A DNA stretch of 64,000 nucleotides from the NCBI GenBank assembly GCA_025454375.1, contig JALOOO010000002.1:1-64000 (forward strand), given 5' to 3'. Shown here in pieces: positions 1 to 64,000 of this stretch (its first letter is position 1; every line of letters begins with the position of its first letter). This DNA is from Leptolyngbya sp. Prado105 (GTDB lineage Bacteria > Cyanobacteriota > Cyanobacteriia > Leptolyngbyales > Leptolyngbyaceae). The translations under genes were made by a program, and so were the position numbers. The notes under the pieces are model-generated. The model saw only the letters and a list, made by a program, of their open reading frames with translations, did not search any database and was not told the DNA's origin.

Positions 1-848
1 TCGCTGTTCAGCAAGGTCACTCGCTGAAAGGTCACAGTCCGGTTGAGTAACACTCTTCTCAAGCTCGTTTCCAACTGAGCTTGTCGCACCAATCTCGCAA
101 AACCAATTCCCAGTGGAATCATCAAGACCACTGTTAATGCAAGAGTTGAAAACAGCGGTTTGTGGGCACGTCGTAAGGGAGAACAACCGATCATCAGAAA
201 CGTTAGCATACAGGCAAGCGTGATGCCGAGCAGATTCGTTAAGTAGAGCAGTGTTGCGCCGAGACTGAGGGAGCCATCTAAGCGAGAAAGCCCCAATCCA
301 ATCACACAAATGGGAGGCATCAATGCAACCGCGATTGCAGTTCCTGCCAACGTGCCTGAAATCTTCGGCTGCCATTTTGCGTAGGCGCTGATTGCTCCGG
401 CTGCGATCGCAATGCCTAAGTCGAGCAAGGTGGGACGCGATCGCGCCAAGATTTCGGAGCCAAAATTGGGAAGATTGACCAGCACGCCTAACGTCATCGC
501 GATCGCAACGGCTCCAATGGTTCCAAAGATGACTGATCCCAAGCCGTGACGAAACAGCCGCACATCGCCTGTCAATGCCCCAAATGCTAACGCTCGAATC
601 GGTAACATCAGGGGAGCAACAATCATTGCACCAATGATGACGGCTGAGCTATTCGTTAATAAACCAAATGTTGCAATAATACAGGAGCCAACGATCAAAA
701 CGAAGTAAGGACGATCCGGAGTCGCTTCATCTAACAATTCAGTTTGCAGTTGTCGCAGGCGATCAGGCGGAACAGGCAGACGACGAAACTGCCGAAGCCC
801 TTTTCTCATAGACGTTTGACGCAACCACTTGCGAAAACTAATCAACAT
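1..848 (-). CDS. DUF389 family membrane protein, 3' part cut by window edge
   Basis: This ORF is missing from the track because it runs off the left edge. I translated it by hand from the ATG at 848, which has a good ribosome site (GGGAGGATGCT) just upstream. The protein begins with a basic cytoplasmic stretch (MLISFRKWLRQ) and then alternates hydrophobic segments. The segment LTNSSAVIIGAMIVAPLMLP and the later GTAIAVALMPPICVIGLG are hallmarks I associate with the DUF389 (TIGR00341) family. These are polytopic inner-membrane proteins of unknown transport or structural role. About 282 codons are visible, covering the transmembrane core; the end lies outside the window. It diverges from selO. 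Confidence 0.8.
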   Translation of the reverse strand, partial: MLISFRKWLRQTSMRKGLRQFRRLPVPPDRLRQLQTELLDEATPDRPYFVLIVGSCIIATFGLLTNSSAVIIGAMIVAPLMLPIRALAFGALTGDVRLFRHGLGSVIFGTIGAVAIAMTLGVLVNLPNFGSEILARSRPTLLDLGIAIAAGAISAYAKWQPKISGTLAGTAIAVALMPPICVIGLGLSRLDGSLSLGATLLYLTNLLGITLACMLTFLMIGCSPLRRAHKPLFSTLALTVVLMIPLGIGFARLVRQAQLETSLRRVLLNRTVTFQRVTLLNS

Positions 849-1043
849 AGCATCCTCCCATCCCCAGGCTTGAATAAGCTCTTCACTGATTAGCTTCTAA
901 CCTGGGAAAGGGGTCATCTAGCGCAGGTCTGAATAGGCTGAACGCGCACTCCAAAGAGATAACGAGGGCAGCGTGAGGCGAGAAGTCGTTCTGAGGATCT
1001 CAATTTCCCGTTAGGATGATAGAAACCTCACCTATTCAAGTTG

Positions 1044-2462
1044 ATGACCGACTCTGTGAACCCACTTCTAGCCCTCAACTACGAGCCTGCGTTTGAGCGT
1101 TTAGGAGATGATTTTTCCGATCGCGTTTCTGCCGCTAATTTTCCCCAGCACATTCTGAGATTTCGCAATGACGATATCTTGACGCAATTGGGCTTGAGCG
1201 ATGTCACAGACGAGCATTTCATCGAAGCATTTGGTAAATTTCAGGGGCGCGAACCCTTGCTTGCCATGCGCTACCACGGGTATCAGTTCGGAACTTACAA
1301 CCCGGCTTTAGGAGACGGGCGGGGGTTTCTATATGGGCAAGTTCGCGCTCAAGATGGCGAGTTGTATGATTTCGGAACAAAAGGCTCTGGGACAACGCCT
1401 TATTCGCGAGGGGGGGACGGTCGCCTGACCTTAAAAGGCGGAGTGCGCGAAGTATTAGCGGCGGAAATGCTGCACCGCTTAAAGGTGAGAACTTCGCGCT
1501 GTTTTAGCCTGATTGAAACGGGGGAAGGACTGTGGCGTGGAGATGAGCCTTCACCGACTCGATCCTCTGTGATGATTCGCTTTAGTCGATCGCATATTCG
1601 CTTCGGGACTTTTGAGCGACTTGATGCGATCAATCGCAAAGATTTGATTGCGATTTTGCTCGACCATGTGATTGAGATTTACTATCCGCACTTGATGAAT
1701 GAGCCAGATCGCTATGCTTTATTTTATGCAGAACTCGTTGAAAAAGTCGCCGAATTAGTTGCGCAATGGATGGCAGCAGGATTCTGTCATGCCGTGCTAA
1801 ATACCGACAACATGTCAATGACTGGAGAAAGCTTTGATTATGGTCCGTATGCTTTTATTCCGGCGTATCAACCTGAATTTACTGCGGCATATTTTGATTA
1901 CTATGGACGCTATGCCTATGCAAATCAGCCCGAAATTTGCTACTGGAATTTAGAAATGTTGCAGGCTCCGTTGAAGCGAGTCATTTCGGCAGAAGATCTC
2001 AAATCGGGATTGTCTAAATTTGCCGATCGCTATGAAAAATCTTATCGTCAGAGAATGCTATATCGGTTGGGATTCGATCAGTTAGAATCGGCGATCGCGG
2101 CAAATTTGATTCGAGAAACGGTGCTATTTCTCAAGGAATCTCAAATCGACTATCACGATTTCTTTGCTCAGATTGCTCAACAGTTCGATCGCAGTTGGAG
2201 CGAGAATGCAAGTCACATTTTCTCTCAGCATGAAACTTCTAACACGGATTTAGCAAAGCTGTTTGAGAATTGGCGACAGAGTTATTGCCAAGCCTTAAAT
2301 ACATTGAGCCATGCTGAACTCGAAGACGTTTCTACACGATTGAGCGCTTATAATCCTGACTTCGGCTTAGTGCGATCGCAAATCGAAGCGGTCTGGCATC
2401 CAATTGCAGATGACGATAACTGGCAACCGTTTTATGCTTTACTCACTCGAATTCGTAAATGA
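1044..2462 (+). CDS. selO: Protein adenylyltransferase SelO (YdiU/UPF0061)
   Basis: Pseudokinase-fold enzyme that, in characterised members, transfers AMP from ATP to Ser/Thr/Tyr of target proteins and is linked to redox stress. About 472 residues, the usual family length. Family signatures include [10 protein letters not shown] near residue 95, [20 protein letters not shown] at about 110-130, the [19 protein letters not shown] block and the active-site-like [13 protein letters not shown] segment at about residue 255, which carries the Asn and Asp expected to bind metal. The track starts at TTG 1041; the ATG directly after it at 1044 is the more natural start. It is monocistronic in appearance, with its own 5' region after the divergent DUF389 gene. 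Confidence 0.93.
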
Positions 2463-2489
2463 TATCAAATCAATGGTTCCAGGTTAAAC

Positions 2490-2545
2490 CTTCTTAGAGC
2501 GCTCCCCCAACCCCTTTCTAAGGGAGATTGAAGGGGGATCAAAGA
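2490..2545. terminator. GC-rich hairpin downstream of selO
   Basis: Inverted arrangement CTCCCCCaACCCCTT...AAGGGGGA with an inner CCCTT/AAGGG arm. No T-run follows, so it may be an mRNA-end hairpin or one of the small C/G-rich palindromes common between cyanobacterial genes. Confidence 0.35.
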
Positions 2546-2592
2546 TCTGTTCGATTTGGTATGCTCCCATCCAAAATTTAATCTTGCCTGAA

Positions 2593-3162
2593 ATGATGCT
2601 GCAAACGCCTGTTCTATTAACTTCCAGATTAATTGTTCGGATGCTTCAGCAAAATGACACGAACGCGATCGTCAACTATTACAACGAAAATCGAGCGTTT
2701 TTAGAACCGTTTGAGCCATTTCGTCCTAAAAATTTCTACAGCCGTGATTTCTGGTCGCAACAGATCGAGAAAAGCCTGATCGAATTTGGCTACGATCGTT
2801 CTCTAAGGTTATTTCTATTTAAGAAAGATGAGCCGAGAAAAATCATTGGGGCAGTGAATTTTACCAATATCACTCAAGGCATTATTCACTCTTGTAGTTT
2901 GGGCTATAGCCTTGCTGAAACCGAACAAGGAAATGGCTACATGAATGAAGCATTAGAAGTTGCGATTCGCTATATTTTTCATGATTTGAATTTGCATCGA
3001 ATTACTGCAAACTATATGCCGCATAACCGACGCAGTGCAGGCGTTTTGAGACGACTTGGATTTACGATCGAAGGTTATTCTAGAGATTACTTACTGATCA
3101 ATGGCAAGTGGGAAGATCATATTCGCACGAGCTTAATTAACCCAGATTGGAGAGAGGAATGA
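2593..3162 (+). CDS. GNAT N-acetyltransferase, RimJ/RimL type
   Basis: About 189 residues with the GNAT fold: an N-terminal [14 protein letters not shown] strand-helix unit, a central [18 protein letters not shown] segment in which QGNGYMNEA is the acetyl-CoA pyrophosphate-binding loop (Q/RxxGxG/A), and the C-terminal [13 protein letters not shown] and [17 protein letters not shown] motifs typical of RimJ/RimL-like enzymes that acetylate protein N-termini. The real substrate cannot be told. The track start is TTG 2584; ATG 2593 (or 2596) is preferred. Its stop overlaps the mnmE start in an ATGA arrangement, so the two are probably translationally coupled. Confidence 0.85.
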
Positions 3163-4517
3163 GCGATACAATTGCCGCGATCGCGACTGCAATCGTGCCT
3201 GAGCAAGGCAGTGTTGGAATTGTCAGGTTATCGGGATCTGACTCAGTTGCGATCGCCAAAACACTCTTTCAATCTCCCGGTGATCAAACCTGGGCAAGTC
3301 ATCGGATTTTGTATGGATTCATTCGTCATCCGGAGACGGATCGAATTGTGGATGAAGCTTTACTTTTACTCATGTTGGCTCCACGATCGTACACGCGCGA
3401 AGATGTCGTCGAACTGCATTGTCACGGTGGAATTATGGCAGTGCAGCAAGTTCTGCAACTTTGTCTCGAACAGGGTGCAAGACTGGCGCAGCCTGGAGAA
3501 TTTACGCTCAGAGCCTTTCTGAATGGACGCATTGATCTGACACAAGCTGAGAGTATTTCAGATTTAGTCGGAGCGCGATCGCCGCAAGCTGCCCAAACTG
3601 CTTTAGCTGGACTCCAAGGCAAACTTGCGAATCCCATTCGCCAACTTCGCACAACCTGTCTCGATATTTTGGCAGAAGTAGAAGCGCGAATCGACTTCGA
3701 GGATGATCTGCCGCCGTTAGATGAAGACTTAATTCGATCGCAGTTTGAGCAAGTGTTAGCAGAAGTAACGCAGATCCTAGCAACTGCCGATCGCGGAGAG
3801 CTACTTAGAACGGGGCTAAAAGTTGCGATCGTTGGTCGTCCGAATGTGGGTAAATCGAGCTTATTGAATGCCTGGAGCCGCAGCGATCGAGCAATTGTGA
3901 CGGATCTTCCAGGCACGACCCGCGATATCGTTGAGTCTCAGCTAGTCGTTGGGGGAATTCCGATTCAAGTTCTCGATACCGCAGGCATTCGAGAAACAGA
4001 GGATCAAGTAGAAAAAATTGGCGTTGAGCGATCGCGTTTAGCGGCTGAATCGGCGGATTTGGTCTTATTTACAATCGATGCTGAGGCAGGATTTACCGAT
4101 CTCGATCATGAAATTTACGATCGTGTCTGCGATCGACCTTTGATTCTAGTCATCAATAAAATTGATCTCGCTGAACCAACTTCAAAACTCCCGCCAGCGC
4201 TAAAAATTGTGAAAACGGCTGCGGCTCAAAATCAAGGGATTGATGCGCTAGAAATCGCAATTTTAGACATCGTTCAATCGGGTCAGGTTCAAGCCGCAAA
4301 TTTAGATTTAGCGATTAATCAACGTCAGTCGGCAGCATTAACCCGCGCAAAAACAGCACTCCAACAGGTACAAATGACGATCGCAAATCAACTGCCGCTT
4401 GATTTTTGGACTATTGATTTGCGAAGTGCCATTCAAGCATTAGGTGAAATTCTAGGCGAAGATGTGACAGAATCGGTTCTCGATCGTATTTTTAGCCGAT
4501 TCTGCATTGGTAAGTAA
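3159..4517 (+). CDS. mnmE: tRNA uridine-5-carboxymethylaminomethyl modification GTPase MnmE
   Basis: MnmE (TrmE) works with MnmG to install the cmnm5 group at wobble U34 of certain tRNAs. It is a cytoplasmic, K+-dependent dimeric GTPase. Visible parts are an N-terminal folate-binding domain beginning [24 protein letters not shown], a helical region, and an inserted G domain with G1 [12 protein letters not shown]2 PGTTRD, G3 DTAG and G4 NKID. The protein ends in the catalytic Cys motif FCIGK. Length 452 residues is normal. The track extension from TTG 3147 is rejected because ATG 3159 has the AGAGAGGA ribosome site and overlaps the upstream stop by 4 bp. A housekeeping gene coupled to the GNAT gene. 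Confidence 0.97.
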
Positions 4518-4552
4518 ATCATTAGACTTCTTGCAGATTCGGTTCATCTCAT

Positions 4553-4625
4553 TTGCGGCATTCACCCGCGCGTAAACGGCGGGTTAGCAGGACAACCCTG
4601 CTCAACCAGGCGGAATGCTCCCAGT
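4553..4625. repeat. Partial copy of the 205-bp MITE-like element
   Basis: CACCCGCGCGTAAACGGCGGG followed by TTAGCAG and CTCAACCAGGC matches the left-centre part of the two complete elements at 17951 and 31828 (the latter reads CACCCGCGCGTGAACGGCGGG, CTAACAG, CTCAACTGGGC). The terminal repeat and the right half are not visible, so this is a decayed or truncated copy. It lies between the convergent mnmE and SDR genes. Confidence 0.6.
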
Positions 4626-4654
4626 CCAAATGTGAATTCGATTCAAATCACCTT

Positions 4655-5476
4655 CTAGTAATCTTTGTCGCTATTTTTGAAAGTTCGCCGCATCGCCCAT
4701 TGCAGGAAGTCGGGGAACAGTTTATTTGAAATCAAAGAAGCATTCGCAGAACCGACCATCACATCTGTCTTCTTGTGCTTCACCGCATTCCAAATTGCTT
4801 TCGCCACATCTTCGGGTTTCTCAACTACGGGAACATTCAAAACCTGCTCTAACTGCTTGCGCCGCGCGATCGCATCCTCCTGATCCTTGCCCGGAAAGAA
4901 CGCCCGCTCCATAAAGTTACTTTTGATCAAATTTGGATAGATGCCACAGACTGTAATCCCTTTGGGCGAAAGCTCAGACTGCAAACTTTGAGTCAAGCCC
5001 GTAATAGCAAATTTACTCGTTGTATAAGGGACAAGATAGGGAATCGGAACCTTTCCACTTGAGGAGGACACATTCACAATCATGCCGTGACCTTGAGCAA
5101 TCAGGTGCGGCAGCAAAAAATGAATCGTATGAATATATCCCCAAAGATTTGTGTCAAGCGTCGTATGCCATTCTGCTAATGAGAAACTATCAGCAGGCCC
5201 AGAACTATAAATGCCAGCATTATTGACTAAAACATCGATCGAGCCATACTGAGCGATCGCTTGATCGATCAATTTCCGCACCTGCTCTGGATCACGGGTA
5301 TCCGTTGGAATTGCCGTAACAGAGGGTGCAAATGCCTTGACTTCTTCAGCCGCTGCATTTAAGCGATCGACAGTGCGGGCAGCCATAATCACATTGTAAC
5401 CATTGTGAGCAAACTGAAGCGACGTTGCTTTACCAATCCCTTGAGATGCGCCAGTGATCAGAACTGTAGAAGCCAT
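4655..5476 (-). CDS. Short-chain dehydrogenase/reductase (SDR)
   Basis: NAD(P)-dependent oxidoreductase of the classical SDR family, about 273 residues. The N-terminal dinucleotide-binding motif TGASQGIG, the NNAG motif in DVLVNNAGIYSSG, the catalytic Ser in VNVSSSSGKV and the YTTSK active-site Tyr/Lys pair are all present in the right order. The substrate cannot be predicted; similar cyanobacterial proteins are annotated only as SDR. The start is taken as ATG 5476 (MASTVLITG), three codons inside the track's GTG 5485. Transcribed toward mnmE and divergent from crtW. Confidence 0.9.
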   Translation of the reverse strand: MASTVLITGASQGIGKATSLQFAHNGYNVIMAARTVDRLNAAAEEVKAFAPSVTAIPTDTRDPEQVRKLIDQAIAQYGSIDVLVNNAGIYSSGPADSFSLAEWHTTLDTNLWGYIHTIHFLLPHLIAQGHGMIVNVSSSSGKVPIPYLVPYTTSKFAITGLTQSLQSELSPKGITVCGIYPNLIKSNFMERAFFPGKDQEDAIARRKQLEQVLNVPVVEKPEDVAKAIWNAVKHKKTDVMVGSANASLISNKLFPDFLQWAMRRTFKNSDKDY

Positions 5477-5781
5477 AACATTCACAACTTTGAAACTTCT
5501 TTCAGTGTGCTTGAAACCGCATTCAATACCTCTGACTTCCGTTAGATTTTAGAAGTTTGAAATTTAATTTAACAAATATCAACCCTTGAGCAAAATCGAC
5601 CGTCTCTGCGATAGATAAGAGTTTCGCCCCGCAGAGAGATAGCTTTAATCCCCGCAATTTATAAATTAGGCTCAGCAGACAAAGCGGAAAGCAGAAATCA
5701 TTTTCGATCACTTTCCTCAGAAATGTTAAAATTTGTAAAGAAGGTTTTTGATAAACCTCGATCGTTTTGTGGAGTCCTCTC
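5477..5781. other. Intergenic region between SDR and crtW
   Basis: About 305 bases separating two divergent genes, AT-rich in its right half. The 62-codon ORF on the minus strand (5523-5711) has no family resemblance or ribosome site and looks like chance. Promoters for both genes must lie here, but I see no convincing named site. Confidence 0.4.
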
Positions 5782-6546
5782 GTGGTTTCTTTTCGTTCAG
5801 CCCCTGTCCAGCCTGATCAAGATGCTCAAATCCAACTCGATCGAGGTGTATTTGTCGCATTGACGGTTTTAGGAATCTGGGCAGCTAGTTTATTTGTACT
5901 CTTAACTCTTGATATTACCTCCCTATCGATTCCGATCAGGATTGCAGGCGTTTTACTACAGACATTTCTCTATACAGGATTATTCATTACGGCGCACGAT
6001 GCAATGCACGGGGCTGTCGCTCCTAGCAATCGTAAATTGAATGACTTGATTGGATCGGTTGCGCTGTCTGTCTATGCTTTGTTTTCATTGAAATCGATGA
6101 TCAAAACGCATTGGGAGCATCATGCACATCCGGCTTCTGAGTTTGACCCAGACTTTCACAATGGCAAACATAAGGGACTGCTTGCCTGGTATTCCTACTT
6201 TATGGTGCGCTATTGGAGTTGGACGCGGATTATTTCTCTCGTGGCAATCTTCCACATTGCACATCGGTTGCTGCACGTCCCTGAGGCAAATCTCACCTGG
6301 TTTTGGGTAACCCCTTCGATTTTGAGTTCAGTACAATTGTTCTTTTTTGGGACATTTCTACCGCATCGTGAACCAGAGGGAGGATACCAAAACGAGAGTC
6401 GTGCGATGAGTACTCGCTGGTCGCCATTTTGGTCATTTCTAAGCTGTTACCACTTTGGCTATCACCTTGAGCATCACGAGCGTCCTGACCTCGCCTGGTG
6501 GCAACTTCCTGAACTGCATCAGCGAAAACTGCGAGAAGAAGGCTAA
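5782..6546 (+). CDS. crtW: Beta-carotene ketolase, CrtW type
   Basis: Membrane di-iron enzyme of the fatty-acid-desaturase superfamily that adds 4-keto groups to beta-ionone rings (beta-carotene to echinenone/canthaxanthin). Three His clusters are visible in the expected spacing: HDAMHG near residue 80, HWEHHAHP near 115 and HLEHHERPDLAWWQLP near 235. These lie among about four hydrophobic segments, and the C-terminal WWQLPELH is typical of CrtW. About 254 residues is normal. The track starts at TTG 5767, but GTG 5782 has GGAG seven bases upstream and fits the family N-terminus better. In cyanobacteria ketocarotenoids also serve orange carotenoid protein. Confidence 0.9.
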   Translation: MVSFRSAPVQPDQDAQIQLDRGVFVALTVLGIWAASLFVLLTLDITSLSIPIRIAGVLLQTFLYTGLFITAHDAMHGAVAPSNRKLNDLIGSVALSVYALFSLKSMIKTHWEHHAHPASEFDPDFHNGKHKGLLAWYSYFMVRYWSWTRIISLVAIFHIAHRLLHVPEANLTWFWVTPSILSSVQLFFFGTFLPHREPEGGYQNESRAMSTRWSPFWSFLSCYHFGYHLEHHERPDLAWWQLPELHQRKLREEG

Positions 6547-6576
6547 GCTTAGAAATAAAGCTTGCAGGACTGGGTT

Positions 6577-7407
6577 ATGGCAGATTGGGTGAAATTGCTC
6601 AATGAGTATTCAAACAGAGATTTAGAGCAGCGTAAGGTCTGGTACTCTCCGGTTGTCGAAGCTTACGATCGAGGAAGACCCGGATATCCAGAGGATCTGA
6701 TTCGCAAATCGATCGAAGCTGCTCATCTTGCTCCAGATGCCAAAATTCTCGAAGTCGGTTGCGGTTCAGGGACTGCAACCCTTGATTTTGCGAAGTTAGG
6801 ATATGAAATTGATGCCGTGGAGCCAAACCCAGAATTCTGTCGCATTGCAGCGCGAAATTTTGCCGAATTTCCGAAAGTAACTCTCTTCCAGCAATCTTTT
6901 GAAGAATGGCAAGTTAAACCCGCAGAATATCAGATTGTTCTAGCCGCAAATGCTTGGCACTGGATTGCATCAGATATTAAGTATGTCAAAGCATCAGAAA
7001 CTCTAAAAGAGGGTGGCGCTCTCGTCCTGCTGTGGAATATGTCACTGGAGCCAAGTATTGAAGTTTATCAGGCATTGAATCGGGTCTACCAACAATATGC
7101 ACCGACGATCGCACCCCAGTATGAAGGTCGGGATAAACAGCTTGAGATTTTGCGGGGTTTAGGTAGATTAATCAGAGATTCAGGATTGTTTGAGCCTCCA
7201 ATGATTGAGAGTTCGTGCTGCGAGAGAACTTACGACACAGAGCGCTATCTCGATCTGCTCAGTAGCTATTCACAATATGTCTCACTTGATCCACGAGTGC
7301 GAGAAGCATTGTTTTTAGGGTTAAGAACGACGATCGAGCAGCAGTTTCAAGGCAAGATTCAACTCTTTAACCTGGCAGCGTTTCAGATTGCTAGAAAGGT
7401 GGGCTAG
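6577..7407 (+). CDS. Class I SAM-dependent methyltransferase
   Basis: About 276 residues. The SAM-binding motif I ILEVGCGSGTATL is near residue 55, followed by an acidic post-I motif (DAVEPNPEF) and an ANAWHWI segment in motif II position. The N-terminal W-Y-SPVVEAYDRGRPGYPEDL is shared by a family of small-molecule methyltransferases similar to type 11/25 enzymes. The substrate is unknown. The track begins at TTG 6562; ATG 6577 follows a GCAGGAC ribosome site. It is 30 bp after crtW and could be cotranscribed. Confidence 0.85.
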   Translation: MADWVKLLNEYSNRDLEQRKVWYSPVVEAYDRGRPGYPEDLIRKSIEAAHLAPDAKILEVGCGSGTATLDFAKLGYEIDAVEPNPEFCRIAARNFAEFPKVTLFQQSFEEWQVKPAEYQIVLAANAWHWIASDIKYVKASETLKEGGALVLLWNMSLEPSIEVYQALNRVYQQYAPTIAPQYEGRDKQLEILRGLGRLIRDSGLFEPPMIESSCCERTYDTERYLDLLSSYSQYVSLDPRVREALFLGLRTTIEQQFQGKIQLFNLAAFQIARKVG

Positions 7408-7428
7408 TCGTTCGTGGGGTCGCAGTCT

Positions 7429-7794
7429 TCATTGCCTGGGAGTCGCCCAAGAAAAGAACACTGCAATTCCAGCAAGATTAAAGAGCAGGGTTAGCACTGC
7501 CCCGATCACAACTCCCTTAACCAGGGAGTATCGACGATCGCGGAGCAAAATCAGGATGACTGGAATCACATAAAAAAGCTGAAACACTCCAATGCCAACG
7601 AGCATAAATACAAGCGATGTATAGCCATTGAGCAGAATAAACAGGGCTGGATTCTCAGATTGAGTTGAAAGGGTCACAACCAATAAGTAAATCAACAGCG
7701 CGATCGCAATTGCCAAGAGCAGGGCAATCCCATGCAGCCCGATGAGTAATAAAATACCGCGTAAAATTTTCCGACCTTGATTTGATTCTGCCAT
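7429..7794 (-). CDS. Small polytopic membrane protein (paralogue of 9555-9887)
   Basis: A 121-residue protein with about three to four hydrophobic helices (ILLLIGLHGIALLLAIAIAL, LVFMLVGIGVFQLFYVIPVI, GVVIGAVLTLLFNLAGIAVF). It has no family I recognise. It is clearly related to the gene at 9555: both start M-(A/S)ESN, share G-Q-LFYVIP/LYLIP, L-RDRRY/FRNQRF and VKGV-IGA, and have the same length and helix order. It is the last gene of a six-gene minus-strand run (15059 to 7429) and lies 14 bp after the GT-C-like gene. A structural or carrier role for the membrane enzymes next to it is only an inference from position. Confidence 0.7.
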   Translation of the reverse strand: MAESNQGRKILRGILLLIGLHGIALLLAIAIALLIYLLVVTLSTQSENPALFILLNGYTSLVFMLVGIGVFQLFYVIPVILILLRDRRYSLVKGVVIGAVLTLLFNLAGIAVFFSWATPRQ

Positions 7795-7808
7795 GCACTT
7801 TACCTGGA

Positions 7809-9533
7809 CTATCCTATACCGTTTCTAAAACCTGAGTTTGAAGTATTACTGATACATTTTGCGTCCAGTAGCGTGAATCGAGGAGTATTCAATGCAGCGC
7901 AATGCGTGAGTTTTGCCAAAGCAGGCGTTTTTTCTTGCTGGAGATGAGTCAGCGCGATCGTAAACTCTGGCTCGAAGCTTTTGAGCCAGCTTGCATTGGT
8001 GAGATATAGCGGCGTGAATGCAGTTTGTTCGATGAGCCAAAAGTTAATTTGATATTTCTCGATCGTTTGCTTGGCAGCAGTCAGATCTAAACTGTATTGC
8101 GCTTGAATCGTATCTAAAATTCGTTGGCGAATCTGACGGTAATAGCCCAAATGAAAGGGGAGCGCATGTTCTCGGCTAAATAAAACAGAGCGTTGCGAAA
8201 AGGTCGAAATATTGTTGGCTTCATCTGCAAGCGTTGCAATTAAGCTATTCTTGGGTTGAGCTTGCAGAAACTCATAGAGCGCGGTGTCTTGCCCGACTCG
8301 AAAATTTGTATTCGGAAATCCTTGCGAAAATTGAGGATAAGCAACCAGCGCGATCGTTATCAGAGCAACCATCGACAATCCTGCACCCATTGAAAACCAG
8401 CGATGCTGCGAAGCGAAAACTTCACAAGTTCGGCAGAGCGCATCGAGTAGCATCGTCAACACAATCCCGGCTGAAATCGCTAGCACAATCCGCAACGTGT
8501 GCGTGGTGTATCGAGTCGGGAAAAAGAGTCGCAGCAGCAATAAATGAGCCGCCGCAAATAATCCGAATGACACCCAAACCATTTGAGGTAAAAGCGCAAT
8601 TTTAGAATGGATCTGCCGCACTAATAAAAATCGTGATGGAGCGCGCATCACGATCGGCAAAAATACTCCAACCCAAATCAACGGCGGCATCAGGGGCGGA
8701 ATAATCCCGCTATGTTCGCCAATCAGCCAGAATTTCCAAGGATTCGGGTTAAAAAAAGGATGTCTACCTCCGGGGTGAAGCTCCGGCATTGACCAAGCTT
8801 GAGCGCGGGTAATTAAAGGCGCAAATTCTCGCGAACTGAGGGCATAAGGCAGCAATGTGATCGCGCTTAACCCAATACAGAGTCCGACAAATTTAAGTTG
8901 ACTAAAGTCAAGTCGTCTCGTTTTCCAATCCCAAAGTCGAAAACATAAAAGCACGATCGTAATAAATGCTAAAGGCGGATAAATTAGTGCTTGTAGCCCC
9001 AAAACGATGAGCATCCCCACTCGCTGATTACAGAGTAGAGCATAGAGAAATGCTAAAAACAAAGGCGTAACAAACGCTCTCGGAGTCGCAGAACTTAAAT
9101 CGTCTCGAAACCACAAGCTCTGATTAAGCATCAGCGTCGTGATAAATCCAGCGATCGGCAATGGAAAGAGCTTGAGACAAATCGCAAAACTATAAACCGT
9201 TGCAATCAGACCTAACCCAACAGGAAGGACTTTACTCAACCCAAGCGGCTGTACCCCAAACATTGCCATGACTTGATAAATTGCAGCATATCCTGGAGGC
9301 GTAATCGACTTAAAATACTGCACGATCAAGTCATTCGGAAGCAGCGTCGGATCGATAAATTGCTGCATCCAGAAGACATATTCTCTCGCATCATCTTGTA
9401 CCACATACTGCGATCGAAAGGCTTTTTGCAGTGCTAGGCTGCCATAGTATAGAGCGAATCCGATGCTGCAACCGAGCCAAAGCTTCGTCGTCTTAAGGCT
9501 AGTGAGAAATTGATGAACCCGTGAGATCAGCAT
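7809..9533 (-). CDS. GT-C-like polytopic membrane protein, probable lipid-linked glycosyltransferase
   Basis: 574 residues, around ten or more transmembrane helices. The first extracytoplasmic loop carries VVQDDAREY, an acidic DD/E motif of the kind used by GT-C glycosyltransferases that take polyprenyl-phosphate sugars. A soluble-looking C-terminal region (from about residue 430) contains LADEANNISTFSQR. It is a clear paralogue of the gene at 20250 (shared QDDAR, WMQ-F-DP, PxPIAGF, LxxRDDLxSxxPRxF, FHLGYY). It sits between the two small paralogous membrane proteins in the six-gene run, with gaps of 14 and 21 bp. Sugar donor, acceptor and even the enzymatic role are inferred, not shown. Confidence 0.65.
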   Translation of the reverse strand: MLISRVHQFLTSLKTTKLWLGCSIGFALYYGSLALQKAFRSQYVVQDDAREYVFWMQQFIDPTLLPNDLIVQYFKSITPPGYAAIYQVMAMFGVQPLGLSKVLPVGLGLIATVYSFAICLKLFPLPIAGFITTLMLNQSLWFRDDLSSATPRAFVTPLFLAFLYALLCNQRVGMLIVLGLQALIYPPLAFITIVLLCFRLWDWKTRRLDFSQLKFVGLCIGLSAITLLPYALSSREFAPLITRAQAWSMPELHPGGRHPFFNPNPWKFWLIGEHSGIIPPLMPPLIWVGVFLPIVMRAPSRFLLVRQIHSKIALLPQMVWVSFGLFAAAHLLLLRLFFPTRYTTHTLRIVLAISAGIVLTMLLDALCRTCEVFASQHRWFSMGAGLSMVALITIALVAYPQFSQGFPNTNFRVGQDTALYEFLQAQPKNSLIATLADEANNISTFSQRSVLFSREHALPFHLGYYRQIRQRILDTIQAQYSLDLTAAKQTIEKYQINFWLIEQTAFTPLYLTNASWLKSFEPEFTIALTHLQQEKTPALAKLTHCAALNTPRFTLLDAKCISNTSNSGFRNGIG

Positions 9534-9554
9534 TTTAGTCGCTCCTTCGGCAAG

Positions 9555-9887
9555 CTAACTGAATTGGCTATTAAACCAGATGAAGCAACCTGCATTAAGC
9601 AAGGCTGTAATCGCTGCGCCGATCGCGACTCCTTTCATCACGGCAAATCGTTGATTGCGAAACAGTATCACCAAAATTGGAATGAGATAGAGAAATTGCG
9701 AAAGTCCAATTCCGGCAATCCCCATCAGCATCAAGACATTCAGGGGCGGAAACATACCGCTAACCATTGAAGCGATTCCGGCAAATAAAGCTGACAGCAA
9801 AAAGAAAAGAATGACTGCGGCAATATTTAATCCAGTGACCAGCAAAATGCCTTTGAATACATTCAGCCATTCATTTGATTCAGACAT
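9555..9887 (-). CDS. Small polytopic membrane protein (paralogue of 7429-7794)
   Basis: 110 residues, mostly hydrophobic, with segments GILLVTGLNIAAVILFFLL, GIAGIGLSQFLYLIPILVIL and GAAITALLNAGCFIWF. It is homologous to the 121-residue protein at 7429 and encoded 5 bp downstream of the radical SAM gene. The two copies bracket the GT-C-like gene. No known family is recognised. The tight spacing points to cotranscription. Confidence 0.68.
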   Translation of the reverse strand: MSESNEWLNVFKGILLVTGLNIAAVILFFLLSALFAGIASMVSGMFPPLNVLMLMGIAGIGLSQFLYLIPILVILFRNQRFAVMKGVAIGAAITALLNAGCFIWFNSQFS

Positions 9888-9892
9888 AGGAT

Positions 9893-11317
9893 CTACCTCG
9901 CACTCGCTGCCGACGGAGCGACTAAGTGATGTCCTTGGCTGCTTGATCGATAGAACATATTGTAAGTGTCAAAGGGAATGATTCGCCCATCTGGATCAGC
10001 GATGTGAATGCAAGATCGTTTCACCGATCGCACATCAAAATTAAATGGATCGAGAAATTGCATAATCATCACGCGAAATACATTCTCATAGGTCACGCCT
10101 GCTGGAACCGGAAGCATCGGCAAACAACACAAAAGCTGCTTCAAAGTTGCCGCAGAAGACACCGGGGAATGATTCGTCGAGAATAGCTTGAAAATCTTCT
10201 GTTTCAGGTCTTCATTTTGCTCATAGAGTACTGAATTTGGCATGACGTTGAGAAATGCAGTGGGATCAAGCAATCCGGTCAATGGAATCACCTGTCCATC
10301 GACTTTCAGCGCATATGCCATTGCTAAGCAATCAGGATGACAAGGCACAGGTAAAAGATCCTGCGGCTGAAAATAGGGACTCTGCTCCAGAATTGACCGA
10401 CGAACTTCGGTTAAAGTGTAGCGATCGCGGCTTGGCTCAAAATTTTCTAACCGTCCTGCTGCTTGAATCGGCTGGAATGTCACACCTCGAACACATTTTT
10501 GCTGAAGCCCGTATTCAATAATGCGCCCAATCTCATGGTTATTCAAGCCCTTCTTGACGGTCGCAACCAGAGTTGTAGAGATCCCAAATTCATTGAGATG
10601 CGCGATCGCTCTTTCTCGAATACTTCTTAGATCTGCCCCTCTGAGTTCTCGTAAAGCCTTCTCTTCAAAGCTATCAAACTGCAAATAGACCTCTATTCCA
10701 GGCATATAATCTTTGAGTCTTTGGCAAAAATTTCGGTCTTGAGCAATCTTGATGCCATTGGTATTGATCATCAAATGCTTAATCGGCTTACTTTTTGCAA
10801 GATCTAAAATTTGAAAAAACTCAGGATGAATCGTTGGTTCGCCACCGCTAATTTGCACAACATCCGGTTCCCCTTCATTTGCCACGATGTTGTCCAGCAT
10901 TTTTTCAATCGTGGCTAAATTACGATCGCGTCTCGGTTGATTCGAGTGTGTGAGGTCTTCCACTCCCGAATCAGCGTAGCAAATCGGGCAGGAAAGATTA
11001 CAGCGATCGCTGACTTCGACAAGTGTTAAACAGCTATGCTGCTCATGATCAGGGCAGAGTCCACAATCGTAAGGACATCCTCGATCGATAGGAGTGTTAA
11101 AGCGGCGAGGCATATCTCCGGGTTTGATAAATTCCTGACATTGCTTGTAGTATTCAATATCGTCTGCAATCAGAACTTCTTCACGTCCGTGGAGGGTGCA
11201 ATGTTTGGTGAGATAGACGCGATCGTTTTGGAAGATAATTTTTGCTTCTACTTTGTTGAGGCATTTTGAGCAGACGCTGTTGGTTAAGCCGTAGAAGAGA
11301 TAGGGACGGGTTGGCAT
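9893..11317 (-). CDS. Radical SAM enzyme resembling archaeal tetraether synthase Tes/MJ0619 (COG1964 type)
   Basis: 474 residues. The radical-SAM cluster motif is CNLSCPIC (Cys106, Cys110, Cys113). Before it lies a Cys-rich head: CSKC at 16-19 and GCPYDCGLCPDHEQHSC at 80-96, where extra metal or Fe-S sites may bind. The SAM-binding ISGGEPT motif is at about 156. The combination CPYDCGLCPDH...VEVSDRCNL.CPICYA is what I remember for COG1964, the group containing Tes, which joins lipid tails by C-C bonds between unactivated carbons. A later Cys-rich stretch (CHPDC, LLCCLP) may hold further ligands. Neighbours are an Lgt-like and a PlsY-like enzyme, which favours a lipid substrate (inference). 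Family placement is good; the reaction is unknown. Confidence 0.75.
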   Translation of the reverse strand: MPTRPYLFYGLTNSVCSKCLNKVEAKIIFQNDRVYLTKHCTLHGREEVLIADDIEYYKQCQEFIKPGDMPRRFNTPIDRGCPYDCGLCPDHEQHSCLTLVEVSDRCNLSCPICYADSGVEDLTHSNQPRRDRNLATIEKMLDNIVANEGEPDVVQISGGEPTIHPEFFQILDLAKSKPIKHLMINTNGIKIAQDRNFCQRLKDYMPGIEVYLQFDSFEEKALRELRGADLRSIRERAIAHLNEFGISTTLVATVKKGLNNHEIGRIIEYGLQQKCVRGVTFQPIQAAGRLENFEPSRDRYTLTEVRRSILEQSPYFQPQDLLPVPCHPDCLAMAYALKVDGQVIPLTGLLDPTAFLNVMPNSVLYEQNEDLKQKIFKLFSTNHSPVSSAATLKQLLCCLPMLPVPAGVTYENVFRVMIMQFLDPFNFDVRSVKRSCIHIADPDGRIIPFDTYNMFYRSSSQGHHLVAPSAASAR

Positions 11318-11377
11318 TGTTAAACCTAAAATGATTTTTGCGATGTTGTCAGCGGTTTCGCTTCGTTTGATCCGAAG

Positions 11378-12130
11378 TTATTCACAACTCACCTCTTGAA
11401 ATTGAAACAGTTTTGGAATGCTGCGATAGTAGTAAATCAATGCTAGAACACAAGCAATCTGAATCGCACTCAAGCCCAGAATCGGCTGAAACTCAGGCTT
11501 AATCGAATCAATTATCAGCCGAAAGCTCAAATAGCCAATCATATAGAACTTAAACAAATCGCCAGACTGAATCAAATAGCGCGATCGTACTTGCAAAAAA
11601 ACCATCCATAAAAACAAGAACCCAATCTCATAAAGCTGGGTTGGATGCCTGAGAATCCCATCGCCAAAATCAATTCCCCAGGGAAGACTTGTCGCAATCC
11701 CGTAAGTTCGATCGCTTAATCCAGTCAGAAAGCACCCAATTCTGCCAATCATCATGCCAAACATCAAAGGATAAACAAACGCATCCCCCGTCGATTGCTT
11801 CACCCCAATGATTTTTTTCGTCAGTTCTACTCCGATTAAAGCTCCGAGCAAGGCTCCAACGACCGTTTTTCCTTGAAGCAACATCAGCAAAAATAGCTCC
11901 TGCTGCTGCCACCAAAGATTAATATGTTGCAACATTACAAGAACTTTCGCCCCGATCAATGCCCCGATCATTCCCCCAACCACAATCGAGCTTCTTTGAG
12001 TCGGTTTGACAGTATCCCGTCGAAAATTCCGCAACGACAAGCGCAACGCTACCGCATACGCGATCGCTTCAAAGAAAACGTGCGGATGAATCTTAATTGC
12101 ACCAATGCCAATGTAAACAGGAAAGGTCAC
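11378..12130 (-). CDS. Lgt-like prolipoprotein diacylglyceryl transferase homologue
   Basis: About 250 residues with around seven transmembrane helices. Lgt normally moves diacylglyceryl from phosphatidylglycerol to the lipobox Cys of prolipoproteins. The signature region reads GRIGCFLTGLSDRTYG where classical Lgt has GRIGNFINGELWG; RHPTQLYE (classical RHPSQLYE) and the N-terminal IKIHPHVFFEAIAYAVAL fit the family. The N and NGE of the signature are changed, so activity or acceptor may differ. There is no ATG; GTG 12130 or TTG 12136 must start the gene. It lies between the PlsY-like fusion (55 bp upstream) and the radical SAM gene (60 bp downstream) in the same strand run. Confidence 0.78.
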   Translation of the reverse strand: MTFPVYIGIGAIKIHPHVFFEAIAYAVALRLSLRNFRRDTVKPTQRSSIVVGGMIGALIGAKVLVMLQHINLWWQQQELFLLMLLQGKTVVGALLGALIGVELTKKIIGVKQSTGDAFVYPLMFGMMIGRIGCFLTGLSDRTYGIATSLPWGIDFGDGILRHPTQLYEIGFLFLWMVFLQVRSRYLIQSGDLFKFYMIGYLSFRLIIDSIKPEFQPILGLSAIQIACVLALIYYYRSIPKLFQFQEVSCE

Positions 12131-12191
12131 ACCCAAATCTCACAACAGAGATTGCCACTATAACGAGTTCAGATTGTAAATCTCATTTTTT

Positions 12192-15059
12192 TTAGAACTT
12201 GTTTAGAATCTCAACAATTCCTAACTGCCCATCAATCCGAACTCTCTGCCCATCTTGCAAAATCTCAGTCGCATGTTGCACATCCATTACCGCAGGAATC
12301 CGATATTCTCTAGCAACAATCGCACCATGAGACAATCGCCCTCCCACTTCTGCAATCAGCCCTCCCACTCGTGCTAAAGCTGGCATCCAGCCCGAATCCG
12401 TATAAGGAACAACGAGGATTGTGTCTCGATCGAGATTGATCACGCCACCGAGCGATCGCATGACTCGAATCGTCCCTTCGACCTGTCCAGCACTCGCGCC
12501 AATCCCTTGAAGTCGATCAGAGACAGAGTGAGGCTTGAAATCAGGCAGAGGCGGATCGTCTCCATAAACGAGTTGTGGAATGGGGGCAAGTTGTCGATCG
12601 TGGTCAAATTGCGATCGACGTTGCTGAATTAATTCTGAGAACTCTGAAGTCGAGCCTTGGCGAATTTCAGCATAGGTGAGAAAAAAGAGGTCACCCGGTT
12701 CATGAAGAATGCCTGACGCGAGCCAATGTTGTTCGATCGCGATAAATTTCCAGCGCAGTTCAGCAAGTAATCGACTATAAATCTCGGTGACTTTGCCTTT
12801 TAGAGCTATACGACGTTGGACTTTTTGGTTCTTGATTCTGGGCGGAGTTGTCCCAGGAGTTGGATTTAAGCAGAACTGTATAAACAAATCTCGGATCGGT
12901 TCGGGTTGTTCTCGCCAGGTTGGAACGGCAATATCTGTCCCAACTTCGCTCAAGTAGCCATAGCGATCGAGCAGTTGATCAAACTGAGCTAAAATTGCTT
13001 GTCCTTGAGGCGTTTTCTCCAATTGAGCAAAGACATCATCTGAAAGATTAAGGAGCGATCGAGCAGAACTAGCAAGCGTCGAGAGCGATCGCATTACCGC
13101 AACTTCTGGAGTGTCAGAATTATCTACTTCATCGTCTTTGACTCGAAAGAGTGCTTTTCTCAACGCAGCACTCAAGGGAGCCAGAATACTATAGTAAGTT
13201 GCGCGTTCTAGTAACTCTAAAATCTGCTCGATTTGGGTCAGTAATGCCTTGATCGAATCTGATTTGTTGGTTGCATGAGTGCCTTCCGAATTCCATTTGT
13301 CACGGTGTTCAAACGATTCTAATGCTGCCAAAAATCGTTTTTCATCTCGCGCGAAGTCCTGCTCCAACTGCATTTCTCGTCCTAGCAATCGCAGCAATCC
13401 CGGCAAATTCTGAATCGTCGATCGTAAAGGCGGCTTACTAAACTTCGCCCCTCTGGTCAAAAACTCCAAACTCTCAGCAGGTAATCCCATTCGCCTGAAA
13501 ATTTGCCCCAACAATGACGCATTAAAGTACGCATGAGAATAATGGAGTGTAGCAGTTTCCTCAAAGTCCAACCCTTCAGCTCGATCGCCGAGTACGATCG
13601 TAAAAATCTTCCCCCAAACGCCACAAGTTAGCGGACGATTAATCGACCAAGTTAAAGGTCGGATCGCCCCTGGAATCACTTCTGCCGCGATCTTTCTCGT
13701 CCAGATTGGCGAAAGCGTCGTAATCGATCGAGCTTGCAACAACCACAGCTTTTCCCCGTCATAGCTCCACTCAATGTCTTGAGGAATTCCATGAAAATGC
13801 TCTTCTAAATGCCGTGCTAAGTAAGCCACTTGCTGAATTAATCGTTTTGGCACTTCGCCTTGTCCGGTTACTTCTAGCTCCTCTGATAAGTTCCAATCTT
13901 TACCCACTTCTCGGACATTCACACTGTAGCTTTCGGGTGTGATCTGTCCTGAAACCACTCGATCGGCATTTCCTGGTAAAGCTTCGATCAAAACTGCATC
14001 GCCCTGTCGCGAAATCGGATCGCGACTAAAAGCAACCCCTGAAAACACTCCTCGAATTTGATTTTGAACTAGCACAACCATCGACGCATCAGCAATTGCG
14101 CGATCGCGGCGATACTGCACTGCTGAGGTCTGCTCATACGATTCCAAGCATTGCATAATCGCAGGCAAAAGCAACTCTCGATGACGAATCCCTCCAATCG
14201 ATTCATACTGTCCTGCTGCCGAAGCCGACTCCGAATCTTCCCCGATCGCTGAAGATCTAACAATTAAAGGATGCTCCGGACTCGGCTGCATTGCTTGAAT
14301 CAATCGTTGCGGATCATCTCCTGGGAGTAACACCCAACCCTCTGGAACTGGATAACCCGATCGCTTTAATTTCGACAGTGTAGCCGCCTTTTGCCCTACT
14401 TTTTCTGGGTGCAATTCTTGATCTAATGAAATCAGCGATCGATCATCGCGAAGAAACTGAAACATAGATGACGATCCTCTCTGTACTGTATCAGGTCTAA
14501 GGTCTAAATCATCTGGAATCTGGTTATAAATCCACCCCAAAAAAGCTGCAAGCCCGATCGCGCTTAAAATCAACTTTGTCTCTTGTGAATGCCGCAATCC
14601 TGTAATCAGTGGAAATAAAATCAACACCCCAAATTTTCCCGTCTGCCGCTGCCGCAAAATCGTAAATCCAATTCCCCCAATCAAAAACACCAGAAACGAA
14701 GTCAGCGGATCATGCACGACATATCCCCAAACAACATTCGTCGTGCCTGCCCCTTTGCCAATAAAGTACCGCCCATACACGAGTGCGATCAGCGAGATAA
14801 GCTCCCACTCAGGACGATCAGGGAAAAACGAGCGAGCGAGCAAAACAGCGACAATGCCTTTCAATGCCTCAGACAACACGGCTAGAATTCCGGCAAATTT
14901 TCCCCCATGATAAAACGCTGCCGAAACGCTGATATTTCCTGTGCCAATTTCCTGCAACCTCCTTCCTGTCAGCCCTTGAGTCATCCAACGAATCAAAGGC
15001 AATCCGCCCAGAATCGGACACAATACAAAAATCAGCAGCGAACCCCAAACGTGCGTCAT
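12192..15059 (-). CDS. PlsY-like acyltransferase domain fused to PEP-synthase/rifampicin-phosphotransferase-like enzyme
   Basis: A 955-residue two-part protein. Residues 1-190 are hydrophobic and follow the PlsY (glycerol-3-phosphate acyltransferase) pattern: EIGTGNISVSAAF for GSGNIGATN, then YGRYFIGKGAGTTN where PlsY has FKGGKGVAT. Residues from about 215 form a PPDK/PEP-synthase ATP-binding domain (KAATLSKLKRSGYPVPEGW; VRSSAIGEDSESASAAGQYES). The middle part resembles the substrate domain of rifampicin phosphotransferases (EVIPGAIRPLTWSINRP). The end is a swivelling domain with catalytic His911 in GGRLSHGAIVAREYRIPAV. It could acylate glycerol phosphate and phosphorylate a partner substrate. 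Head gene of the six-gene run. The domain reading is firm; the joint function is inference. Confidence 0.82.
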   Translation of the reverse strand: MTHVWGSLLIFVLCPILGGLPLIRWMTQGLTGRRLQEIGTGNISVSAAFYHGGKFAGILAVLSEALKGIVAVLLARSFFPDRPEWELISLIALVYGRYFIGKGAGTTNVVWGYVVHDPLTSFLVFLIGGIGFTILRQRQTGKFGVLILFPLITGLRHSQETKLILSAIGLAAFLGWIYNQIPDDLDLRPDTVQRGSSSMFQFLRDDRSLISLDQELHPEKVGQKAATLSKLKRSGYPVPEGWVLLPGDDPQRLIQAMQPSPEHPLIVRSSAIGEDSESASAAGQYESIGGIRHRELLLPAIMQCLESYEQTSAVQYRRDRAIADASMVVLVQNQIRGVFSGVAFSRDPISRQGDAVLIEALPGNADRVVSGQITPESYSVNVREVGKDWNLSEELEVTGQGEVPKRLIQQVAYLARHLEEHFHGIPQDIEWSYDGEKLWLLQARSITTLSPIWTRKIAAEVIPGAIRPLTWSINRPLTCGVWGKIFTIVLGDRAEGLDFEETATLHYSHAYFNASLLGQIFRRMGLPAESLEFLTRGAKFSKPPLRSTIQNLPGLLRLLGREMQLEQDFARDEKRFLAALESFEHRDKWNSEGTHATNKSDSIKALLTQIEQILELLERATYYSILAPLSAALRKALFRVKDDEVDNSDTPEVAVMRSLSTLASSARSLLNLSDDVFAQLEKTPQGQAILAQFDQLLDRYGYLSEVGTDIAVPTWREQPEPIRDLFIQFCLNPTPGTTPPRIKNQKVQRRIALKGKVTEIYSRLLAELRWKFIAIEQHWLASGILHEPGDLFFLTYAEIRQGSTSEFSELIQQRRSQFDHDRQLAPIPQLVYGDDPPLPDFKPHSVSDRLQGIGASAGQVEGTIRVMRSLGGVINLDRDTILVVPYTDSGWMPALARVGGLIAEVGGRLSHGAIVAREYRIPAVMDVQHATEILQDGQRVRIDGQLGIVEILNKF

Positions 15060-15180
15060 AGCAAAATCGGAAAAACTCCTCTCTGAAGTCTACCGAATTC
15101 GCTCTGTACCGAGAAAGAAAGTGAGATTTTATACAAGATGTCGGGTATAAGGGGAGGGCTGCACTCAGATTCAACCCCCG

Positions 15181-16986
15181 ATGTCTGAACTCAATACGAT
15201 CGCGCATCCCCCAGAAATGCCACCGTCATTGGTTGGGGCAAGAAAAACGATTCAAAATACCCAGGCGGTTCCGCTTCCTGCTGAAGCAAAGGTGGCGCGT
15301 CCAGAAGAAATACGATCGCCAGAATTTAGCGCAATCACATCTGAGATCGCTAAACCTCAAAATTCGCATTTTCTGAAAGAACTCGAAAAAGACCAGCCTT
15401 CAATCGAGCAGTCTCGGTCATCTGACGCTCGATCGATTGAGCAACCCACATCAGAATTGAGCGACCTTCCAAACTCAGACAGCATAGAGCAAGTCACCTC
15501 CGTCTCGCAGCTTTCGGATATCAATCCGACCGATTGGGCATTTCAAGCATTACAAACCCTCGTCGAACGTTATGGCTGTATTACAGGCTATCCAGACCGC
15601 ACCTTTCGCGGCAATCGTGCCTTGACTCGATCCGAATTTGCAGCCGGATTAAATGCCTGTCTCGACCGCATCCAAGATCTGATCGCCTCACAAACTTCTG
15701 AGATTGTCACCCGCAAAGACTTAGTAATCGCTCAAAGACTCCAAGCAGAATTCACCCCTGAGCTAGCTGACCTCAGAAGTCGAGTTGAGAGCTTAGACGC
15801 TCGAACCGCAAAGCTCGAAACACAACAGTTCTCAACCACTACCCGATTGTTTGGACAAGCGATCGCTTCGGTGCAAACGAGCAATCGAGTCGATGTCGAT
15901 CTCTTCCCCAGAGACGGCGTACCCGAACGCGAAGGCAAACTGCAAACGACCCTCGCTAGCAATATTCAACTCTCGCTAGCAACCTCATTTACAGGCAGAG
16001 ATCTACTCTTGACCACCTTACAAACAGGAAATCTGCGATCGTCCGCCCCCAACCTCTTCACGAATATGGGGCGATTCTCTTATGAGTCTGAGCAAGAGGG
16101 TCAGATTTTTGTCAGCGATCTTTCCTATCGCTTCCCTGTAAGTAGAAATTTCGGGGTTCTCGTCGGCGCATCGGGTGTGACTCCCTCAAACACATTTCGC
16201 GGGATCAATCCACTTGAAGGATCGGGTGAAGGCAGTCTTTCTCTTCTCGGACAGCGCAATCCAATTTTAGCGATCGGCAACGGCACAGGAGGCATCGGAT
16301 TCGACTGGCAAATCAACCCGCGAGTTAGTTTACAAGGCGTTTACAGCGCAGAACTCCCCTGGTTTCCAGGGAATTCTAACGCTGGAGGACTCATCGGCGG
16401 GCGCTATGCAGCAGGAGCGCAACTGACGATCGCGCCAACGAACCAACTTGACTTAGGCATTCATTACCTCTTCTCCCGCTCTCCAGACGGCTTTTTGGGC
16501 ACTGGAATCGGAGATTCTCAATTGCTTTCTCCCTTTGCTCCGACTCGTACAGCTTTTACAACTCATGCCGTCGGTGCAACGCTCGCTTGGCGACTCAATC
16601 GACAATTGACGATCGGGGGTTGGGGCGGTTGGACTTCTTCTCAAGCAACGGCTATATCCGGTTCGGTACAAACGACCAACTGGATGATTTTCTCAGCTTT
16701 CCCCGATTTATTTGTGCCGGGAAATCTCGGTGGCATTCTCTTCGGGCAGCCTCCTAAAATTACGAGTAGCAATCTACCTGAAGAGTACAATTTCCCTCGA
16801 TTTAGTGATACAGGGGGCAAAGGCGGACAGCCTGATACAGCCTTGCATTTAGAAGCGTTCTATCGGGCTAGAGTCAATCAATTTTTAGACATTACTCCCG
16901 GTATGCTTGTCGTCTTTAATCCCAATCACAATCAAGCGAATGATACGGTTGTCGTCGGAGCAGTGCGGGCGACTTTTAGATTTTGA
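15181..16986 (+). CDS. SLH-domain OprB-type iron-uptake porin
   Basis: 601 residues. An SLH domain (VSQLSDINPTDWAFQALQ, CITGYPDRTFRGNRALTRSEFAAGL) spans about 100-160, followed by a short coiled coil (LADLRSRVESLDARTAKLE) and a beta-barrel region ending in an aromatic residue (VRATFRF), as in cyanobacterial SLH-OprB porins of the outer membrane. Oddly, the N-terminus (MSELNTIAHPPEM, rich in Pro/Ser/Glu) is not a signal peptide. An in-frame TAA about 40 bases upstream of ATG 15181 prevents a longer start. The export signal may have been lost by mutation or sequencing error, or supplied differently. Divergent from the lipid-type operon. Confidence 0.88.
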   Translation: MSELNTIAHPPEMPPSLVGARKTIQNTQAVPLPAEAKVARPEEIRSPEFSAITSEIAKPQNSHFLKELEKDQPSIEQSRSSDARSIEQPTSELSDLPNSDSIEQVTSVSQLSDINPTDWAFQALQTLVERYGCITGYPDRTFRGNRALTRSEFAAGLNACLDRIQDLIASQTSEIVTRKDLVIAQRLQAEFTPELADLRSRVESLDARTAKLETQQFSTTTRLFGQAIASVQTSNRVDVDLFPRDGVPEREGKLQTTLASNIQLSLATSFTGRDLLLTTLQTGNLRSSAPNLFTNMGRFSYESEQEGQIFVSDLSYRFPVSRNFGVLVGASGVTPSNTFRGINPLEGSGEGSLSLLGQRNPILAIGNGTGGIGFDWQINPRVSLQGVYSAELPWFPGNSNAGGLIGGRYAAGAQLTIAPTNQLDLGIHYLFSRSPDGFLGTGIGDSQLLSPFAPTRTAFTTHAVGATLAWRLNRQLTIGGWGGWTSSQATAISGSVQTTNWMIFSAFPDLFVPGNLGGILFGQPPKITSSNLPEEYNFPRFSDTGGKGGQPDTALHLEAFYRARVNQFLDITPGMLVVFNPNHNQANDTVVVGAVRATFRF

Positions 16987-17061
16987 CAAGTTAGATTTTG
17001 ACAGGGTTGGACTGAAATTCTCAGGATCGAGTTGTGCCGTTTAGTTTCGGAAATCATCACT

Positions 17062-17934
17062 ATGTTTGCTAAATCTTGTTTTGCTGTTTCAATTGCAGTC
17101 GTGGCACTCACCGTTCAAAGCTCGATCGCTGTAGCTCAGATCGTGATCCGCAGTACTGGAGTCGTGACGGGCACAGTCGTTCCGCCGAGCCAAAATCCAA
17201 ATTTCAATCAAGGCACAACACGGGTCGATACTGATAGCCGGGGGCAGTACTTTCGCAATGGGCAACTGGTTTACTCGGCACAAGATTTTGACCCAAACTT
17301 AGTTCAAATCGATAGTACAGGTCGCTACTTTGTAGACTTCCGAGGCATTCCGATCGTGTCAACCGATGGAACGCTGACTTCTCCCGTTTTATCTAACGGT
17401 CAACTCCAACCCGTCCGTCGCAATCACAATGCCCCAACTCGCTTTCACGGCACGATTCAAGACGAGCTAGTCGTGCGCGGCAGGTATGAAGGCATTGCAA
17501 CCGACCCGCGCACGGGATTGCAATATCAAGGAGTTTTCGATATTAGTGGACAGGGACCGCGCTACAGCGATCGCAATGGCGGTACAAGTCCGACCGTTTT
17601 CGATTTTCGATCGCACTACAATTTTGCAGCCAATCCCCAAATCTCCCCCCGTCCAACGGTATCATCGTTCAGAATCGATGCCATGCCCGTGCAATTGCGC
17701 GTCACGATTCCCGCTGGACTTGCCCCAATTAGCAACCCCAATCCAATGGGTGGCAATCCGAATCCAATTGGCAATCCAACACCGATTACACCGCCTTCGT
17801 CGATCGGGATTGACCCAAATCTCAGCAGCATTCTGAGTAACAATCAACTTCAACAAGTCAGCCGCGTCGTACTCGAAGGCTCAAAAAATTCTGACGCTCA
17901 AATTGGACCGAGAAGCCGAATCCTGTTGCGTTAG
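17062..17934 (+). CDS. Secreted protein of unknown function
   Basis: About 290 residues. It begins with a clear Sec signal peptide (MFAKSCFAVSIAVVALTVQSS, cleavage near AVAQ). The mature part is rich in Asn, Pro, Gly and Thr, with beta-type stretches (VDTDSRGQYFRNGQLVY, VQIDSTGRYFVDFRG) and a low-complexity NPNP/GGNPNPIGNPTP linker near residue 235. I recognise no family. The track's TTG 17032 start is rejected because ATG 17062 opens directly on the signal peptide. It lies 75 bp after the porin gene and probably works at the cell envelope. A MITE follows 16 bp downstream. Confidence 0.7.
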   Translation: MFAKSCFAVSIAVVALTVQSSIAVAQIVIRSTGVVTGTVVPPSQNPNFNQGTTRVDTDSRGQYFRNGQLVYSAQDFDPNLVQIDSTGRYFVDFRGIPIVSTDGTLTSPVLSNGQLQPVRRNHNAPTRFHGTIQDELVVRGRYEGIATDPRTGLQYQGVFDISGQGPRYSDRNGGTSPTVFDFRSHYNFAANPQISPRPTVSSFRIDAMPVQLRVTIPAGLAPISNPNPMGGNPNPIGNPTPITPPSSIGIDPNLSSILSNNQLQQVSRVVLEGSKNSDAQIGPRSRILLR

Positions 17935-17950
17935 ATCAAGACTTCCGAGG

Positions 17951-18155
17951 GCTGATTGACTGACAAAACGTGAGCGCCAATTGCATGACCCACCCGCGCG
18001 TAAACGGCGGGCTAAGGGAGGCAACTGTGCTAAAGCACACTCAGAAGAATTTTCAGCCCAGTTCAGTGGGGTTATTCTGTTAGCCCGCCGTTCACGTGCG
18101 GGCGGACGGGACAACGAAGTGAGGAGGCTTTCAGGAGTTTTGTCAGTCAATCAGC
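17951..18155. mobile_element. MITE-like element, copy 1 (205 bp)
   Basis: The element has perfect 19-bp terminal inverted repeats, GCTGATTGACTGACAAAAC and GTTTTGTCAGTCAATCAGC. Inner inverted arms are CCCGCGCGTAAACGGCGGGCTAA and TTAGCCCGCCGTTCACGTGCGGG. It is flanked by an 8-bp direct repeat TTCCGAGG (17943-17950 and 18156-18163), read as target duplication. It has no transposase or coding capacity. Copy 2 at 31828 is the same element in reverse orientation. Confidence 0.88.
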
Positions 18156-18197
18156 TTCCGAGGGTTTGAGATCCTCGAAAGTTTTACAGGCTCGCAA

Positions 18198-18926
18198 TCA
18201 ACCTGCCGAAATTTTTACTAAATAGTACTTCCCATCCCGTTTGCCCTGAAACAAATAGGCTCCATTGCCCTGCTGCACCGAGTAAGCCACAGGCTCACAG
18301 CAGAAGGCAATAAAAATCTCGTCGAATTCATCGCCAATCTTCTGTCCGTCATACATGACAAAGAATCGATCGTCCTTTTGCCCGACAAAAATCAGCTTAT
18401 TGTAAATCCCATAAGGCTCATAGGCTTTCTGAACTTGAGAAGGCAAGCGCATATCCTTCTCCTCCACCAAGACAGCAAATGTCTCCGGCGCACCCGCAAA
18501 CTCCCAAACGGCTTGACCTCCGATATTTTGCAGCGATCGATTGGGAGAAAACGTCACCAGTTCACTGGTTAACTTCATGATCGGTTTGCCATTTCTGGTA
18601 AACACATAGCTTGCATCCACTTGGCTGGGAGCCGTTTTGTACAAGTCTTTGCCAATGCGGAGTTCGATGCTGTCCGTTTTGGAATTGTACGTCCCCTGTT
18701 TTTGCTGGTCATGAGGGGTAAACTGAACCGCATTTCTCCATTGACGGTAACACCCAGCAGGAGGACGAGTGAATTTCCCCTGATACACGGCTTGAGAAAT
18801 TTCGCATTCTTGCCAAATTAAATTGCCAATGTGTTTCGTCACCGTCGGCGGAGACTGGGCAAAAACACTAGAGCAAAAGAACACGATCGCAACCGCGATC
18901 CCGACAAACTTGAAAATTCGAGTCAT
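18198..18926 (-). CDS. Secreted protein of unknown function
   Basis: 242 residues starting with a signal peptide (MTRIFKFVGIAVAIVFFCSSVFAQ, cleavage near FAQ-SPP). The mature part contains two Cys-bearing stretches (WQECEISQAVYQGKFTRPPAGCYRQW near 40-65 and FCCEPVAYSV near 215) and a GKDLYKTAPSQVDASYVF region. It shows no recognised domain. It is probably periplasmic or cell-surface. It sits alone on the minus strand between a MITE copy and the aminotransferase gene, whose terminator separates them. Confidence 0.72.
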   Translation of the reverse strand: MTRIFKFVGIAVAIVFFCSSVFAQSPPTVTKHIGNLIWQECEISQAVYQGKFTRPPAGCYRQWRNAVQFTPHDQQKQGTYNSKTDSIELRIGKDLYKTAPSQVDASYVFTRNGKPIMKLTSELVTFSPNRSLQNIGGQAVWEFAGAPETFAVLVEEKDMRLPSQVQKAYEPYGIYNKLIFVGQKDDRFFVMYDGQKIGDEFDEIFIAFCCEPVAYSVQQGNGAYLFQGKRDGKYYLVKISAG

Positions 18927-18983
18927 AAGTCAATCTGAGTATCTACTACCTCCTTTATTCGCTGCGATTTGTCACAATCCTGA

Positions 18984-19024
18984 AAAGAAAAAAAGCCATT
19001 GCTGGAATTACTCCAAACAATGGC
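18984..19024 (-). terminator. Rho-independent terminator of the aminotransferase gene
   Basis: On the minus strand GCCATTG, a loop, CAATGGC and then TTTTTTTCTTTTC. A classical stem plus T-run about 25 bp after the ilvE stop. Confidence 0.85.
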
Positions 19025-19048
19025 GATCGTGGATTTTGCTCGATCAAA

Positions 19049-20017
19049 TTAGCCAACCGCTGTTAGTTCAGGGGTTGATGCGGGTTCACTTTGAGCCGGA
19101 ATCAGCGAGAAATCAACCGCAGGATGCGGGGCAATGCCTGAAACAGCAGTGTGATACCGCTCTGCGATCGCATTGATAATCGGAGAATCACCATATACGG
19201 TCTTCTCGACCGATTTCACGGGTGTGATTTCAGCCAAAGTTCCGGCAAGTCCGACTTCATCGGCGATCATCAACTCAGTGCGCTCGATCGGGCGACGCTC
19301 AAATGGGATGCCCATCGATTGGCACAGGTTTTCAATAATATCAACAGTTAGGCTCTCTAACGCACCCTCCCAAGCTGGAGGCGTAAATACTTTGCCGTCC
19401 CGTACCATCAGCACACAGGTTTGAGTCGTTTCTGCGACTCGTCCGGCTTGATTCAGGATGATCATGTCGGAATATCCGCGATCGCGTCCTTCAATCTTGA
19501 CGAATCGTGCCACCTGGTAATTTGTGCTGGTTTTAACTCGGCAAGGCATTGCCAGATCGGTTCCTCGCTTCCAAGCGGTTACGCCCAAATCAATCGGCGC
19601 GGGACGAGTCATCGGCGTTTGATACGCGGTTAGGACTAAGTTACTCGTGCTGCCTTCACCCCAAAAGCCTTCATCTCCGTACAAGGTTGCTCTTACCCAC
19701 ATATTGCGATCGCGCTGATAGAGCAGTTTAATCAAGTCGTGATGCGCCTTCTCGAACTCTTCGTAGCTCATCTCAAAGGGAATGTAGAGAATCTTAGCAG
19801 AGCGAATTAAGCGATCGTAGTGTCTGCGCATCGCCACAATTCCGAAACTTCCATCTGGCTGCCAGTATCCTTTTAGACCTTCAAACACATTTAAGCCCCG
19901 AAGCACGGCTTCGCTGGAGATATGAAAATTTGCTTCTTCCCAGAGACAAATTTTGCCGCCGAAGTAAACGTATTTAGGTTTTTGCAGTTGAGTGATGGAA
20001 GGCATAGTAGAAGCCAT
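19049..20017 (-). CDS. ilvE: Branched-chain amino acid aminotransferase (class IV, PLP)
   Basis: PLP-dependent transaminase for the last step of Leu, Ile and Val synthesis, 322 residues. Family features are YFGGKICLWEEANFHISSEAVLRGLNVFEGLKGY at the N-terminus, RRHYDRLIRSAKIL, the PLP-binding Lys in RVKTSTNYQVA, the NQAGRVAETTQTCVLMV block and EVGLAGTLAEITPV near the phosphate-binding end. The residues agree with class IV aminotransferases; D-amino-acid transaminase or 4-amino-4-deoxychorismate lyase relatives cannot be fully excluded. A second ATG lies four codons in, so the exact start is open. Monocistronic with its own terminator. Confidence 0.85.
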   Translation of the reverse strand: MASTMPSITQLQKPKYVYFGGKICLWEEANFHISSEAVLRGLNVFEGLKGYWQPDGSFGIVAMRRHYDRLIRSAKILYIPFEMSYEEFEKAHHDLIKLLYQRDRNMWVRATLYGDEGFWGEGSTSNLVLTAYQTPMTRPAPIDLGVTAWKRGTDLAMPCRVKTSTNYQVARFVKIEGRDRGYSDMIILNQAGRVAETTQTCVLMVRDGKVFTPPAWEGALESLTVDIIENLCQSMGIPFERRPIERTELMIADEVGLAGTLAEITPVKSVEKTVYGDSPIINAIAERYHTAVSGIAPHPAVDFSLIPAQSEPASTPELTAVG

Positions 20018-20249
20018 AAGGATTCAAGGTTGACAGTGAAAGGGACAAATGGGAGTTAGAGATTTGGAGAACGGGGTCTCCCCTCACTCTTATCGTCAAT
20101 TATTGCCGCTCTGTCCAGCAATTTTACGGATATCTTTATCAAATCCTTGTATCTGTTGCCGATGTTTAAATTTTGAGCATTGAAGTCTTGGATGAATCAC
20201 GATCGCCAAGACCCAGTATTGTGAATAGGGCGCTACAGTCAATTTCAAG

Positions 20250-21863
20250 ATGGATACTCGTTCGACTCGCAAAATCTCTGTATGGCTGATTCTGACATTG
20301 GCGATCGCGGCTTTCTATTCTGGGCTGGCGATGCAAGAGGCATTTTCAGATCCAACGGTGATTCAGGATGATGCGCGAGTGTATTTGCTTTGGATGCAGC
20401 GATTTCTTGATCCGTCGCTGTTTTTGAATGATCCAATGGCGAGATATTTTCACTCGGTCACGCCTTGGGGGTTGGAAACGCTGTATTGGCTTGCATCAAG
20501 AGTTGGGATTTCACCGATTTTATTTAGTAAAATTTTGCCTGCAATCTTGACGCTCTTGGTCGGTTGGTATGGATATCGACTGACCCTGGCACTGTTTCCG
20601 GTTCCGATCGCTGGATTTTTCAGTAGTGTGATTTTGCTTCAGAGTTGCTGGCAGAGAGATGATCTGGCTTCAGGATCTCCGAGGTCATTTTGGGCAGTGT
20701 TGCTTGCTGCGTTTCTTTACTATCTTGTAAAGCGATCGTGGATTGCGATCGCGCTTGTTGTGATTTTGATGGCGCTATTTTGTCCGTTAGCAGCCATTCT
20801 GATTGTGATCTGGTTTGGATTGCGCGGACTTTGGGGATTAAAAACTCGATCGGTTCAACGTGCAGAATGGATGATTCTGACCGTGACGATCGCGATGTTA
20901 CTGCCCTATGTCTTCAGCCAATCGGAATTTGCTCCGACGGTCAATGCGGCTCAGGCAAGATTGATGCCGGAATTCCAAGCAGGTGGACGCTTGCCCTTTT
21001 TCTTTGAGAATCCGTGGCGGTTCTGGTTTGAGGGAACGGATAGCGGGTTTCAGGTTTCGTTTAATCCAGTGGCGATTGGGTTGGGGTTGTTATTGCCTGG
21101 ATTGGCGAAGTTTCGCAAGCCTGAACTGCTAAAGCCAGACTGGATTATTTTGCCGCAGATAGCAGGTGCGGGAATTGTTGGATTTTTTCTAGCTCATGCT
21201 TTGTTTGTAAAATTGCACTTCCCCAGTCGATATATTACGCATAGTTGGCGGATTGCGATGGCGGTTGCAGCGGGCATTGTGATTGCGATCGCGTTTGAGA
21301 AGTTGCGATCGCAGCGCTGGCTCTGTGCGATTTTGGCAACTGCGATTGTGCTATTTCCGCATGTTGCTTGGAAGGATTTTCCGCATACAGGCTATGGAGG
21401 GGGGAGAAATCCAGAACTCTATGCGTTTATCAAAGCCCTGCCCAAAACGACCTTCACCGCTTATCTGGGCGAAGATGCAAACAATTTGCCGTTGCTCTCA
21501 CAACGATCGACATTAGTTGCACAAGAATATGCGGTTCCGTTTCATTTAGGCTACTATTTACCCATGCGGCAGAAGGCGGTTGATTTGATCAACGCACAGT
21601 ATAGTGAATCATTAGAACCTGCTAAAAAATTAATCCGACAATATCAAGTGACGCATTGGCTCATTGATGCGAATGCCTTTACACTGAGTTACTTTGAGAG
21701 CTATCGCTGGTTGAGACTATTTCAAGATGAAAAGAAAAAAGCGATCGCGCTTCTTACCTCTGGAAGGTTTCCTGCACTTTATCGCGTCCTGCCAAATTGC
21801 GCCGTCACTACGATTTCAGGCACAACTGTAGTCGATGCTGTTTGCGTTTTAGCCCAGAAATGA
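20250..21863 (+). CDS. GT-C-like polytopic membrane protein, second paralogue
   Basis: 537 residues with around ten hydrophobic helices. It is a paralogue of the protein at 7809. Both have (V/I)QDDAR in the first outer loop, WMQ-F-DP, FPxPIAGFxxx, a QxxRDDLASGSPRSF motif, AQAxxMPExxxGGRxPFF, FPSRY-TH and a C-terminal FHLGYYLPMRQKA soluble part. The QDDAR pair is a good candidate for the metal or lipid-phosphate site of a GT-C enzyme, but no activity is known. Unlike its relative it stands alone, separate from the small membrane proteins, with an ABC exporter gene 118 bp downstream on the same strand. Confidence 0.65.
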   Translation: MDTRSTRKISVWLILTLAIAAFYSGLAMQEAFSDPTVIQDDARVYLLWMQRFLDPSLFLNDPMARYFHSVTPWGLETLYWLASRVGISPILFSKILPAILTLLVGWYGYRLTLALFPVPIAGFFSSVILLQSCWQRDDLASGSPRSFWAVLLAAFLYYLVKRSWIAIALVVILMALFCPLAAILIVIWFGLRGLWGLKTRSVQRAEWMILTVTIAMLLPYVFSQSEFAPTVNAAQARLMPEFQAGGRLPFFFENPWRFWFEGTDSGFQVSFNPVAIGLGLLLPGLAKFRKPELLKPDWIILPQIAGAGIVGFFLAHALFVKLHFPSRYITHSWRIAMAVAAGIVIAIAFEKLRSQRWLCAILATAIVLFPHVAWKDFPHTGYGGGRNPELYAFIKALPKTTFTAYLGEDANNLPLLSQRSTLVAQEYAVPFHLGYYLPMRQKAVDLINAQYSESLEPAKKLIRQYQVTHWLIDANAFTLSYFESYRWLRLFQDEKKKAIALLTSGRFPALYRVLPNCAVTTISGTTVVDAVCVLAQK

Positions 21864-21981
21864 ATCTCTTGTATTATTTGTATTATTTGTAGTATCATAG
21901 TTAGTCTAACGCGCTAAAGAGTGTCATCTTTGCGCTGAAGCCGCTTGAAATTAGGGACAATCGACCCTATCGGAGGAGGTT

Positions 21982-23799
21982 ATGGCTAAATTTTTAGACA
22001 TTCTCAAATACTTTCGCAACTACTGGAAGATTTCGCTATTCAGTATTGCGATGATGAGTCTGTTCGAGATTATTGATTTGTCTGTCCCGTATGCGATCGG
22101 ACAAATTTTGAACATATTGTCTGAGCAACCGTTGGATCAATTTGTGCAGCGGTGGGTGAATACGATCGGGCAAATCGGCAACTTCGAGATCACGCGAACT
22201 TCTACATTGTCCACACTGTTAATTTTAGTCGGACTCATTTCTGTAGGGCGTGCGCCGATTCAACCTTGGATTGGACCTTGGTTTGCTTGGGATACAGCAT
22301 TTCGAGCGCGTCGTGATAATGCTGAAGCAGCGTTGAAAAAAGTATTGACGCTACCTTTAGAATTTTATGACGAAAATAATGCTGGGAGAATTGCGGCTCG
22401 TGTTGCAAAAGGTTTATCAAATCATACCTGGACTTATCCAACTCTAACTTCGCAACTGTTTCCAAAATTCTTTCGAGTCATCGGAATTTTTGTCATCGTT
22501 TGGTTCATCGAATGGCGAATTGCCATGCTCTTGCTTGTTTCTTTTGTTGGGATTTTAGCGTTTGATCTTTCAGCTTTGAGACGATTGTCTCAGCAAGAAG
22601 AACGCTTAGACGAATATATGGAGGATACTGACAGCCGTACCTCCGAGATTATTACCAACATCAAAACTGTAAAAGCTTTCGCAACTGAAACGGCAGAACT
22701 CAAGCGACAGCAGCAACGCCTCGATCGAGAGTTCAAAGTCTTGGACTATCGGATTCACAAAGGCTACATCATGCTAGGCATGTATGAGCGCACGATCGTG
22801 CAGTCTTGTGTGTTTTTAGTCTTTGTGCTGACTGTATTTGCAACGGCGCGGGGTGACATTTCACTGGGTCATTTTATTACGACTTTTACCGTGTCGAGTA
22901 TGGCCTTTGCTGAAGTGGAACCGATTATCCAAGTTGCTGAATTTTTTGCTCGGCGATTTGGTCCAATGGTACGCTTCCATGAGTTTATGAAACTTCCCGT
23001 TGGATCGGATGCGAGTAGTTTGGCTGAGTCTCCTGAATCTGTTCCCCAATATCGCTTTACTGGGAAAGTCGAATTTTCTCATCTCAAGTTTGGCTATAAC
23101 CCAGAGCGTCCGGTTCTCAAAGACATCAACTTACTGATCGAGCCGTATCAGACGGTGGCATTGGTCGGTCGATCGGGATCAGGAAAATCGACGTTAGTCA
23201 AACTGCTGTTCCGCTACTTTGAACCGAATCAGGGCAAGATTTTGATCGATGGTCAAGATATTCGGCGATTAGATGTGAGCGGCTACCGGAAACGCCTCGC
23301 GATCGTTCACCAAGAAGTCGATATTTTCAATGGTACGTTGCTCGATAACCTCACCTATGGCAATCCGAATGCCACGATCGAGCAAGTCCGCGAAGCCTGT
23401 CGAATTGCACAAGCAGAGGACTTTATCAAGCAAATGCCTGCGGGATATTCTACGATCGTGGGAGAACGAGGAGTTCGACTTTCAGGCGGACAGCGACAGC
23501 GAATCGGGATTGCACGGGCGCTGATTGTTGATCCGGATGTGCTGATCTTTGATGAAGCAACATCGAGCTTAGACTATGAATCTGAGCGATCGATTCAGCT
23601 TGCCATGCGATCGATTTTGGGGACGAGAACCTTGATCATCATTGCTCACCGACTGAGTACAGTCCGCGAGGCGGATAAAATTGTGGTGCTAGACCAGGGC
23701 AATATTGTTGAGGTGGGCAGCCATGATCAACTGTTGCAGCAAGGGGGATTGTATCAACGGTTGCATTCACTCCAGGAAACGGGGGAATTGCTGGCTTAG
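21982..23799 (+). CDS. ABC exporter, fused permease and ATPase
   Basis: 605 residues: an N-terminal six-helix type IV ABC transmembrane domain (about 1-330) and a C-terminal nucleotide-binding domain. Walker A GRSGSGKST is at about 395, signature LSGGQRQRIGIARAL near 500, Walker B VLIFDEATSSLD and the H-loop IAHRLST. Such half-transporters work as dimers exporting lipids, peptides or drugs; the substrate is unknown. A strong ribosome site (CGGAGGAGG) precedes ATG 21982. It follows the GT-C-like gene on the same strand, so a role in moving a lipid-linked product is possible but speculative. Confidence 0.93.
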   Translation: MAKFLDILKYFRNYWKISLFSIAMMSLFEIIDLSVPYAIGQILNILSEQPLDQFVQRWVNTIGQIGNFEITRTSTLSTLLILVGLISVGRAPIQPWIGPWFAWDTAFRARRDNAEAALKKVLTLPLEFYDENNAGRIAARVAKGLSNHTWTYPTLTSQLFPKFFRVIGIFVIVWFIEWRIAMLLLVSFVGILAFDLSALRRLSQQEERLDEYMEDTDSRTSEIITNIKTVKAFATETAELKRQQQRLDREFKVLDYRIHKGYIMLGMYERTIVQSCVFLVFVLTVFATARGDISLGHFITTFTVSSMAFAEVEPIIQVAEFFARRFGPMVRFHEFMKLPVGSDASSLAESPESVPQYRFTGKVEFSHLKFGYNPERPVLKDINLLIEPYQTVALVGRSGSGKSTLVKLLFRYFEPNQGKILIDGQDIRRLDVSGYRKRLAIVHQEVDIFNGTLLDNLTYGNPNATIEQVREACRIAQAEDFIKQMPAGYSTIVGERGVRLSGGQRQRIGIARALIVDPDVLIFDEATSSLDYESERSIQLAMRSILGTRTLIIIAHRLSTVREADKIVVLDQGNIVEVGSHDQLLQQGGLYQRLHSLQETGELLA

Positions 23800-23839
23800 A
23801 AGGGCGAATGGGAAGTAGGCTTCGCAAAAGGGGATTCTC

Positions 23840-24856
23840 CTAAGCAAGTGACTTGGCATCACATTTCTGCTCGATCGATCGCAAAATATCCGCTTCCTGC
23901 TGCGAAATTCCGCCCGTGCTTTCTGCAATGCGGCGACATTGAGCCAGGAGCGGAGCGGCAAAATCGCAGTTTAATTGTGCTAGTAGAGTTTCTAAGGGTT
24001 GAGGGGATTGTAGGTTTGTTGCGATCGTGTTTAATGAGGAGGGTTCTAATTGCAATTTTTTGAGGTTGGGGAGGATGTCTTCCCAGGTTTTCTCGGGATA
24101 GCTGACTAAGAGCATGTGGGCTAAAACTTGATCGACGATCGCTTGTTGGGCGATCGCAATATTCAGATAAGCCTCGCTCTCTTGCTGAATCGTTTTTAAG
24201 GTTTCAGTGTTTGGGATTTCGGAGGCTTCTTGGAGTTGAGCCGCATAGAATCGACTCGCGGCATAGCCCACTGAGTAAAGGATTGTAGCGTTTGTACTGG
24301 CTCCGATCGCGGCTCCGGCAAGGGGGATATTTCGTAAGAATTTCACGCCTGCTTTGAGGGCATTACCGCCACCGAGAGCCAGTCCAAAAATGGCTAGCAC
24401 TTCGCCTTTGCGGGCGGTATCGCGTAGATTTAAGCCATAGGCGGCGGCAATTTCGTAAACTAAAGCCGTTTGTAGCGCAGTCGTTGCAGCAATATCGAGG
24501 GCAAGAAATGCGACTGCAAATCCAGGCAAAATGCTGGTTACGAGACCTGTTCCGCCTGCTTGGATTGCTTTTTTGACAATCAATCGGTGAGAGATTTGAT
24601 CAGGCGTTTCGTGCGGATATTGCTGTTGCAGCTTTTTTACTTCCGCTTCGGCTCTTTCTAGGTTCACTTGACCGGTTAGACCGAGCAGCCATTCTAGCCT
24701 TAGCACTCCTGCAAATCGTCTGACAATTGGATTTTTTAACAATGGAATGTTGTCGATAAAATCTAAGGCATGTCCAACATTCGGCAAGATTTGCCTGATC
24801 CAACGGAGGGTGTTTTTGACGATCGTGCTTGGAAGCATGTTGCTAGGTTCTGGCAT
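23840..24856 (-). CDS. EcsC/DUF697-like membrane-associated protein
   Basis: 338 residues. The middle holds hydrophobic, glycine-rich stretches (GGTGLVTSILPGFAVAFLALDIAATTALQTALVYEIAAAYG, FGLALGGGNALKAGVKFL, PLAGAAIGASTNATILYSVGYAASRFY), a pattern I associate with EcsC or YcjF/DUF697-type proteins. The N-terminal VKKLQQQYPHETPDQISHRLIVKKA and the C-terminal helical region are soluble. The function in cyanobacteria is unknown; assignment to EcsC is by pattern only. Convergent with the ABC exporter, 40 bp apart. Confidence 0.55.
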   Translation of the reverse strand: MPEPSNMLPSTIVKNTLRWIRQILPNVGHALDFIDNIPLLKNPIVRRFAGVLRLEWLLGLTGQVNLERAEAEVKKLQQQYPHETPDQISHRLIVKKAIQAGGTGLVTSILPGFAVAFLALDIAATTALQTALVYEIAAAYGLNLRDTARKGEVLAIFGLALGGGNALKAGVKFLRNIPLAGAAIGASTNATILYSVGYAASRFYAAQLQEASEIPNTETLKTIQQESEAYLNIAIAQQAIVDQVLAHMLLVSYPEKTWEDILPNLKKLQLEPSSLNTIATNLQSPQPLETLLAQLNCDFAAPLLAQCRRIAESTGGISQQEADILRSIEQKCDAKSLA

Positions 24857-25004
24857 GAGTTTTGATTGAGTTCTATTTTCTAGGCGATCGCGCGTTTTTT
24901 CATCTTTCTGGATAGGTAAAGTGTTTAGATCCAGTGAATTTAGACCGCGCTACGCTGCTGTCCGAAACCGATGGTCTTTGCTGAAGTACTCCGGCAGATC
25001 ATCG

Positions 25005-26180
25005 CTAGCTCCCCGTCGGCTCTAACCGAATCAATCGCCCATTCGAGGCATCCGTAAGAACATACAGCAATCCATCCGGTCCTTGGCGCACATCTCTCAC
25101 TCGCTGACCGATTTTAATCGACTGCTGGCTTTTAACATTTCCAGCCTGATCCAACTCAATACGCCGCACATCTTGAGACACTAAACCCCCGGCAAAGAGA
25201 TTTCCTCGCCAAGCAGGAAAGCGATCGCCTGTATAAAATGTCAGCCCAGACGGAGCCGTTGCAGGAGTCCAATAGGTTTTGGGACTTACGAATCCAGGAC
25301 GCGATCGCTCCTGTGAAATTTCACCGCCAAAGTACTCCTGACTATAAGTTACGATCGGCCATCCATAGTTCTTCCCTGCTTCAACGAGATTCAATTCATC
25401 TCCCCCACTCGCACCATGCTCGGTTGACCAAACTCTCTTCGTATTGGAATCAAACGTCAGTCCTTGAATATTGCGATGCCCATAGCTCCAGATCGCTGAA
25501 TCGGCATTCGGATTCGTCGCAAATGGATTGTCACGTGGAATCGAGCCATCATCATTCAACCGGACAATCTTACCCAAACGACTGCGAAGGTTTTGAGCTT
25601 GCTTGCGAATCAGATCACCTTCTAGCTCAACCGGAGGATTGCCCCCATCTCCGATCGCAACGAGCATCGTATTATCCGGCAGCCAAACAATGCGCGATCC
25701 AAAATGCTGTCCGCCTGATTTTGCTTGCGTGACTTCAAAAATTACTTTCAGATCCCGCAACGCCTTGCCATCAAAAGTTGCCCTCGCCAACCGAGTTCGA
25801 TTTGAATCCGGTGTACCGTGCGAATAGGTGAGATAAATCAATCGATTCTGAGCAAAACGAGGATGAATCGAGACATCCATTAATGCACCTTGCCCGGTTG
25901 ACATAACTTCAGGCACACCTGCGATCGCGTTTGGATCTAATTTGCCATTGCGGACAACTCGAAGCTGACCTGTTTTTTCAGTAATGAGCATTGTGCTATC
26001 GGGAAGCCATGCCATACTCCACGGACGAGCTAATCCCGTTAAGACTGTCGTTTGGCGAAATCCTTGAGGACTCGCAGCGACGGCTTCAGGCACAGGGGGC
26101 ACGGTACTAACCGTTGGGGAAGAACAAGACGCGATCGCAATTCCAAGACAAGTAATTCCTAAAATTGAACGGTTGAGCAT
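25005..26180 (-). CDS. PQQ-dependent sugar dehydrogenase-like lipoprotein (glucose/sorbosone dehydrogenase family)
   Basis: About 391 residues forming a six-bladed beta-propeller of the GSDH/YliI (aldose dehydrogenase) family, which oxidises sugars using PQQ in the periplasm. Signatures are GLARPWSMAWLPDSTMLITEKTGQLRVV, GQGALMDVSIHPRF, FGSRIVWLPDNTMLVAIGDGG, SYGHRNIQGLTF and TEHGASGGDELN. A lipoprotein signal (MLNRSILGITCLGIAIASC) supports export and anchoring. The track's longer start at 26222 would bury this signal, so ATG 26180 is used. PQQ synthesis genes are not in view, and some relatives act without PQQ. Confidence 0.85.
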   Translation of the reverse strand: MLNRSILGITCLGIAIASCSSPTVSTVPPVPEAVAASPQGFRQTTVLTGLARPWSMAWLPDSTMLITEKTGQLRVVRNGKLDPNAIAGVPEVMSTGQGALMDVSIHPRFAQNRLIYLTYSHGTPDSNRTRLARATFDGKALRDLKVIFEVTQAKSGGQHFGSRIVWLPDNTMLVAIGDGGNPPVELEGDLIRKQAQNLRSRLGKIVRLNDDGSIPRDNPFATNPNADSAIWSYGHRNIQGLTFDSNTKRVWSTEHGASGGDELNLVEAGKNYGWPIVTYSQEYFGGEISQERSRPGFVSPKTYWTPATAPSGLTFYTGDRFPAWRGNLFAGGLVSQDVRRIELDQAGNVKSQQSIKIGQRVRDVRQGPDGLLYVLTDASNGRLIRLEPTGS

Positions 26181-26225
26181 GGAGGTTAGACCATAGTTGC
26201 GGGTATTTGTGTTGTATCGCAAAAA

Positions 26226-26639
26226 CTAACTGGGTGACAACGATCTGGGTGCAGAAGATCTAACCATGCGCTGCATTAAATGCTCTAGCACATTGTCTAA
26301 ATCCTGACACAGACCTGTATGGACTTTAGAGGTTTGAATGATTGTGCTTCTGGGTGCGACAAGCCAGTGAAATCGCTCTCGATGGGGCAATTGTCCGATC
26401 ACTCCAGCTTCTTTTCCCCCTTTGCAGATTAGGGGGATTACTGCGAGATGTTCTCGAATCATTTCCAGGTCTAAGCAGGGGTCGATCGCCAGTAATCGCG
26501 ATTCGTCTAGCTCAATTTGCGCTGCTAAAAATCGCTTGATGCCGCAAGAAACGATCGCCCCAACATTAATAAATTCTTCGCGCTCGACCTTGGGAACAAC
26601 GCGAATGATCGCATAATCATAAGTAAAGTGACTGGGCAC
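26226..26639 (-). CDS. DUF3037 protein
   Basis: 137 residues matching DUF3037 as I remember it: a YDYAIIRVVPKVEREEFINVGAIVSC start, LDLEMIREHLAVIP and the RFHWLVAPRSTIIQTS...HTGLC motif. No activity is known. DUF3037 is repeatedly found beside HipA-like kinases. Here the ORF overlaps the HipA-like gene by 23 bp, so the pair is translationally coupled and most likely works as a unit. Confidence 0.85.
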   Translation of the reverse strand: MPSHFTYDYAIIRVVPKVEREEFINVGAIVSCGIKRFLAAQIELDESRLLAIDPCLDLEMIREHLAVIPLICKGGKEAGVIGQLPHRERFHWLVAPRSTIIQTSKVHTGLCQDLDNVLEHLMQRMVRSSAPRSLSPS

Positions 26640-27396
26640 GAATCGCTTCCTCCAAAAACACCGATGAGTTTAACCGCTTGAGTAAATATTCAACATAAGC
26701 TTCACGATGCTGCTCTGGGTTAGAAAACGTAGTCCCTTCAACCAACCAGAGATCGGGAATCAGATCAATAACGTGACGGATTATATCGGGTGTAATGCGC
26801 GCCGTCATCTTGATATGAGCCGCTTCGAGTGTGGTTGCAAACCGCAGGAGGACGTGATCTTTAACCGCAGGAAAGCGATCTAAAGCTCGATCCAAATAGT
26901 TGCTCCAAGTGTGATGAAAGTACAGTGCAGCCCCATGATCAATCAGCCAGAGCTTGCGATGCCAAACGAGCATGTTGGCATTTCGAGCCGTTCGATCGGG
27001 ATTCGTCACATAAGCATCAAACCAAACAATTTCGGAGGCAAGTTCGGCTTCAGCGTTCCCGGCTACAGGGTCAAAAGTAATTGAACCCGGCAGATAGTCT
27101 AAGGCAAGATTTAGCCCTGCACTGGCTTTGATCAAGTCTTGAATTTCTGGATCGGGTTCGGTGCGGGCGAGATCCGGATCAAGTTCGATCAAGACAATTT
27201 CTGGAACAGGCAAGCCGACGACTCGCGCAAGTTCGCCTGCAATCAGTTCTGCAATCAGGGATTTTACACCCTGTCCTGCACCGCGAAATTTAAGCACATA
27301 CATGCCGTCGTCGTCCGCTTCTACGATCGCAGGCAGTGATCCCCCTTCTCGCAAAGGCGTAACGTATCTTGTCGCCGTAATCGATCGCAGTTCCAT
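26617..27396 (-). CDS. HipA-like kinase (HipA family, DUF3037-associated)
   Basis: About 259 residues with a protein-kinase-like HipA core: GSLPAIVEADDDGMYVLKFRGAGQG for nucleotide binding, ELIAGELARVVGLPVPE, the catalytic-type WFDAYVTNPDRTARNANML (D and N of the HipA active loop) and LWLIDHGAALYFHH with the metal-binding Asp. E. coli HipA phosphorylates GltX and causes persistence; this shorter form lacks the HipA N-terminal subdomain and no HipB-type DNA-binding partner is seen. The track's start at 27435 is long; ATG 27396 fits. It lies 19 bp after DUF928, so it may be the fourth gene of the CHAT operon. Confidence 0.82.
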   Translation of the reverse strand: MELRSITATRYVTPLREGGSLPAIVEADDDGMYVLKFRGAGQGVKSLIAELIAGELARVVGLPVPEIVLIELDPDLARTEPDPEIQDLIKASAGLNLALDYLPGSITFDPVAGNAEAELASEIVWFDAYVTNPDRTARNANMLVWHRKLWLIDHGAALYFHHTWSNYLDRALDRFPAVKDHVLLRFATTLEAAHIKMTARITPDIIRHVIDLIPDLWLVEGTTFSNPEQHREAYVEYLLKRLNSSVFLEEAIRAQSLYL

Positions 27397-27415
27397 AAGG
27401 TTTTGGCTTCGTTCT

Positions 27416-28195
27416 CTACCGAGTGAGCTTCTCAAGCTGACAACAGGGAGTGACGGTTGTCGCTGTCTTGCTTTCTAGTTTTTGTTGTTTGAGCAATTCA
27501 TTCCAGGCTTCTAAGGTAGATTTATCTTGAGTTGCGCGAATTTCTGTGCCTAAAGTTGTTAAAGCATCATACCAAATGCCGTATTTGGCATAGAGTTTTG
27601 CTCGATCGAGTGAAGTTTTAGCCCCTGCTAATCCTTGCTGTAATGCGGCAGTCGGGGCGACTCTCTGAATTCGACCTTTTCGGACTAGAGGTAAGTCAAG
27701 CGTGATTTCATCCTGACTCGTCGGATTATCGTTAGCGCTGCCACAATAGAGGGCTAAATCCCATTGATAGGTCGAAACCGCTAACGGGGCAACGCTGTTT
27801 GGAATTGCAAAACTCACTACGCCGGGATTGGTTTTTGGCAGTCGAGCGGTCGTGCGATAGATGACTTTATTGTTTGAATTGCGTAACTTCCATTCAACTA
27901 ACGTTCCAGCTTCGACTCCGGTTGGAATATTCACCCAGATTGTCGGTCGATCGCTCACTGTTAAGCCCCATTGATCATTTGATCGTGGAGAGGGAACTAA
28001 TACTTTTAAGCCTGGAAATTCTTGATCACAACCGCGAGCGCCTGCACCTGTTCCGCGATCGGAGGGTGTGCCTGTGTCGGGAGGCGGAGGCGGAGAAAAG
28101 CGAATTCGCGGCTGGGCATTTGCAAAATGAGAAGAGAGTGAGACAACTGTGAGCAATGAGAGACTGACTGCAATGTGAGAGAGTTTGAAATTCAT
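27416..28195 (-). CDS. DUF928 secreted protein
   Basis: 259 residues with a signal peptide (MNFKLSHIAVSLSLLTVVSL...ANAQ). The mature part has a Pro-rich segment (FSPPPPPDTGTPSDRGTGAG), a beta-sandwich-like domain (LTVSDRPTIWVNIP, VEWKLRN, TYQWDLALYCG with Cys) and a helical end (AALQQGLAGAKTSLDRAKLYAKYGIWYDALTTL). This matches DUF928, a cyanobacterial family often next to CHASE2/CHAT genes. Its start overlaps the CHAT-CHASE2 stop by 4 bp (ATGA type), which strongly suggests coupling. Probable periplasmic partner of the CHASE2 sensor part (inference). Confidence 0.82.
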   Translation of the reverse strand: MNFKLSHIAVSLSLLTVVSLSSHFANAQPRIRFSPPPPPDTGTPSDRGTGAGARGCDQEFPGLKVLVPSPRSNDQWGLTVSDRPTIWVNIPTGVEAGTLVEWKLRNSNNKVIYRTTARLPKTNPGVVSFAIPNSVAPLAVSTYQWDLALYCGSANDNPTSQDEITLDLPLVRKGRIQRVAPTAALQQGLAGAKTSLDRAKLYAKYGIWYDALTTLGTEIRATQDKSTLEAWNELLKQQKLESKTATTVTPCCQLEKLTR

Positions 28196-30522
28196 GATGG
28201 CTCCTTAAGAAGACGATAAGCAACTAATCCGCTATTGAGTAAAAATCCTAAAAATGCTGGGACTAAAGGAATCCAACCCCCTTGAGTCAAAGTCAGCCAG
28301 CACCCTCCAATCAGTAAGACAACACAGCTTGAACCGATGATTCCAATCCATTTCAATTGACGAAATCGCCAAATCAGTAAGCCTCCAAGTAATGTCCAAC
28401 TCCCAATCCAAAGAATCTCGATCGCGCTTGACCAAACCCACAACAATGGACGTTTATCTAAGACCGCACTGATGATCTGACTGACCATATGTGCCTGGAC
28501 GGTTACGCCCGGAAGTTGTTGCGGAAAGCCTTTGCCATAAGGAGTTGAGAAATAATCTTTGGTACTAGGAGCCGTCACACCGATTAGAACAATCCGATCT
28601 TTGATCGCACTGAGATTCATTTCTCCATTGAGCAATTGGCGGACGGTGACTTGTTGTGCAATTTCAGTCGGGGATTTTGTCGATCGATAGTTGAGTAAAA
28701 TCTGACTCCCGCGCGAATCAAATCGTTGATAGCCACTCGTTCGCTCTGTTAAGGCTGGGAAAATAGTCCCTCCAAGCTTCAAATGTTTGTCAGGGGTGAA
28801 CTCGGGCAAGATTGCAGCAGGTTGAGTGCCGAGATAGCGAAAAGCAAGCTGGAGATTGAGTGAATAAGGAGCAGCACAGGCTCCAACCTCATTCGCACTT
28901 GCAAAAAGCAAATGCCGCCGCAACACTCCGTCGCGATCTTGGACAACATCGCTAAATCCGATCGCGTCAGGACTGACTCCAGCAGGAGGTGCAATTCCCT
29001 TCGGATCATTCGCATCTGGATCAGGACGTTTGCAAATCGCGACGAGTTGAGCATTTTGCGCCATCTGTTCCATGCGCTTTTTTAAGCTCGGGCGCTGTGT
29101 GGGAAAGTCGCGGTAGAGGTCAAGTCCAACGACGCGAGCTTGATTGCGTTCGAGCGTTTCTAAGACTCGATCGAGGGTTTCATCTGACAAAGAGCCACCA
29201 TTTTGCGGCTGTCGCTGGATGTCTTCTTCTTCGACTTTGACAATCAGGAGTCGCGGATCACGCGGTTCGATCGGGCGATGCTGCATTAAGAGATCAAAGG
29301 CTTGCAGTTCTAGCGGTTGCATCGCTCCAAACCCGCGAATGCCCGTGATTAGGCTTGTGATTGCGAGCGTGCTAAGCGCGATCGTTTGCAACTGCGATCG
29401 CGACATGGGAGGCAAAAGCGGACGTTTCTGACCGCACCAATCTTGCCAGGTGGGAGGGATTTCTGCTGGATTTTGGCAAATGACTGGGAGCCAAGTCGCG
29501 CAAGGAAAATTTGATTCTAATGCTTGCAGTTTCTCTCTGGCTTCTCGCACTGAACCATACAGTGATTGTCCATTCGAGAACGCATGTAGAAATGATTTGA
29601 GAAATTCTTGAGCAATCTGATCGCTCACAGGCTCACGCATCACAATCACCTGCGGGATCTGCAAATCTGCTAAATCTTGAGCGAGTCCTAACCCATCACA
29701 AGAGTTAAAAATTGCAAGCTTCAGACCTTTAGAAATCGCATGGCGCAAACTATACTTTAATTGCTCGATCGTTAAGGTTTCGCTCTGATTGATTTGAATG
29801 TAGCCTTTGACATCTGTAGAACTATGTCCTGCAAAAAATAGCACATCCCAATCGGATTGCCAGAGCTTATCTTGTAATGCTTGTGGGGTTGGCTCGACGA
29901 GGAAATGTACTTCTGCATTGGGTAACTTTTGCAGTAATTGACGATCGCGCTCGATATCAATGCCTTGAGAATTGCCAAGAATGCTGAGAATTCGGACTTT
30001 CTTACGGCGATTTGAACTCGGCAATTGCAGCGATCGGGCAAATTCTGGCAAGCTCAAAGCAATTTCCGCATGAGGATAGTCAGAGAGAAAATCCCATAAG
30101 CTCCAGGGCAATTGCAGAATTTGTCGATCGTTGGCAACTACGATGAGACGAATCGAATCTTTGGGCGAAAGGCGGGTGCGAAGTTGTCGATCGATTGCCC
30201 GAAAGGAGCTTGCACTGAGCCAGAGGTTGAACTGACTCTGTACCTCTCGTGAAAGTTGATGAAATTCTGCAATGGAAATATGGGTTGGCTCGTCATCGTC
30301 GAGTTCAAATTCCGCAGCACGGCGCAAACCCAGATGAGCATAGAGCGCAGTATAGATTGAACGCCAACGAGTTAAGCGATCGCATAGGGTCGGAATCGCA
30401 GGTAAGCCGCCTGTAAACTGCATGGGAGTCGATCGCCCAACTTCCCACAGTTGAGCAATCACTGTCGGAAATCCATCTTTCCAATTCCCTTGCCCTAGAT
30501 TGAGAACAATTAGATGATCCAT
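28192..30522 (-). CDS. CHAT-CHASE2 membrane protein (caspase-like protease plus extracytoplasmic sensor)
   Basis: 776 residues. The N-terminal half is a CHAT (caspase HetF-associated with TPR) domain with catalytic His233 in LFFAGHSS and Cys275 in IFNSCDGLGLA. A transmembrane helix follows at about 375-395, then a CHASE2 sensory domain outside the membrane (AFDLLMQHRP, RLLIVKVEEEDI, VVGLDLYRDFP, VVQDRDGVLRRHLLF, RIVLIGVTAPSTKDYF). It ends with about three transmembrane helices. A signal read outside could thus control a protease facing the cytoplasm. It lies between DUF1822 (13 bp gap) and DUF928 (4 bp overlap), a conserved cyanobacterial set. The ligand and cleavage target are unknown. Confidence 0.9.
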   Translation of the reverse strand: MDHLIVLNLGQGNWKDGFPTVIAQLWEVGRSTPMQFTGGLPAIPTLCDRLTRWRSIYTALYAHLGLRRAAEFELDDDEPTHISIAEFHQLSREVQSQFNLWLSASSFRAIDRQLRTRLSPKDSIRLIVVANDRQILQLPWSLWDFLSDYPHAEIALSLPEFARSLQLPSSNRRKKVRILSILGNSQGIDIERDRQLLQKLPNAEVHFLVEPTPQALQDKLWQSDWDVLFFAGHSSTDVKGYIQINQSETLTIEQLKYSLRHAISKGLKLAIFNSCDGLGLAQDLADLQIPQVIVMREPVSDQIAQEFLKSFLHAFSNGQSLYGSVREAREKLQALESNFPCATWLPVICQNPAEIPPTWQDWCGQKRPLLPPMSRSQLQTIALSTLAITSLITGIRGFGAMQPLELQAFDLLMQHRPIEPRDPRLLIVKVEEEDIQRQPQNGGSLSDETLDRVLETLERNQARVVGLDLYRDFPTQRPSLKKRMEQMAQNAQLVAICKRPDPDANDPKGIAPPAGVSPDAIGFSDVVQDRDGVLRRHLLFASANEVGACAAPYSLNLQLAFRYLGTQPAAILPEFTPDKHLKLGGTIFPALTERTSGYQRFDSRGSQILLNYRSTKSPTEIAQQVTVRQLLNGEMNLSAIKDRIVLIGVTAPSTKDYFSTPYGKGFPQQLPGVTVQAHMVSQIISAVLDKRPLLWVWSSAIEILWIGSWTLLGGLLIWRFRQLKWIGIIGSSCVVLLIGGCWLTLTQGGWIPLVPAFLGFLLNSGLVAYRLLKEPS

Positions 30523-30535
30523 TGCTTCGTCTCAC

Positions 30536-31660
30536 CTAAGCTAGAAAGTTTTCTGTGAGTTGATCGGCATCAAATGCAATCTGCACCCTAAATTCAGTCC
30601 CTGTCGAGCAGCGGAAGCGCCGAAGCTGAATCAAATTATCTTGCTCTCGTGCTTCAACCGCTTGCACGATGTCTCCTGCACTCGAAAGCATGGTGAGCAT
30701 TAATCCACTGGGCAAAATGCCATCCCGCTCTGCCGATCGCAGTTGCACTCGAACGGATAAGCGATCGTTGTCTTCTTGCTCTAACACAACCGATAGCCAG
30801 AGGGTCTGTTCTCCGAGTTCTAAGACTTTGACTCGCTGAATCGAATTTTGCTCAAGCGTTTGGCGGAAGCTATAGGCGAGAGAAGGCTCGTTCCCCAGTA
30901 AGCTTTCTAAGGTTTGCCAACCTTCTGCGATCGTATTCTGGAACCACTGACTGAGCGACTCGGTTCTAGAACCGAGTCGCAATTGCCCAAGTTGATTCAG
31001 CCATTGGGATTGCTCAAGTAATGCGCCCCAGAGTTGAAACGGGATTTCTAAGCGAGGTTGGAGAACTTCGGGATTGGCTAAGCGTTGCAGAAGATTGTCA
31101 GCCTGAGTTGCAGGAACAGGCGCAAGAGAAGCAATTTCGGCACGAGTTACAGCTTCAGGAGCCACTTCTCGCGTCACTGTAAAGACGGCAAAATCTTGAA
31201 TCATCTGTTCTGCTGCTAGGGTATAAGTCCGATCGTCGGAATCATACTGAGCGAAAGCTTTTAGCTGAGCATGAGTGGTGTATCCCCAAATTAAAATTGA
31301 AGCATCGTCGGGGTTCACCTGTGCTGCAAAATAGTAGTCTCCTGCCCAGCTTGGAATATCTACCCACTCCTGCGGTACTTTCAATTCGCTTGTGTCGATC
31401 GTTTTATCTGGAATCAAAATGACTCGATGCGCTCCCAGCGTAAACGGGGTTCCCGTGACCAATTGCCAGAGATTTTGTAAGGCTGTTTGCTCCAGAGTTT
31501 CGCTGTCTTGCAGCCAGGTGAGAACGGGCTGAAGGCAAACTTGATTAAGATAGGTATTCCAGCGAGCGGGAGCAAAGCGCGATCGATTTTGCCAAGCGCT
31601 AAGATTAGACTGCGGCGAAATCTCTAGACAGGGTTGGGTTGGAACATTGAGGTAAGACAT
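30536..31660 (-). CDS. DUF1822 protein
   Basis: 374 residues with no signal peptide, fitting DUF1822, a cyanobacterial family of unknown function found beside CHAT/CHASE2 proteins. Visible family features are the LSAWQNRSRFAPARWNTYLNQVCL start, VILIPDKTIDTSELKVPQEWVDIPSWAGDYYFAAQVNPD and the WGYTTHAQLK stretch. The C-terminal part (VKVLELGEQTLWLSVVLEQED, VRVQLRSAER, LPSGLMLTMLSSAGDIVQAVEAR) is beta-rich. It is the first gene of the tight five-gene run and probably a cytoplasmic partner or substrate of the CHAT protease (inference from conserved neighbourhood). Confidence 0.83.
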   Translation of the reverse strand: MSYLNVPTQPCLEISPQSNLSAWQNRSRFAPARWNTYLNQVCLQPVLTWLQDSETLEQTALQNLWQLVTGTPFTLGAHRVILIPDKTIDTSELKVPQEWVDIPSWAGDYYFAAQVNPDDASILIWGYTTHAQLKAFAQYDSDDRTYTLAAEQMIQDFAVFTVTREVAPEAVTRAEIASLAPVPATQADNLLQRLANPEVLQPRLEIPFQLWGALLEQSQWLNQLGQLRLGSRTESLSQWFQNTIAEGWQTLESLLGNEPSLAYSFRQTLEQNSIQRVKVLELGEQTLWLSVVLEQEDNDRLSVRVQLRSAERDGILPSGLMLTMLSSAGDIVQAVEAREQDNLIQLRRFRCSTGTEFRVQIAFDADQLTENFLA

Positions 31661-31827
31661 AAGAATAAAGGTTTGGAGTGCGCGATGAATCTATTCACGA
31701 TGGAAATTTTGAACTTATGCAGATCATTCAGTAAAATGGTAACTTTGCCAAATAAAAGAAATTGAGCCATTGCGACACTAAACTAGAAGCGAAACATTGC
31801 ACGAACAGCAACCTGATGGTTTTACTC

Positions 31828-32031
31828 CTGATTGACTGACAAAACTCGTGAAGCTCCCTCCGCTACGTTGCCATTCCACCCGCGCGTGAACGGCGGGCTA
31901 ACAGAAATAACCCCACTCAACTGGGCTAAAAACATTCCTGAGTATGCTTCAGCATAGTTTCCTCAATTAGCCCGCCGTTCACGTGCGGGCGGGATACGCA
32001 ATCACGAAGAGATTTGTTCAGTCAACAATGA
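31828..32031. mobile_element. MITE-like element, copy 2 (204 bp, inverted)
   Basis: Read on the minus strand this is the same element as copy 1, with closely similar interior (AGCCCAGTTgAGTGGGGTTATT, GTTAGCCCGCCGTTCACG). The left terminal repeat CTGATTGACTGACAAAAC is intact; the right one (TTTGTTCAGTCAACAATGA) has decayed. Flanking octamers TTTTACTC (31820) and TTCTACTC (32032) match in 7 of 8 places. It lies between the CHAT lipoprotein gene and DUF1822. The rest of the 31661-32046 gap holds nothing I recognise. Confidence 0.82.
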
Positions 32032-32046
32032 TTCTACTCACACAGA

Positions 32047-33396
32047 TCACCAAGGATTGCCAATTAGCGTAAACGCTGCCCAGTGATAAGGATGCGCCAA
32101 ATTCTGATCGGCTAAGGCTCTCACCTCTTCGGGGAAGCGTCGATCGCGAACTTGCGCCCGAATGCGATCGGAATTGCGAATCATCTCAAGCTGCGCCTCT
32201 CTCAACGCATCCGCTTTCATTGGAGCCGATTTTAATGCTCGATAAAACTCCTTCATCAGCATCAAAGTACTGGCATCACCCACCGACCAGAGCGACGCGA
32301 TCGCGGCTTTACTACCCGCCTTTACCGCCAATCCGGCAAATCCCATTTCTGCTTTCGTATCTCCTAATGCAGTCCGGCAAGCACTGAGAACTAACAATTG
32401 CACAGGCGGATTCTGCAAGCCCAACTCCTGAAGCTGACCCAATTTCAACTGCTGATCCCAGAATTGGATATAAGACTGATTCACATCGCCTGATGTGAAT
32501 TCTGCATGAGTTGCTAAATGCACAATGCCGTAAGGCGTTTTCTGCCGATGCGCGACCAGATTCTTCAGTGTGAATTCTTGATTGAGCAAAGATGTCCCTT
32601 GCCAGGGCGTTTGGGTAATCGACGAAATCTCTAACGGAACTCCTGGCAGCGGCGGCTTATTGCTAAACGTCGAAGCTCCCATCGCGAGAATCTCAGTATT
32701 AGCAGAAGTGCGCGATTGTCGATCGAGCAAATTAAAGGCAGGAATAATCGCCAGATTGTACTTTTCAATTAAAAACTTTTGTCCATCGTGCAAAGCTGCT
32801 AACGGTAAGCTTCGTAACCCACTCCCTAAGCAAAAAATAATTTGATTGATTCCTTCAGCTTGAAGTTGCGCCTCTAGGGGTGTGATGATCCAGCGATAAA
32901 GTTGCTGTCCGGGGACTAAGTAATCATCAGGATCAGAATCGTCTCGCACAACACCCATCCGAAAAGCTCGAATTCGTTGATTCAGCGCAGGTCGATTGGC
33001 AGCAGTAATGCGACGATGAATCGGCTGACCCTGAGCCGTGACCAACATCAAATCTAAATGCTTCGCACCCGGAATCGCATAGAATAAAGCCGATTTTCTC
33101 CCGGTGCGCTGATTGATCTGCGCTAAGGATTGAGCAATCTCCGCAGCAGGCAAGACTTGAGTTGTAAACTTCCCTTGAAAGTAGTCTTCGTATTGTTTTT
33201 TCCAGCGTAGTTCAATTTGGCGAACCGCTTCAGCGACATCTGAGCGATCGAGGGCTTGAGCCACAAGATCTGGAGCAGGCTTAACAAGAGGCGCTTGAGC
33301 GACTGCAAGATTGGGCGAGACATTGGAACGCGAACATCCAACTGTAATCAGAAACGCAATCAAGACAATCGGCAGGAACCATTGCGGGTATTTCAT
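32047..33396 (-). CDS. Exported CHAT-domain lipoprotein
   Basis: 449 residues. The N-terminus (MKYPQWFLPIVLIAFLITVGC) is a lipoprotein-type signal with Cys21, although Thr at -3 is not ideal. A helical linker follows, then a CHAT protease domain from about residue 165 (LYRWIITPLEAQLQ, LRSLPLAALHDGQKFLIEKYNLAIIPA) with catalytic His297 in VHLATHAEF and Cys340 in LSACRTALGD. Both dyad residues are present, so activity is likely. It would act outside the cytoplasm, unlike the CHAT part of the neighbouring CHASE2 protein. A MITE separates it from the DUF1822 operon on the same strand. Confidence 0.85.
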   Translation of the reverse strand: MKYPQWFLPIVLIAFLITVGCSRSNVSPNLAVAQAPLVKPAPDLVAQALDRSDVAEAVRQIELRWKKQYEDYFQGKFTTQVLPAAEIAQSLAQINQRTGRKSALFYAIPGAKHLDLMLVTAQGQPIHRRITAANRPALNQRIRAFRMGVVRDDSDPDDYLVPGQQLYRWIITPLEAQLQAEGINQIIFCLGSGLRSLPLAALHDGQKFLIEKYNLAIIPAFNLLDRQSRTSANTEILAMGASTFSNKPPLPGVPLEISSITQTPWQGTSLLNQEFTLKNLVAHRQKTPYGIVHLATHAEFTSGDVNQSYIQFWDQQLKLGQLQELGLQNPPVQLLVLSACRTALGDTKAEMGFAGLAVKAGSKAAIASLWSVGDASTLMLMKEFYRALKSAPMKADALREAQLEMIRNSDRIRAQVRDRRFPEEVRALADQNLAHPYHWAAFTLIGNPW

Positions 33397-33586
33397 GACT
33401 GTCTAACCAAGACATTTGAATAGAGCAAATTGACAACAGATTTGAAATGGGAGCGTTTCAGTCTTTCTAGCATCAAACCTTGCGAGATTGAAAAAGATTA
33501 AGAAATTGATCATGGAGGGCAATGGAATGAGGGCATCTGATTCGCTTACACGCTTGAGCATGAAAAATTATGCAGAGTCGCTCATA
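33397..33586. other. Intergenic stretch upstream of the CHAT lipoprotein gene
   Basis: Part of the roughly 400-base gap between the CHAT lipoprotein gene and the divergent GCS2-like gene. It should hold the CHAT promoter on the minus strand. I see no clear operator, repeat or RNA. Confidence 0.35.
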
Positions 33587-33805
33587 CTAATAATCTTTCT
33601 CAATTAACTTGATCTTCTGTGCCAGGTCTTGTAAATTAAATTCGCGACCTATAAAACCGATTTCGACAGCAAGAGTATCCATTAAAACATTAGAAGTTGG
33701 TAGGTCCAAAGCCTTTGCTTTAGACCCGATTGCTATGTGTAAAAATGCGACATTTAGAATATTTCGCCAAGCTTTAAACGTGAAGGTCAGGGAGTCTACT
33801 ATGTT
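33587..33805 (-). pseudogene. Possible gene remnant on the minus strand
   Basis: An open frame of 72 codons ending in TAG at 33587 reads like a real protein (FKAWRNILNVAFLHIAIG, LPTSNVLMDTLAVEIGFIGR, FNLQDLAQKIKLIEKDY). It has no plausible start codon except an internal ATG that leaves 31 residues. An in-frame TAA stands at 33806. It occupies the leader region that the track assigns to an unlikely extension of the plus-strand gene. No family is recognised. It could be the 3' relic of a lost gene or chance; confidence is low. Confidence 0.28.
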
Positions 33806-34895
33806 TTATTTTGGAATTGAGCATGAAGTTGCTTTTTTGAATCGAGACGGAAGATTTGCCGATTTTTCCTGTACTCATTTTGAGGATTTTAATCAAATTA
33901 TCGAAGCCTTACCCGTTTACCCAGATGATTATGCTCACTTGCGAATTGGAGATGCCGGAATTAAACAAAAGCGATGGTATATCGAAGGATTTGAAAGGCT
34001 GAGCGATTCGGATAAAGTGATCGATTGTATTCCGAAAGGTATTGAGATTAGAACGACGATTCATTCTGATATTAGAAGTACGATTGCCCAACTGAGAGAA
34101 AGTTTTAATCAACTGATTAAAACCGCCGAGCAATTTGGATTTTTTCCAGTTCTCACAAGCTTCAATCCAACTCAGACTCTATTCAATCCAGTCTTAAATC
34201 AATACGAAGCCGAGCGCCAGCAGACCTCTCCTGAAGAGCGAACAGAGAATATCGCAATGCTGACCTATGGGCCTGATTTGAATTTATCAAATCCCTCTTT
34301 TTCAACTGATGACTTAATTGATATCGGTCGAAAACTCACTTTTTACAGTCCTTTTATTGTGCCATTTAGTTTTAGTTCTCCGTTTTATAACCTTGAGCTT
34401 TGGTCGGGATTTTCTGTCCGAACTTTTGAGCGAACGGGTGCAAGACCTGCCGCTCTAATTTTTCTAGAAAATCCAGAAGAAATGATCAGAAGTAATCCCT
34501 CTTTAACGAAAGTCGCTCGACTCCCTGCGGAGATTGGCAGAATCGAATTCAAAGCCTTTGATAGCTGCGCCGATTTCGATCTTTATGCTGCACTTTTTAC
34601 AGTATTAAAAGGGCTAATTCTAGATAAAACTCTACAGGGTCGATCGACAATTCCCGATGCCAAACTTCACCAGATTTCTGCGATCGCTGGATTTAACGAC
34701 CCTGATATTTTCTCAACTGCTCAACAGATTTTAGCAGCTGTTGACACAGCACTAGAGGGAGATTGCGATCTCGAACTTCTTACGCCACTTAAAACCGCAT
34801 TAAAAAGCAGAACAACGCCTGCCCATCAGATGATTGAACGATTCAAATCGATCGGAAATCTCGAAGAATCACTGAGACAAATGTATCCTAAATGA
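33801..34895 (+). CDS. Glutamate-cysteine ligase-like protein (GCS2-type fold)
   Basis: About 364 residues. The start YFGIEHEVAF with its Glu pair is the usual opening of the ATP-dependent carboxylate-amine ligases (GCS2/glutamine-synthetase superfamily). Later elements fit too: EIRTTIHSDIRSTI, GPDLNLSNPSF, PFIVPFSFSSPF, LWSGFSVRTFERTGARPA and RIEFKAFDSCADFDLY. Similar cyanobacterial proteins are annotated as glutamate-cysteine ligase, but the canonical cyanobacterial GshA looks different, so the amine substrate is uncertain. The track's 64-residue extension from 33609 is rejected because ATG 33801 has a good CAGGGAGT ribosome site and starts on the conserved motif. Confidence 0.7.
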   Translation: MFYFGIEHEVAFLNRDGRFADFSCTHFEDFNQIIEALPVYPDDYAHLRIGDAGIKQKRWYIEGFERLSDSDKVIDCIPKGIEIRTTIHSDIRSTIAQLRESFNQLIKTAEQFGFFPVLTSFNPTQTLFNPVLNQYEAERQQTSPEERTENIAMLTYGPDLNLSNPSFSTDDLIDIGRKLTFYSPFIVPFSFSSPFYNLELWSGFSVRTFERTGARPAALIFLENPEEMIRSNPSLTKVARLPAEIGRIEFKAFDSCADFDLYAALFTVLKGLILDKTLQGRSTIPDAKLHQISAIAGFNDPDIFSTAQQILAAVDTALEGDCDLELLTPLKTALKSRTTPAHQMIERFKSIGNLEESLRQMYPK

Positions 34896-34999
34896 TAATT
34901 AGTTGCATTAGTGGTCAGACCGGGGTATGTTGTGGATAAGGCGCATTCAGGATTAGGGATACGCTCAAACGGTTTTCAGCACACCTCACAGGAGCAAGT

Positions 35000-35980
35000 A
35001 TGAGTCATGCTTTCTGCGCGATGATGTCTCGCGAATCGGGAGAAGATCTGATTGGAACGGCTCCAACTTTTTCAACCTATGTCTTGATCGAATGCCCTCA
35101 TCCTTGGGCAGAGCGCGAGTTTGAATCGAAAGCCGTTCCGTCAAATTTAAAAGCATTCGTTGAGCATGTCCGACAAGCGAAACTCTCGATTCGATTTCTC
35201 CTATTTAAGGGTGAACCGTCTGAGCAGACGCGCGTGATGATTTTTCGTAAGTCGGAAGGGTTGATGGCAGGCTATCGCAAGCGGCAGTTTCAACTCGACT
35301 CGATCAAGCAAGTTGCGCCGCTCCTAGAATCTTATTGGAGCGAGACGGGACTCGAAATTGACACTCACGATAGTCCTGACTCGGATATTTTCGTCTGTAC
35401 TCATGGCAGTCATGATAAGTGCTGTGCCAAGTTTGGCTATCCATTTTATCGAGAGGCTAGCAAACTTGCGACCTCTTCCAATGTTTGGCAGGTGAGCCAC
35501 ATTGGAGGACATCGATTTGCGCCGACGATCGTTACTTTTCCAGATGGGCGCTACTACGGCAGGCTAGATGCAGAGAGCTTTAGCGCGATCATCAATTGCT
35601 CCGGAGAGATTTGCCATTTGGAAAGAGTCTACCGAGGGTGGGGAGTATTGCCAAAACCTGTCCAAGTGATAGAACGCGCCATTGCACTAGAGCGAGGATG
35701 GGAATGGGTTGGCTACCAGATTGACTATCAGATTTTGCTCGCTGACTCGGAATCGATGCAGATCGAATTGCGCGGCGAGAAGGAAGGAGAACGATCGCTG
35801 ATTTATACTGCGACGATTGGGGTCAGTGAGATCAAGGATGTGATTGGCTCTTGTGGGAATGAAGCAGCCATGAAGGTCGTAAAATTCTCGATCGAGCAGA
35901 TTCAGCAAGTGACCCAGTCCCAAAGTTGGACAATTCCGCGTCGAACTATTTCTCAGAGCAATCTTGCTATTTCGTCCTAA
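35000..35980 (+). CDS. Sucrase/ferredoxin-like (Suc-Fer) thioredoxin-fold protein
   Basis: 326 residues of the Suc_Fer-like family. The C-terminal thioredoxin-like [2Fe-2S] part shows CTHGSHDKCCAKFGYPF at about 132-148 and VSHIGGHRFAPTIVTFPDGRYYGRLD at about 168-193, with Cys and His that probably hold the cluster. The biological role in cyanobacteria is unknown; an electron carrier is plausible. The start ATG 35000 has AGGAG. Next downstream on the same strand, after a strong terminator, is the iron-stress isiB-isiA pair, so a link to iron limitation is suggestive, not proven. Confidence 0.8.
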   Translation: MSHAFCAMMSRESGEDLIGTAPTFSTYVLIECPHPWAEREFESKAVPSNLKAFVEHVRQAKLSIRFLLFKGEPSEQTRVMIFRKSEGLMAGYRKRQFQLDSIKQVAPLLESYWSETGLEIDTHDSPDSDIFVCTHGSHDKCCAKFGYPFYREASKLATSSNVWQVSHIGGHRFAPTIVTFPDGRYYGRLDAESFSAIINCSGEICHLERVYRGWGVLPKPVQVIERAIALERGWEWVGYQIDYQILLADSESMQIELRGEKEGERSLIYTATIGVSEIKDVIGSCGNEAAMKVVKFSIEQIQQVTQSQSWTIPRRTISQSNLAISS

Positions 35981-36032
35981 GCTAAACTAAACTATTTCTC
36001 AACAAACTGCTATCTAGATCGGATAATCCAGT

Positions 36033-36077
36033 CCAGTTCTTGCTCGACCAAACCCCTGCAAGAACTGGATTTTTTCT
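36033..36077 (+). terminator. Rho-independent terminator after the Suc-Fer gene
   Basis: CCAGTTCTTGC, a 14-base loop, GCAAGAACTGG and then ATTTTTTCTTTT. A perfect 11-bp stem with T-run; it insulates isiB from upstream transcription. Confidence 0.9.
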
Positions 36078-36128
36078 TTTGTATTCAACTCTACAAGCAG
36101 TTCGCAACATTATTTAACGATCAATAAG

Positions 36129-36143
36129 TGAGAATCTATATCA
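36129..36143 (+). promoter_or_regulatory. Candidate Fur box upstream of isiB
   Basis: TGAGAATCTATATCA agrees with the 7-1-7 Fur palindrome TGATAATNATTATCA in 11 of 14 specified positions and lies about 80 bases before the isiB start. It sits where iron-dependent repression would be expected for isiB-isiA. Candidate only. Confidence 0.45.
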
Positions 36144-36222
36144 ATAACCTGCTAAACTTTGTTCTAGCTTATTGAGACTATTAATCAATAAGTGTGATGA
36201 TAACCCACAGAATGAAGGATCA

Positions 36223-36738
36223 ATGATGGCAAGAGTCGGCTTGTTTTACGGAACGCAAACTGGCAACACAGAGACAGTCGCAGAAGCGATTCAGACCCAA
36301 CTCGGAGGAGACTCGATCGTGGAGTTGAACGACATCGCAGATGCGAGTTCTGAAGATTTTGAACCGTATGAGTACATCATTATCGGCTGTCCAACTTGGA
36401 ACATAGGAGAACTACAAGCGGATTGGGAAGGCTTCTACGACGAGCTAGACAACATCGACTTCAAGGGCAAAAAAGTTGCCTACTTTGGCTGTGGCGATCA
36501 GATTGGCTACGCCGATAACTTCCAAGATGCCATGGGAATTTTGGAAGCAAAAATTTCTGAACTCGGAGGAAAAACGGTTGGATTGACCTCAACCGCAGGC
36601 TACGAGCATCAGGAATCGAAAGCTGTTCGCGGCGATCAATTTTGCGGACTTGCAATTGATGAAGACAATCAATCTGATCTCACAGACGAACGAATCAAAG
36701 CTTGGGTGGCTCAACTCAAAAGTGCCTTTGGCATCTAA
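36223..36738 (+). CDS. isiB: Flavodoxin IsiB
   Basis: FMN-binding electron carrier that replaces ferredoxin between photosystem I and FNR under iron shortage. 171 residues, a long-chain flavodoxin. The FMN phosphate loop is GTQTGNTETVAE at about 10-21; the isoalloxazine loops include CPTWNIGELQADWEGF (Trp) and YFGCGDQIGYADNFQDAMG (Tyr). The track start at 36172 adds 17 unlikely residues; ATG 36223 (or 36226) follows GAAGGA. The gene is 36 bp upstream of isiA on the same strand. The usual order in model strains is isiA then isiB, so it is reversed here. Confidence 0.95.
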   Translation: MMARVGLFYGTQTGNTETVAEAIQTQLGGDSIVELNDIADASSEDFEPYEYIIIGCPTWNIGELQADWEGFYDELDNIDFKGKKVAYFGCGDQIGYADNFQDAMGILEAKISELGGKTVGLTSTAGYEHQESKAVRGDQFCGLAIDEDNQSDLTDERIKAWVAQLKSAFGI

Positions 36739-36774
36739 TTTTTAAGCAGTCTAAAAACTTGGAGAAAATCAACC

Positions 36775-37806
36775 ATGCAAAGTTACGGAAATCCAGAGGT
36801 GAAATACGATTGGTGGGCAGGGAATGCTCGATTTGCCAATCAATCCGGACTATTCATTGCAGCCCATGTTGCTCAAGCCGCCTTGATTACGTTTTGGGCA
36901 GGAGCTTTCACATTATTTGAGATTTCTCGCTATTCGCCCGATCTGCCCATGGGCGCACAGGGGCTAATTTTACTTCCTCATCTCGCAACTTTAGGTTTAG
37001 GAGTCGGCAAAGGTGGACAAATTGTTGATACTTATCCTTACTTTGTGGTTGGAGCAGTTCACTTGATTTCATCGGCGGTTTTAGGGGCGGGAGCTTTGTT
37101 CCACACCTTTAGAGCGCCTGAGAATTTAAAAGATGCAACTGGGCAAGCGAAAAAGTTCCATTTCGATTGGGAAAAGCCTGAAACTTTGGGATTTATCTTA
37201 GGTCATCATCTGCTGTTTTTGGGTGCAGGAGCTTTGCTGCTGGTTGCGAAAGCAATGTTTTTTGGCGGACTTTATGATCCCAACATTCAAGAGGTCCGAA
37301 TGGTTACTAGCCCAACCCTCGATCCCTGGGTGATTTACGGGTATCAAACGCATTTTGCCAGTGTGAATCATTTAGAAGATCTCGTCGGTGGGCATATCTA
37401 TGTCGGCTTGATGCTGATTGGAGGCGGGATTTGGCATATTCTTGTGCCGCCGCTGAAGTGGGCAAGAAAGGTGCTGATCTTTTCAGGTGAAGCGATTCTC
37501 TCGTATTCGTTAGGTGGAATTGCTTTAGCTGGGTTTGTGGCGGCTTATTTCTGTGCCGTGAATACATTGGCTTATCCGGTTGAGTTTTATGGTCCGGTGC
37601 TTGAGGTGAAGTTGGGCATTACGCCTTACTTTGCCGATACGGTGCAGCTTTCAATGGGCGCTCATACGCCTCGTGCTTGGTTGGCTAATGCTCATTTCTT
37701 CTTAGCGTTCTTCTGCTTGCAGGGGCATCTGTGGCACGCGCTGAGAGCGATGGGATTTGACTTTAAGCGAATTGAAAAGGCATTGGATTCGATGCAGCAG
37801 GTTTAG
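36775..37806 (+). CDS. isiA: Iron-stress chlorophyll-binding protein IsiA (CP43')
   Basis: 343-residue six-helix antenna protein of the CP43/Pcb family that forms chlorophyll rings around photosystem I during iron limitation or light stress. The start [22 protein letters not shown], the internal [19 protein letters not shown], and the chlorophyll-ligand His residues in [26 protein letters not shown], and [23 protein letters not shown] are typical. It lacks the large lumenal loop of PsbC, as expected. Direct downstream neighbour of isiB, probably one transcript. A small terminator follows. A Pcb-type accessory antenna is the main alternative, but the isiB linkage supports IsiA. Confidence 0.92.
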
Positions 37807-37839
37807 AGGATGCTTAACCAGAATTCTTAAGTCGTCTTC

Positions 37840-37871
37840 AGCCCCCTTAAATAAGGGGGCTTTATCAATTT
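37840..37871 (+). terminator. Terminator-like hairpin after isiA
   Basis: AGCCCCCTTA and TAAGGGGGCT form a tight stem followed by TTATCAATTTTT. It may end or attenuate the isiB-isiA transcript before the hydrolase-like gene. Confidence 0.75.
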
Positions 37872-37896
37872 TTCAACAGATGTTTAGGAGAGTGCA

Positions 37897-38622
37897 ATGA
37901 ATGGTGTAGTAGTAGATGTGGTTTGGGTCGGTGCAAGCGCTGGGGTAATCGCCTTCGATCGACCTTTGATCAAGTACCTTTCTCGACACAAGACGATCGC
38001 ATTCTGGCAGTACGAACAAACACTTGATGAAGCCAGTTCTTTCACAGGTGCGCTCGAGCTTTTACACAAATATTTAGAAGCTCAAGAACCGATTCATCTG
38101 ATTGGACATGGGGCGAGTGGCGTGGTTGCGTTGCTGTATGCTCGTCTCTATCCTGACAAAGTAAAATCCTTAACCTTGCTTAGTGTTGCGGCACAACCTG
38201 CGATTACTTGGCACACCCATTACTACACTCAGCGCAAACTCTTACCCTGTAGTCGGCAGCAAATTTTAGGGCAAATGGTCCGAACCTTATTTGGGACTCG
38301 TCTGCCTTTTCACACTCAGGCGTTTGTAGCATTGCTCGATCGAGATTTAGAAACTTCTCCCAATCCGCATTCGCTTTATGAATTGGTGCGCGTGCCAAAA
38401 GGTGGGGTGAACATGCCTTTACTCGTCTGTGCTGCCAATGATGATGTGATCATTGATAGGCGTTCTCATGCGCAATGGAGCCGTCTGTTGAAGTTAGACG
38501 ATCGCTTGTGGCGTTGTCCAGATGGAAAGCATTTTTTCCACTTTTTCTATCCTGAACAGGTTGGAGATGAATTGCTGCAATTCTGGCAATCGATTGTGCC
38601 TGCAATGAAACTGACAGCTTAG
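37897..38622 (+). CDS. Alpha/beta-hydrolase-fold protein lacking the usual nucleophile Ser
   Basis: 241 residues with the alpha/beta-hydrolase plan: a start strand, the elbow LIGHGASGVVALLYARLYPDKVKSLTLLS, a cap region, an acid candidate in CAANDDVIID and a late His in GKHFFHFFYPE. The nucleophile elbow normally reads G-x-S-x-G, but here it is G-H-G-A-S, so position 72 is Gly and the standard serine is missing. It may be a non-catalytic fold. Alpha/beta-hydrolase genes called isiC follow isiAB in some cyanobacteria, and this gene sits in that place with its own AGGAG site. The role is unknown. Confidence 0.75.
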   Translation: MNGVVVDVVWVGASAGVIAFDRPLIKYLSRHKTIAFWQYEQTLDEASSFTGALELLHKYLEAQEPIHLIGHGASGVVALLYARLYPDKVKSLTLLSVAAQPAITWHTHYYTQRKLLPCSRQQILGQMVRTLFGTRLPFHTQAFVALLDRDLETSPNPHSLYELVRVPKGGVNMPLLVCAANDDVIIDRRSHAQWSRLLKLDDRLWRCPDGKHFFHFFYPEQVGDELLQFWQSIVPAMKLTA

Positions 38623-38632
38623 GTTGAGAAAA

Positions 38633-39019
38633 ATGACTCCACAATTTAGACAGATTTTGCTCATGGTCGAGGATCTGCCTGCCTCGGTTGAGTTTTATCG
38701 CCAAGGACTGGGATTAAAAGTAAAAGTTGCCACTGCGACCTGGGCAGAACTAGAAGCGGATGGCACGATCATTGCCCTTCATGCGACGACTGAGCCATGC
38801 CAAATTGGAGGCTCCCCAATTTTGAGCTTTCATGTTGTTGATATTTATACAACGATCGAGGATTTGGAAGCGATGGGCGGCAGGTTAGAGGGAACGGTTC
38901 GTCAACCGCCTTTTGGCAAAGTGGCTTTAGTCAGAACTCCAGACGGGCATTTGCTCAATTTGTTACAGTCTGTCGAGGATAGCCAACTGCGAGAACTGTT
39001 GAGACATAAACCGATCTGA
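38633..39019 (+). CDS. Glyoxalase/VOC-superfamily protein
   Basis: About 128 residues forming one VOC (vicinal oxygen chelate) module pair: FRQILLMVEDLPASVEFYRQGLGLKV, TWAELEADGTIIALH, ILSFHVVDIYTTIEDLEAMGG and KVALVRTPDGHLLNLLQS. Potential metal ligands are His and Glu in these strands. The substrate is unknown; such proteins include glyoxalase I, dioxygenases and antibiotic-binding proteins. ATG 38633 is preferred over TTG 38624. It begins 10 bp after the hydrolase-like gene, so the two are likely cotranscribed within the iron-stress neighbourhood. Confidence 0.85.
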   Translation: MTPQFRQILLMVEDLPASVEFYRQGLGLKVKVATATWAELEADGTIIALHATTEPCQIGGSPILSFHVVDIYTTIEDLEAMGGRLEGTVRQPPFGKVALVRTPDGHLLNLLQSVEDSQLRELLRHKPI

Positions 39020-39099
39020 TCCGCGATCGCGCTTCAACTATTCATCTAAATCAGGACGTGGATCAGATCCGGAATAAGACGGATGAAAAGTGTGTAAAT

Positions 39100-39135
39100 G
39101 ATTGAGCGCACAAAACGATTTTTAGTCGCTCAATC
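39100..39135. terminator. Hairpin between the VOC gene and the next gene
   Basis: GATTGAGCG, an 18-base loop, and CGCTCAATC, followed by CTTAATTTCTTG. It could end the isi-side transcript; the T-run is poor. Confidence 0.5.
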
Positions 39136-39155
39136 CTTAATTTCTTGTTCTCAAT

Positions 39156-39560
39156 ATGATGAAACCTTGGTTGTGGTGTGCGGCGCTAGTGGGTGTGACT
39201 TCTTTGGGTTCGATGATGGCGATCGCAAAAACTCCGGTTCCGACTCAGACTGCAAAAAGTCCGGTGAGTGAGTTTATTGTGCGGGGAAATGAACCGTTTT
39301 GGAATGTGACGATCGGCAAAAAAGGAATTGTCTACACGACTCCAGATACAAAGCCGCAAACGTTCCCTTATGTTGCGCCGCTTAGCGCACAGGGTCGTCC
39401 AGTCGATAATGTGCGAGTTTACCGTCTACGCGGCAACAACACGTTAGTGCTGAAAAAGGTGAATTCTTGTAGCGATACGATGTCTGATAAAAACTATCCC
39501 TATTCGGCGACGCTGATTATGGGAAATACAGTGCGCGAGGGGTGTGCTGAGGCGAAATAG
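39156..39560 (+). CDS. Small secreted protein, COG3650-like
   Basis: 134 residues with an N-terminal signal peptide (MMKPWLWCAALVGVTSLGSMMAIAK). The mature domain reads FIVRGNEPFWNVTIGKKGIVYTTP, VNSCSDTMSDKNYPYSATL and ends GNTVREGCAEAK. The pairing of EPFW, CSDxMSD-YPY and GCA is what I recall for the COG3650 family of small envelope proteins; the two Cys likely form a disulfide. No enzymatic role is known. A hairpin terminator follows immediately, facing the convergent hydrolase gene. Confidence 0.7.
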   Translation: MMKPWLWCAALVGVTSLGSMMAIAKTPVPTQTAKSPVSEFIVRGNEPFWNVTIGKKGIVYTTPDTKPQTFPYVAPLSAQGRPVDNVRVYRLRGNNTLVLKKVNSCSDTMSDKNYPYSATLIMGNTVREGCAEAK

Positions 39561-39563
39561 TTT

Positions 39564-39598
39564 CAGACCTCCAAGAGTTCGCAAACCTCGGAGGTCTG
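39564..39598. terminator. Convergent-gene terminator hairpin
   Basis: CAGACCTCC and GGAGGTCTG (9-bp stem) fill the gap between the convergent COG3650-like and isochorismatase genes. Probably bidirectional; no long T-run. Confidence 0.6.
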
Positions 39599-39601
39599 CT
39601 C

Positions 39602-40606
39602 CTAAGCGATCGCATCCGTTGATTTGACAATCTTCATCCCCGCCGCCGCAAATCGCTCATAGGCTTGCTCTGCTTGCTCTGTGTAGTCTACAACGCCCGG
39701 TACAACCACCGCAGAAGTGCAATCTTCAAGCAGATAAACCTTCTGAGCTAAGCTCGAATCATAGGCTTGAATTTCAGTCAGCAAATCATCGATCGTCCAT
39801 GCGACACAATGACTTTTTGCTTGACCTGCAATAATTACAGCATCAAACTTGAGTAATTTCTCAATCAATCGGCTATTTTTCTGAGCCAACAATTCACCTC
39901 CAACGCTCGTTAACACTTCAGGACGCAAGGCAGAATAGTTCTCTGTTAACGGATGGTTGCCTTTGATTTCAAAATGGGTCTGACTGCTACGGACGATGCA
40001 ATGAAAGAACATTGCTTCTTCAACTGCTGAAACTAACGCATGTCCAATTCCCCCTAGCATTGAGTGGTAAGGCCATACGGTCAAAGGATATTTCCCTTCG
40101 TCGGTCAATTGCTTCGTGTAATGTAGAGCGTGATTATTTAGCGTGTCCTCGCTTGCTTGTAAACTTGCTGCAACGGCTGGATTGACGCGCCAAATTCCTT
40201 GCTGCACATCCTCAAACTGAATCAATGTCGCGGCTGGAATTGGATGTTCACCCGCTTCATTCACCCAGAAAATTGGGTGAAAAATTTGCATTGCTGTGTG
40301 AGTATCCATTGTGGGAGCAATTTCGCTGATCACTCCCAAATTTCGATAGATAAACTCACACAGGCGAATATTATCTTCAACTGCACCCTGACCCGATCGA
40401 CCGCCGACAAATAACTCAAAATCGGGGAGACAGAACGTATTCTGAACATCGATCGCGAGTAAACAAATTCGTCTCGAATCTTCAGAAGCGGGTTTAATCT
40501 GATGTTCTTTTGCCCAAGCTTCCGCGTCTGTAGCGCGTTGTTGATAAGGAACCCGCCAGACAGAACTGACAGCAGCACGATCGAAGAAAGCAGGAATCGG
40601 GTACAT
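39602..40606 (-). CDS. Isochorismatase/nicotinamidase-like cysteine hydrolase
   Basis: 334 residues, longer than simple nicotinamidases (about 200). The core fold is visible: [10 protein letters not shown] with the catalytic Asp, [14 protein letters not shown] with the metal or substrate His region, and the catalytic Cys in [19 protein letters not shown]. An N-terminal extension ([35 protein letters not shown]) and a mid-insert ([19 protein letters not shown]) set it apart. It likely hydrolyses an amide such as nicotinamide or a similar compound; the exact substrate is unknown. It stands alone on the minus strand. Confidence 0.82.
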
Positions 40607-40702
40607 AGGTTTCGACTGTTTTTTTACGATCGTAGGTGAACTTGATTCAATCGATCGACTAAAATTCGGTTATTCTAAGCTGCTGACGAAAGGAAGACTC
40701 TG

Positions 40703-41164
40703 ATGAATGCTGATGTCAAGGCGAAACTGGACTCTTTGTATGATACAGATTATCAACGTTGGATTCATCAGACCGTTGCACAGCTAAAAGCACAGGATTT
40801 TGGCAAGCTTGACCTGGAGAACTTGATTGAGGAGATTGAGAGTTTGGGCAAACAGGATAAGCGATCGCTTTCGAGCGATTTGACACGATTGTGTGAACAT
40901 CTCCTTAAGATTAAGCATTGGGAACCTGAACGCGAAAGATGTCTGAAAGGCTGGATCTCAGAGGTTACTAATTTTCGCTCAGAAATCGAGTTGATTCTGG
41001 AAGATAGCCCTAGCCTTAAACCTTTTCTGAGTGAGATTTTCTTGTCTTGTTATCAAAGAGCCAGAAAAAATGTGCTTAAAGTAGTCGAGCTATCTTCTGA
41101 TTCGATCTCTGAAGAACCGAGTTTTACCCTAGAGCAAACTCTAGATGAAGACTGGCTTCTCTAG
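40703..41164 (+). CDS. DUF29 family protein
   Basis: 153 residues, helical and charged, matching DUF29: LYDTDYQRWIHQTVAQLKAQDFGKLDLENLIEEIESLGKQDKRSL and LLKIKHWEPER...WISEVTNFR. DUF29 is a very common cyanobacterial family of unknown function, often in many paralogues. A good GAAAGGAAG ribosome site precedes ATG 40703. It converges with the zinc-ribbon membrane gene, 9 bp apart. Confidence 0.88.
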   Translation: MNADVKAKLDSLYDTDYQRWIHQTVAQLKAQDFGKLDLENLIEEIESLGKQDKRSLSSDLTRLCEHLLKIKHWEPERERCLKGWISEVTNFRSEIELILEDSPSLKPFLSEIFLSCYQRARKNVLKVVELSSDSISEEPSFTLEQTLDEDWLL

Positions 41165-41173
41165 CGACAGGAA

Positions 41174-42457
41174 TTAATCGATAGGTGATGCAGCTTGTTC
41201 TAGTTGTTCTGCTCCACAGTTGCGACAGTAGGGTAGATGCTGATAGGTCGGCTGATGACAGTTGTGGCACTCGTGATCTTGGTGATAGCCGCAGTGAGGA
41301 CAGTAACTCTCGCCATTTTTTAGAACTCTGGTGCAGTTGAGACAGCGAGATTGTTGGACTAAAGCTGAAGGTTGAGGTTTCGATTTTCTTACAACTCGCT
41401 GGAACAGTTTGATCAGCGCAAACCCAGCGATCGGGATAATCAAAATGTAGGCATAGCTGACGAGAAAGACTAGTCCTCCAAAAATTGTACCAATCAGATC
41501 AAAGAGAACTTTGAACAGGACACCGACTTGTAAGAATTCAAAGACTTTTAGAATCAACGGAATGAAGAAAATGATCAGCAAGTGCCAGCTAATCAGCGCA
41601 ACTAATCCGTAGCGTTTGCGATCGGCAAATCGATTGACGATCGCGGCTCCAATCAAGAGCGGGACGAGAAAGAGCGCTTGTAAGGCGAGTTGAATGCTGG
41701 GATACCAGAAGGCAGAGTGTTTGTAGCTTTTTTCAACTTCCCCAAAGGCGTTACCGTCATTTAGAAGGGTGAGAAATGCAGTACTTTCTGGCTTTGCTAA
41801 CAGATCAGCTTTGAGTTTCTCGATTTCTTGTTTTAGTTGCGCGATTTGCTGATTATTGTTGTCGAGTTGTTGTTTCGCTTTTTCTGCGCCGACATTGTTG
41901 ATCGATTGCTCTCGATTTTGACCTGCAATTTTTTCCAGCAGAGTCGAGTCATATTGAGCGCGAATATTTCGATTACTATTTTCAAGTTTCGCGATCGACT
42001 CTTGTTTTTGAGCGATCGACTTCACCAGCTTTTCGTTGTCTGTCGTATCGACTTTATCAGCAGCGGTGATAAAACTTTGACAGGTCGGCGATACAGTGCC
42101 TAATTGTCCGCTTAAGTTCTGTCGATCGTACTCTTGTACGGGTTGAGGGACTGAATTGGGTGGCAAACTAGAAATCGGAGGGTAAAAATCTTTAGCGGCG
42201 GCCGCACGGACGATATTGAAGTCTTTGTTTTTGTCTTTGGACTCTCGATAGTTTTGCCATTCGGTGTAGCAAGGATTCGCTTGAGTTGGGCTGAGAACCC
42301 AATTGCTAATATCATTTAGTCCAGTAAAGACATTCACTAAGATAAAAATGTCGATCAAAATCAGCACGATCAAGCTTGCCGGGTTTAGGGGCTGTTTATT
42401 AATCGTTCTGGTTCTCGTAAAAAATTGTCGAATGATTCGTCGAAGTCTGGAAAGCAT
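41174..42457 (-). CDS. Membrane protein with coiled coil and C-terminal double zinc ribbon
   Basis: 427 residues. It begins with a basic head (MLSRLRRIIRQFFTRTRTINKQP), one transmembrane helix (SLIVLILIDIFILVNVF), then an extracytoplasmic or cytoplasmic coiled coil (about 140-235, KSIAQKQESIAKLENSNRNI and QQIAQLKQEIEKLKADL). About three helices follow (residues 260-355). It ends in two zinc-ribbon knuckles (CLNCTRVLKNGESYCPHCG and CHNCHQPTYQHLPYCRNCG). I do not recognise a characterised family. The architecture suggests a membrane scaffold or regulator. Upstream (42458-42754) about 300 bases hold no gene I can support. Confidence 0.72.
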   Translation of the reverse strand: MLSRLRRIIRQFFTRTRTINKQPLNPASLIVLILIDIFILVNVFTGLNDISNWVLSPTQANPCYTEWQNYRESKDKNKDFNIVRAAAAKDFYPPISSLPPNSVPQPVQEYDRQNLSGQLGTVSPTCQSFITAADKVDTTDNEKLVKSIAQKQESIAKLENSNRNIRAQYDSTLLEKIAGQNREQSINNVGAEKAKQQLDNNNQQIAQLKQEIEKLKADLLAKPESTAFLTLLNDGNAFGEVEKSYKHSAFWYPSIQLALQALFLVPLLIGAAIVNRFADRKRYGLVALISWHLLIIFFIPLILKVFEFLQVGVLFKVLFDLIGTIFGGLVFLVSYAYILIIPIAGFALIKLFQRVVRKSKPQPSALVQQSRCLNCTRVLKNGESYCPHCGYHQDHECHNCHQPTYQHLPYCRNCGAEQLEQAASPID

Positions 42458-42754
42458 AGGTTTATTCTCACTGCCTGAATCGGGGATGCTTCAGGGCGCG
42501 TCTGTGTCGATCGTATCCCCGTGATTATTCTTCTATTAAGCCGTGATCTCAGTGGTTTGAAGCATCTAATTTGTGACAGGTCTTCAACCTGCCTAAGCAA
42601 CTTAAATTTGAAGAGATCTTGCTGCATTTTACCCGTCAAACGCTCTTCAGCATTTTTTCTCGCGATCGCTCATCTATTGCCTGAATGAGCTACCTCATAG
42701 ATTAATTCATCTGAGTCTAATACTTTGTGAAAAGTGAACAAGAGGAAGCGCTGT

Positions 42755-43198
42755 ATGCCTTTAAATGTTGAATTGTTAGAGTCCAGTTTTTCGCAGATTA
42801 AAGAACAGGAGCTTGAGTTTACGAAGCACTTCTACACAAATTTATTTGCCGACTATCCAGAGGTCAAGCCGCTTTTTGCAAACACCCATATGGAAGACCA
42901 AGCCAAGAAGCTCTTTCAATCGCTTGTCCTAGTTGTAGAAAGTCTCCGTCATCCTGATCGCTTGGCTCACCCACTTCAGGGTTTAGGCACTCGCCATATC
43001 CAATACGGGGTGCTGCCCGAACATTATCCGATGGTGGGCAGAACGTTGTTGAAAGCACTTGCCCTTTGTCTAGGAGAGGCTTGGACTCCTAGCGCTGAAC
43101 AGGCATGGAGCGAAGCATATTCAGTTGTGACAGAACTGATGTTAAGTGGTGCAGTCTATTCCACTGAAATCCTGTCTCCTGACCTTCAGAAACGTTAG
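42755..43198 (+). CDS. Single-domain globin (haemoglobin, flavohaemoglobin-like globin domain)
   Basis: About 147 residues of globin fold: ELLESSFSQIKEQELEFTKHFYTNLFADYPEVKPLFANTHMEDQAKKLF, then the proximal-His helix GTRHIQYGVLPEHYPMVGRTLLKAL and the LGEAWTPSAEQAWSEAYSVV helices typical of the globin part of flavohaemoglobins and of Vitreoscilla-type haemoglobins. It lacks a reductase domain. It may bind O2 or NO. The track's GTG 42734 is replaced by ATG 42755, which follows an AGAGGAAG site. A hairpin lies after the stop. Confidence 0.9.
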   Translation: MPLNVELLESSFSQIKEQELEFTKHFYTNLFADYPEVKPLFANTHMEDQAKKLFQSLVLVVESLRHPDRLAHPLQGLGTRHIQYGVLPEHYPMVGRTLLKALALCLGEAWTPSAEQAWSEAYSVVTELMLSGAVYSTEILSPDLQKR

Positions 43199-43288
43199 AA
43201 GCTTGGGGATGCGAGATACTGATGGATTTAGTTCGCTCAAATTGAGTGATGAGTTGCGATCGCAGAGGCTATCCCCCGTGAAGATGGA

Positions 43289-43320
43289 GGCCTACACTAT
43301 ACCGAAAGTTAGTGTAGGCC
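43289..43320. terminator. Bidirectional hairpin between globin and sigma-factor genes
   Basis: GGCCTACACTA, 10-base loop, TAGTGTAGGCC, a perfect 11-bp stem placed 3 bp from the end of the convergent gene. No T-run on either side. Confidence 0.6.
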
Positions 43321-43322
43321 GT

Positions 43323-44477
43323 TCACGAATAATGCTTCTGTAACCATTCTTCCAAAACTAGACCCATACTCTTAATCACTTCTGGGTCAGTTTCAGGATT
43401 GATCGCTTGACTCCATCGCACTAATTTCAACAGTAATGTCTCGCGCGCTTTCGATAACTTTCGGGATACTGTGTACTGCTGCACCTCAAGCTGTTTCGCA
43501 ATCTGCTGCTGAGTGAGTTGTTGCTGATAATAAAGCTGTAACAGTTGTTGCACAGACGTATCGAATTCGGCGATCGCAGTTTCCAACACCTGATTCAAGC
43601 GCGATCGCTGATCCAATCTTTCCTGTTGTTCTTCCTGCTCGATCAATTCTGCTAAGAGTGAATTTCTTGAATCTGTTACATCATCTTGCAATTCGCCCTC
43701 ATCTTGTCCAATTTTCGGTGCATTCAATGAACCGACCGACGGAAAAGACTGCTCTCTTGCTCGATTTGCACAATCAGTAAGCCAGCGCTCCAAAGTTGCA
43801 GGACTGACTGTTTCGCCTGTTGCTTTTGTATATTGCGTTGCGATCGCGCTCCAAACTTCTGCACTCGGAGCGTTACTTTGTCTCATTCCTAGCGTTTTTG
43901 CTGGAACATAACACAATTCAAAACATTTCCAAGCCGTGAGATATTGCTCGATCGTCTGGGGAGTTAATCCTTGCAAAACTTCGATCACTCGTTTTCGGCT
44001 GAGCTTTAAAAGCAAGCCCCAATGACTACATAAATCAATTTCACGTTTCTGGCGTAACCAATCGCGAACCACGTTACCAAAAGCAGAACTGGCATAAGTC
44101 TTAAGGCTTGCTCGTTCGTCTGGATCGCAGGCTTTGAGAATTTTGGGAACGGATGCGATCGCAACTTGAAACAGATCGGCAAGCTGAAATTGGATCGATT
44201 GCGTTTTGGGCACAACCTTCTGCACACTCCAGTAGCAAGCTTCTTGCAAGTAAGCTGAGATATGTCCTGTCGCAAGAGCCTGACGAGTTTCGTCTTTTAT
44301 CCAAGCCCGATGCCAGTACATGACCCAAAAGCGATCGGCAGTTTCTTCGGGCGTTTGTGCGAGATGCTGCTGAATGCTGCGATGCAATCTCGAATCCCGA
44401 ATCCAACTGGTGACTTGATCTGATTCAAATCGCAAAAAAGTTGAAAATAGTTCGGGAATGCTTTGACGGACACGCAT
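43323..44477 (-). CDS. Divergent sigma-70-like factor
   Basis: 384 residues. The C-terminus holds a sigma region-4 helix-turn-helix (LTQQQIAKQLEVQQYTVSRKLSKARETLLLKL) preceded by QLLQLYYQQQ, and the middle has a region-2-like block (LKTYASSAFGNVVRDWLRQKR). The N-terminal third is not like ordinary ECF factors (which are about 190 residues), and a long Glu/Gln-rich linker separates the parts. This resembles cyanobacterial group 3 or unclassified sigma-like regulators; it might also be a non-sigma transcription factor. The regulon is unknown. Divergent from a methyltransferase gene. Confidence 0.7.
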   Translation of the reverse strand: MRVRQSIPELFSTFLRFESDQVTSWIRDSRLHRSIQQHLAQTPEETADRFWVMYWHRAWIKDETRQALATGHISAYLQEACYWSVQKVVPKTQSIQFQLADLFQVAIASVPKILKACDPDERASLKTYASSAFGNVVRDWLRQKREIDLCSHWGLLLKLSRKRVIEVLQGLTPQTIEQYLTAWKCFELCYVPAKTLGMRQSNAPSAEVWSAIATQYTKATGETVSPATLERWLTDCANRAREQSFPSVGSLNAPKIGQDEGELQDDVTDSRNSLLAELIEQEEQQERLDQRSRLNQVLETAIAEFDTSVQQLLQLYYQQQLTQQQIAKQLEVQQYTVSRKLSKARETLLLKLVRWSQAINPETDPEVIKSMGLVLEEWLQKHYS

Positions 44478-44582
44478 ATCGCCAACATCCTAGATCATTG
44501 CCGTTCTCATCATGACCTGTTGCCCAATTCGAGTCAAATCTTGTTTGTTAACATAAGTTTATAGTCCTCACTTGAATGAATC

Positions 44583-45230
44583 ATGCTGCTCAACCCAAAC
44601 CAACGCGAGAAACTGGATGCGACCGATGACAAGCTATTTTATGATCAACCTCGATTTGTCACGCATGTTGATGAAGGATTTATTCAACAGTTAACAGATT
44701 TGTATCGCGATCGTTTAAAGCCGAATTCACGAATTTTCGACATGATGAGTAGCTGGATATCGCATCTGCCGGATGATGTGCAGTTTGATCATGTGGAAGG
44801 ACATGGCTTGAATGAGAAAGAACTCGCAAAGAATCCTCGGTTCAATCATTACTTTGTGCAGAATTTGAACTTAGATCCGAAGTTTCCTTTGCCGGATCAG
44901 TCCTTTGACGCAGTTTTGAATACTGTCTCAGTTCAGTACGTCCAATATCCTGAAGCAATTTTTACTGAGATTCATCGAGTATTAAAGCCAGGTGGAATTG
45001 CAATCATTAGCTTCTCGAATCGAATGTTTTATCAAAAAGCGATCGCCGCTTGGCGAGATAGTTCAGAACGCGATCGAGTGGAGCTAGTTAAAAAATACTT
45101 CAAAGCTGTGCCGGGATTTTCAGCACCAGAAGTGATCGTCAAACACTCTCAAGTTCCGCCTGTGTTTCAAATGCTAGGAATGGGCGGCGGCGATCCGTTT
45201 TATGCCGTGATTGCAAGTCGGATCGATTAA
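44583..45230 (+). CDS. SAM-dependent methyltransferase (type 11-like)
   Basis: 215 residues. The usual motif I is weakened (SRIFDMMSSWISHLP instead of a glycine-rich loop), while the later LPDQSFDAVLNTVSVQYV, EIHRVLKPGGIAIISFSNRMF and GGGDPFYAVIASRID blocks fit type-11 methyltransferases. The loss of the glycine loop is shared by a cyanobacterial/plant group I have seen annotated only as methyltransferase. The substrate is unknown. Its stop overlaps the end of a small ORF on the other strand. Confidence 0.72.
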   Translation: MLLNPNQREKLDATDDKLFYDQPRFVTHVDEGFIQQLTDLYRDRLKPNSRIFDMMSSWISHLPDDVQFDHVEGHGLNEKELAKNPRFNHYFVQNLNLDPKFPLPDQSFDAVLNTVSVQYVQYPEAIFTEIHRVLKPGGIAIISFSNRMFYQKAIAAWRDSSERDRVELVKKYFKAVPGFSAPEVIVKHSQVPPVFQMLGMGGGDPFYAVIASRID

Positions 45231-45340
45231 AATGAAGAAATCGCTAAATATTGATCGGCAGTTGTTGTGAGTGGAACTTGTCGCATCAGAATGCCCTCGA
45301 TTTCTACTCTCAATTCTACGGGGTAGATTCCTAAAATCAT
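45227..45340 (-). CDS. Small 37-residue ORF coupled to the cysQ-like gene
   Basis: Not in the track. ATG 45340 overlaps the TGA of the phosphatase gene in an ATGA arrangement, and the frame runs 37 codons (MILGIYPVELRVEIEGILMR... ending YLAISSF). The overlap type is typical of coupled genes and the amino acid make-up looks natural, but there is no match to a family I know. It may be a small partner protein, the tail of a frame-shifted fusion, or chance. Confidence 0.4.
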   Translation of the reverse strand: MILGIYPVELRVEIEGILMRQVPLTTTADQYLAISSF

Positions 45341-46185
45341 GCGCGATCGATCTCTGCTAAAAGTTCGATCGCGCTGTGGCACAATTGCCCATGCACCTGC
45401 CCATTACTGGCTAAAATTCCGCCCCACTGACTGACATCTTCTCGATTATATTGAACCGGAGACTGATCAAAGTAAGTAAACTTCCCGCCTGCCTCTGTCA
45501 AAATTAACTCCGGAGCCGCAAAATCCCAATCTTTTGCAGCAGATTTACCAGAGAGAGAAAGGTACAAATCAGCATTTTGTTCGACGATCGCGGCAATCTT
45601 ACAGCCCACACTGCCAATTTGCTTTTGCTGGCTGACGGGAAAACGCTCCATCAATTGATTAAATCTCACGTCGCGATGGCTGCGACTGGCAACGACAGTT
45701 AGATCAGCAAATTCAGTTCTATTTGAAACTTGTAAGCGGTGTCGATCGCCATTTTTGCTCTCAACCCAAGTTCCGCCTCTTAAAGTTGCTGAGTAAAGCT
45801 TGCCAAATCCTGGACATGCGACCACTGCAACCACCGGACGACCTCGATAAGCGAGGGCAATGTGCATTGCATACTCACCCGTGCGATTGATAAAATCCTT
45901 CGTCCCATCTAATGGATCAATGATCCAAACCCAATCTCGCCCAATTCGAGATTCTAGCGGTTCAGATTGATAGGTTTCTTCGCTCAAGTAAGCAAATACC
46001 TGCGGATCAAAGACAGCTTGTAATTTCTCTAAAATATAGTGATTTGCAGCCAGATCCGCCGAAGTAACAGGACTATCCCCAGATTTCTCAATCTCAAAAC
46101 TCTGAGCTTGGTTTGCTAAAATCTTGGCGGCTCCCCAACCGACTGAACGAACAATTGCACAAATGCCTTCAAAATTTGGTTCCAT
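45337..46185 (-). CDS. cysQ: 3'(2'),5'-bisphosphate nucleotidase / inositol monophosphatase family (CysQ-like)
   Basis: 282 residues of the Mg-dependent, Li-sensitive phosphatase family. Motifs are SPVTSADLAANHYILEKL, the metal-binding IDPLDGTKDFINRTGEYAMHIAL, and WDFAAPELILTEAGG near the C-terminus. CysQ removes phosphate from PAP/PAPS during sulfate assimilation; an inositol-phosphatase role remains possible. It is minus-strand, downstream of the pfkB/membrane pair, and overlaps a small ORF at its 3' end by 4 bp. Confidence 0.85.
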   Translation of the reverse strand: MEPNFEGICAIVRSVGWGAAKILANQAQSFEIEKSGDSPVTSADLAANHYILEKLQAVFDPQVFAYLSEETYQSEPLESRIGRDWVWIIDPLDGTKDFINRTGEYAMHIALAYRGRPVVAVVACPGFGKLYSATLRGGTWVESKNGDRHRLQVSNRTEFADLTVVASRSHRDVRFNQLMERFPVSQQKQIGSVGCKIAAIVEQNADLYLSLSGKSAAKDWDFAAPELILTEAGGKFTYFDQSPVQYNREDVSQWGGILASNGQVHGQLCHSAIELLAEIDRA

Positions 46186-46229
46186 TGGTTTCGATCCTAA
46201 ATTTCCCTACCTCCTACTCCCCACCTCTT

Positions 46230-46718
46230 CTACCTTTCTCCTTCAAACGAAGCCACCCAATACCGCCGACAACTCCACAATAATGCTGCGCCAACAGCCA
46301 AATAAATCAAGCCTCGAATCTCAAAGCTCACCCCTGCTATTCGCAACCCCAATCCGATCAACATCATCGCAGCAATCAACGCGATCGTCTTTCCGCCAAA
46401 CATCTGAAATACACTCTTAAACGGATTCGGCTCTTGCAAAGTATCGACTCGTTCGATTACACGATTTGCAGTGCGATCGAGAATCACTTTTCCTTTAATC
46501 AAGCCGACTGCCAAAGCAACCGAGCCAAATCCTAAATGTTCAGCATCGAGAAAACCAAGATACGGCAGATGAAACCAGAACAATAGTCCCATTGTGAGCA
46601 ATCCGGCTCCCACAAACGTCCAAATCACAGCAGCAATCCAAAGATGCTGTTTGCGGGATAACCCCACAGTCGGTTGAGTACTTTCCATGTCCATCGAGTT
46701 GTCAACGAGTTTCATCAT
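46230..46718 (-). CDS. Four-helix membrane protein of unknown function
   Basis: About 162 residues with four hydrophobic segments: WIAAVIWTFVGAGLLTMGLLFW, GFGSVALAVGLIKGKVI, IALIAAMMLIGLGLRIAG and GLIYLAVGAALLWSCRRYW. No family is recognised with confidence. The track start at 46781 lies well inside pfkB; ATG 46718 overlaps the pfkB stop by 17 bp, and the ATGs at 46694 or 46688 would avoid overlap. Coupling to pfkB is plausible. Confidence 0.62.
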   Translation of the reverse strand: MMKLVDNSMDMESTQPTVGLSRKQHLWIAAVIWTFVGAGLLTMGLLFWFHLPYLGFLDAEHLGFGSVALAVGLIKGKVILDRTANRVIERVDTLQEPNPFKSVFQMFGGKTIALIAAMMLIGLGLRIAGVSFEIRGLIYLAVGAALLWSCRRYWVASFEGER

Positions 46719-47559
46719 TATACGAGTGCGCTGATTGCATCCATTGCCTCGTGCCAAAGAATTCACACGAATAAGATGCAACCTTCGCCGCTTCTGCTAA
46801 AGCGGTTGCAAAGTCGTGCTGCAAAATGAAATGACAGAAAGCTCCATGAAAAATATCGCCTGCTCCTAATGTGTCAATGACTTTCACTTGAGGAACAGTA
46901 ATTTTTGCATGATTGAACACCTCGATCGCATTTCCTCCCTGTGTGATCGCAATGTTCTCAATCCCGTAACAATATAAATAGTCAAAAACAGATTGCTCGA
47001 TCGGCGCTCGAAAGTTGGCAGAACAGATCGCATAGTCCACATTAGGAAAAATTTGATCAAAACCAGGCTTCCAACTTCCTGCATCAAGCACGACTGGAAT
47101 GTTACCTTTTGCCATTTTTGCCAGCTTTGCTCCAACTGCCATTTGATGACCATCGATTAATAGAATGTCTACTTCATCTAGGAGCTTGGATGAAATGCAG
47201 TCTGGAGAAATCTGAGTCCGAACTGCATTTACAGAAATGACAGCCCGATCTCCCGTAGACTTCGTAACAATGATAGATGAAACAGGGGGAGAGTCTTGAC
47301 GATCGCAATCGAGATCCACAACATTGATCGCACTCAAGTCTGCCTCGATTAACTGACAGATAGGATGACGACCCACAACACTTAATAAGGTCGAGAAATT
47401 GCCTAAATGTTGAAACGCGATCGCCGCATTTGTCGCTGGACCTCCGGCTGCACTGGTCATCTCTTGTGCCACAATTTTTTGATTTGCGTCTGGAGGTGCA
47501 TCTGCAAGATAAATTAAATCTAGCGTTACCAAACCCACAAACAACCCACGATTTGCCAT
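46702..47559 (-). CDS. PfkB-family carbohydrate kinase
   Basis: 285 residues of the ribokinase/PfkB family. Signatures are the GGPATNAAIAFQHLG start motif, LIDGHQM in the substrate lid region, and the catalytic anion-hole DTLGAGDIFHGAF with its Asp base. It likely phosphorylates a sugar or nucleoside; the substrate is unknown. Divergent from rsmI by only about 10 bp, so their promoters must overlap each other's coding starts or lie in very short space. Confidence 0.88.
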   Translation of the reverse strand: MANRGLFVGLVTLDLIYLADAPPDANQKIVAQEMTSAAGGPATNAAIAFQHLGNFSTLLSVVGRHPICQLIEADLSAINVVDLDCDRQDSPPVSSIIVTKSTGDRAVISVNAVRTQISPDCISSKLLDEVDILLIDGHQMAVGAKLAKMAKGNIPVVLDAGSWKPGFDQIFPNVDYAICSANFRAPIEQSVFDYLYCYGIENIAITQGGNAIEVFNHAKITVPQVKVIDTLGAGDIFHGAFCHFILQHDFATALAEAAKVASYSCEFFGTRQWMQSAHSYNDETR

Positions 47560-47568
47560 AATTCACAC

Positions 47569-48402
47569 ATGAGCGCAACTCTATATATTGTGGGCACACC
47601 CCTCGGCAACCTGGAAGATATGACCTTTAGAGCCATCAAAACACTGCAAACAGTGGACTTGATTGCTGCCGAAGACACACGCCACACTGGCAAACTGCTG
47701 CAACACTTTCAAATCAAAACGCCACAGATTAGCTATCACGATCACAATCGCCATTCTCGAACAGCAGACCTGATCGATCGACTTCAACAAGGCAGTTCGA
47801 TCGCACTGGTCACGGATGCCGGAATGCCTGGAATTTCCGATCCCGGTTACGAACTCGTCAAAGCCTGTGCCGAATTAGGCATTCTTATAGTTCCAATTCC
47901 GGGCGCAACCGCCGCGATGACCGCTTTGAGTGCGTCAGGACTAAAGAGCGATCGATTCGTGTTTGAGGGCTTTTTGCCAGTGAAAGAATCTGAACGTCGA
48001 TCGCACCTCCAAACTTTGGCGACGAATGAGCGATCGCTGATTTTTTACGAAGCTCCTCATCGAATTCAAAAAACGCTGCAAGACATTGCCACTGTTTTAG
48101 GCGCAGATCGGCAGATTGTCTTGGCGCGTGAGTTAACCAAACTGCATGAAGAATTTTGGCGTGGCACACTCAAGGCTGCGATCGAGCATTACAGCACACG
48201 TGAACCGAAAGGAGAATTCACGCTAATTGTGTCGGGTGCAGAACCAAATGAAGTGCCTCTTACGGAGGATGTCTTAAAAGCTGAATTGCTTTCATTAATG
48301 CAACAAGGTGTTTCGCGATCGCAAGCCAGCCGACAACTGGCTGAACAAACCGCACTTCCCCGCCGACAACTCTATCAACTTGCCTTACAAATTGAGATAT
48401 GA
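47569..48402 (+). CDS. rsmI: 16S rRNA (cytidine-1402-2'-O)-methyltransferase RsmI
   Basis: 277 residues of the tetrapyrrole-methylase fold. It methylates the 2'-OH of C1402 in the decoding centre of 16S rRNA. Motifs are LYIVGTPLGNLEDMTFRAI at the start, AAEDTRHTGKLLQHF, ALVTDAGMPGISDPGYELV, PIPGATAAMTALSASGL and the ELTKLHEEFWRGTL block. Full length for the family. Its stop overlaps the next gene by 4 bp (ATGA), suggesting translational coupling. Confidence 0.95.
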   Translation: MSATLYIVGTPLGNLEDMTFRAIKTLQTVDLIAAEDTRHTGKLLQHFQIKTPQISYHDHNRHSRTADLIDRLQQGSSIALVTDAGMPGISDPGYELVKACAELGILIVPIPGATAAMTALSASGLKSDRFVFEGFLPVKESERRSHLQTLATNERSLIFYEAPHRIQKTLQDIATVLGADRQIVLARELTKLHEEFWRGTLKAAIEHYSTREPKGEFTLIVSGAEPNEVPLTEDVLKAELLSLMQQGVSRSQASRQLAEQTALPRRQLYQLALQIEI

Positions 48403-48938
48403 ATGAATCCGACCTAGATGCTCTACTTGATGTCGCTTTCCAGCAATGTGACTCGCTGGGACATGCGTTAACTGAGGAGCAAAAATGGATTCTTCGCACG
48501 ACTTTGAGACAGGCGACTCGCACCAATCCACTTGAACAATTAAAGCCTGAGCAGCGGCAAGCTTTACTGCGATTTGTCCAAGACCATGCGGAATGGAAAA
48601 CTGTGATTTTGAATGATTGGTTTCAAAGTCGAGATTCGGGCAGTGTTCAATTTATTCGAGACGAGTACGGCATGGAGTGGCTAAATTCAATCACCGCAGA
48701 CGATTTAGCTGCTTACCGAGACTCAGAAGCAGTCCTGAAGATCGGCGATCGCATCGAAGTCTCCAATGCGCTGTGGGAATGGGTACAAGGTGATGACAAT
48801 GAATGGTTCTCCTGCACAGTGATCGGACTCAGCGAAGCAGAAAATCCTCAAGAAACAAGCTGTATGATCCGCTTTGACACTGGACAGGAGTATGAAATTC
48901 AAGGTCTATATGACTGGAATCGCCCCAACTGGCGTTGA
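48399..48938 (+). CDS. Conserved-looking cytoplasmic protein of unknown function
   Basis: 179 residues, no signal or membrane segment. The N-terminal half is helical (LDALLDVAFQQCDSLGHALTEEQKWILRTTL, LEQLKPEQRQALLRFVQDHAEWKTVILNDW). The C-terminal half is beta-rich and acidic (IGDRIEVSNALWEWVQGDDNEWFSCTVIGL, CMIRFDTGQEYEIQGLYDWNRPNW), resembling a small SH3/Tudor-like barrel. I recognise no named family. It begins inside the rsmI stop, so it probably belongs with rRNA modification or is merely cotranscribed. Confidence 0.68.
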   Translation: MNESDLDALLDVAFQQCDSLGHALTEEQKWILRTTLRQATRTNPLEQLKPEQRQALLRFVQDHAEWKTVILNDWFQSRDSGSVQFIRDEYGMEWLNSITADDLAAYRDSEAVLKIGDRIEVSNALWEWVQGDDNEWFSCTVIGLSEAENPQETSCMIRFDTGQEYEIQGLYDWNRPNWR

Positions 48939-48960
48939 CTCCCTCAAGGGAGTTTGCATT
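48938..48960 (+). terminator. Short terminator-like hairpin
   Basis: ACTCCCTCAAGGGAGT directly after the stop, a 7-bp stem with a tiny loop followed by TTGCATTG. Confidence 0.55.
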
Positions 48961-49016
48961 GCTCGCGTTGGGCGCGTGAATCTGATGCGAGACAGAAACG
49001 CAGCTAGGGCATTGAA

Positions 49017-49895
49017 CTATTTCCGAGTACTGAGCGAAATCAGCAGAACTAATGCCCCTAAAACACAACCCATTCCAATCCATTCACTCAATTGTGGTCG
49101 CTCCCCAAGCTGCAACGCTGCAAATACAACTCCCAACACAGGCGTGAGCAACATTCCCAACCCCGACATTCCAGCAGATAACTGAGTCAGCACATACAGC
49201 CACAACAACATCGGAATCGCAGTCCCCGGCAAAATGTTATACAACAAAGCACCGATAAAAGCAGGTGTCCATTGAATCGGCTGCTGCGGGAGAAGCAGCG
49301 CGATCGCCATCAACGGTAAAGACCCAAAAAAAGTCTGCCAAGCTGTCAAAGATAATAGATTCATCTTAGTTTTGGCATTAATCTTCTTTGCCATAATCGA
49401 GCCGCAAGCCCAACTCAGCCCCGCTAACACTGCTAAAACTCCACTCAACAGCGAACCTTGCATCCGAAATGGATCAAGAATGATCAACAATCCAGAAAAA
49501 GCAATCGCGATCGCGATCCACTGCACTCCTTTCACCCGTTCTCCTAGAAAGTATCCCGCCAATAACACCGTCCAGAATGGCATTGTATAGACCAGAACTG
49601 AAGTTTTCCCAGCCCCACCACTGACCAATGCCCAAGATGCCAATCCATACACTCCAGCCGTCTGAAACACTCCCAACCAGAATGTCATGCCAACTTCTTT
49701 CGGCTTAAAAGGCTGTCTGAGGATCAACATTCCACCAAACAATGTCAGCCCGCCGCAGAGTGTTCGTAAGGCTGCGAAAGTGAAAGGCGACGAATACTGA
49801 ACTGCAATCTTCATCTGTGTCCAGTTATAGCCCCAGAGAACTGCGATCGCGAGCAGTGCCAAAATTGCCAACTTTGGAAAACGAGCTTGAGTCAT
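49017..49895 (-). CDS. EamA/DMT-family transporter
   Basis: 292 residues with ten hydrophobic helices in two repeats of five, the layout of the drug/metabolite transporter superfamily. The first repeat starts LAILALLAIAVLWGYNWTQMK; the EamA motif region FTFAALRTLCGGLTLFGGMLIL and the second repeat VLAVLAGLSWACGSIMAKK support it. Substrates of this group range from amino acids to riboflavin and cannot be read here. Single gene, divergent from the DCC protein. Confidence 0.9.
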   Translation of the reverse strand: MTQARFPKLAILALLAIAVLWGYNWTQMKIAVQYSSPFTFAALRTLCGGLTLFGGMLILRQPFKPKEVGMTFWLGVFQTAGVYGLASWALVSGGAGKTSVLVYTMPFWTVLLAGYFLGERVKGVQWIAIAIAFSGLLIILDPFRMQGSLLSGVLAVLAGLSWACGSIMAKKINAKTKMNLLSLTAWQTFFGSLPLMAIALLLPQQPIQWTPAFIGALLYNILPGTAIPMLLWLYVLTQLSAGMSGLGMLLTPVLGVVFAALQLGERPQLSEWIGMGCVLGALVLLISLSTRK

Positions 49896-49997
49896 TGTGA
49901 TTGATCAGAATTTCGGATCAACCTTAGTCCTAAAAATTAGCGCTGGCAATCTATCAAGGGCGTTACAAAGCTTAAAATAGAAAAAAAGCCTTGAACC

Positions 49998-50465
49998 ATG
50001 TCTAATTCAGTCAGCAACTCCTCACAATCGACCTGGAAAATTAAGCTGCTCTACGACAGTGAGTGTCCGCTCTGTATGCGAGAAGTGAATTTCTTGAGAA
50101 AGCGAGATCACGATCGAGGCTTAGTCGCCTTCGTAGACATTGCCGATGAGAACTATTCACCTGAAGCCAACGGCGGCATTGACTACGAAACTGCAATGGG
50201 TCGAATTCACGCGATTTTGCCAGATGGAACTGCGATTCAGAACGTCGAAGTCTTTCGTCGAGTGTATGAAGTGTTAGGCATGGGATGGGTCTATGCAATT
50301 ACCAAAATTCCCATGTTTGAATGGCTTGCCAATAAGCTGTATGAGATTTGGGCAGATTGGCGCTTACAACTGACGGGCAGACCGGATTTAGCAGCGATCG
50401 TCACTGAGCGACAAAAGCAATTAGACTGCTCAGATACAAAATGTTGCCGAGTTGAGAAGAGCTAA
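49998..50465 (+). CDS. DCC-family (DUF393) thiol-disulfide oxidoreductase-like protein
   Basis: 155 residues. The N-terminal IKLLYDSECPLCMREVNFLRKRD has the YDxxCPLC motif of the DUF393/DCC family, with a CxxC redox pair. A later AMGRIHAILPDGTAIQNVEVFRRVYEVLG and YAITKIPMFEWLANKLYEIWA follow the family pattern. The C-terminal tail ends with a further Cys cluster (DCSDTKCCRVEK). It probably acts in thiol-disulfide exchange, perhaps near the thylakoid membrane; the target is unknown. Confidence 0.88.
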   Translation: MSNSVSNSSQSTWKIKLLYDSECPLCMREVNFLRKRDHDRGLVAFVDIADENYSPEANGGIDYETAMGRIHAILPDGTAIQNVEVFRRVYEVLGMGWVYAITKIPMFEWLANKLYEIWADWRLQLTGRPDLAAIVTERQKQLDCSDTKCCRVEKS

Positions 50466-50549
50466 ACGGATGAATCTTAAGAATCTCTAGTTGCTGCTTA
50501 TCAAGTGACTGGGGAACCCTTGCCTGAGCCGAATACCGTTTGTACTGCC

Positions 50550-50600
50550 GCTTGAGCGATGCGCGATGCGATCGCCAAACTGAAGCGGCTGAGTCAGTAG
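50550..50600. terminator. Weak hairpin in the gap before the invertase gene
   Basis: TGCCGCTT near 50550 and AAGCGGC near 50583 form a 7-bp stem with a HIP1-rich loop. It may end the DCC transcript. The rest of the 50466-50697 gap shows no gene. Confidence 0.35.
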
Positions 50601-50697
50601 AGCAAATTTGCGGAGGTGAGTCGATCGTAAACGCTCAACCCTAAGTTCAAGAATTGCTCTAGGATAGACCTTTGTTTGCAGTGCGAGGACTTGAACG

Positions 50698-52062
50698 TTG
50701 AGCATCGAAGCACAAGCCTGGGAATTGTTAGAAAAATCGATTTTGACCTATCAGGGACGAGAAATTGGCACGATCGCCGCAAAAGATCCCGATGTCGTTG
50801 CATTGAACTACGACCAATGCTTCGTCCGAGATTTCATCTCATCTGCACTCCTGTTCCTGATGCGAGGCAGAACAGAGATTGTCCGCTATTTTCTCGAAGA
50901 AACCCTCAAACTTCAGCCCAAAACCACCCAGTTCGACTCCTCAAAACCCAGTCGGGGATTGATGCCTGCTAGTTTTAAAATCATTGCCTACGAAGGGGGT
51001 GAATACCTCAAAGCAGACTTTGGGGATCATGCGATCGGGCGAGTCGCCCCAGCAGATTCTGGACTGTGGTGGATTATCTTGCTGAGAGCTTACACGATCG
51101 CGACAAACGACTTCAGCTTGGCACATCGACCCGACTTTCAAGAAGGCATTCGCTTCATCCTCGAACTCTGCCTCGTCACTCGCTTCGATATGTATCCCAT
51201 GGTGCTGGTTCCCGATGGAGCCAGCATGATCGATCGTCGCATGGGCATGTATGGTCATCCGCTTGATATTCAGTCCCTGTTCTATGGCGCACTCAGAGCC
51301 AGCTTAGAACTGCTCGTTGAAGATGATGACAACCAGAAAATGATTCAAGGGATTCATAGCCGCCTCATTCCTCTCAGACGGCAACTGAGAGAGAATTATT
51401 GGCTCGATCCAGAGCGCTTGAATGTGATTTACCGCTACCGGGTCGAAGAATACGGCGAAGAGGCTTTGAATCAGTTCAACATCTATTCTGATTCGATTCC
51501 CTTCTACCGACTGGCAAAATGGCTGCCTGAAGCAGGCGGATACATGGCAGGTAATTTAGGTCCGTCTCAAATGGATGTCCGCTTCTTCACCCTAGGGAAC
51601 TTAATGTCGATCGTGTCGGCTCTTGCCACAGAACGACAATCCCATAAGATTTTGAACCTGATCGAACTGCGCTGGACTGATTTAGTCGGACAGATGCCGA
51701 TGAAGCTCTGCTACCCCGCACTCGAAGATGCTGAATGGCGAATTGTTACCGGAGCCGACCCCAAGAATCGTCCCTGGTCATACCACAATGGCGGAAGCTG
51801 GCCTGTCTTGCTGTGGATGCTGACTGCTGCTGCGAAAAAGCTGAATCGTGGAGAACTTGCCCACCATGCGATCGCAGTTGCCGAACGTCGTCTCGCTGAA
51901 GATCAGTTTCCTGAATACTACGATGGTCCTGATGGTCGATTGATCGGCAAAGAAGCTCGTCGCTATCAAACTTGGACGATCGCAGGTTATCTGCTGGCAA
52001 AAGAACTACTCGCCCATCCCGAACACCTCCAGTTGATCAGCTTCGACTGGGAGCCAAAATGA
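50698..52062 (+). CDS. invA: Alkaline/neutral invertase (GH100)
   Basis: 454 residues. Cytoplasmic sucrose hydrolase giving glucose and fructose, of GH100. Family blocks are [34 protein letters not shown] (general acid Asp region), [44 protein letters not shown], and [32 protein letters not shown]. The start must be TTG 50698: an in-frame TGA lies two codons upstream (50692) and no ATG follows soon; GAGGAC provides a ribosome site. The C-terminus ([22 protein letters not shown]) is complete. Confidence 0.93.
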
Positions 52063-52082
52063 TCACAGTTCGGATCGGCTGA

Positions 52083-52141
52083 AACACTTGCCGCTGGACT
52101 TACAGGCAAATTTTATCAAGTCGGCGGCAAGTGTTGTTTTT
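52083..52141 (+). terminator. Rho-independent terminator of the invertase gene
   Basis: AACACTTGCCGC and GCGGCAAGTGTT (12-bp perfect stem, 29-base loop) followed by GTTTTTAC. Confidence 0.85.
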
Positions 52142-52318
52142 ACAGTCAAAAATGGTTGAAAGACATAGAGATCGGGCATTGTACCCTCTGATAGTTCACG
52201 AACATTGCAGACTTTTAGCTTGAAATTGCTAAATTAAACATACAAAATTGCAAAAATAGTGTGCTACTTGATCCAACTAGGACTACAATCAAAAACATTT
52301 ACTAGTGAGGTTTTCACA

Positions 52319-52969
52319 ATGCCCTACGCAATTCTCGACAACTCTGTTCGGAGCAATCTCGAACAAGAGCGCGATCGTTTGAAAAAAGATAGAGCTTCCA
52401 TCATTGAAGCGGCTGTTTCTTCTGCCACTTCCGAAATTGACAAAACCTTGCAGCATATCAATGAGTTGCTTGGCGGTGCGGTTTCATCCAATGGCTCTGC
52501 TGCTGCTGTAGAAGCTGCTGCCCCTGCTAAGAAGCCTCGTGGCAAAGGTAAAGCGCCTGCTGCTGCGCCTGCGCCTGCACCTGCACCTGCTGCCAAAGCT
52601 GCGACCAAGGCTCCTGCCGCTAAAGCTGCAAAATCTCCTGCTGCCAAAGCCACAAAATCTCCTGCTGCCAAAGCTAAAAAAGAAGACAAGCCGAAACGCA
52701 ATGTGAAGCCTTCTGTTCCGTTTGATGCAACACTCAAACGCGACTTTAAGGGAATGACTCAAGCTGAAGCAGTGCTGAAAGTGCTAAGTGATTCGCCCAA
52801 AGAAACCTTCACCACAGACGAAATGATCCAAGTCCTCTACGGATCGCTCGAAAGTGAAAAGATGCCCGAAGCTCGCAAGCGGGTTGCTCTAACGATGGCA
52901 CATGGCATGAGAAAGGGAACCTATGAGAAGGTCGGTGACAATCCTAGCCGATTCAAAATCTCAGGGTAG
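52319..52969 (+). CDS. Histone-H1-like Ala/Pro/Lys-rich protein with C-terminal winged-helix-like region
   Basis: About 216 residues. The N-terminal part is helical (LDNSVRSNLEQERDRLKKDRASIIEAA). The centre (about 70-135) is low-complexity, with APAPAPAPAAKAA and repeated KSPAAKA(T/K) units, like the tails of linker histones and bacterial H1-like proteins. The C-terminal domain (FKGMTQAEAVLKVLSDSPKETFTTDEMIQVLYG...RVALTMAHGMRKGTYEKVGDNPSRFKI) reads as a winged-helix/HARE-type fold. Nucleoid or RNA binding is inferred. The track start 52259 is replaced by ATG 52319 after GTGAGGTT. The antisense ORFs here are shadows of the low-complexity repeat. Confidence 0.8.
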   Translation: MPYAILDNSVRSNLEQERDRLKKDRASIIEAAVSSATSEIDKTLQHINELLGGAVSSNGSAAAVEAAAPAKKPRGKGKAPAAAPAPAPAPAAKAATKAPAAKAAKSPAAKATKSPAAKAKKEDKPKRNVKPSVPFDATLKRDFKGMTQAEAVLKVLSDSPKETFTTDEMIQVLYGSLESEKMPEARKRVALTMAHGMRKGTYEKVGDNPSRFKISG

Positions 52970-53013
52970 TCCGATGGGATTAAATCAACTCTGGTTTAGT
53001 CCTGCTCAAGCTC

Positions 53014-53035
53014 TTTCCTGATTGCAATCAGGAAA
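53014..53035. terminator. Palindromic hairpin
   Basis: TTTCCTGATT-GC-AATCAGGAAA, a perfect 10-bp stem about 45 bp after the H1-like gene stop. Likely 3'-end structure. Confidence 0.6.
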
Positions 53036-53114
53036 TTGTAATGATGACAACAGCGCGGGGGTGTTCGGAGCATCCTCTAAACAGGTGGTTGACTCGAATG
53101 CAAAAAATCAATGA

Positions 53115-53146
53115 GGCGAAGCTGACCTTGAGTTTTCAGCTTCGCC
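53115..53146. other. Strong stem-loop in the intergenic region
   Basis: GGCGAAGCTGA, 10-base loop, TCAGCTTCGCC (11 bp, perfect), then AATTTGGG. It does not end in a T-run, so it could be an RNA structure rather than a terminator. Confidence 0.55.
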
Positions 53147-53162
53147 AATTTGGGATCAAAAA

Positions 53163-53204
53163 AGCCCGGATTCGGCTGATGGTTCAACTCAAACAAACCG
53201 GGCT
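53163..53204 (-). terminator. Rho-independent terminator of the DUF427 gene
   Basis: On the minus strand AGCCCGG, loop, CCGGGCT and then TTTTTTGATCC. Confidence 0.8.
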
Positions 53205-53230
53205 GTGCTTAATTTATTGAGCAGCACTGA

Positions 53231-53515
53231 TCAGGCTTCAACTTTCACGCCTTTCCAAAAGGCAATGTAGCCTGTGATGTTTTTGGCTGCATCTTTAGGG
53301 GTTGGGTAGTACCAAGCCGCATCTTTGTTTGTTTGTCCCTCTACGACGATGCTGTAATAGCTGGCAACTCCTTTCCAACCGCAGGTGGTATGAGTGCTGC
53401 TGTCCTGAAAATATTCTGAATGAATCGAATCGGGTGGAAAATAGTGATTTCCCTCGACCACTTCTGTCTGGTTACTTTCCGCTAAAACGGCTCCATTCCA
53501 AACGGCTTTCGGCAT
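53231..53515 (-). CDS. DUF427 protein
   Basis: 94 residues, one DUF427 domain: PKAVWNGAVLAESNQTEVVEGNHYFPPDSI, SEYFQDSSTHTTCGWKGVASYYSIVV and KDAAWYYPTPKDAAKNITGYIAFWKGVKV. The W-C-K-A/G motif STHTTCGWKG is diagnostic. The small beta-barrel fold has unknown function; it is widespread in cyanobacteria and actinobacteria. Minus strand with its own terminator. Confidence 0.92.
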   Translation of the reverse strand: MPKAVWNGAVLAESNQTEVVEGNHYFPPDSIHSEYFQDSSTHTTCGWKGVASYYSIVVEGQTNKDAAWYYPTPKDAAKNITGYIAFWKGVKVEA

Positions 53516-53553
53516 TTTTTCTTTCTAAACGCAACCTTCAAAGCCTAACATTT

Positions 53554-53715
53554 CTACTCCCCTTGCGGAACGTAACAAGCTCGATCGCTGAAGCGAAAGA
53601 CTTCTGAAGGCGCACAGGTTGGATCTTGAGACTCAGAAGCAGTCGAGGTGTAATGCAGTGTGACTGCACCGATTGTCAGTAGGAGTGTGACAATTCCAGA
53701 AATTGTAGAAGTCAT
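53554..53715 (-). CDS. Possible small membrane-anchored protein, 53 residues
   Basis: Too short for the track. The frame from ATG 53715 gives one hydrophobic helix (STISGIVTLLLTIGAVTLHY) followed by a polar tail with two Cys (PTCAPSE and RACYVPQGE). This layout suits a signal-anchored periplasmic peptide. It lies 38 bp upstream of the DUF427 start. No ribosome site is evident and no family is known, so the call is tentative. The remaining stretch 53716-53976 shows only a short AACCTTTAAGGTT palindrome and the promoter side of aas. Confidence 0.42.
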   Translation of the reverse strand: MTSTISGIVTLLLTIGAVTLHYTSTASESQDPTCAPSEVFRFSDRACYVPQGE

Positions 53716-53976
53716 GGAGCCAAGGGAACGCAGGTGTACTGTCTTCTATTGGACAAGAATTTCCCAAAAAATACGGAGAAAAGCGCGATTCGTTTATAAA
53801 GTCTTTACAGATTTTCGGTGATTAGCCTAGAGAACCTTTAAGGTTTTTCAGACAATTTCTGAACAATCACACCGAATCTCAGACAAAATGAATTCTGTCT
53901 GCCCTCAGTGGTTGAATACAGCGACTGAGGAATACTGTGTTAAGTAATCCCGCTTTCTTCAACAGGAGTCCCCTCT

Positions 53977-55860
53977 ATGAGTCTCGCGTATCCCTCCCAT
54001 CCGCTCTATTCCACAGTGCGATCGTTGCCAGAGGTATGGTCGATCGCAGCAAAGCAGTTTGCAAATGTTCTCGCGGTACATGACCCCCATAGCAGCCCTG
54101 AAGTCAAATTGACCTATGCAGAACTCTACGACCAGATGCAGACCTTTGCAGCAGGGATTCAAGCCTTAGAGTTTCGAGTTGAGGAAGAGGAGAGCGTGCC
54201 GCCTCGGATTGCGTTGTTTTCTGATAACTGTCCAAGATGGTTGGTTGCGGATCAAGGAATTATGCGATCGGGTGCGGTTGATGTGGTTCGAGGAGCGCAG
54301 GCTGATCCGCTAGAGTTACGGTACATTTTGGAGCATAGTGGGTCGGTTGGAGTCGTCCTGCAAGATGCGGAACTCCTGAAAAAGTTAAGAGGCATTCTTT
54401 CAGAAGTGCCGATTCAGTTTGTGATTTTGCTTTCAGATGAAGCCGTAACTTCAGACACCTACAAAGTCATGACTTTTTCGGAACTGATGGAACTCGGTCG
54501 ATCGCATTCCCTTCAACCTGTGCAGCAAGACCGCAGTACGTTGGCGACATTGATGTATACCTCTGGCACATCAGGAATGCCAAAAGGCGTGATGCTCAGC
54601 CATGGAAATTTAATCTATGAAATCAATGGTGCTTATGCGGTCGCCCAACCGCAAGCTGGAGAAAGAGTGTTGAGCATTCTGCCGATTTGGCATTCTTATG
54701 AGCGATCGTTTGAGTACTTTATTTTCTCTAACGGCTGCACTCAGATTTATACAAACATTCGCTTTGTGAAAAAGGACTTAAAAGACTTCCAGCCGCACTA
54801 TATGGTTGGGGTTCCGCGTTTGTGGGAGTCCATTTATGAGGGGATTCAGAAACAATTTCGCGATCAGCCTGCGAAAAAGCAAAAATTGGTCAAATTCTTT
54901 CTAGAACAAAGCCAGAAATACATTCTGGCGCAACGGACTGCGAAGAATTTGAACTTAGACAACCTGAACCCGTCAGCCACTGAAAAGCTAACAGCGCGTG
55001 TGAAAGCAGCCTTGAGATTTCCGCTGCATCAGTTGGGCGATCGCTTAGTCTATCAAAAGGTAAGAGCGGGCACAGGCGGCACGTTGAAGTTTGTCGTCAG
55101 TGGTGGCGGCTCGATCGCGGATCACTTAGAAGACTTTTTCGAGATTGTTGGGATTAACATTCTCGGCGGGTATGGACTGACCGAAACCTCTCCGATCACT
55201 CATGCGCGTCGTCCCTGGCGCAATGTTCGCGGAGCAGATGGCGAGCCTTTACCCACGACTGAAACGCGAATTGTTGATCCAGAGACGCGCAAAGATTTAC
55301 CCGTTGGGCAGAGAGGGTTAATTTTGCTCCGAGGACATCAGATTATGCAGGGCTATTTCAAGAATCCTGAAGCCACAGCAAAAGCGATCGACTCAGAGGG
55401 CTGGTTTGACACAGGCGATCTGGGAATGCTAACGCCTCATGAGGATTTGATCATTACGGGACGCGCAAAAGATACGATCGTGCTAACCAATGGCGAGAAC
55501 ATCGAGCCACAGCCGATCGAGGATGCCTGTCTGCGCAGTCCTTATATTGACCAGATCATGCTGGTTGGACAGGATCAGAAAGTCCTGGGTGCGCTCGTGG
55601 TTCCAAACATGGAAGCGTTAGAACAGTGGGGAAGTAACGATCTCAGCAGTTCATCGGTGCAGGATTTATTCCGAGGGGAACTGGCGAAACTGGTGAAAGA
55701 GCGTCCGGGATATCGTCCAGACGATCGTATTGGAACGTTCAGACTGTTGAGTGAGCCGTTCTCAATGGAGAATGGATTATTGACGCAGACGTTGAAAATT
55801 CGTCGCAATGTTGTGATGGAGCGTTACCAAGGTATGATTGACGAGATGTTTTCGCAGTAA
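53977..55860 (+). CDS. aas: Acyl-ACP synthetase / long-chain acyl-CoA synthetase (AMP-forming)
   Basis: 627 residues of the AMP-binding (adenylate-forming) superfamily. Motifs are the P-loop-like LMYTSGTSGMPKGVMLSH near 190, LPIWHSYERSFEYF, GGYGLTETSPITHARRP near 400, the hinge GWFDTGDLG and the late K-bearing NGENIEPQPIEDA block. In cyanobacteria the single Aas enzyme activates free fatty acids onto ACP for recycling into lipids, and this sequence has the cyanobacterial pattern. ATG 53977 follows CAGGAGTCC. A terminator hairpin follows the stop. Confidence 0.9.
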   Translation: MSLAYPSHPLYSTVRSLPEVWSIAAKQFANVLAVHDPHSSPEVKLTYAELYDQMQTFAAGIQALEFRVEEEESVPPRIALFSDNCPRWLVADQGIMRSGAVDVVRGAQADPLELRYILEHSGSVGVVLQDAELLKKLRGILSEVPIQFVILLSDEAVTSDTYKVMTFSELMELGRSHSLQPVQQDRSTLATLMYTSGTSGMPKGVMLSHGNLIYEINGAYAVAQPQAGERVLSILPIWHSYERSFEYFIFSNGCTQIYTNIRFVKKDLKDFQPHYMVGVPRLWESIYEGIQKQFRDQPAKKQKLVKFFLEQSQKYILAQRTAKNLNLDNLNPSATEKLTARVKAALRFPLHQLGDRLVYQKVRAGTGGTLKFVVSGGGSIADHLEDFFEIVGINILGGYGLTETSPITHARRPWRNVRGADGEPLPTTETRIVDPETRKDLPVGQRGLILLRGHQIMQGYFKNPEATAKAIDSEGWFDTGDLGMLTPHEDLIITGRAKDTIVLTNGENIEPQPIEDACLRSPYIDQIMLVGQDQKVLGALVVPNMEALEQWGSNDLSSSSVQDLFRGELAKLVKERPGYRPDDRIGTFRLLSEPFSMENGLLTQTLKIRRNVVMERYQGMIDEMFSQ

Positions 55861-55873
55861 TGTAAAATCATCG

Positions 55874-55912
55874 GGGCTAAACGATCTCAGAGCTTAAGTT
55901 TAGCCCGCTTTT
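55874..55912 (+). terminator. Terminator after aas
   Basis: GGGCTAAA, 17-base loop, TTTAGCCC and then GCTTTTACG. Confidence 0.75.
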
Positions 55913-55937
55913 ACGTTCCCCCTCTCTAACTCACCGT

Positions 55938-56387
55938 ATGGAAATCTCTAAGTCTCATTTGCTCCTTCAGCGCAATGTTAATGTCAAAGCGATCGTCACT
56001 CCCCGCTGGAAGGAAGAGGCACAGCAAACGCTGCAAGCACAGTTGAATCAGACGGATACGCAGTTGCAGCAGCTTGAAATGCAGATGCAGCAAGTCTTAA
56101 CAGAAGTGCAGCGGCAGACGATCCAACCGGGAAGCCCTGAGGCGTTGCAGCAGAGTGAGAATATTCGGATGCAGTTTAATCAGCGCAAGAGTGAGCTACT
56201 AGAACAAAAGAATCAAAGCTTGCAGCAGCTTCAGCAGATCCAACTGTTGGAGTTAAATGAGGAGGTGCAGCAGGGTCAGATTGGCAGTGTGTTTCAGATT
56301 CAGCCCGGAGACAATTTGATTGAGATGATGAACGTTGAGATTCTCTTGCGCGATGGCGTGGTGGAAGAGATTCGCGGCATTATCTAG
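55938..56387 (+). CDS. YlqD family protein
   Basis: 149 residues. It begins with a beta-type segment (LLLQRNVNVKAIVTPRWKEEAQ), continues as a Gln-rich coiled coil (about 30-110, QLQQLEMQMQQVLTEVQRQ) and ends in a small domain (GSVFQIQPGDNLIEMMNVEILLRDGVVEEIRGII). This matches YlqD as annotated in Firmicutes and cyanobacteria; function is unknown. It is followed 36 bp later by the Uma2 gene. Confidence 0.85.
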   Translation: MEISKSHLLLQRNVNVKAIVTPRWKEEAQQTLQAQLNQTDTQLQQLEMQMQQVLTEVQRQTIQPGSPEALQQSENIRMQFNQRKSELLEQKNQSLQQLQQIQLLELNEEVQQGQIGSVFQIQPGDNLIEMMNVEILLRDGVVEEIRGII

Positions 56388-56423
56388 ACTGAAGGATAAC
56401 GCGATCGTATTTTGGGAGGTCAG

Positions 56424-56996
56424 ATGACAGTCGTTGTGAAAAATGCTGGACAATGCACCATTTACTACGATCGCACCTGGACGCATTTTAAGCTGATGCA
56501 GCAAAGCTTAGAAGGGGTTTCGGGAGTGCGTCTGTCCTACTTTAAGGGTGAGATTGAGCTTTTTATGCCGGGACGAGAACACGAATTTTTCTCGCGGATC
56601 ATTGGTTTTTTGATCATGCTGTTTTGCGTCGATCGTGGAATTCGGTTCTTTCCAACAGGTTCAATGAGGCAAGAGAAAGAAGGCGAATGTGCGCTAGAAG
56701 CAGACGAGTCATATTGCATTGGCGATCGCAAAACGACTCCTGATTTATCGATCGCAATCATTTTTACCAGTGGCAGTGCGGCTAAGCTTGCTCAGTATCA
56801 AGTGTTAGAAGTGCCTGAAGTTTGGTTTTGGGAAGATGGGGTATTTTCGCTCTATTGCTTTGTGAATGGGAGGTATCAACAGATTTCCCGCAGTCAAATC
56901 TTTGAAAATTTGGACATCGATTTGTTGACTCGATGTGTGTTGATGGCAGCGACGAATGAACTTGACGCGATCGCAACTTTTCGACAAGGATTATAG
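56424..56996 (+). CDS. Uma2 family (DUF820) PD-(D/E)XK nuclease-like protein
   Basis: About 190 residues. Uma2 proteins are numerous in cyanobacteria and share the restriction-endonuclease fold. The LSYFKGEIELFMPGREHEFFSRIIGFLI start (with the E of the fold), ALEADESYCIGDRKTTPDLSIAII (the PD motif) and VPEVWFWEDGVFSLY block are typical, but the usual ExK on the last strand appears as EVWFW, so catalysis is doubtful. Some members are thought to be selfish or transposon-linked; no role is established. ATG 56424 follows GGGAGGT. Confidence 0.85.
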   Translation: MTVVVKNAGQCTIYYDRTWTHFKLMQQSLEGVSGVRLSYFKGEIELFMPGREHEFFSRIIGFLIMLFCVDRGIRFFPTGSMRQEKEGECALEADESYCIGDRKTTPDLSIAIIFTSGSAAKLAQYQVLEVPEVWFWEDGVFSLYCFVNGRYQQISRSQIFENLDIDLLTRCVLMAATNELDAIATFRQGL

Positions 56997-57031
56997 TCCA
57001 GTATCTATCAACACTTCTTTGATACTGAACT

Positions 57032-57403
57032 ATGAAATGGATGACAATGGCTCTGCTGACGGGATTGCTAGGACTCTCGATCGTGCAAGCACCAGCATTT
57101 GCTCAAACTTCGACATTTGAAACGCGAGTGAGAGAAATTGAAGCGTTGAGTCGGGCGAAGAATTTGGCGCGGCAGGCAGCAGAGACGGTAAATGGAGGTT
57201 TAGCGCAATATCGAGCAGAACTTTCAATGCACGGATTCGCTGCAAAATCACCTTTTGTCGATCGAGGAGATCACTGGATTTTTACCTTTAAAGGAAATGT
57301 TCCGGGTGTAGCGGAGCCTTCGATCGAGAGCGAAATCCGAGTCGATAAAGCAGATTTTAAGACAACAGTGCTTTACAATGGCGCGATTCGGTCAGAACGT
57401 TAA
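57032..57403 (+). CDS. Small secreted protein of unknown function
   Basis: 123 residues with a clear signal peptide (MKWMTMALLTGLLGLSIVQAPAFAQ). The mature protein has an amphipathic helix (VREIEALSRAKNLARQAAETVNGGLAQYRAE) and a beta-rich end (HWIFTFKGNVPGVAEPSIESEIRVDKADFKTTVLYNG). I recall similar unannotated cyanobacterial proteins but no named domain. Probably periplasmic. An 11-bp hairpin follows the stop. Confidence 0.75.
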   Translation: MKWMTMALLTGLLGLSIVQAPAFAQTSTFETRVREIEALSRAKNLARQAAETVNGGLAQYRAELSMHGFAAKSPFVDRGDHWIFTFKGNVPGVAEPSIESEIRVDKADFKTTVLYNGAIRSER

Positions 57404-57417
57404 GATATTTCCGGTCG

Positions 57418-57448
57418 ATTCTCCAATTGCCTTGGTAAATTGGAGAAT
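57418..57448. terminator. Hairpin after the small secreted protein
   Basis: ATTCTCCAATT, 9-base loop, AATTGGAGAAT. Perfect 11-bp stem, no T-run. Confidence 0.6.
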
Positions 57449-57483
57449 AGTACAACCTCTCAACGCGATCGGGCACCTTTTCT

Positions 57484-59469
57484 ATGCGTCATCAGACTAT
57501 GCGTAATCAGAATCAATCAGTGTTTGCCTTTTTATTGGGGAGCTTGCTTGTCTGTTCTGTTCCGGTTGGCGCAGAGGGGGTACAGGCACAACAGTCTGTT
57601 TCGCAACAGCAAGAATTAGCCCAACTCCGCCAAGAACAACAACTGCGATCGCAAGTTCAATCCGAAATTGATCGAGCATTCAGCCGTTCGAGCTTGCTGC
57701 TGAATGTTGCGCTGATTACCTTAACGCTATTCCCGATCGCGATTTTGGCGGCACTGTGGCGATTTCGGCAGGTGATTGTGCGAGAAATTGTCGATCGTGG
57801 AATGCACCAGCTTCAGAATTTGACAGAAGTCGAACACCAATTGCAAGATGTGCAGCAAGAAGCAGAGCGCAAAATTCAACAGTCGCGCCAAATTATTCAA
57901 CAGCTTGAAACAGAAGTTCAAGCGTTACAAACAAGAATTTCAGAAGATGCAGAAAGCTTAACAGGCATGACGACCCAGCTTTCTCGGGCGCAATCAGAAT
58001 TACTTGCTGGACTCGAAACTCAGGTCAATCTCTCGAAGCGAGAATTAGAGAGATTGACGAATGAATTTGCCTCTCATTTATCCGTGTTACAAACGGATGT
58101 GGATCAGCAAAATGCGATCACCCAAACGAGCTTTAGCGAACTGAACCATCAATTAATGTCGCAAGTAGATGGAATCGAAGCATTTGCGGCACAGCAGCAG
58201 CAACTGGCTCAAGAACACCTCACTCGATCGCAAGAGCACATTGCGACCCATCTCGAACACCAGCACGCTGACCTAATTCAACGCTTACAGCAGATTGAAC
58301 AAGAGTACACCGTTCGCCTGAATGAATCCGAATTGCAAACGGATCAAAAACGCAGCGAACTTTTAGAAAGCTTAGGACAACTCAAAACCGAATTTGCAGC
58401 ACAACTTTCGATTCTGCATTCTGACACCCAACAACAACGCGATCGCGTTCGTGAACGGATTGATCAGCTTGAAGTCGAGTTTGCAGAATCGCTCTCAGAA
58501 AAGCAATCTGATCTAGAACAGCATCAGCAATCCGTGAAAGACTCGATCGTATCCAAGCAGTCTGATTTTGTGACTCAAGTTTCCGAACTAGAGTCCAGTG
58601 CAATTCAAGGCAGAACCAACTTCCTCGACAAGCTAAGACTGCTAGAATCCGATGCAACTCAGCAGAAGCAAGCCATTTTCAATAAGTTGCAGAGCTTAGA
58701 AATTGAATTCGTCTCACAGCTTTCTGGACTGCGCGAACAGGCTCAAAATCGTCGTCCGGCTGAATCCTTCTCTGGTTCTGAATCGGATGATCTTGAACAG
58801 GCAGATTCACTGTTTAAATCAGGACAGTTTGAAGCCGCGATCGCCCATTACGACCAAGCACTCAAACATCAAGCGAACAATCCTGAAATCTGGCTCAAAC
58901 GAGGGTTAGCCTTGGGACGATTGAAGCAATACAAGGATGCAATTTTCTCTTACGATCGCGCGACGCAACTTGACCCAGATTATTCTGAAGCCTGGTGTGA
59001 TCGTGGGGTTGCGCTCGGAAAGCTGCAACGGCATGAAGAAGCCTTTCGTTCTTTTGATCAAGCCGTAAAAGTCCGTTCAGAAAATGCGATCGCCTGGTTA
59101 AATCGCGGCTTAGCTTTGCAAATGTTAGGTCGTGATGCGGAAGCCTTGGCATCGTTTGATGAAGCCTTGAGAATTGATTCGGAAGCTTACAAAGTTTGGA
59201 ACTATCGCGGGTATTTATTGATTCAGCTAGAGCGCGATCGTGAGGCCTTGGAGTGTTTTGACAATGCGATCGACATTCAGCCAAAATATTCTCCTGCGTA
59301 CTATAACAAAGCGATTTGTTATGCACTTCAGGGACATACCCAGGCAGCGATCGAGAATTTAGAAGAAGCGATCCGATTGAATCCGCGCTATCGAGAGGAT
59401 GCAAAAAATGACCCAGAATTTGAGCAGATTATGAGCGATCAGCGTTTCCGAGAATTAGTTGAACATTGA
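57484..59469 (+). CDS. Membrane-anchored coiled-coil and TPR protein
   Basis: 661 residues. The N-terminus carries a signal-like hydrophobic stretch (FAFLLGSLLVCSVPVGAEG) and, near 65-85, a transmembrane helix (LLLNVALITLTLFPIAILAALW). A long coiled coil, about 95-420, is rich in Gln/Glu/Ser. Residues 430-655 hold about six TPR units (AIAHYDQALKHQANNPEIWLKRG, DAIFSYDRATQLDPDYSEAWCDRG, and so on), ending in a partial repeat. The TPR part binds protein partners; the coil may form an oligomeric spacer. Cyanobacteria have many such proteins without assigned roles. The start could be ATG 57484 or 57499. Confidence 0.85.
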   Translation: MRHQTMRNQNQSVFAFLLGSLLVCSVPVGAEGVQAQQSVSQQQELAQLRQEQQLRSQVQSEIDRAFSRSSLLLNVALITLTLFPIAILAALWRFRQVIVREIVDRGMHQLQNLTEVEHQLQDVQQEAERKIQQSRQIIQQLETEVQALQTRISEDAESLTGMTTQLSRAQSELLAGLETQVNLSKRELERLTNEFASHLSVLQTDVDQQNAITQTSFSELNHQLMSQVDGIEAFAAQQQQLAQEHLTRSQEHIATHLEHQHADLIQRLQQIEQEYTVRLNESELQTDQKRSELLESLGQLKTEFAAQLSILHSDTQQQRDRVRERIDQLEVEFAESLSEKQSDLEQHQQSVKDSIVSKQSDFVTQVSELESSAIQGRTNFLDKLRLLESDATQQKQAIFNKLQSLEIEFVSQLSGLREQAQNRRPAESFSGSESDDLEQADSLFKSGQFEAAIAHYDQALKHQANNPEIWLKRGLALGRLKQYKDAIFSYDRATQLDPDYSEAWCDRGVALGKLQRHEEAFRSFDQAVKVRSENAIAWLNRGLALQMLGRDAEALASFDEALRIDSEAYKVWNYRGYLLIQLERDREALECFDNAIDIQPKYSPAYYNKAICYALQGHTQAAIENLEEAIRLNPRYREDAKNDPEFEQIMSDQRFRELVEH

Positions 59470-59493
59470 TGGTTCGCTCTCGTTTCTCACCTG

Positions 59494-59513
59494 CACGGGA
59501 TTTAAATCTCGTG
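59494..59513. terminator. Possible terminator hairpin between convergent genes
   Basis: CACGGGATTT/AAATCTCGTG, nearly perfect 10-bp palindrome with one G-T pair, in the gap between the TPR genes. Confidence 0.4.
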
Positions 59514-59538
59514 TGGGTCATTGAATGGGTTGCGTTTC

Positions 59539-59832
59539 TTAGGGGTTAAAATCTCCTGCCTTGATTCCTTCTCGGATATCATTTGCTAGATCTAGCATGA
59601 CTTGTGCTTTAGAAAGTTCTCCTTGGATTTTAAAGAGATCAGCCGCTTTCTCTGCATCTACGATCGCAGCTTCAGGTTGATTAATGCTCGCAAAGACATT
59701 ACTACGATACCAATAGGCTTCAATGTAATTAGGCTCAAGCGAGATTGCCTTTGTCAACTCAATGATTGCCTCTTGCCGTTTATTTGCAATTGCTAACTGC
59801 TGCCCACGTTCCAAGAAATACTTAGCATCCAT
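59539..59832 (-). CDS. Small TPR protein
   Basis: About 97 residues forming roughly two TPR hairpins: AKYFLERGQQLAIANKRQEAIIELTKAISLEPNYIEAYWYRSNVFASINQPEAAIVDAEKAADLFKIQG, then a capping helix. The track starts at 59961 with a 43-residue Cys-containing leader that does not look like TPR or a signal; ATG 59832 (MDAKYFL) fits better. Role unknown, a protein-interaction adaptor by fold. Confidence 0.7.
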   Translation of the reverse strand: MDAKYFLERGQQLAIANKRQEAIIELTKAISLEPNYIEAYWYRSNVFASINQPEAAIVDAEKAADLFKIQGELSKAQVMLDLANDIREGIKAGDFNP

Positions 59833-60049
59833 AGTCAATTGTGAAATCAGATTTGTTCGAGTCTTTAAACATAGTCCATCGTTAATGCGATTAATGTTAT
59901 CTGCAATCAAGCAATTGGGGGAGTGCGTTTCAGCACCAGCCTCCTGAACAGGTGCCATCATTGAAAAAACAGTGACAACTGTCTATATAGAGAGACTCCA
60001 TAGCAAATACTTAGATACTTGATTCATTTTTTGATCACTCCAGATTAAC

Positions 60050-60685
60050 TTAAAGATTCGTTAAGTAGTCCATCCGCTCAAGTTCTTCTGGAAAAAGATT
60101 ACCGATTTCCAAAATAATAGATTGATCTGAGCCAAAAACTCCATCGTCCACGACTAGGGCAGGGATATAAGCATCTTGCGATTGAAGAAAATTCAAAGTG
60201 AAAAGATACGCATTGTGAATAGGTTGTTCGATCTGTGTGAGGTCTGATTGAAACTCAATCTGGTCGCCTGTATCTGATGCCTCAGAGTGTAATCTTTCTC
60301 TCAGGATTCCAGCTTGATAAAAGTGGTATTGCAGCCATCCACCGGTATCACTATTAACATAGGAAATCACAGGAACCTTGAGGATAGCGGAAATTGTAGA
60401 CGCATCAGATTTACCTAACCACATTTGCTGAGTTTGTAAATGTAATTGGTAAACCAAAGCCCAAGGATGACCCGATAGGGAAAACACTAATGTGCTTTCT
60501 CTCGCATCGACTGTCAGACCGGAAGCATTAGGAAACCAGTTCCATTGCTTGAGTTGACTGAGAGTTTGAGCTACGGTGGCAACCGGGGCTTTAATTAAGA
60601 GAAATGCAAGATTGAGGTCAATCGATTCAATTCCTCGACGAGTTGCGAGCGATTCATGATCAGGTCTAACAAGGAAAATAGTCAT
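60050..60685 (-). CDS. Unknown protein, candidate immunity partner of the PD-(D/E)XK protein
   Basis: 211 residues, no signal or membrane segment, mixed alpha/beta (FLVRPDHESLATRRGIESIDLNLAFLLIKAP, VTVDARESTLVFSLSGHPWALVY, VVDDGVFGSDQSIILEIGNLFPEE). No family is recognised. It starts 20 bp after the stop of the upstream nuclease-like ORF on the same strand, the place where immunity genes lie in polymorphic-toxin loci. The immunity reading is inferred from position only. Confidence 0.55.
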   Translation of the reverse strand: MTIFLVRPDHESLATRRGIESIDLNLAFLLIKAPVATVAQTLSQLKQWNWFPNASGLTVDARESTLVFSLSGHPWALVYQLHLQTQQMWLGKSDASTISAILKVPVISYVNSDTGGWLQYHFYQAGILRERLHSEASDTGDQIEFQSDLTQIEQPIHNAYLFTLNFLQSQDAYIPALVVDDGVFGSDQSIILEIGNLFPEELERMDYLTNL

Positions 60686-60705
60686 GTGATTGTAGTTTTC
60701 ATGCG

Positions 60706-61359
60706 TTACAAACGCCCAAGTCTGCCTGGTCCAACAGGTAACGGAGCAGCGAGCGAAAAGAAATATACCTCGGGATTTGCGATATTCGCCGCGCCCAATT
60801 GCAAATTATCCAGCACTGCTGGAGTACTAGGAATTTCGCAAGCAATAGTGTGTAAAATAGCAACCCGCTTAATGCTAGCCTCAAAGCGAGTTTTGCGACT
60901 AATTGAGGTGACATCAGATGTAGTCATGAAGACAATCGCCGGAACTCCACTACCATTGCCTGCGGGACTATTCCGTAGGGCATCAAGAAATCCTAGAACT
61001 TGGTAGTTTTGATAGCTTGGTGGTAGCCGTGTAGGGTGTACAGCTTTCGATTCGTAAAATACACTGTTTGCAAAAGTTGCAATTCCTCCCGGCGTTACAA
61101 CAATTAATGGCATAACTCCATCAGGCTGTACATTTGAAATCCTCGCTCTTGTCAATCGATCTTGGGAGAAAAACTTGACTGGATTTCTTGCAATTCGCAT
61201 ACTCGGGATAATAGTATTTAGCGCAAATGCTTCAAACCTCAACTCAACTTGAGTTGGTGGAATGTTGAGATTGGTGGCAATAGCTTCTAGCCTAACTTTA
61301 GTCAAGGGTGTTTGGTTAGAGTTAACACAACTTTGCGCCTGTACTAATATTTGAGGCAA
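60706..61359 (-). CDS. PD-(D/E)XK restriction-endonuclease-like protein, possible toxin
   Basis: 217 residues. The nuclease pattern is visible: Glu43 in VELRFEAFALN, the acidic Asp80 in VQPDGVM, then a beta strand with E103-S-K105 in FYESKAVHP, followed by a Gln-bearing helix (SYQNYQVLGFLDAL). This order and spacing fit PD-(D/E)XK toxins and related REase-fold proteins. No secretion or delivery domain is present. It has only a TTG start (61359), since an in-frame TAG precedes it, hinting at an orphan toxin tip or a truncated gene. A candidate promoter (TTGACA) lies about 90 bp upstream on that strand. Function not proven. Confidence 0.55.
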   Translation of the reverse strand: MPQILVQAQSCVNSNQTPLTKVRLEAIATNLNIPPTQVELRFEAFALNTIIPSMRIARNPVKFFSQDRLTRARISNVQPDGVMPLIVVTPGGIATFANSVFYESKAVHPTRLPPSYQNYQVLGFLDALRNSPAGNGSGVPAIVFMTTSDVTSISRKTRFEASIKRVAILHTIACEIPSTPAVLDNLQLGAANIANPEVYFFSLAAPLPVGPGRLGRL

Positions 61360-61474
61360 AACGAAAGTTATCCTTGACGGAAATCGGAGTTTCAGAAGCT
61401 AAAACTCCTCCTGCGATAGAGTTCAAATTCAATCGATCGTGTCAAGCTAAAAATAAGCTCTACTTATTACTGTT

Positions 61475-61552
61475 ATGAACCAAGCAAAGTTATGGATTGG
61501 TGTCATTTCCGTACTAGTTTTGTACTGGGTCTTAGCCAACTCACTCGTTTAA
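61475..61552 (+). CDS. Possible 25-residue membrane miniprotein
   Basis: ATG 61475 opens a frame coding for a single transmembrane helix (MNQAKLWIGVISVLVLYWVL, then ANSLV) and a TAA. The make-up (one helix, short polar start) resembles small photosystem or NDH subunits of cyanobacteria, but I cannot match it to any of PetG/L/M/N, PsbT/M/X, PsaM or NdhP/Q. No strong ribosome site. Spacing between a minus-strand gene and the Spx-like gene leaves room for its own transcript. Confidence 0.42.
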   Translation: MNQAKLWIGVISVLVLYWVLANSLV

Positions 61553-61610
61553 CCTGTACAGTCATTCAAAAACATGAGATAAACAGCATTGCAGTCAATC
61601 GGCAATCCTG

Positions 61611-61961
61611 ATGAGTCTCCAAATTTATGGAATTCCTAACTGTGGAACCTGCAAAAAAGCACTGTCCTGGTTAGATAGCAAAAAAATCGCTTACGAATTC
61701 ATCAACACTAAAGAACATCCTCCCGCCAAAACCACGATCGCAAAATGGGTCGCCGAACTGGGAGCAAAACCGATGCGAAATACGTCAGGGCAATCTTACC
61801 GCGCCATAGGTGACGAAAAGCAAACTTGGAGCGATGCCGAATGGACAGAAGCCTTTGCCAAAGATGCCATGTTGCTCAAGCGCCCTCTGTTTGTCAAAGA
61901 CCAAACCGCGATCGCGGTAGGCTTCAAAGCAGATCAAATCGAAAAAGCCCTCAGCCAATAG
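61611..61961 (+). CDS. Spx/ArsC-like thioredoxin-fold protein (YffB type)
   Basis: 116 residues of the ArsC/Spx family: MSLQIYGIPNCGTCKKALSWL with the N-terminal CxxC (Cys in PNCGTC), INTKEHPPAKTTIAKWV, and LLKRPLFVKDQTAIAVGFKADQIEKAL. The PNCGTC motif suits Spx/MgsR or arsenate-reductase-like proteins, while the arsenate-binding Arg pattern is not obvious, so a redox regulator or glutathione-type enzyme is more likely. Cotranscribed with the DUF2237 gene 19 bp downstream. Confidence 0.85.
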   Translation: MSLQIYGIPNCGTCKKALSWLDSKKIAYEFINTKEHPPAKTTIAKWVAELGAKPMRNTSGQSYRAIGDEKQTWSDAEWTEAFAKDAMLLKRPLFVKDQTAIAVGFKADQIEKALSQ

Positions 61962-61980
61962 ACCCAGGGAGACACAAGTT

Positions 61981-62355
61981 ATGATCATGAGTCGCGCCAG
62001 AAATGTCCTCGGTGGAGAACTGCAAAGCTGTTGTCGATCGCCGATCACCGGATACTACCGCGATGGATTCTGTAGTACTGGAGCCGGAGACGTTGGTATC
62101 CATGTCGTCTGCGCTCAACTGACCCAAGAATTTCTCGAATTCAGCAAAGCGCAAGGCAATGATCTGATCACGCCGATGCCGCTCTACGACTTTCCAGGAC
62201 TAAAACCAGGCGATCGCTGGTGTCTCTGCGCCTCTCGTTGGAAAGAAGCGCTCGACGCAGGCGTTGCCCCCCCGGTCGTCCTCGATGCCACTCATGCCGC
62301 TGCCCTCGAATATGTCTCACTGAGTGACTTAAAGCAACATGCAGTTACCGAGTAA
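61981..62355 (+). CDS. DUF2237 protein
   Basis: 124 residues matching DUF2237: ARNVLGGELQSCCRSPITGYYRDGFCSTGAGDVGIHVVCAQLT, FLEFSKAQGNDLITPMP, and GLKPGDRWCLCASRWKEALDAGVAPPVVLDATHAAAL. Several Cys residues are conserved (QSCC, GFC, CLCASRW), possibly metal ligands. Function unknown. It pairs with the Spx-like gene. Confidence 0.9.
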   Translation: MIMSRARNVLGGELQSCCRSPITGYYRDGFCSTGAGDVGIHVVCAQLTQEFLEFSKAQGNDLITPMPLYDFPGLKPGDRWCLCASRWKEALDAGVAPPVVLDATHAAALEYVSLSDLKQHAVTE

Positions 62356-62401
62356 AAAATAATCTAATAAAGCTGTGTTCAAGAAATAAAATCTCGCAGT
62401 A

Positions 62402-62431
62402 CCTTAGATTGCTTGAGACGGTGATCTAAGG
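62402..62431 (+). promoter_or_regulatory. Hairpin covering the ribosome site of the GH76-like gene
   Basis: CCTTAGAT (62402) pairs with ATCTAAGG (62424), and the last bases of the right arm form the AAGGAG ribosome site 12 bases before ATG 62444. Folding would hide the site and could regulate translation. Confidence 0.4.
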
Positions 62432-62443
62432 AGATGCGATCGC

Positions 62444-63628
62444 ATGGTATTACCCGGAGCTTGTCACGCTACCGCTGCGGCTGGAATGGCTGCACTACAA
62501 GTTTTTTATAGTTCTGCGACTGGACTTTGGAACTCGACCGGCTGGTGGAATTCAGCCAATGCGTTAGAAACGACGATCGACTATTCTCGCCTGACGAATC
62601 AGAAAAAATATCATGCGGTGATTGCCAATACCTATCAAAAGCAGAAGGCAAAAGGCTTTCTTGAGGCAGAGGTCTATGACGATCAAGGCTGGTGGGCGCT
62701 AACTTGGATTAAAGCTTACGATCTCACAGGAGAGAAACGCTATCTCGACACCGCAAAGTCCATCTTTAAGGACATGACAAAAGGGTGGGATTCTAAATGC
62801 GGGGGCGGCATGTGGTGGCGCAAAGATCGCTACTACAAAAACGCGATTACCAACGAGCTATTTTTCACCGTCGCGATTCGGCTGCATCAGCGGACGGTCA
62901 ATGACTACGGGAAAGGAAGTTACATCGACTGGGCAAAGCGCGGCTGGAATTGGTTTAAGAAATCCGGCATGATTAACAAGCAGAATCTCGTCAATGACGG
63001 CTTAACCGATCGCTGTCGCAACAATAAAGATGTAACCTGGACTTACAATCAGGGCGTTGTGATTGGCGGTCTAGTGGATTTCTATAAAAGTACAAAAGAT
63101 CAGGCTTACTTAAAGCAGGCACATGCGATCGCATCCGCTACGATCAAAAATCTCTCGCGCAATGGCATCTTGTTAGAAGTCTGTGAGCCAAACTGTGGCG
63201 ATGACGGTCCTCAGTTTAAGGGAATTTTTATGCGGAATCTCGCTTATCTGCAAGAAACCGCCCCTGATCCGAAATACAAAGCATTCATTCTAAAAAATGC
63301 AGATACCCTTTGGTCAAAACGCAACCAGCACGATCAGTTTGGTCTGAGTTGGTCAAAACGAGTCGATCGAGCGGATGCAGCGCGTCAAAGTTCCGCGATC
63401 GATGCTCTGAATGCGGCAATTCCGTTGAAAAATCCGGCTTGTGTGGTTCAGCGAACTCCACCCCATAAACAATCTCGATTAGAGAACGCTCCTGCACTCA
63501 CTTATCCATTGTTCTCTCTAAAGCTGGACTCGAATCAGATTCACTTTGAGTTGCCCAATCTCACCTTTGAAATGCAGCACATTCCGTTGATTGGATTATT
63601 TGATGTGCAAAACATGACTCAAAGTTGA
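62444..63628 (+). CDS. GH76-like glycoside hydrolase (alpha-1,6-mannanase family)
   Basis: 394 residues. (Alpha/alpha)6-barrel features of GH76: AALQVFYSSATGLWNSTGWWNSANALETTIDY at the start, the catalytic-acid DD motif in VYDDQGWWALTWIKAYDLTG near residue 80, GGMWWRKDRYYKNAITNELFFTVAIRLH, TWTYNQGVVIGGLVDFY and CGDDGPQFKGIFMRNLAYL. GH76 enzymes hydrolyse alpha-1,6-mannans and are best known from bacteria and fungi that degrade fungal walls. No signal peptide is seen, and a 65-residue C-terminal tail of unknown nature follows the barrel. The substrate here is unknown. Confidence 0.85.
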   Translation: MVLPGACHATAAAGMAALQVFYSSATGLWNSTGWWNSANALETTIDYSRLTNQKKYHAVIANTYQKQKAKGFLEAEVYDDQGWWALTWIKAYDLTGEKRYLDTAKSIFKDMTKGWDSKCGGGMWWRKDRYYKNAITNELFFTVAIRLHQRTVNDYGKGSYIDWAKRGWNWFKKSGMINKQNLVNDGLTDRCRNNKDVTWTYNQGVVIGGLVDFYKSTKDQAYLKQAHAIASATIKNLSRNGILLEVCEPNCGDDGPQFKGIFMRNLAYLQETAPDPKYKAFILKNADTLWSKRNQHDQFGLSWSKRVDRADAARQSSAIDALNAAIPLKNPACVVQRTPPHKQSRLENAPALTYPLFSLKLDSNQIHFELPNLTFEMQHIPLIGLFDVQNMTQS

Positions 63629-63706
63629 ATAGGACTCGCGATCGTTCCCTGATTACGGCATAATTAGGAGGTTTTCAAATTTTTTAAGCCCTTCAATTTC
63701 TGCGAT

Positions 63707-64000
63707 ATGCGTACCCAGTACTGTGGTCAACTCCGAGCAAATAACATTGGTGAAACCGTTACCCTTTTCGGATGGGTAGATCGACGACGTGACCATGGGT
63801 ATGTCATTTTCATCGACTTACGCGATCGCGATGGCATCGTGCAAGTCGTCAGCGATCCAGAACGCACGCCCAATTCTTACAAAATTGCAGGCGACTTGCG
63901 CAATGAGTTTGTGATCAAAATCGTCGGACGAGTCACCAAACGCCCTGATGAATCGCTGAACCCGAAAATTCCAACGGGCGAAGTTGAGATCTACGCCGAT
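63707..64000 (+). CDS. aspS: Aspartyl-tRNA synthetase, N-terminal part, cut by window edge
   Basis: 98 codons are visible before the window ends. The N-terminal OB-fold anticodon-binding domain is clear: [52 protein letters not shown], then [19 protein letters not shown]. This is the bacterial AspRS layout that charges tRNA-Asp (or both Asp and Asn tRNA in non-discriminating forms). The start is ATG 63707; a distal AGGAGG lies about 35 bases upstream and nearer sites are weak. Confidence 0.9.

Follow-up and report, generated by a model that had tools for sequence, protein, structure and literature searches.

The five genes at 26226-31660 of the 64,000-nucleotide stretch of Leptolyngbya sp. 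Prado105 DNA analysed in the present study (the window) are best explained as two separate modules lying side by side, in which a HipA_2-DUF3037 pair of a known type has been joined once to an older stress-signalling cassette, and we regard this explanation as probable. The pair and the cassette are independent of each other, the five genes do not make up a conserved system, and the two were joined in one event confined to this lineage. The parts are of known kinds. In an ORF check of the window, all five genes were found on the minus strand; they are given below with the neighbouring features.

25005..26180, minus strand: GSDH (glucose/sorbosone dehydrogenase; PF07995, 5e-131), 45 bp behind DUF3037
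26226..26639, minus strand: DUF3037 protein, 137 aa, GTG start, 23-bp overlap with the kinase gene
26617..27396, minus strand: HipA_2 kinase, 259 aa, ATG start
27416..28195, minus strand: DUF928 protein, 259 aa, N-terminus resembling a signal peptide
28192..30522, minus strand: CHAT-CHASE2, 776 aa, CHAT protease and CHASE2 sensor domain, C-terminal membrane segments
30536..31660, minus strand: DUF1822 protein, 374 aa, 13 bp upstream of CHAT-CHASE2
31827..32025, no strand: MITE-like repeat, an inverted repeat
32047..33396, minus strand: second CHAT protease, 449 aa, upstream cluster member
43323..44477, minus strand: sigma-70-like gene (PF04545, 3.8e-6), in the window some 10 kb away from the cluster

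The gene identities proposed in an earlier, sequence-only reading of this DNA were confirmed by Pfam for all five genes, with matches well above cut-off for DUF1822 (PF08852, 5.3e-85), CHAT-CHASE2 (PF05226, 1e-64, and PF12770, 2e-18), DUF928 (PF06051, 2.1e-40), the HipA_2 kinase (PF20613, 1.3e-23) and DUF3037 (PF11236, 1.9e-44); the second CHAT protein matched PF12770 (1.7e-68). NCBIfam returned nothing useful for the window proteins, and the signal peptide of DUF928 was judged by eye from the sequence. The spacings of 13, -4, 19 and -23 bp from DUF1822 to DUF3037, given in the same reading, are also correct; the 19-bp gap follows from the kinase start that was adopted, the ATG at 27396, and the longest TTG ORF of the kinase extends to 27435. 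The limits of the operon need to be revised, as the same-strand run is longer than five genes and the upstream CHAT and downstream GSDH genes belong to the same gene string. The gap between CHAT and DUF1822 is 386 bp in the window versus 63 bp in the genome of a congener (G017), owing to a multicopy MITE-like element in the former. Thus, singling out five genes from a string of seven is arbitrary. The element, about 200 bp long with near-palindromic arms, has 71 matches in the window's genome, of which approximately 15 cover most of its length at 80-88% identity, and a further copy lies near 17980-18154. An assembly artefact behind the join was considered and ruled out, since all seven genes recur in G017 in an identical order.

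Comparison with other genomes revealed how rarely the two modules meet. HipA_2 is present in 15 of the 42 genomes of the order and in 12 of 386 genomes sampled across the phylum, and among the order's genomes the pair lies behind DUF928 only in the window's genome (G000) and in G017, which bears out the earlier impression that the joining of HipA-DUF3037 to the CHAT set is unusual. Of 365 relatives in the genome collection, the best 80 were examined; DUF3037 was located directly behind the kinase in all 80, and DUF928, CHAT-CHASE2 and DUF1822 were observed in none within 6 kb on either side of the pair, some of these loci ending early at contig ends. The cassette loci of 17 other genomes of the order have no pair beside them; one of these loci (G004) ends 0.2 kb behind DUF928 and is little informative, leaving 16 genomes that count as carrying the cassette without the pair. 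In G020 and G021, CHAT-CHASE2 is 74% identical and the kinase lies on another contig, and the pair was found in several other contexts in cyanobacteria. The GSDH gene also lies elsewhere in G018-G022, indicating that the pair gained both of its present neighbours in this lineage. The DUF928-HipA junction, for which a check of conservation had been suggested, is kept in G017 and absent from the other cassette loci read.

In the tree, the kinases of the genus fall into a single clade (97/81), in which those of the window and G017 are sisters (100/98), and the genus kinases of this clade occupy three genomic contexts. For the seven genes from CHAT to GSDH, the comparison of the window with G017 using the Nei-Gojobori method gave dS values of 0.9-1.6, near saturation, and w values of 0.07-0.17; these like dS and low w values indicate joint inheritance of the whole block, and the w of 0.08 obtained for the HipA_2 kinase shows that this gene is under purifying selection. 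At the DUF928-HipA junction, no signal was found by a promoter and terminator scan, which is informative solely for this absence, as its counts overall were at or below those of shuffles. By-eye comparison of the 120 bp upstream of the kinase revealed no motif common to the window and its relatives, and thus no retained kinase promoter was seen. The absence of promoter or terminator signals between the modules makes co-transcription plausible, so that, judging from the sequence, the pair and the cassette may share one transcript in the two species. The sequence-only reading had named two observations that would speak against a linked unit: a promoter or terminator between DUF928 and HipA, of which there is no signal, and independent movement of the pair, which was observed, all of the best 80 of 365 loci standing without the CHAT set.

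Several tested systems resemble the pair. The kinase matched PDC-M66A (1.1e-26) and DUF3037 matched PDC-M66B (1.5e-10) in PADLOC, the latter over residues 3-131 only, the N-terminal half of the 281-position model, and no second Pfam domain was detected in the DUF3037 protein of the window. The arrangement of a HipA_2 gene with a DUF3037 gene that overlaps or abuts its end is likewise found in PDC-M66, in DS-6, renamed HipAD, and in the Retron-Sda1 pair, and DUF3037 has been described as strongly associated with HipA-like proteins (PMC12548924). Removal of the kinase from the Retron-Sda1 pair resulted in the loss of defence, and removal of DUF3037 resulted in toxicity (PMC12548924); changing a predicted catalytic residue in the kinase abolished the defence provided by DS-6/HipAD (PMC13092281). 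The DS-6/HipAD partner combines DUF3037 with a C-terminal extension, DUF1829 (PMC13092281), whereas the 137-aa DUF3037 of the window has none; as PADLOC does not require the extension, its absence excludes the DS-6 form and not the wider pair. The Pfam families of the pair also occur in an E. coli phage record annotated as HipA toxin and HipD antitoxin, the proteins of which are 29% and 20% identical to those of the window over the aligned parts, with a partner of 275 aa; the window's pair is a compact relative. Classical HipBA appears to have the HipA-type kinase fold in common with the window, as the predicted kinase structure (pLDDT 87) matches CtkA and Shewanella HipA, but the window has no helix-turn-helix partner of the HipB type, and the DUF3037 model (pLDDT 90) had no fold match in the PDB (best E 1.8). 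Sequence searches of the PDB with the kinase and with DUF3037 revealed no relative, and a survey of the HipA family makes no mention of DUF domains (PMC8262856).

The kinase residues K36, D134, N139 and D153, assigned to HipA motifs by eye, are invariant in 40 of 40 sequences. A GGAGG-like ribosome-binding site inside the kinase gene and the 23-bp overlap are kept in relatives, with the same overlap offset in 61 of the best 80 of 365 in the genome collection, and the overlap was also observed on a Bacteroides plasmid. In G011 (L031 2321-3460) the kinase is frameshifted and DUF3037 is open, and on plasmid p1 of L. boryana (L221 3965-4637) only approximately the last 75 kinase residues are left, again with an open DUF3037; a broken kinase with an open DUF3037 in two genomes is as expected if the kinase is a toxin. 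Among the few cases available, each compact-type kinase was accompanied by DUF3037, and a distant kinase in G031 (35% identity) has no DUF3037 match. By analogy with the tested relatives, HipA_2 is a probable toxin and DUF3037 a probable antitoxin. As a test for a defence island, ten neighbours picked by hand were scanned once with PADLOC and without controls; the resulting matches, to generic kinases and helicases, were not counted. The compact kinase is 63-78% identical across cyanobacteria, Pseudomonadota, Acidobacteriota and others (L119-L198), a value unusually high for a toxin, and most of these cross-phylum relatives have the same 23-bp overlap.

DUF1822, CHAT-CHASE2 and DUF928 are part of a cyanobacterial cluster to which one more CHAT gene and a sigma-70-like gene belong in relatives, where CHAT is commonly followed by a protein of 386-505 residues and then by DUF1822, CHAT-CHASE2 and DUF928. 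Two of these 386-505-residue proteins were scanned, and both matched sigma-70 regions. The sigma-like gene adjoins DUF1822 in G020 and G021, and in the window and in G017 (approximately 6 kb upstream) it lies outside the cluster. The earlier statement that CHAT, CHASE2, DUF1822 and DUF928 form a known neighbourhood is consistent with this clustering and with the reported caspase-domain neighbourhoods of EACC2 systems, which contain an ECF sigma factor and DUF1822, some with CHASE2 (PMC8195603). The likeness to EACC2 systems is one of gene content and lies in the caspase-like protein with CHASE2, the DUF1822 and the sigma-like gene clustered in relatives, and the window and G017 differ from them in the outlying position of the sigma-like gene. 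The CHAT dyad of His and Cys (FAGHSS, NSCDG) is kept in 20 of 20 relatives. Hydrophobic stretches of CHAT-CHASE2 are located at residues 723-744 and 750-768, and no Pfam family matched roughly its first 110 residues. The CHAT cassette was found on plasmids as partial matches only. In addition, 13 places in the window's genome resemble CHAT-CHASE2, indicating that sensors of this type are multicopy in this genome.

Herein, we propose how the two modules might operate. The cassette, consisting of CHAT, DUF1822, CHAT-CHASE2, DUF928 and the sigma-70-like gene now about 10 kb off, would serve in membrane signalling, with CHASE2 sensing outside the cytoplasm and the CHAT protease acting inside. Its output would probably be altered transcription via the sigma-like factor, and DUF1822 might be an adaptor or an anti-sigma factor. 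Based on the tested relatives, the kinase would phosphorylate a component of the cell, resulting in growth arrest; DUF3037, produced from the overlapping gene, would bind and restrain the kinase, and phage infection or stress would release it. As the tested HipAD partners carry the extension that the DUF3037 of the window lacks, the compact form may work differently. Through a rearrangement in the ancestor shared by the window's species and G017, the pair would have come to follow DUF928, and the cassette promoter probably drives it there.

The sequence-only reading had instead suggested that the five genes could be one stress or cell-death switch. Spelled out, such a model would have CHASE2 activate CHAT, and the cleavage of DUF3037 or another partner by CHAT would free the kinase. 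The tight spacing, the lack of terminator or promoter signals between the modules, the intact CHAT dyad and kinase residues and the retention of the join in two species under purifying selection would all suit such a switch, which we nevertheless consider very unlikely, since there was one joining event only, the pair and the cassette are apart in all other relatives read, the kinase has its own partner everywhere, and the neighbouring GSDH was joined in the same lineage with no evident link. As one conserved switch, this reading found no support in the comparison. The two species have retained the join since they split (dS approximately 1), and it could be useful as a unit, a point against the two-module explanation. 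It is conceivable, though highly improbable in our judgement, that the cassette of these two species captured the pair as a new effector, in which case envelope stress perceived by CHASE2 would raise or free the kinase, either via co-transcription or via the cutting of DUF3037 by CHAT; a switch from a caspase-like protease to a toxin-antitoxin pair would then have evolved once.

A different doubt concerns the pair itself, which might consist of a conserved kinase with a housekeeping role and the regulator of that kinase, placed here by happenstance, rather than a defence or toxin-antitoxin system. The patchy presence in the order and the phylum, the changing contexts and spread over distant phyla, the decay of the kinase while DUF3037 stays, and the defence of tested relatives against phage make this unlikely, despite the mostly ordinary metabolic neighbours, the few plasmid records, none above 60% identity, and the phage matches, which are distant only, with no match in viral contigs. 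The identity of the compact kinase across phyla (65-78%) and its low w (0.08) also favour a housekeeping role, and such conservation, as judged from sequence comparison, would argue against the toxin reading.

Thus, the tempting claim of a protease-kinase death switch is replaced by the explanation of two separate modules, each of which is testable. No tests of the compact HipA-DUF3037 form were found in the literature, and this pair, with an overlap kept across phyla and without the DNA-binding extension, could reveal whether the antitoxin is the DUF3037 domain by itself. G017 also has a second DUF3037, and the 3,354-bp stretch surrounding it is identical to part of an L. boryana plasmid, suggesting that G017 is Leptolyngbya boryana or very close to it; as the arrangement in G017 is the same as that in the window, a cultured strain carrying the join should exist.
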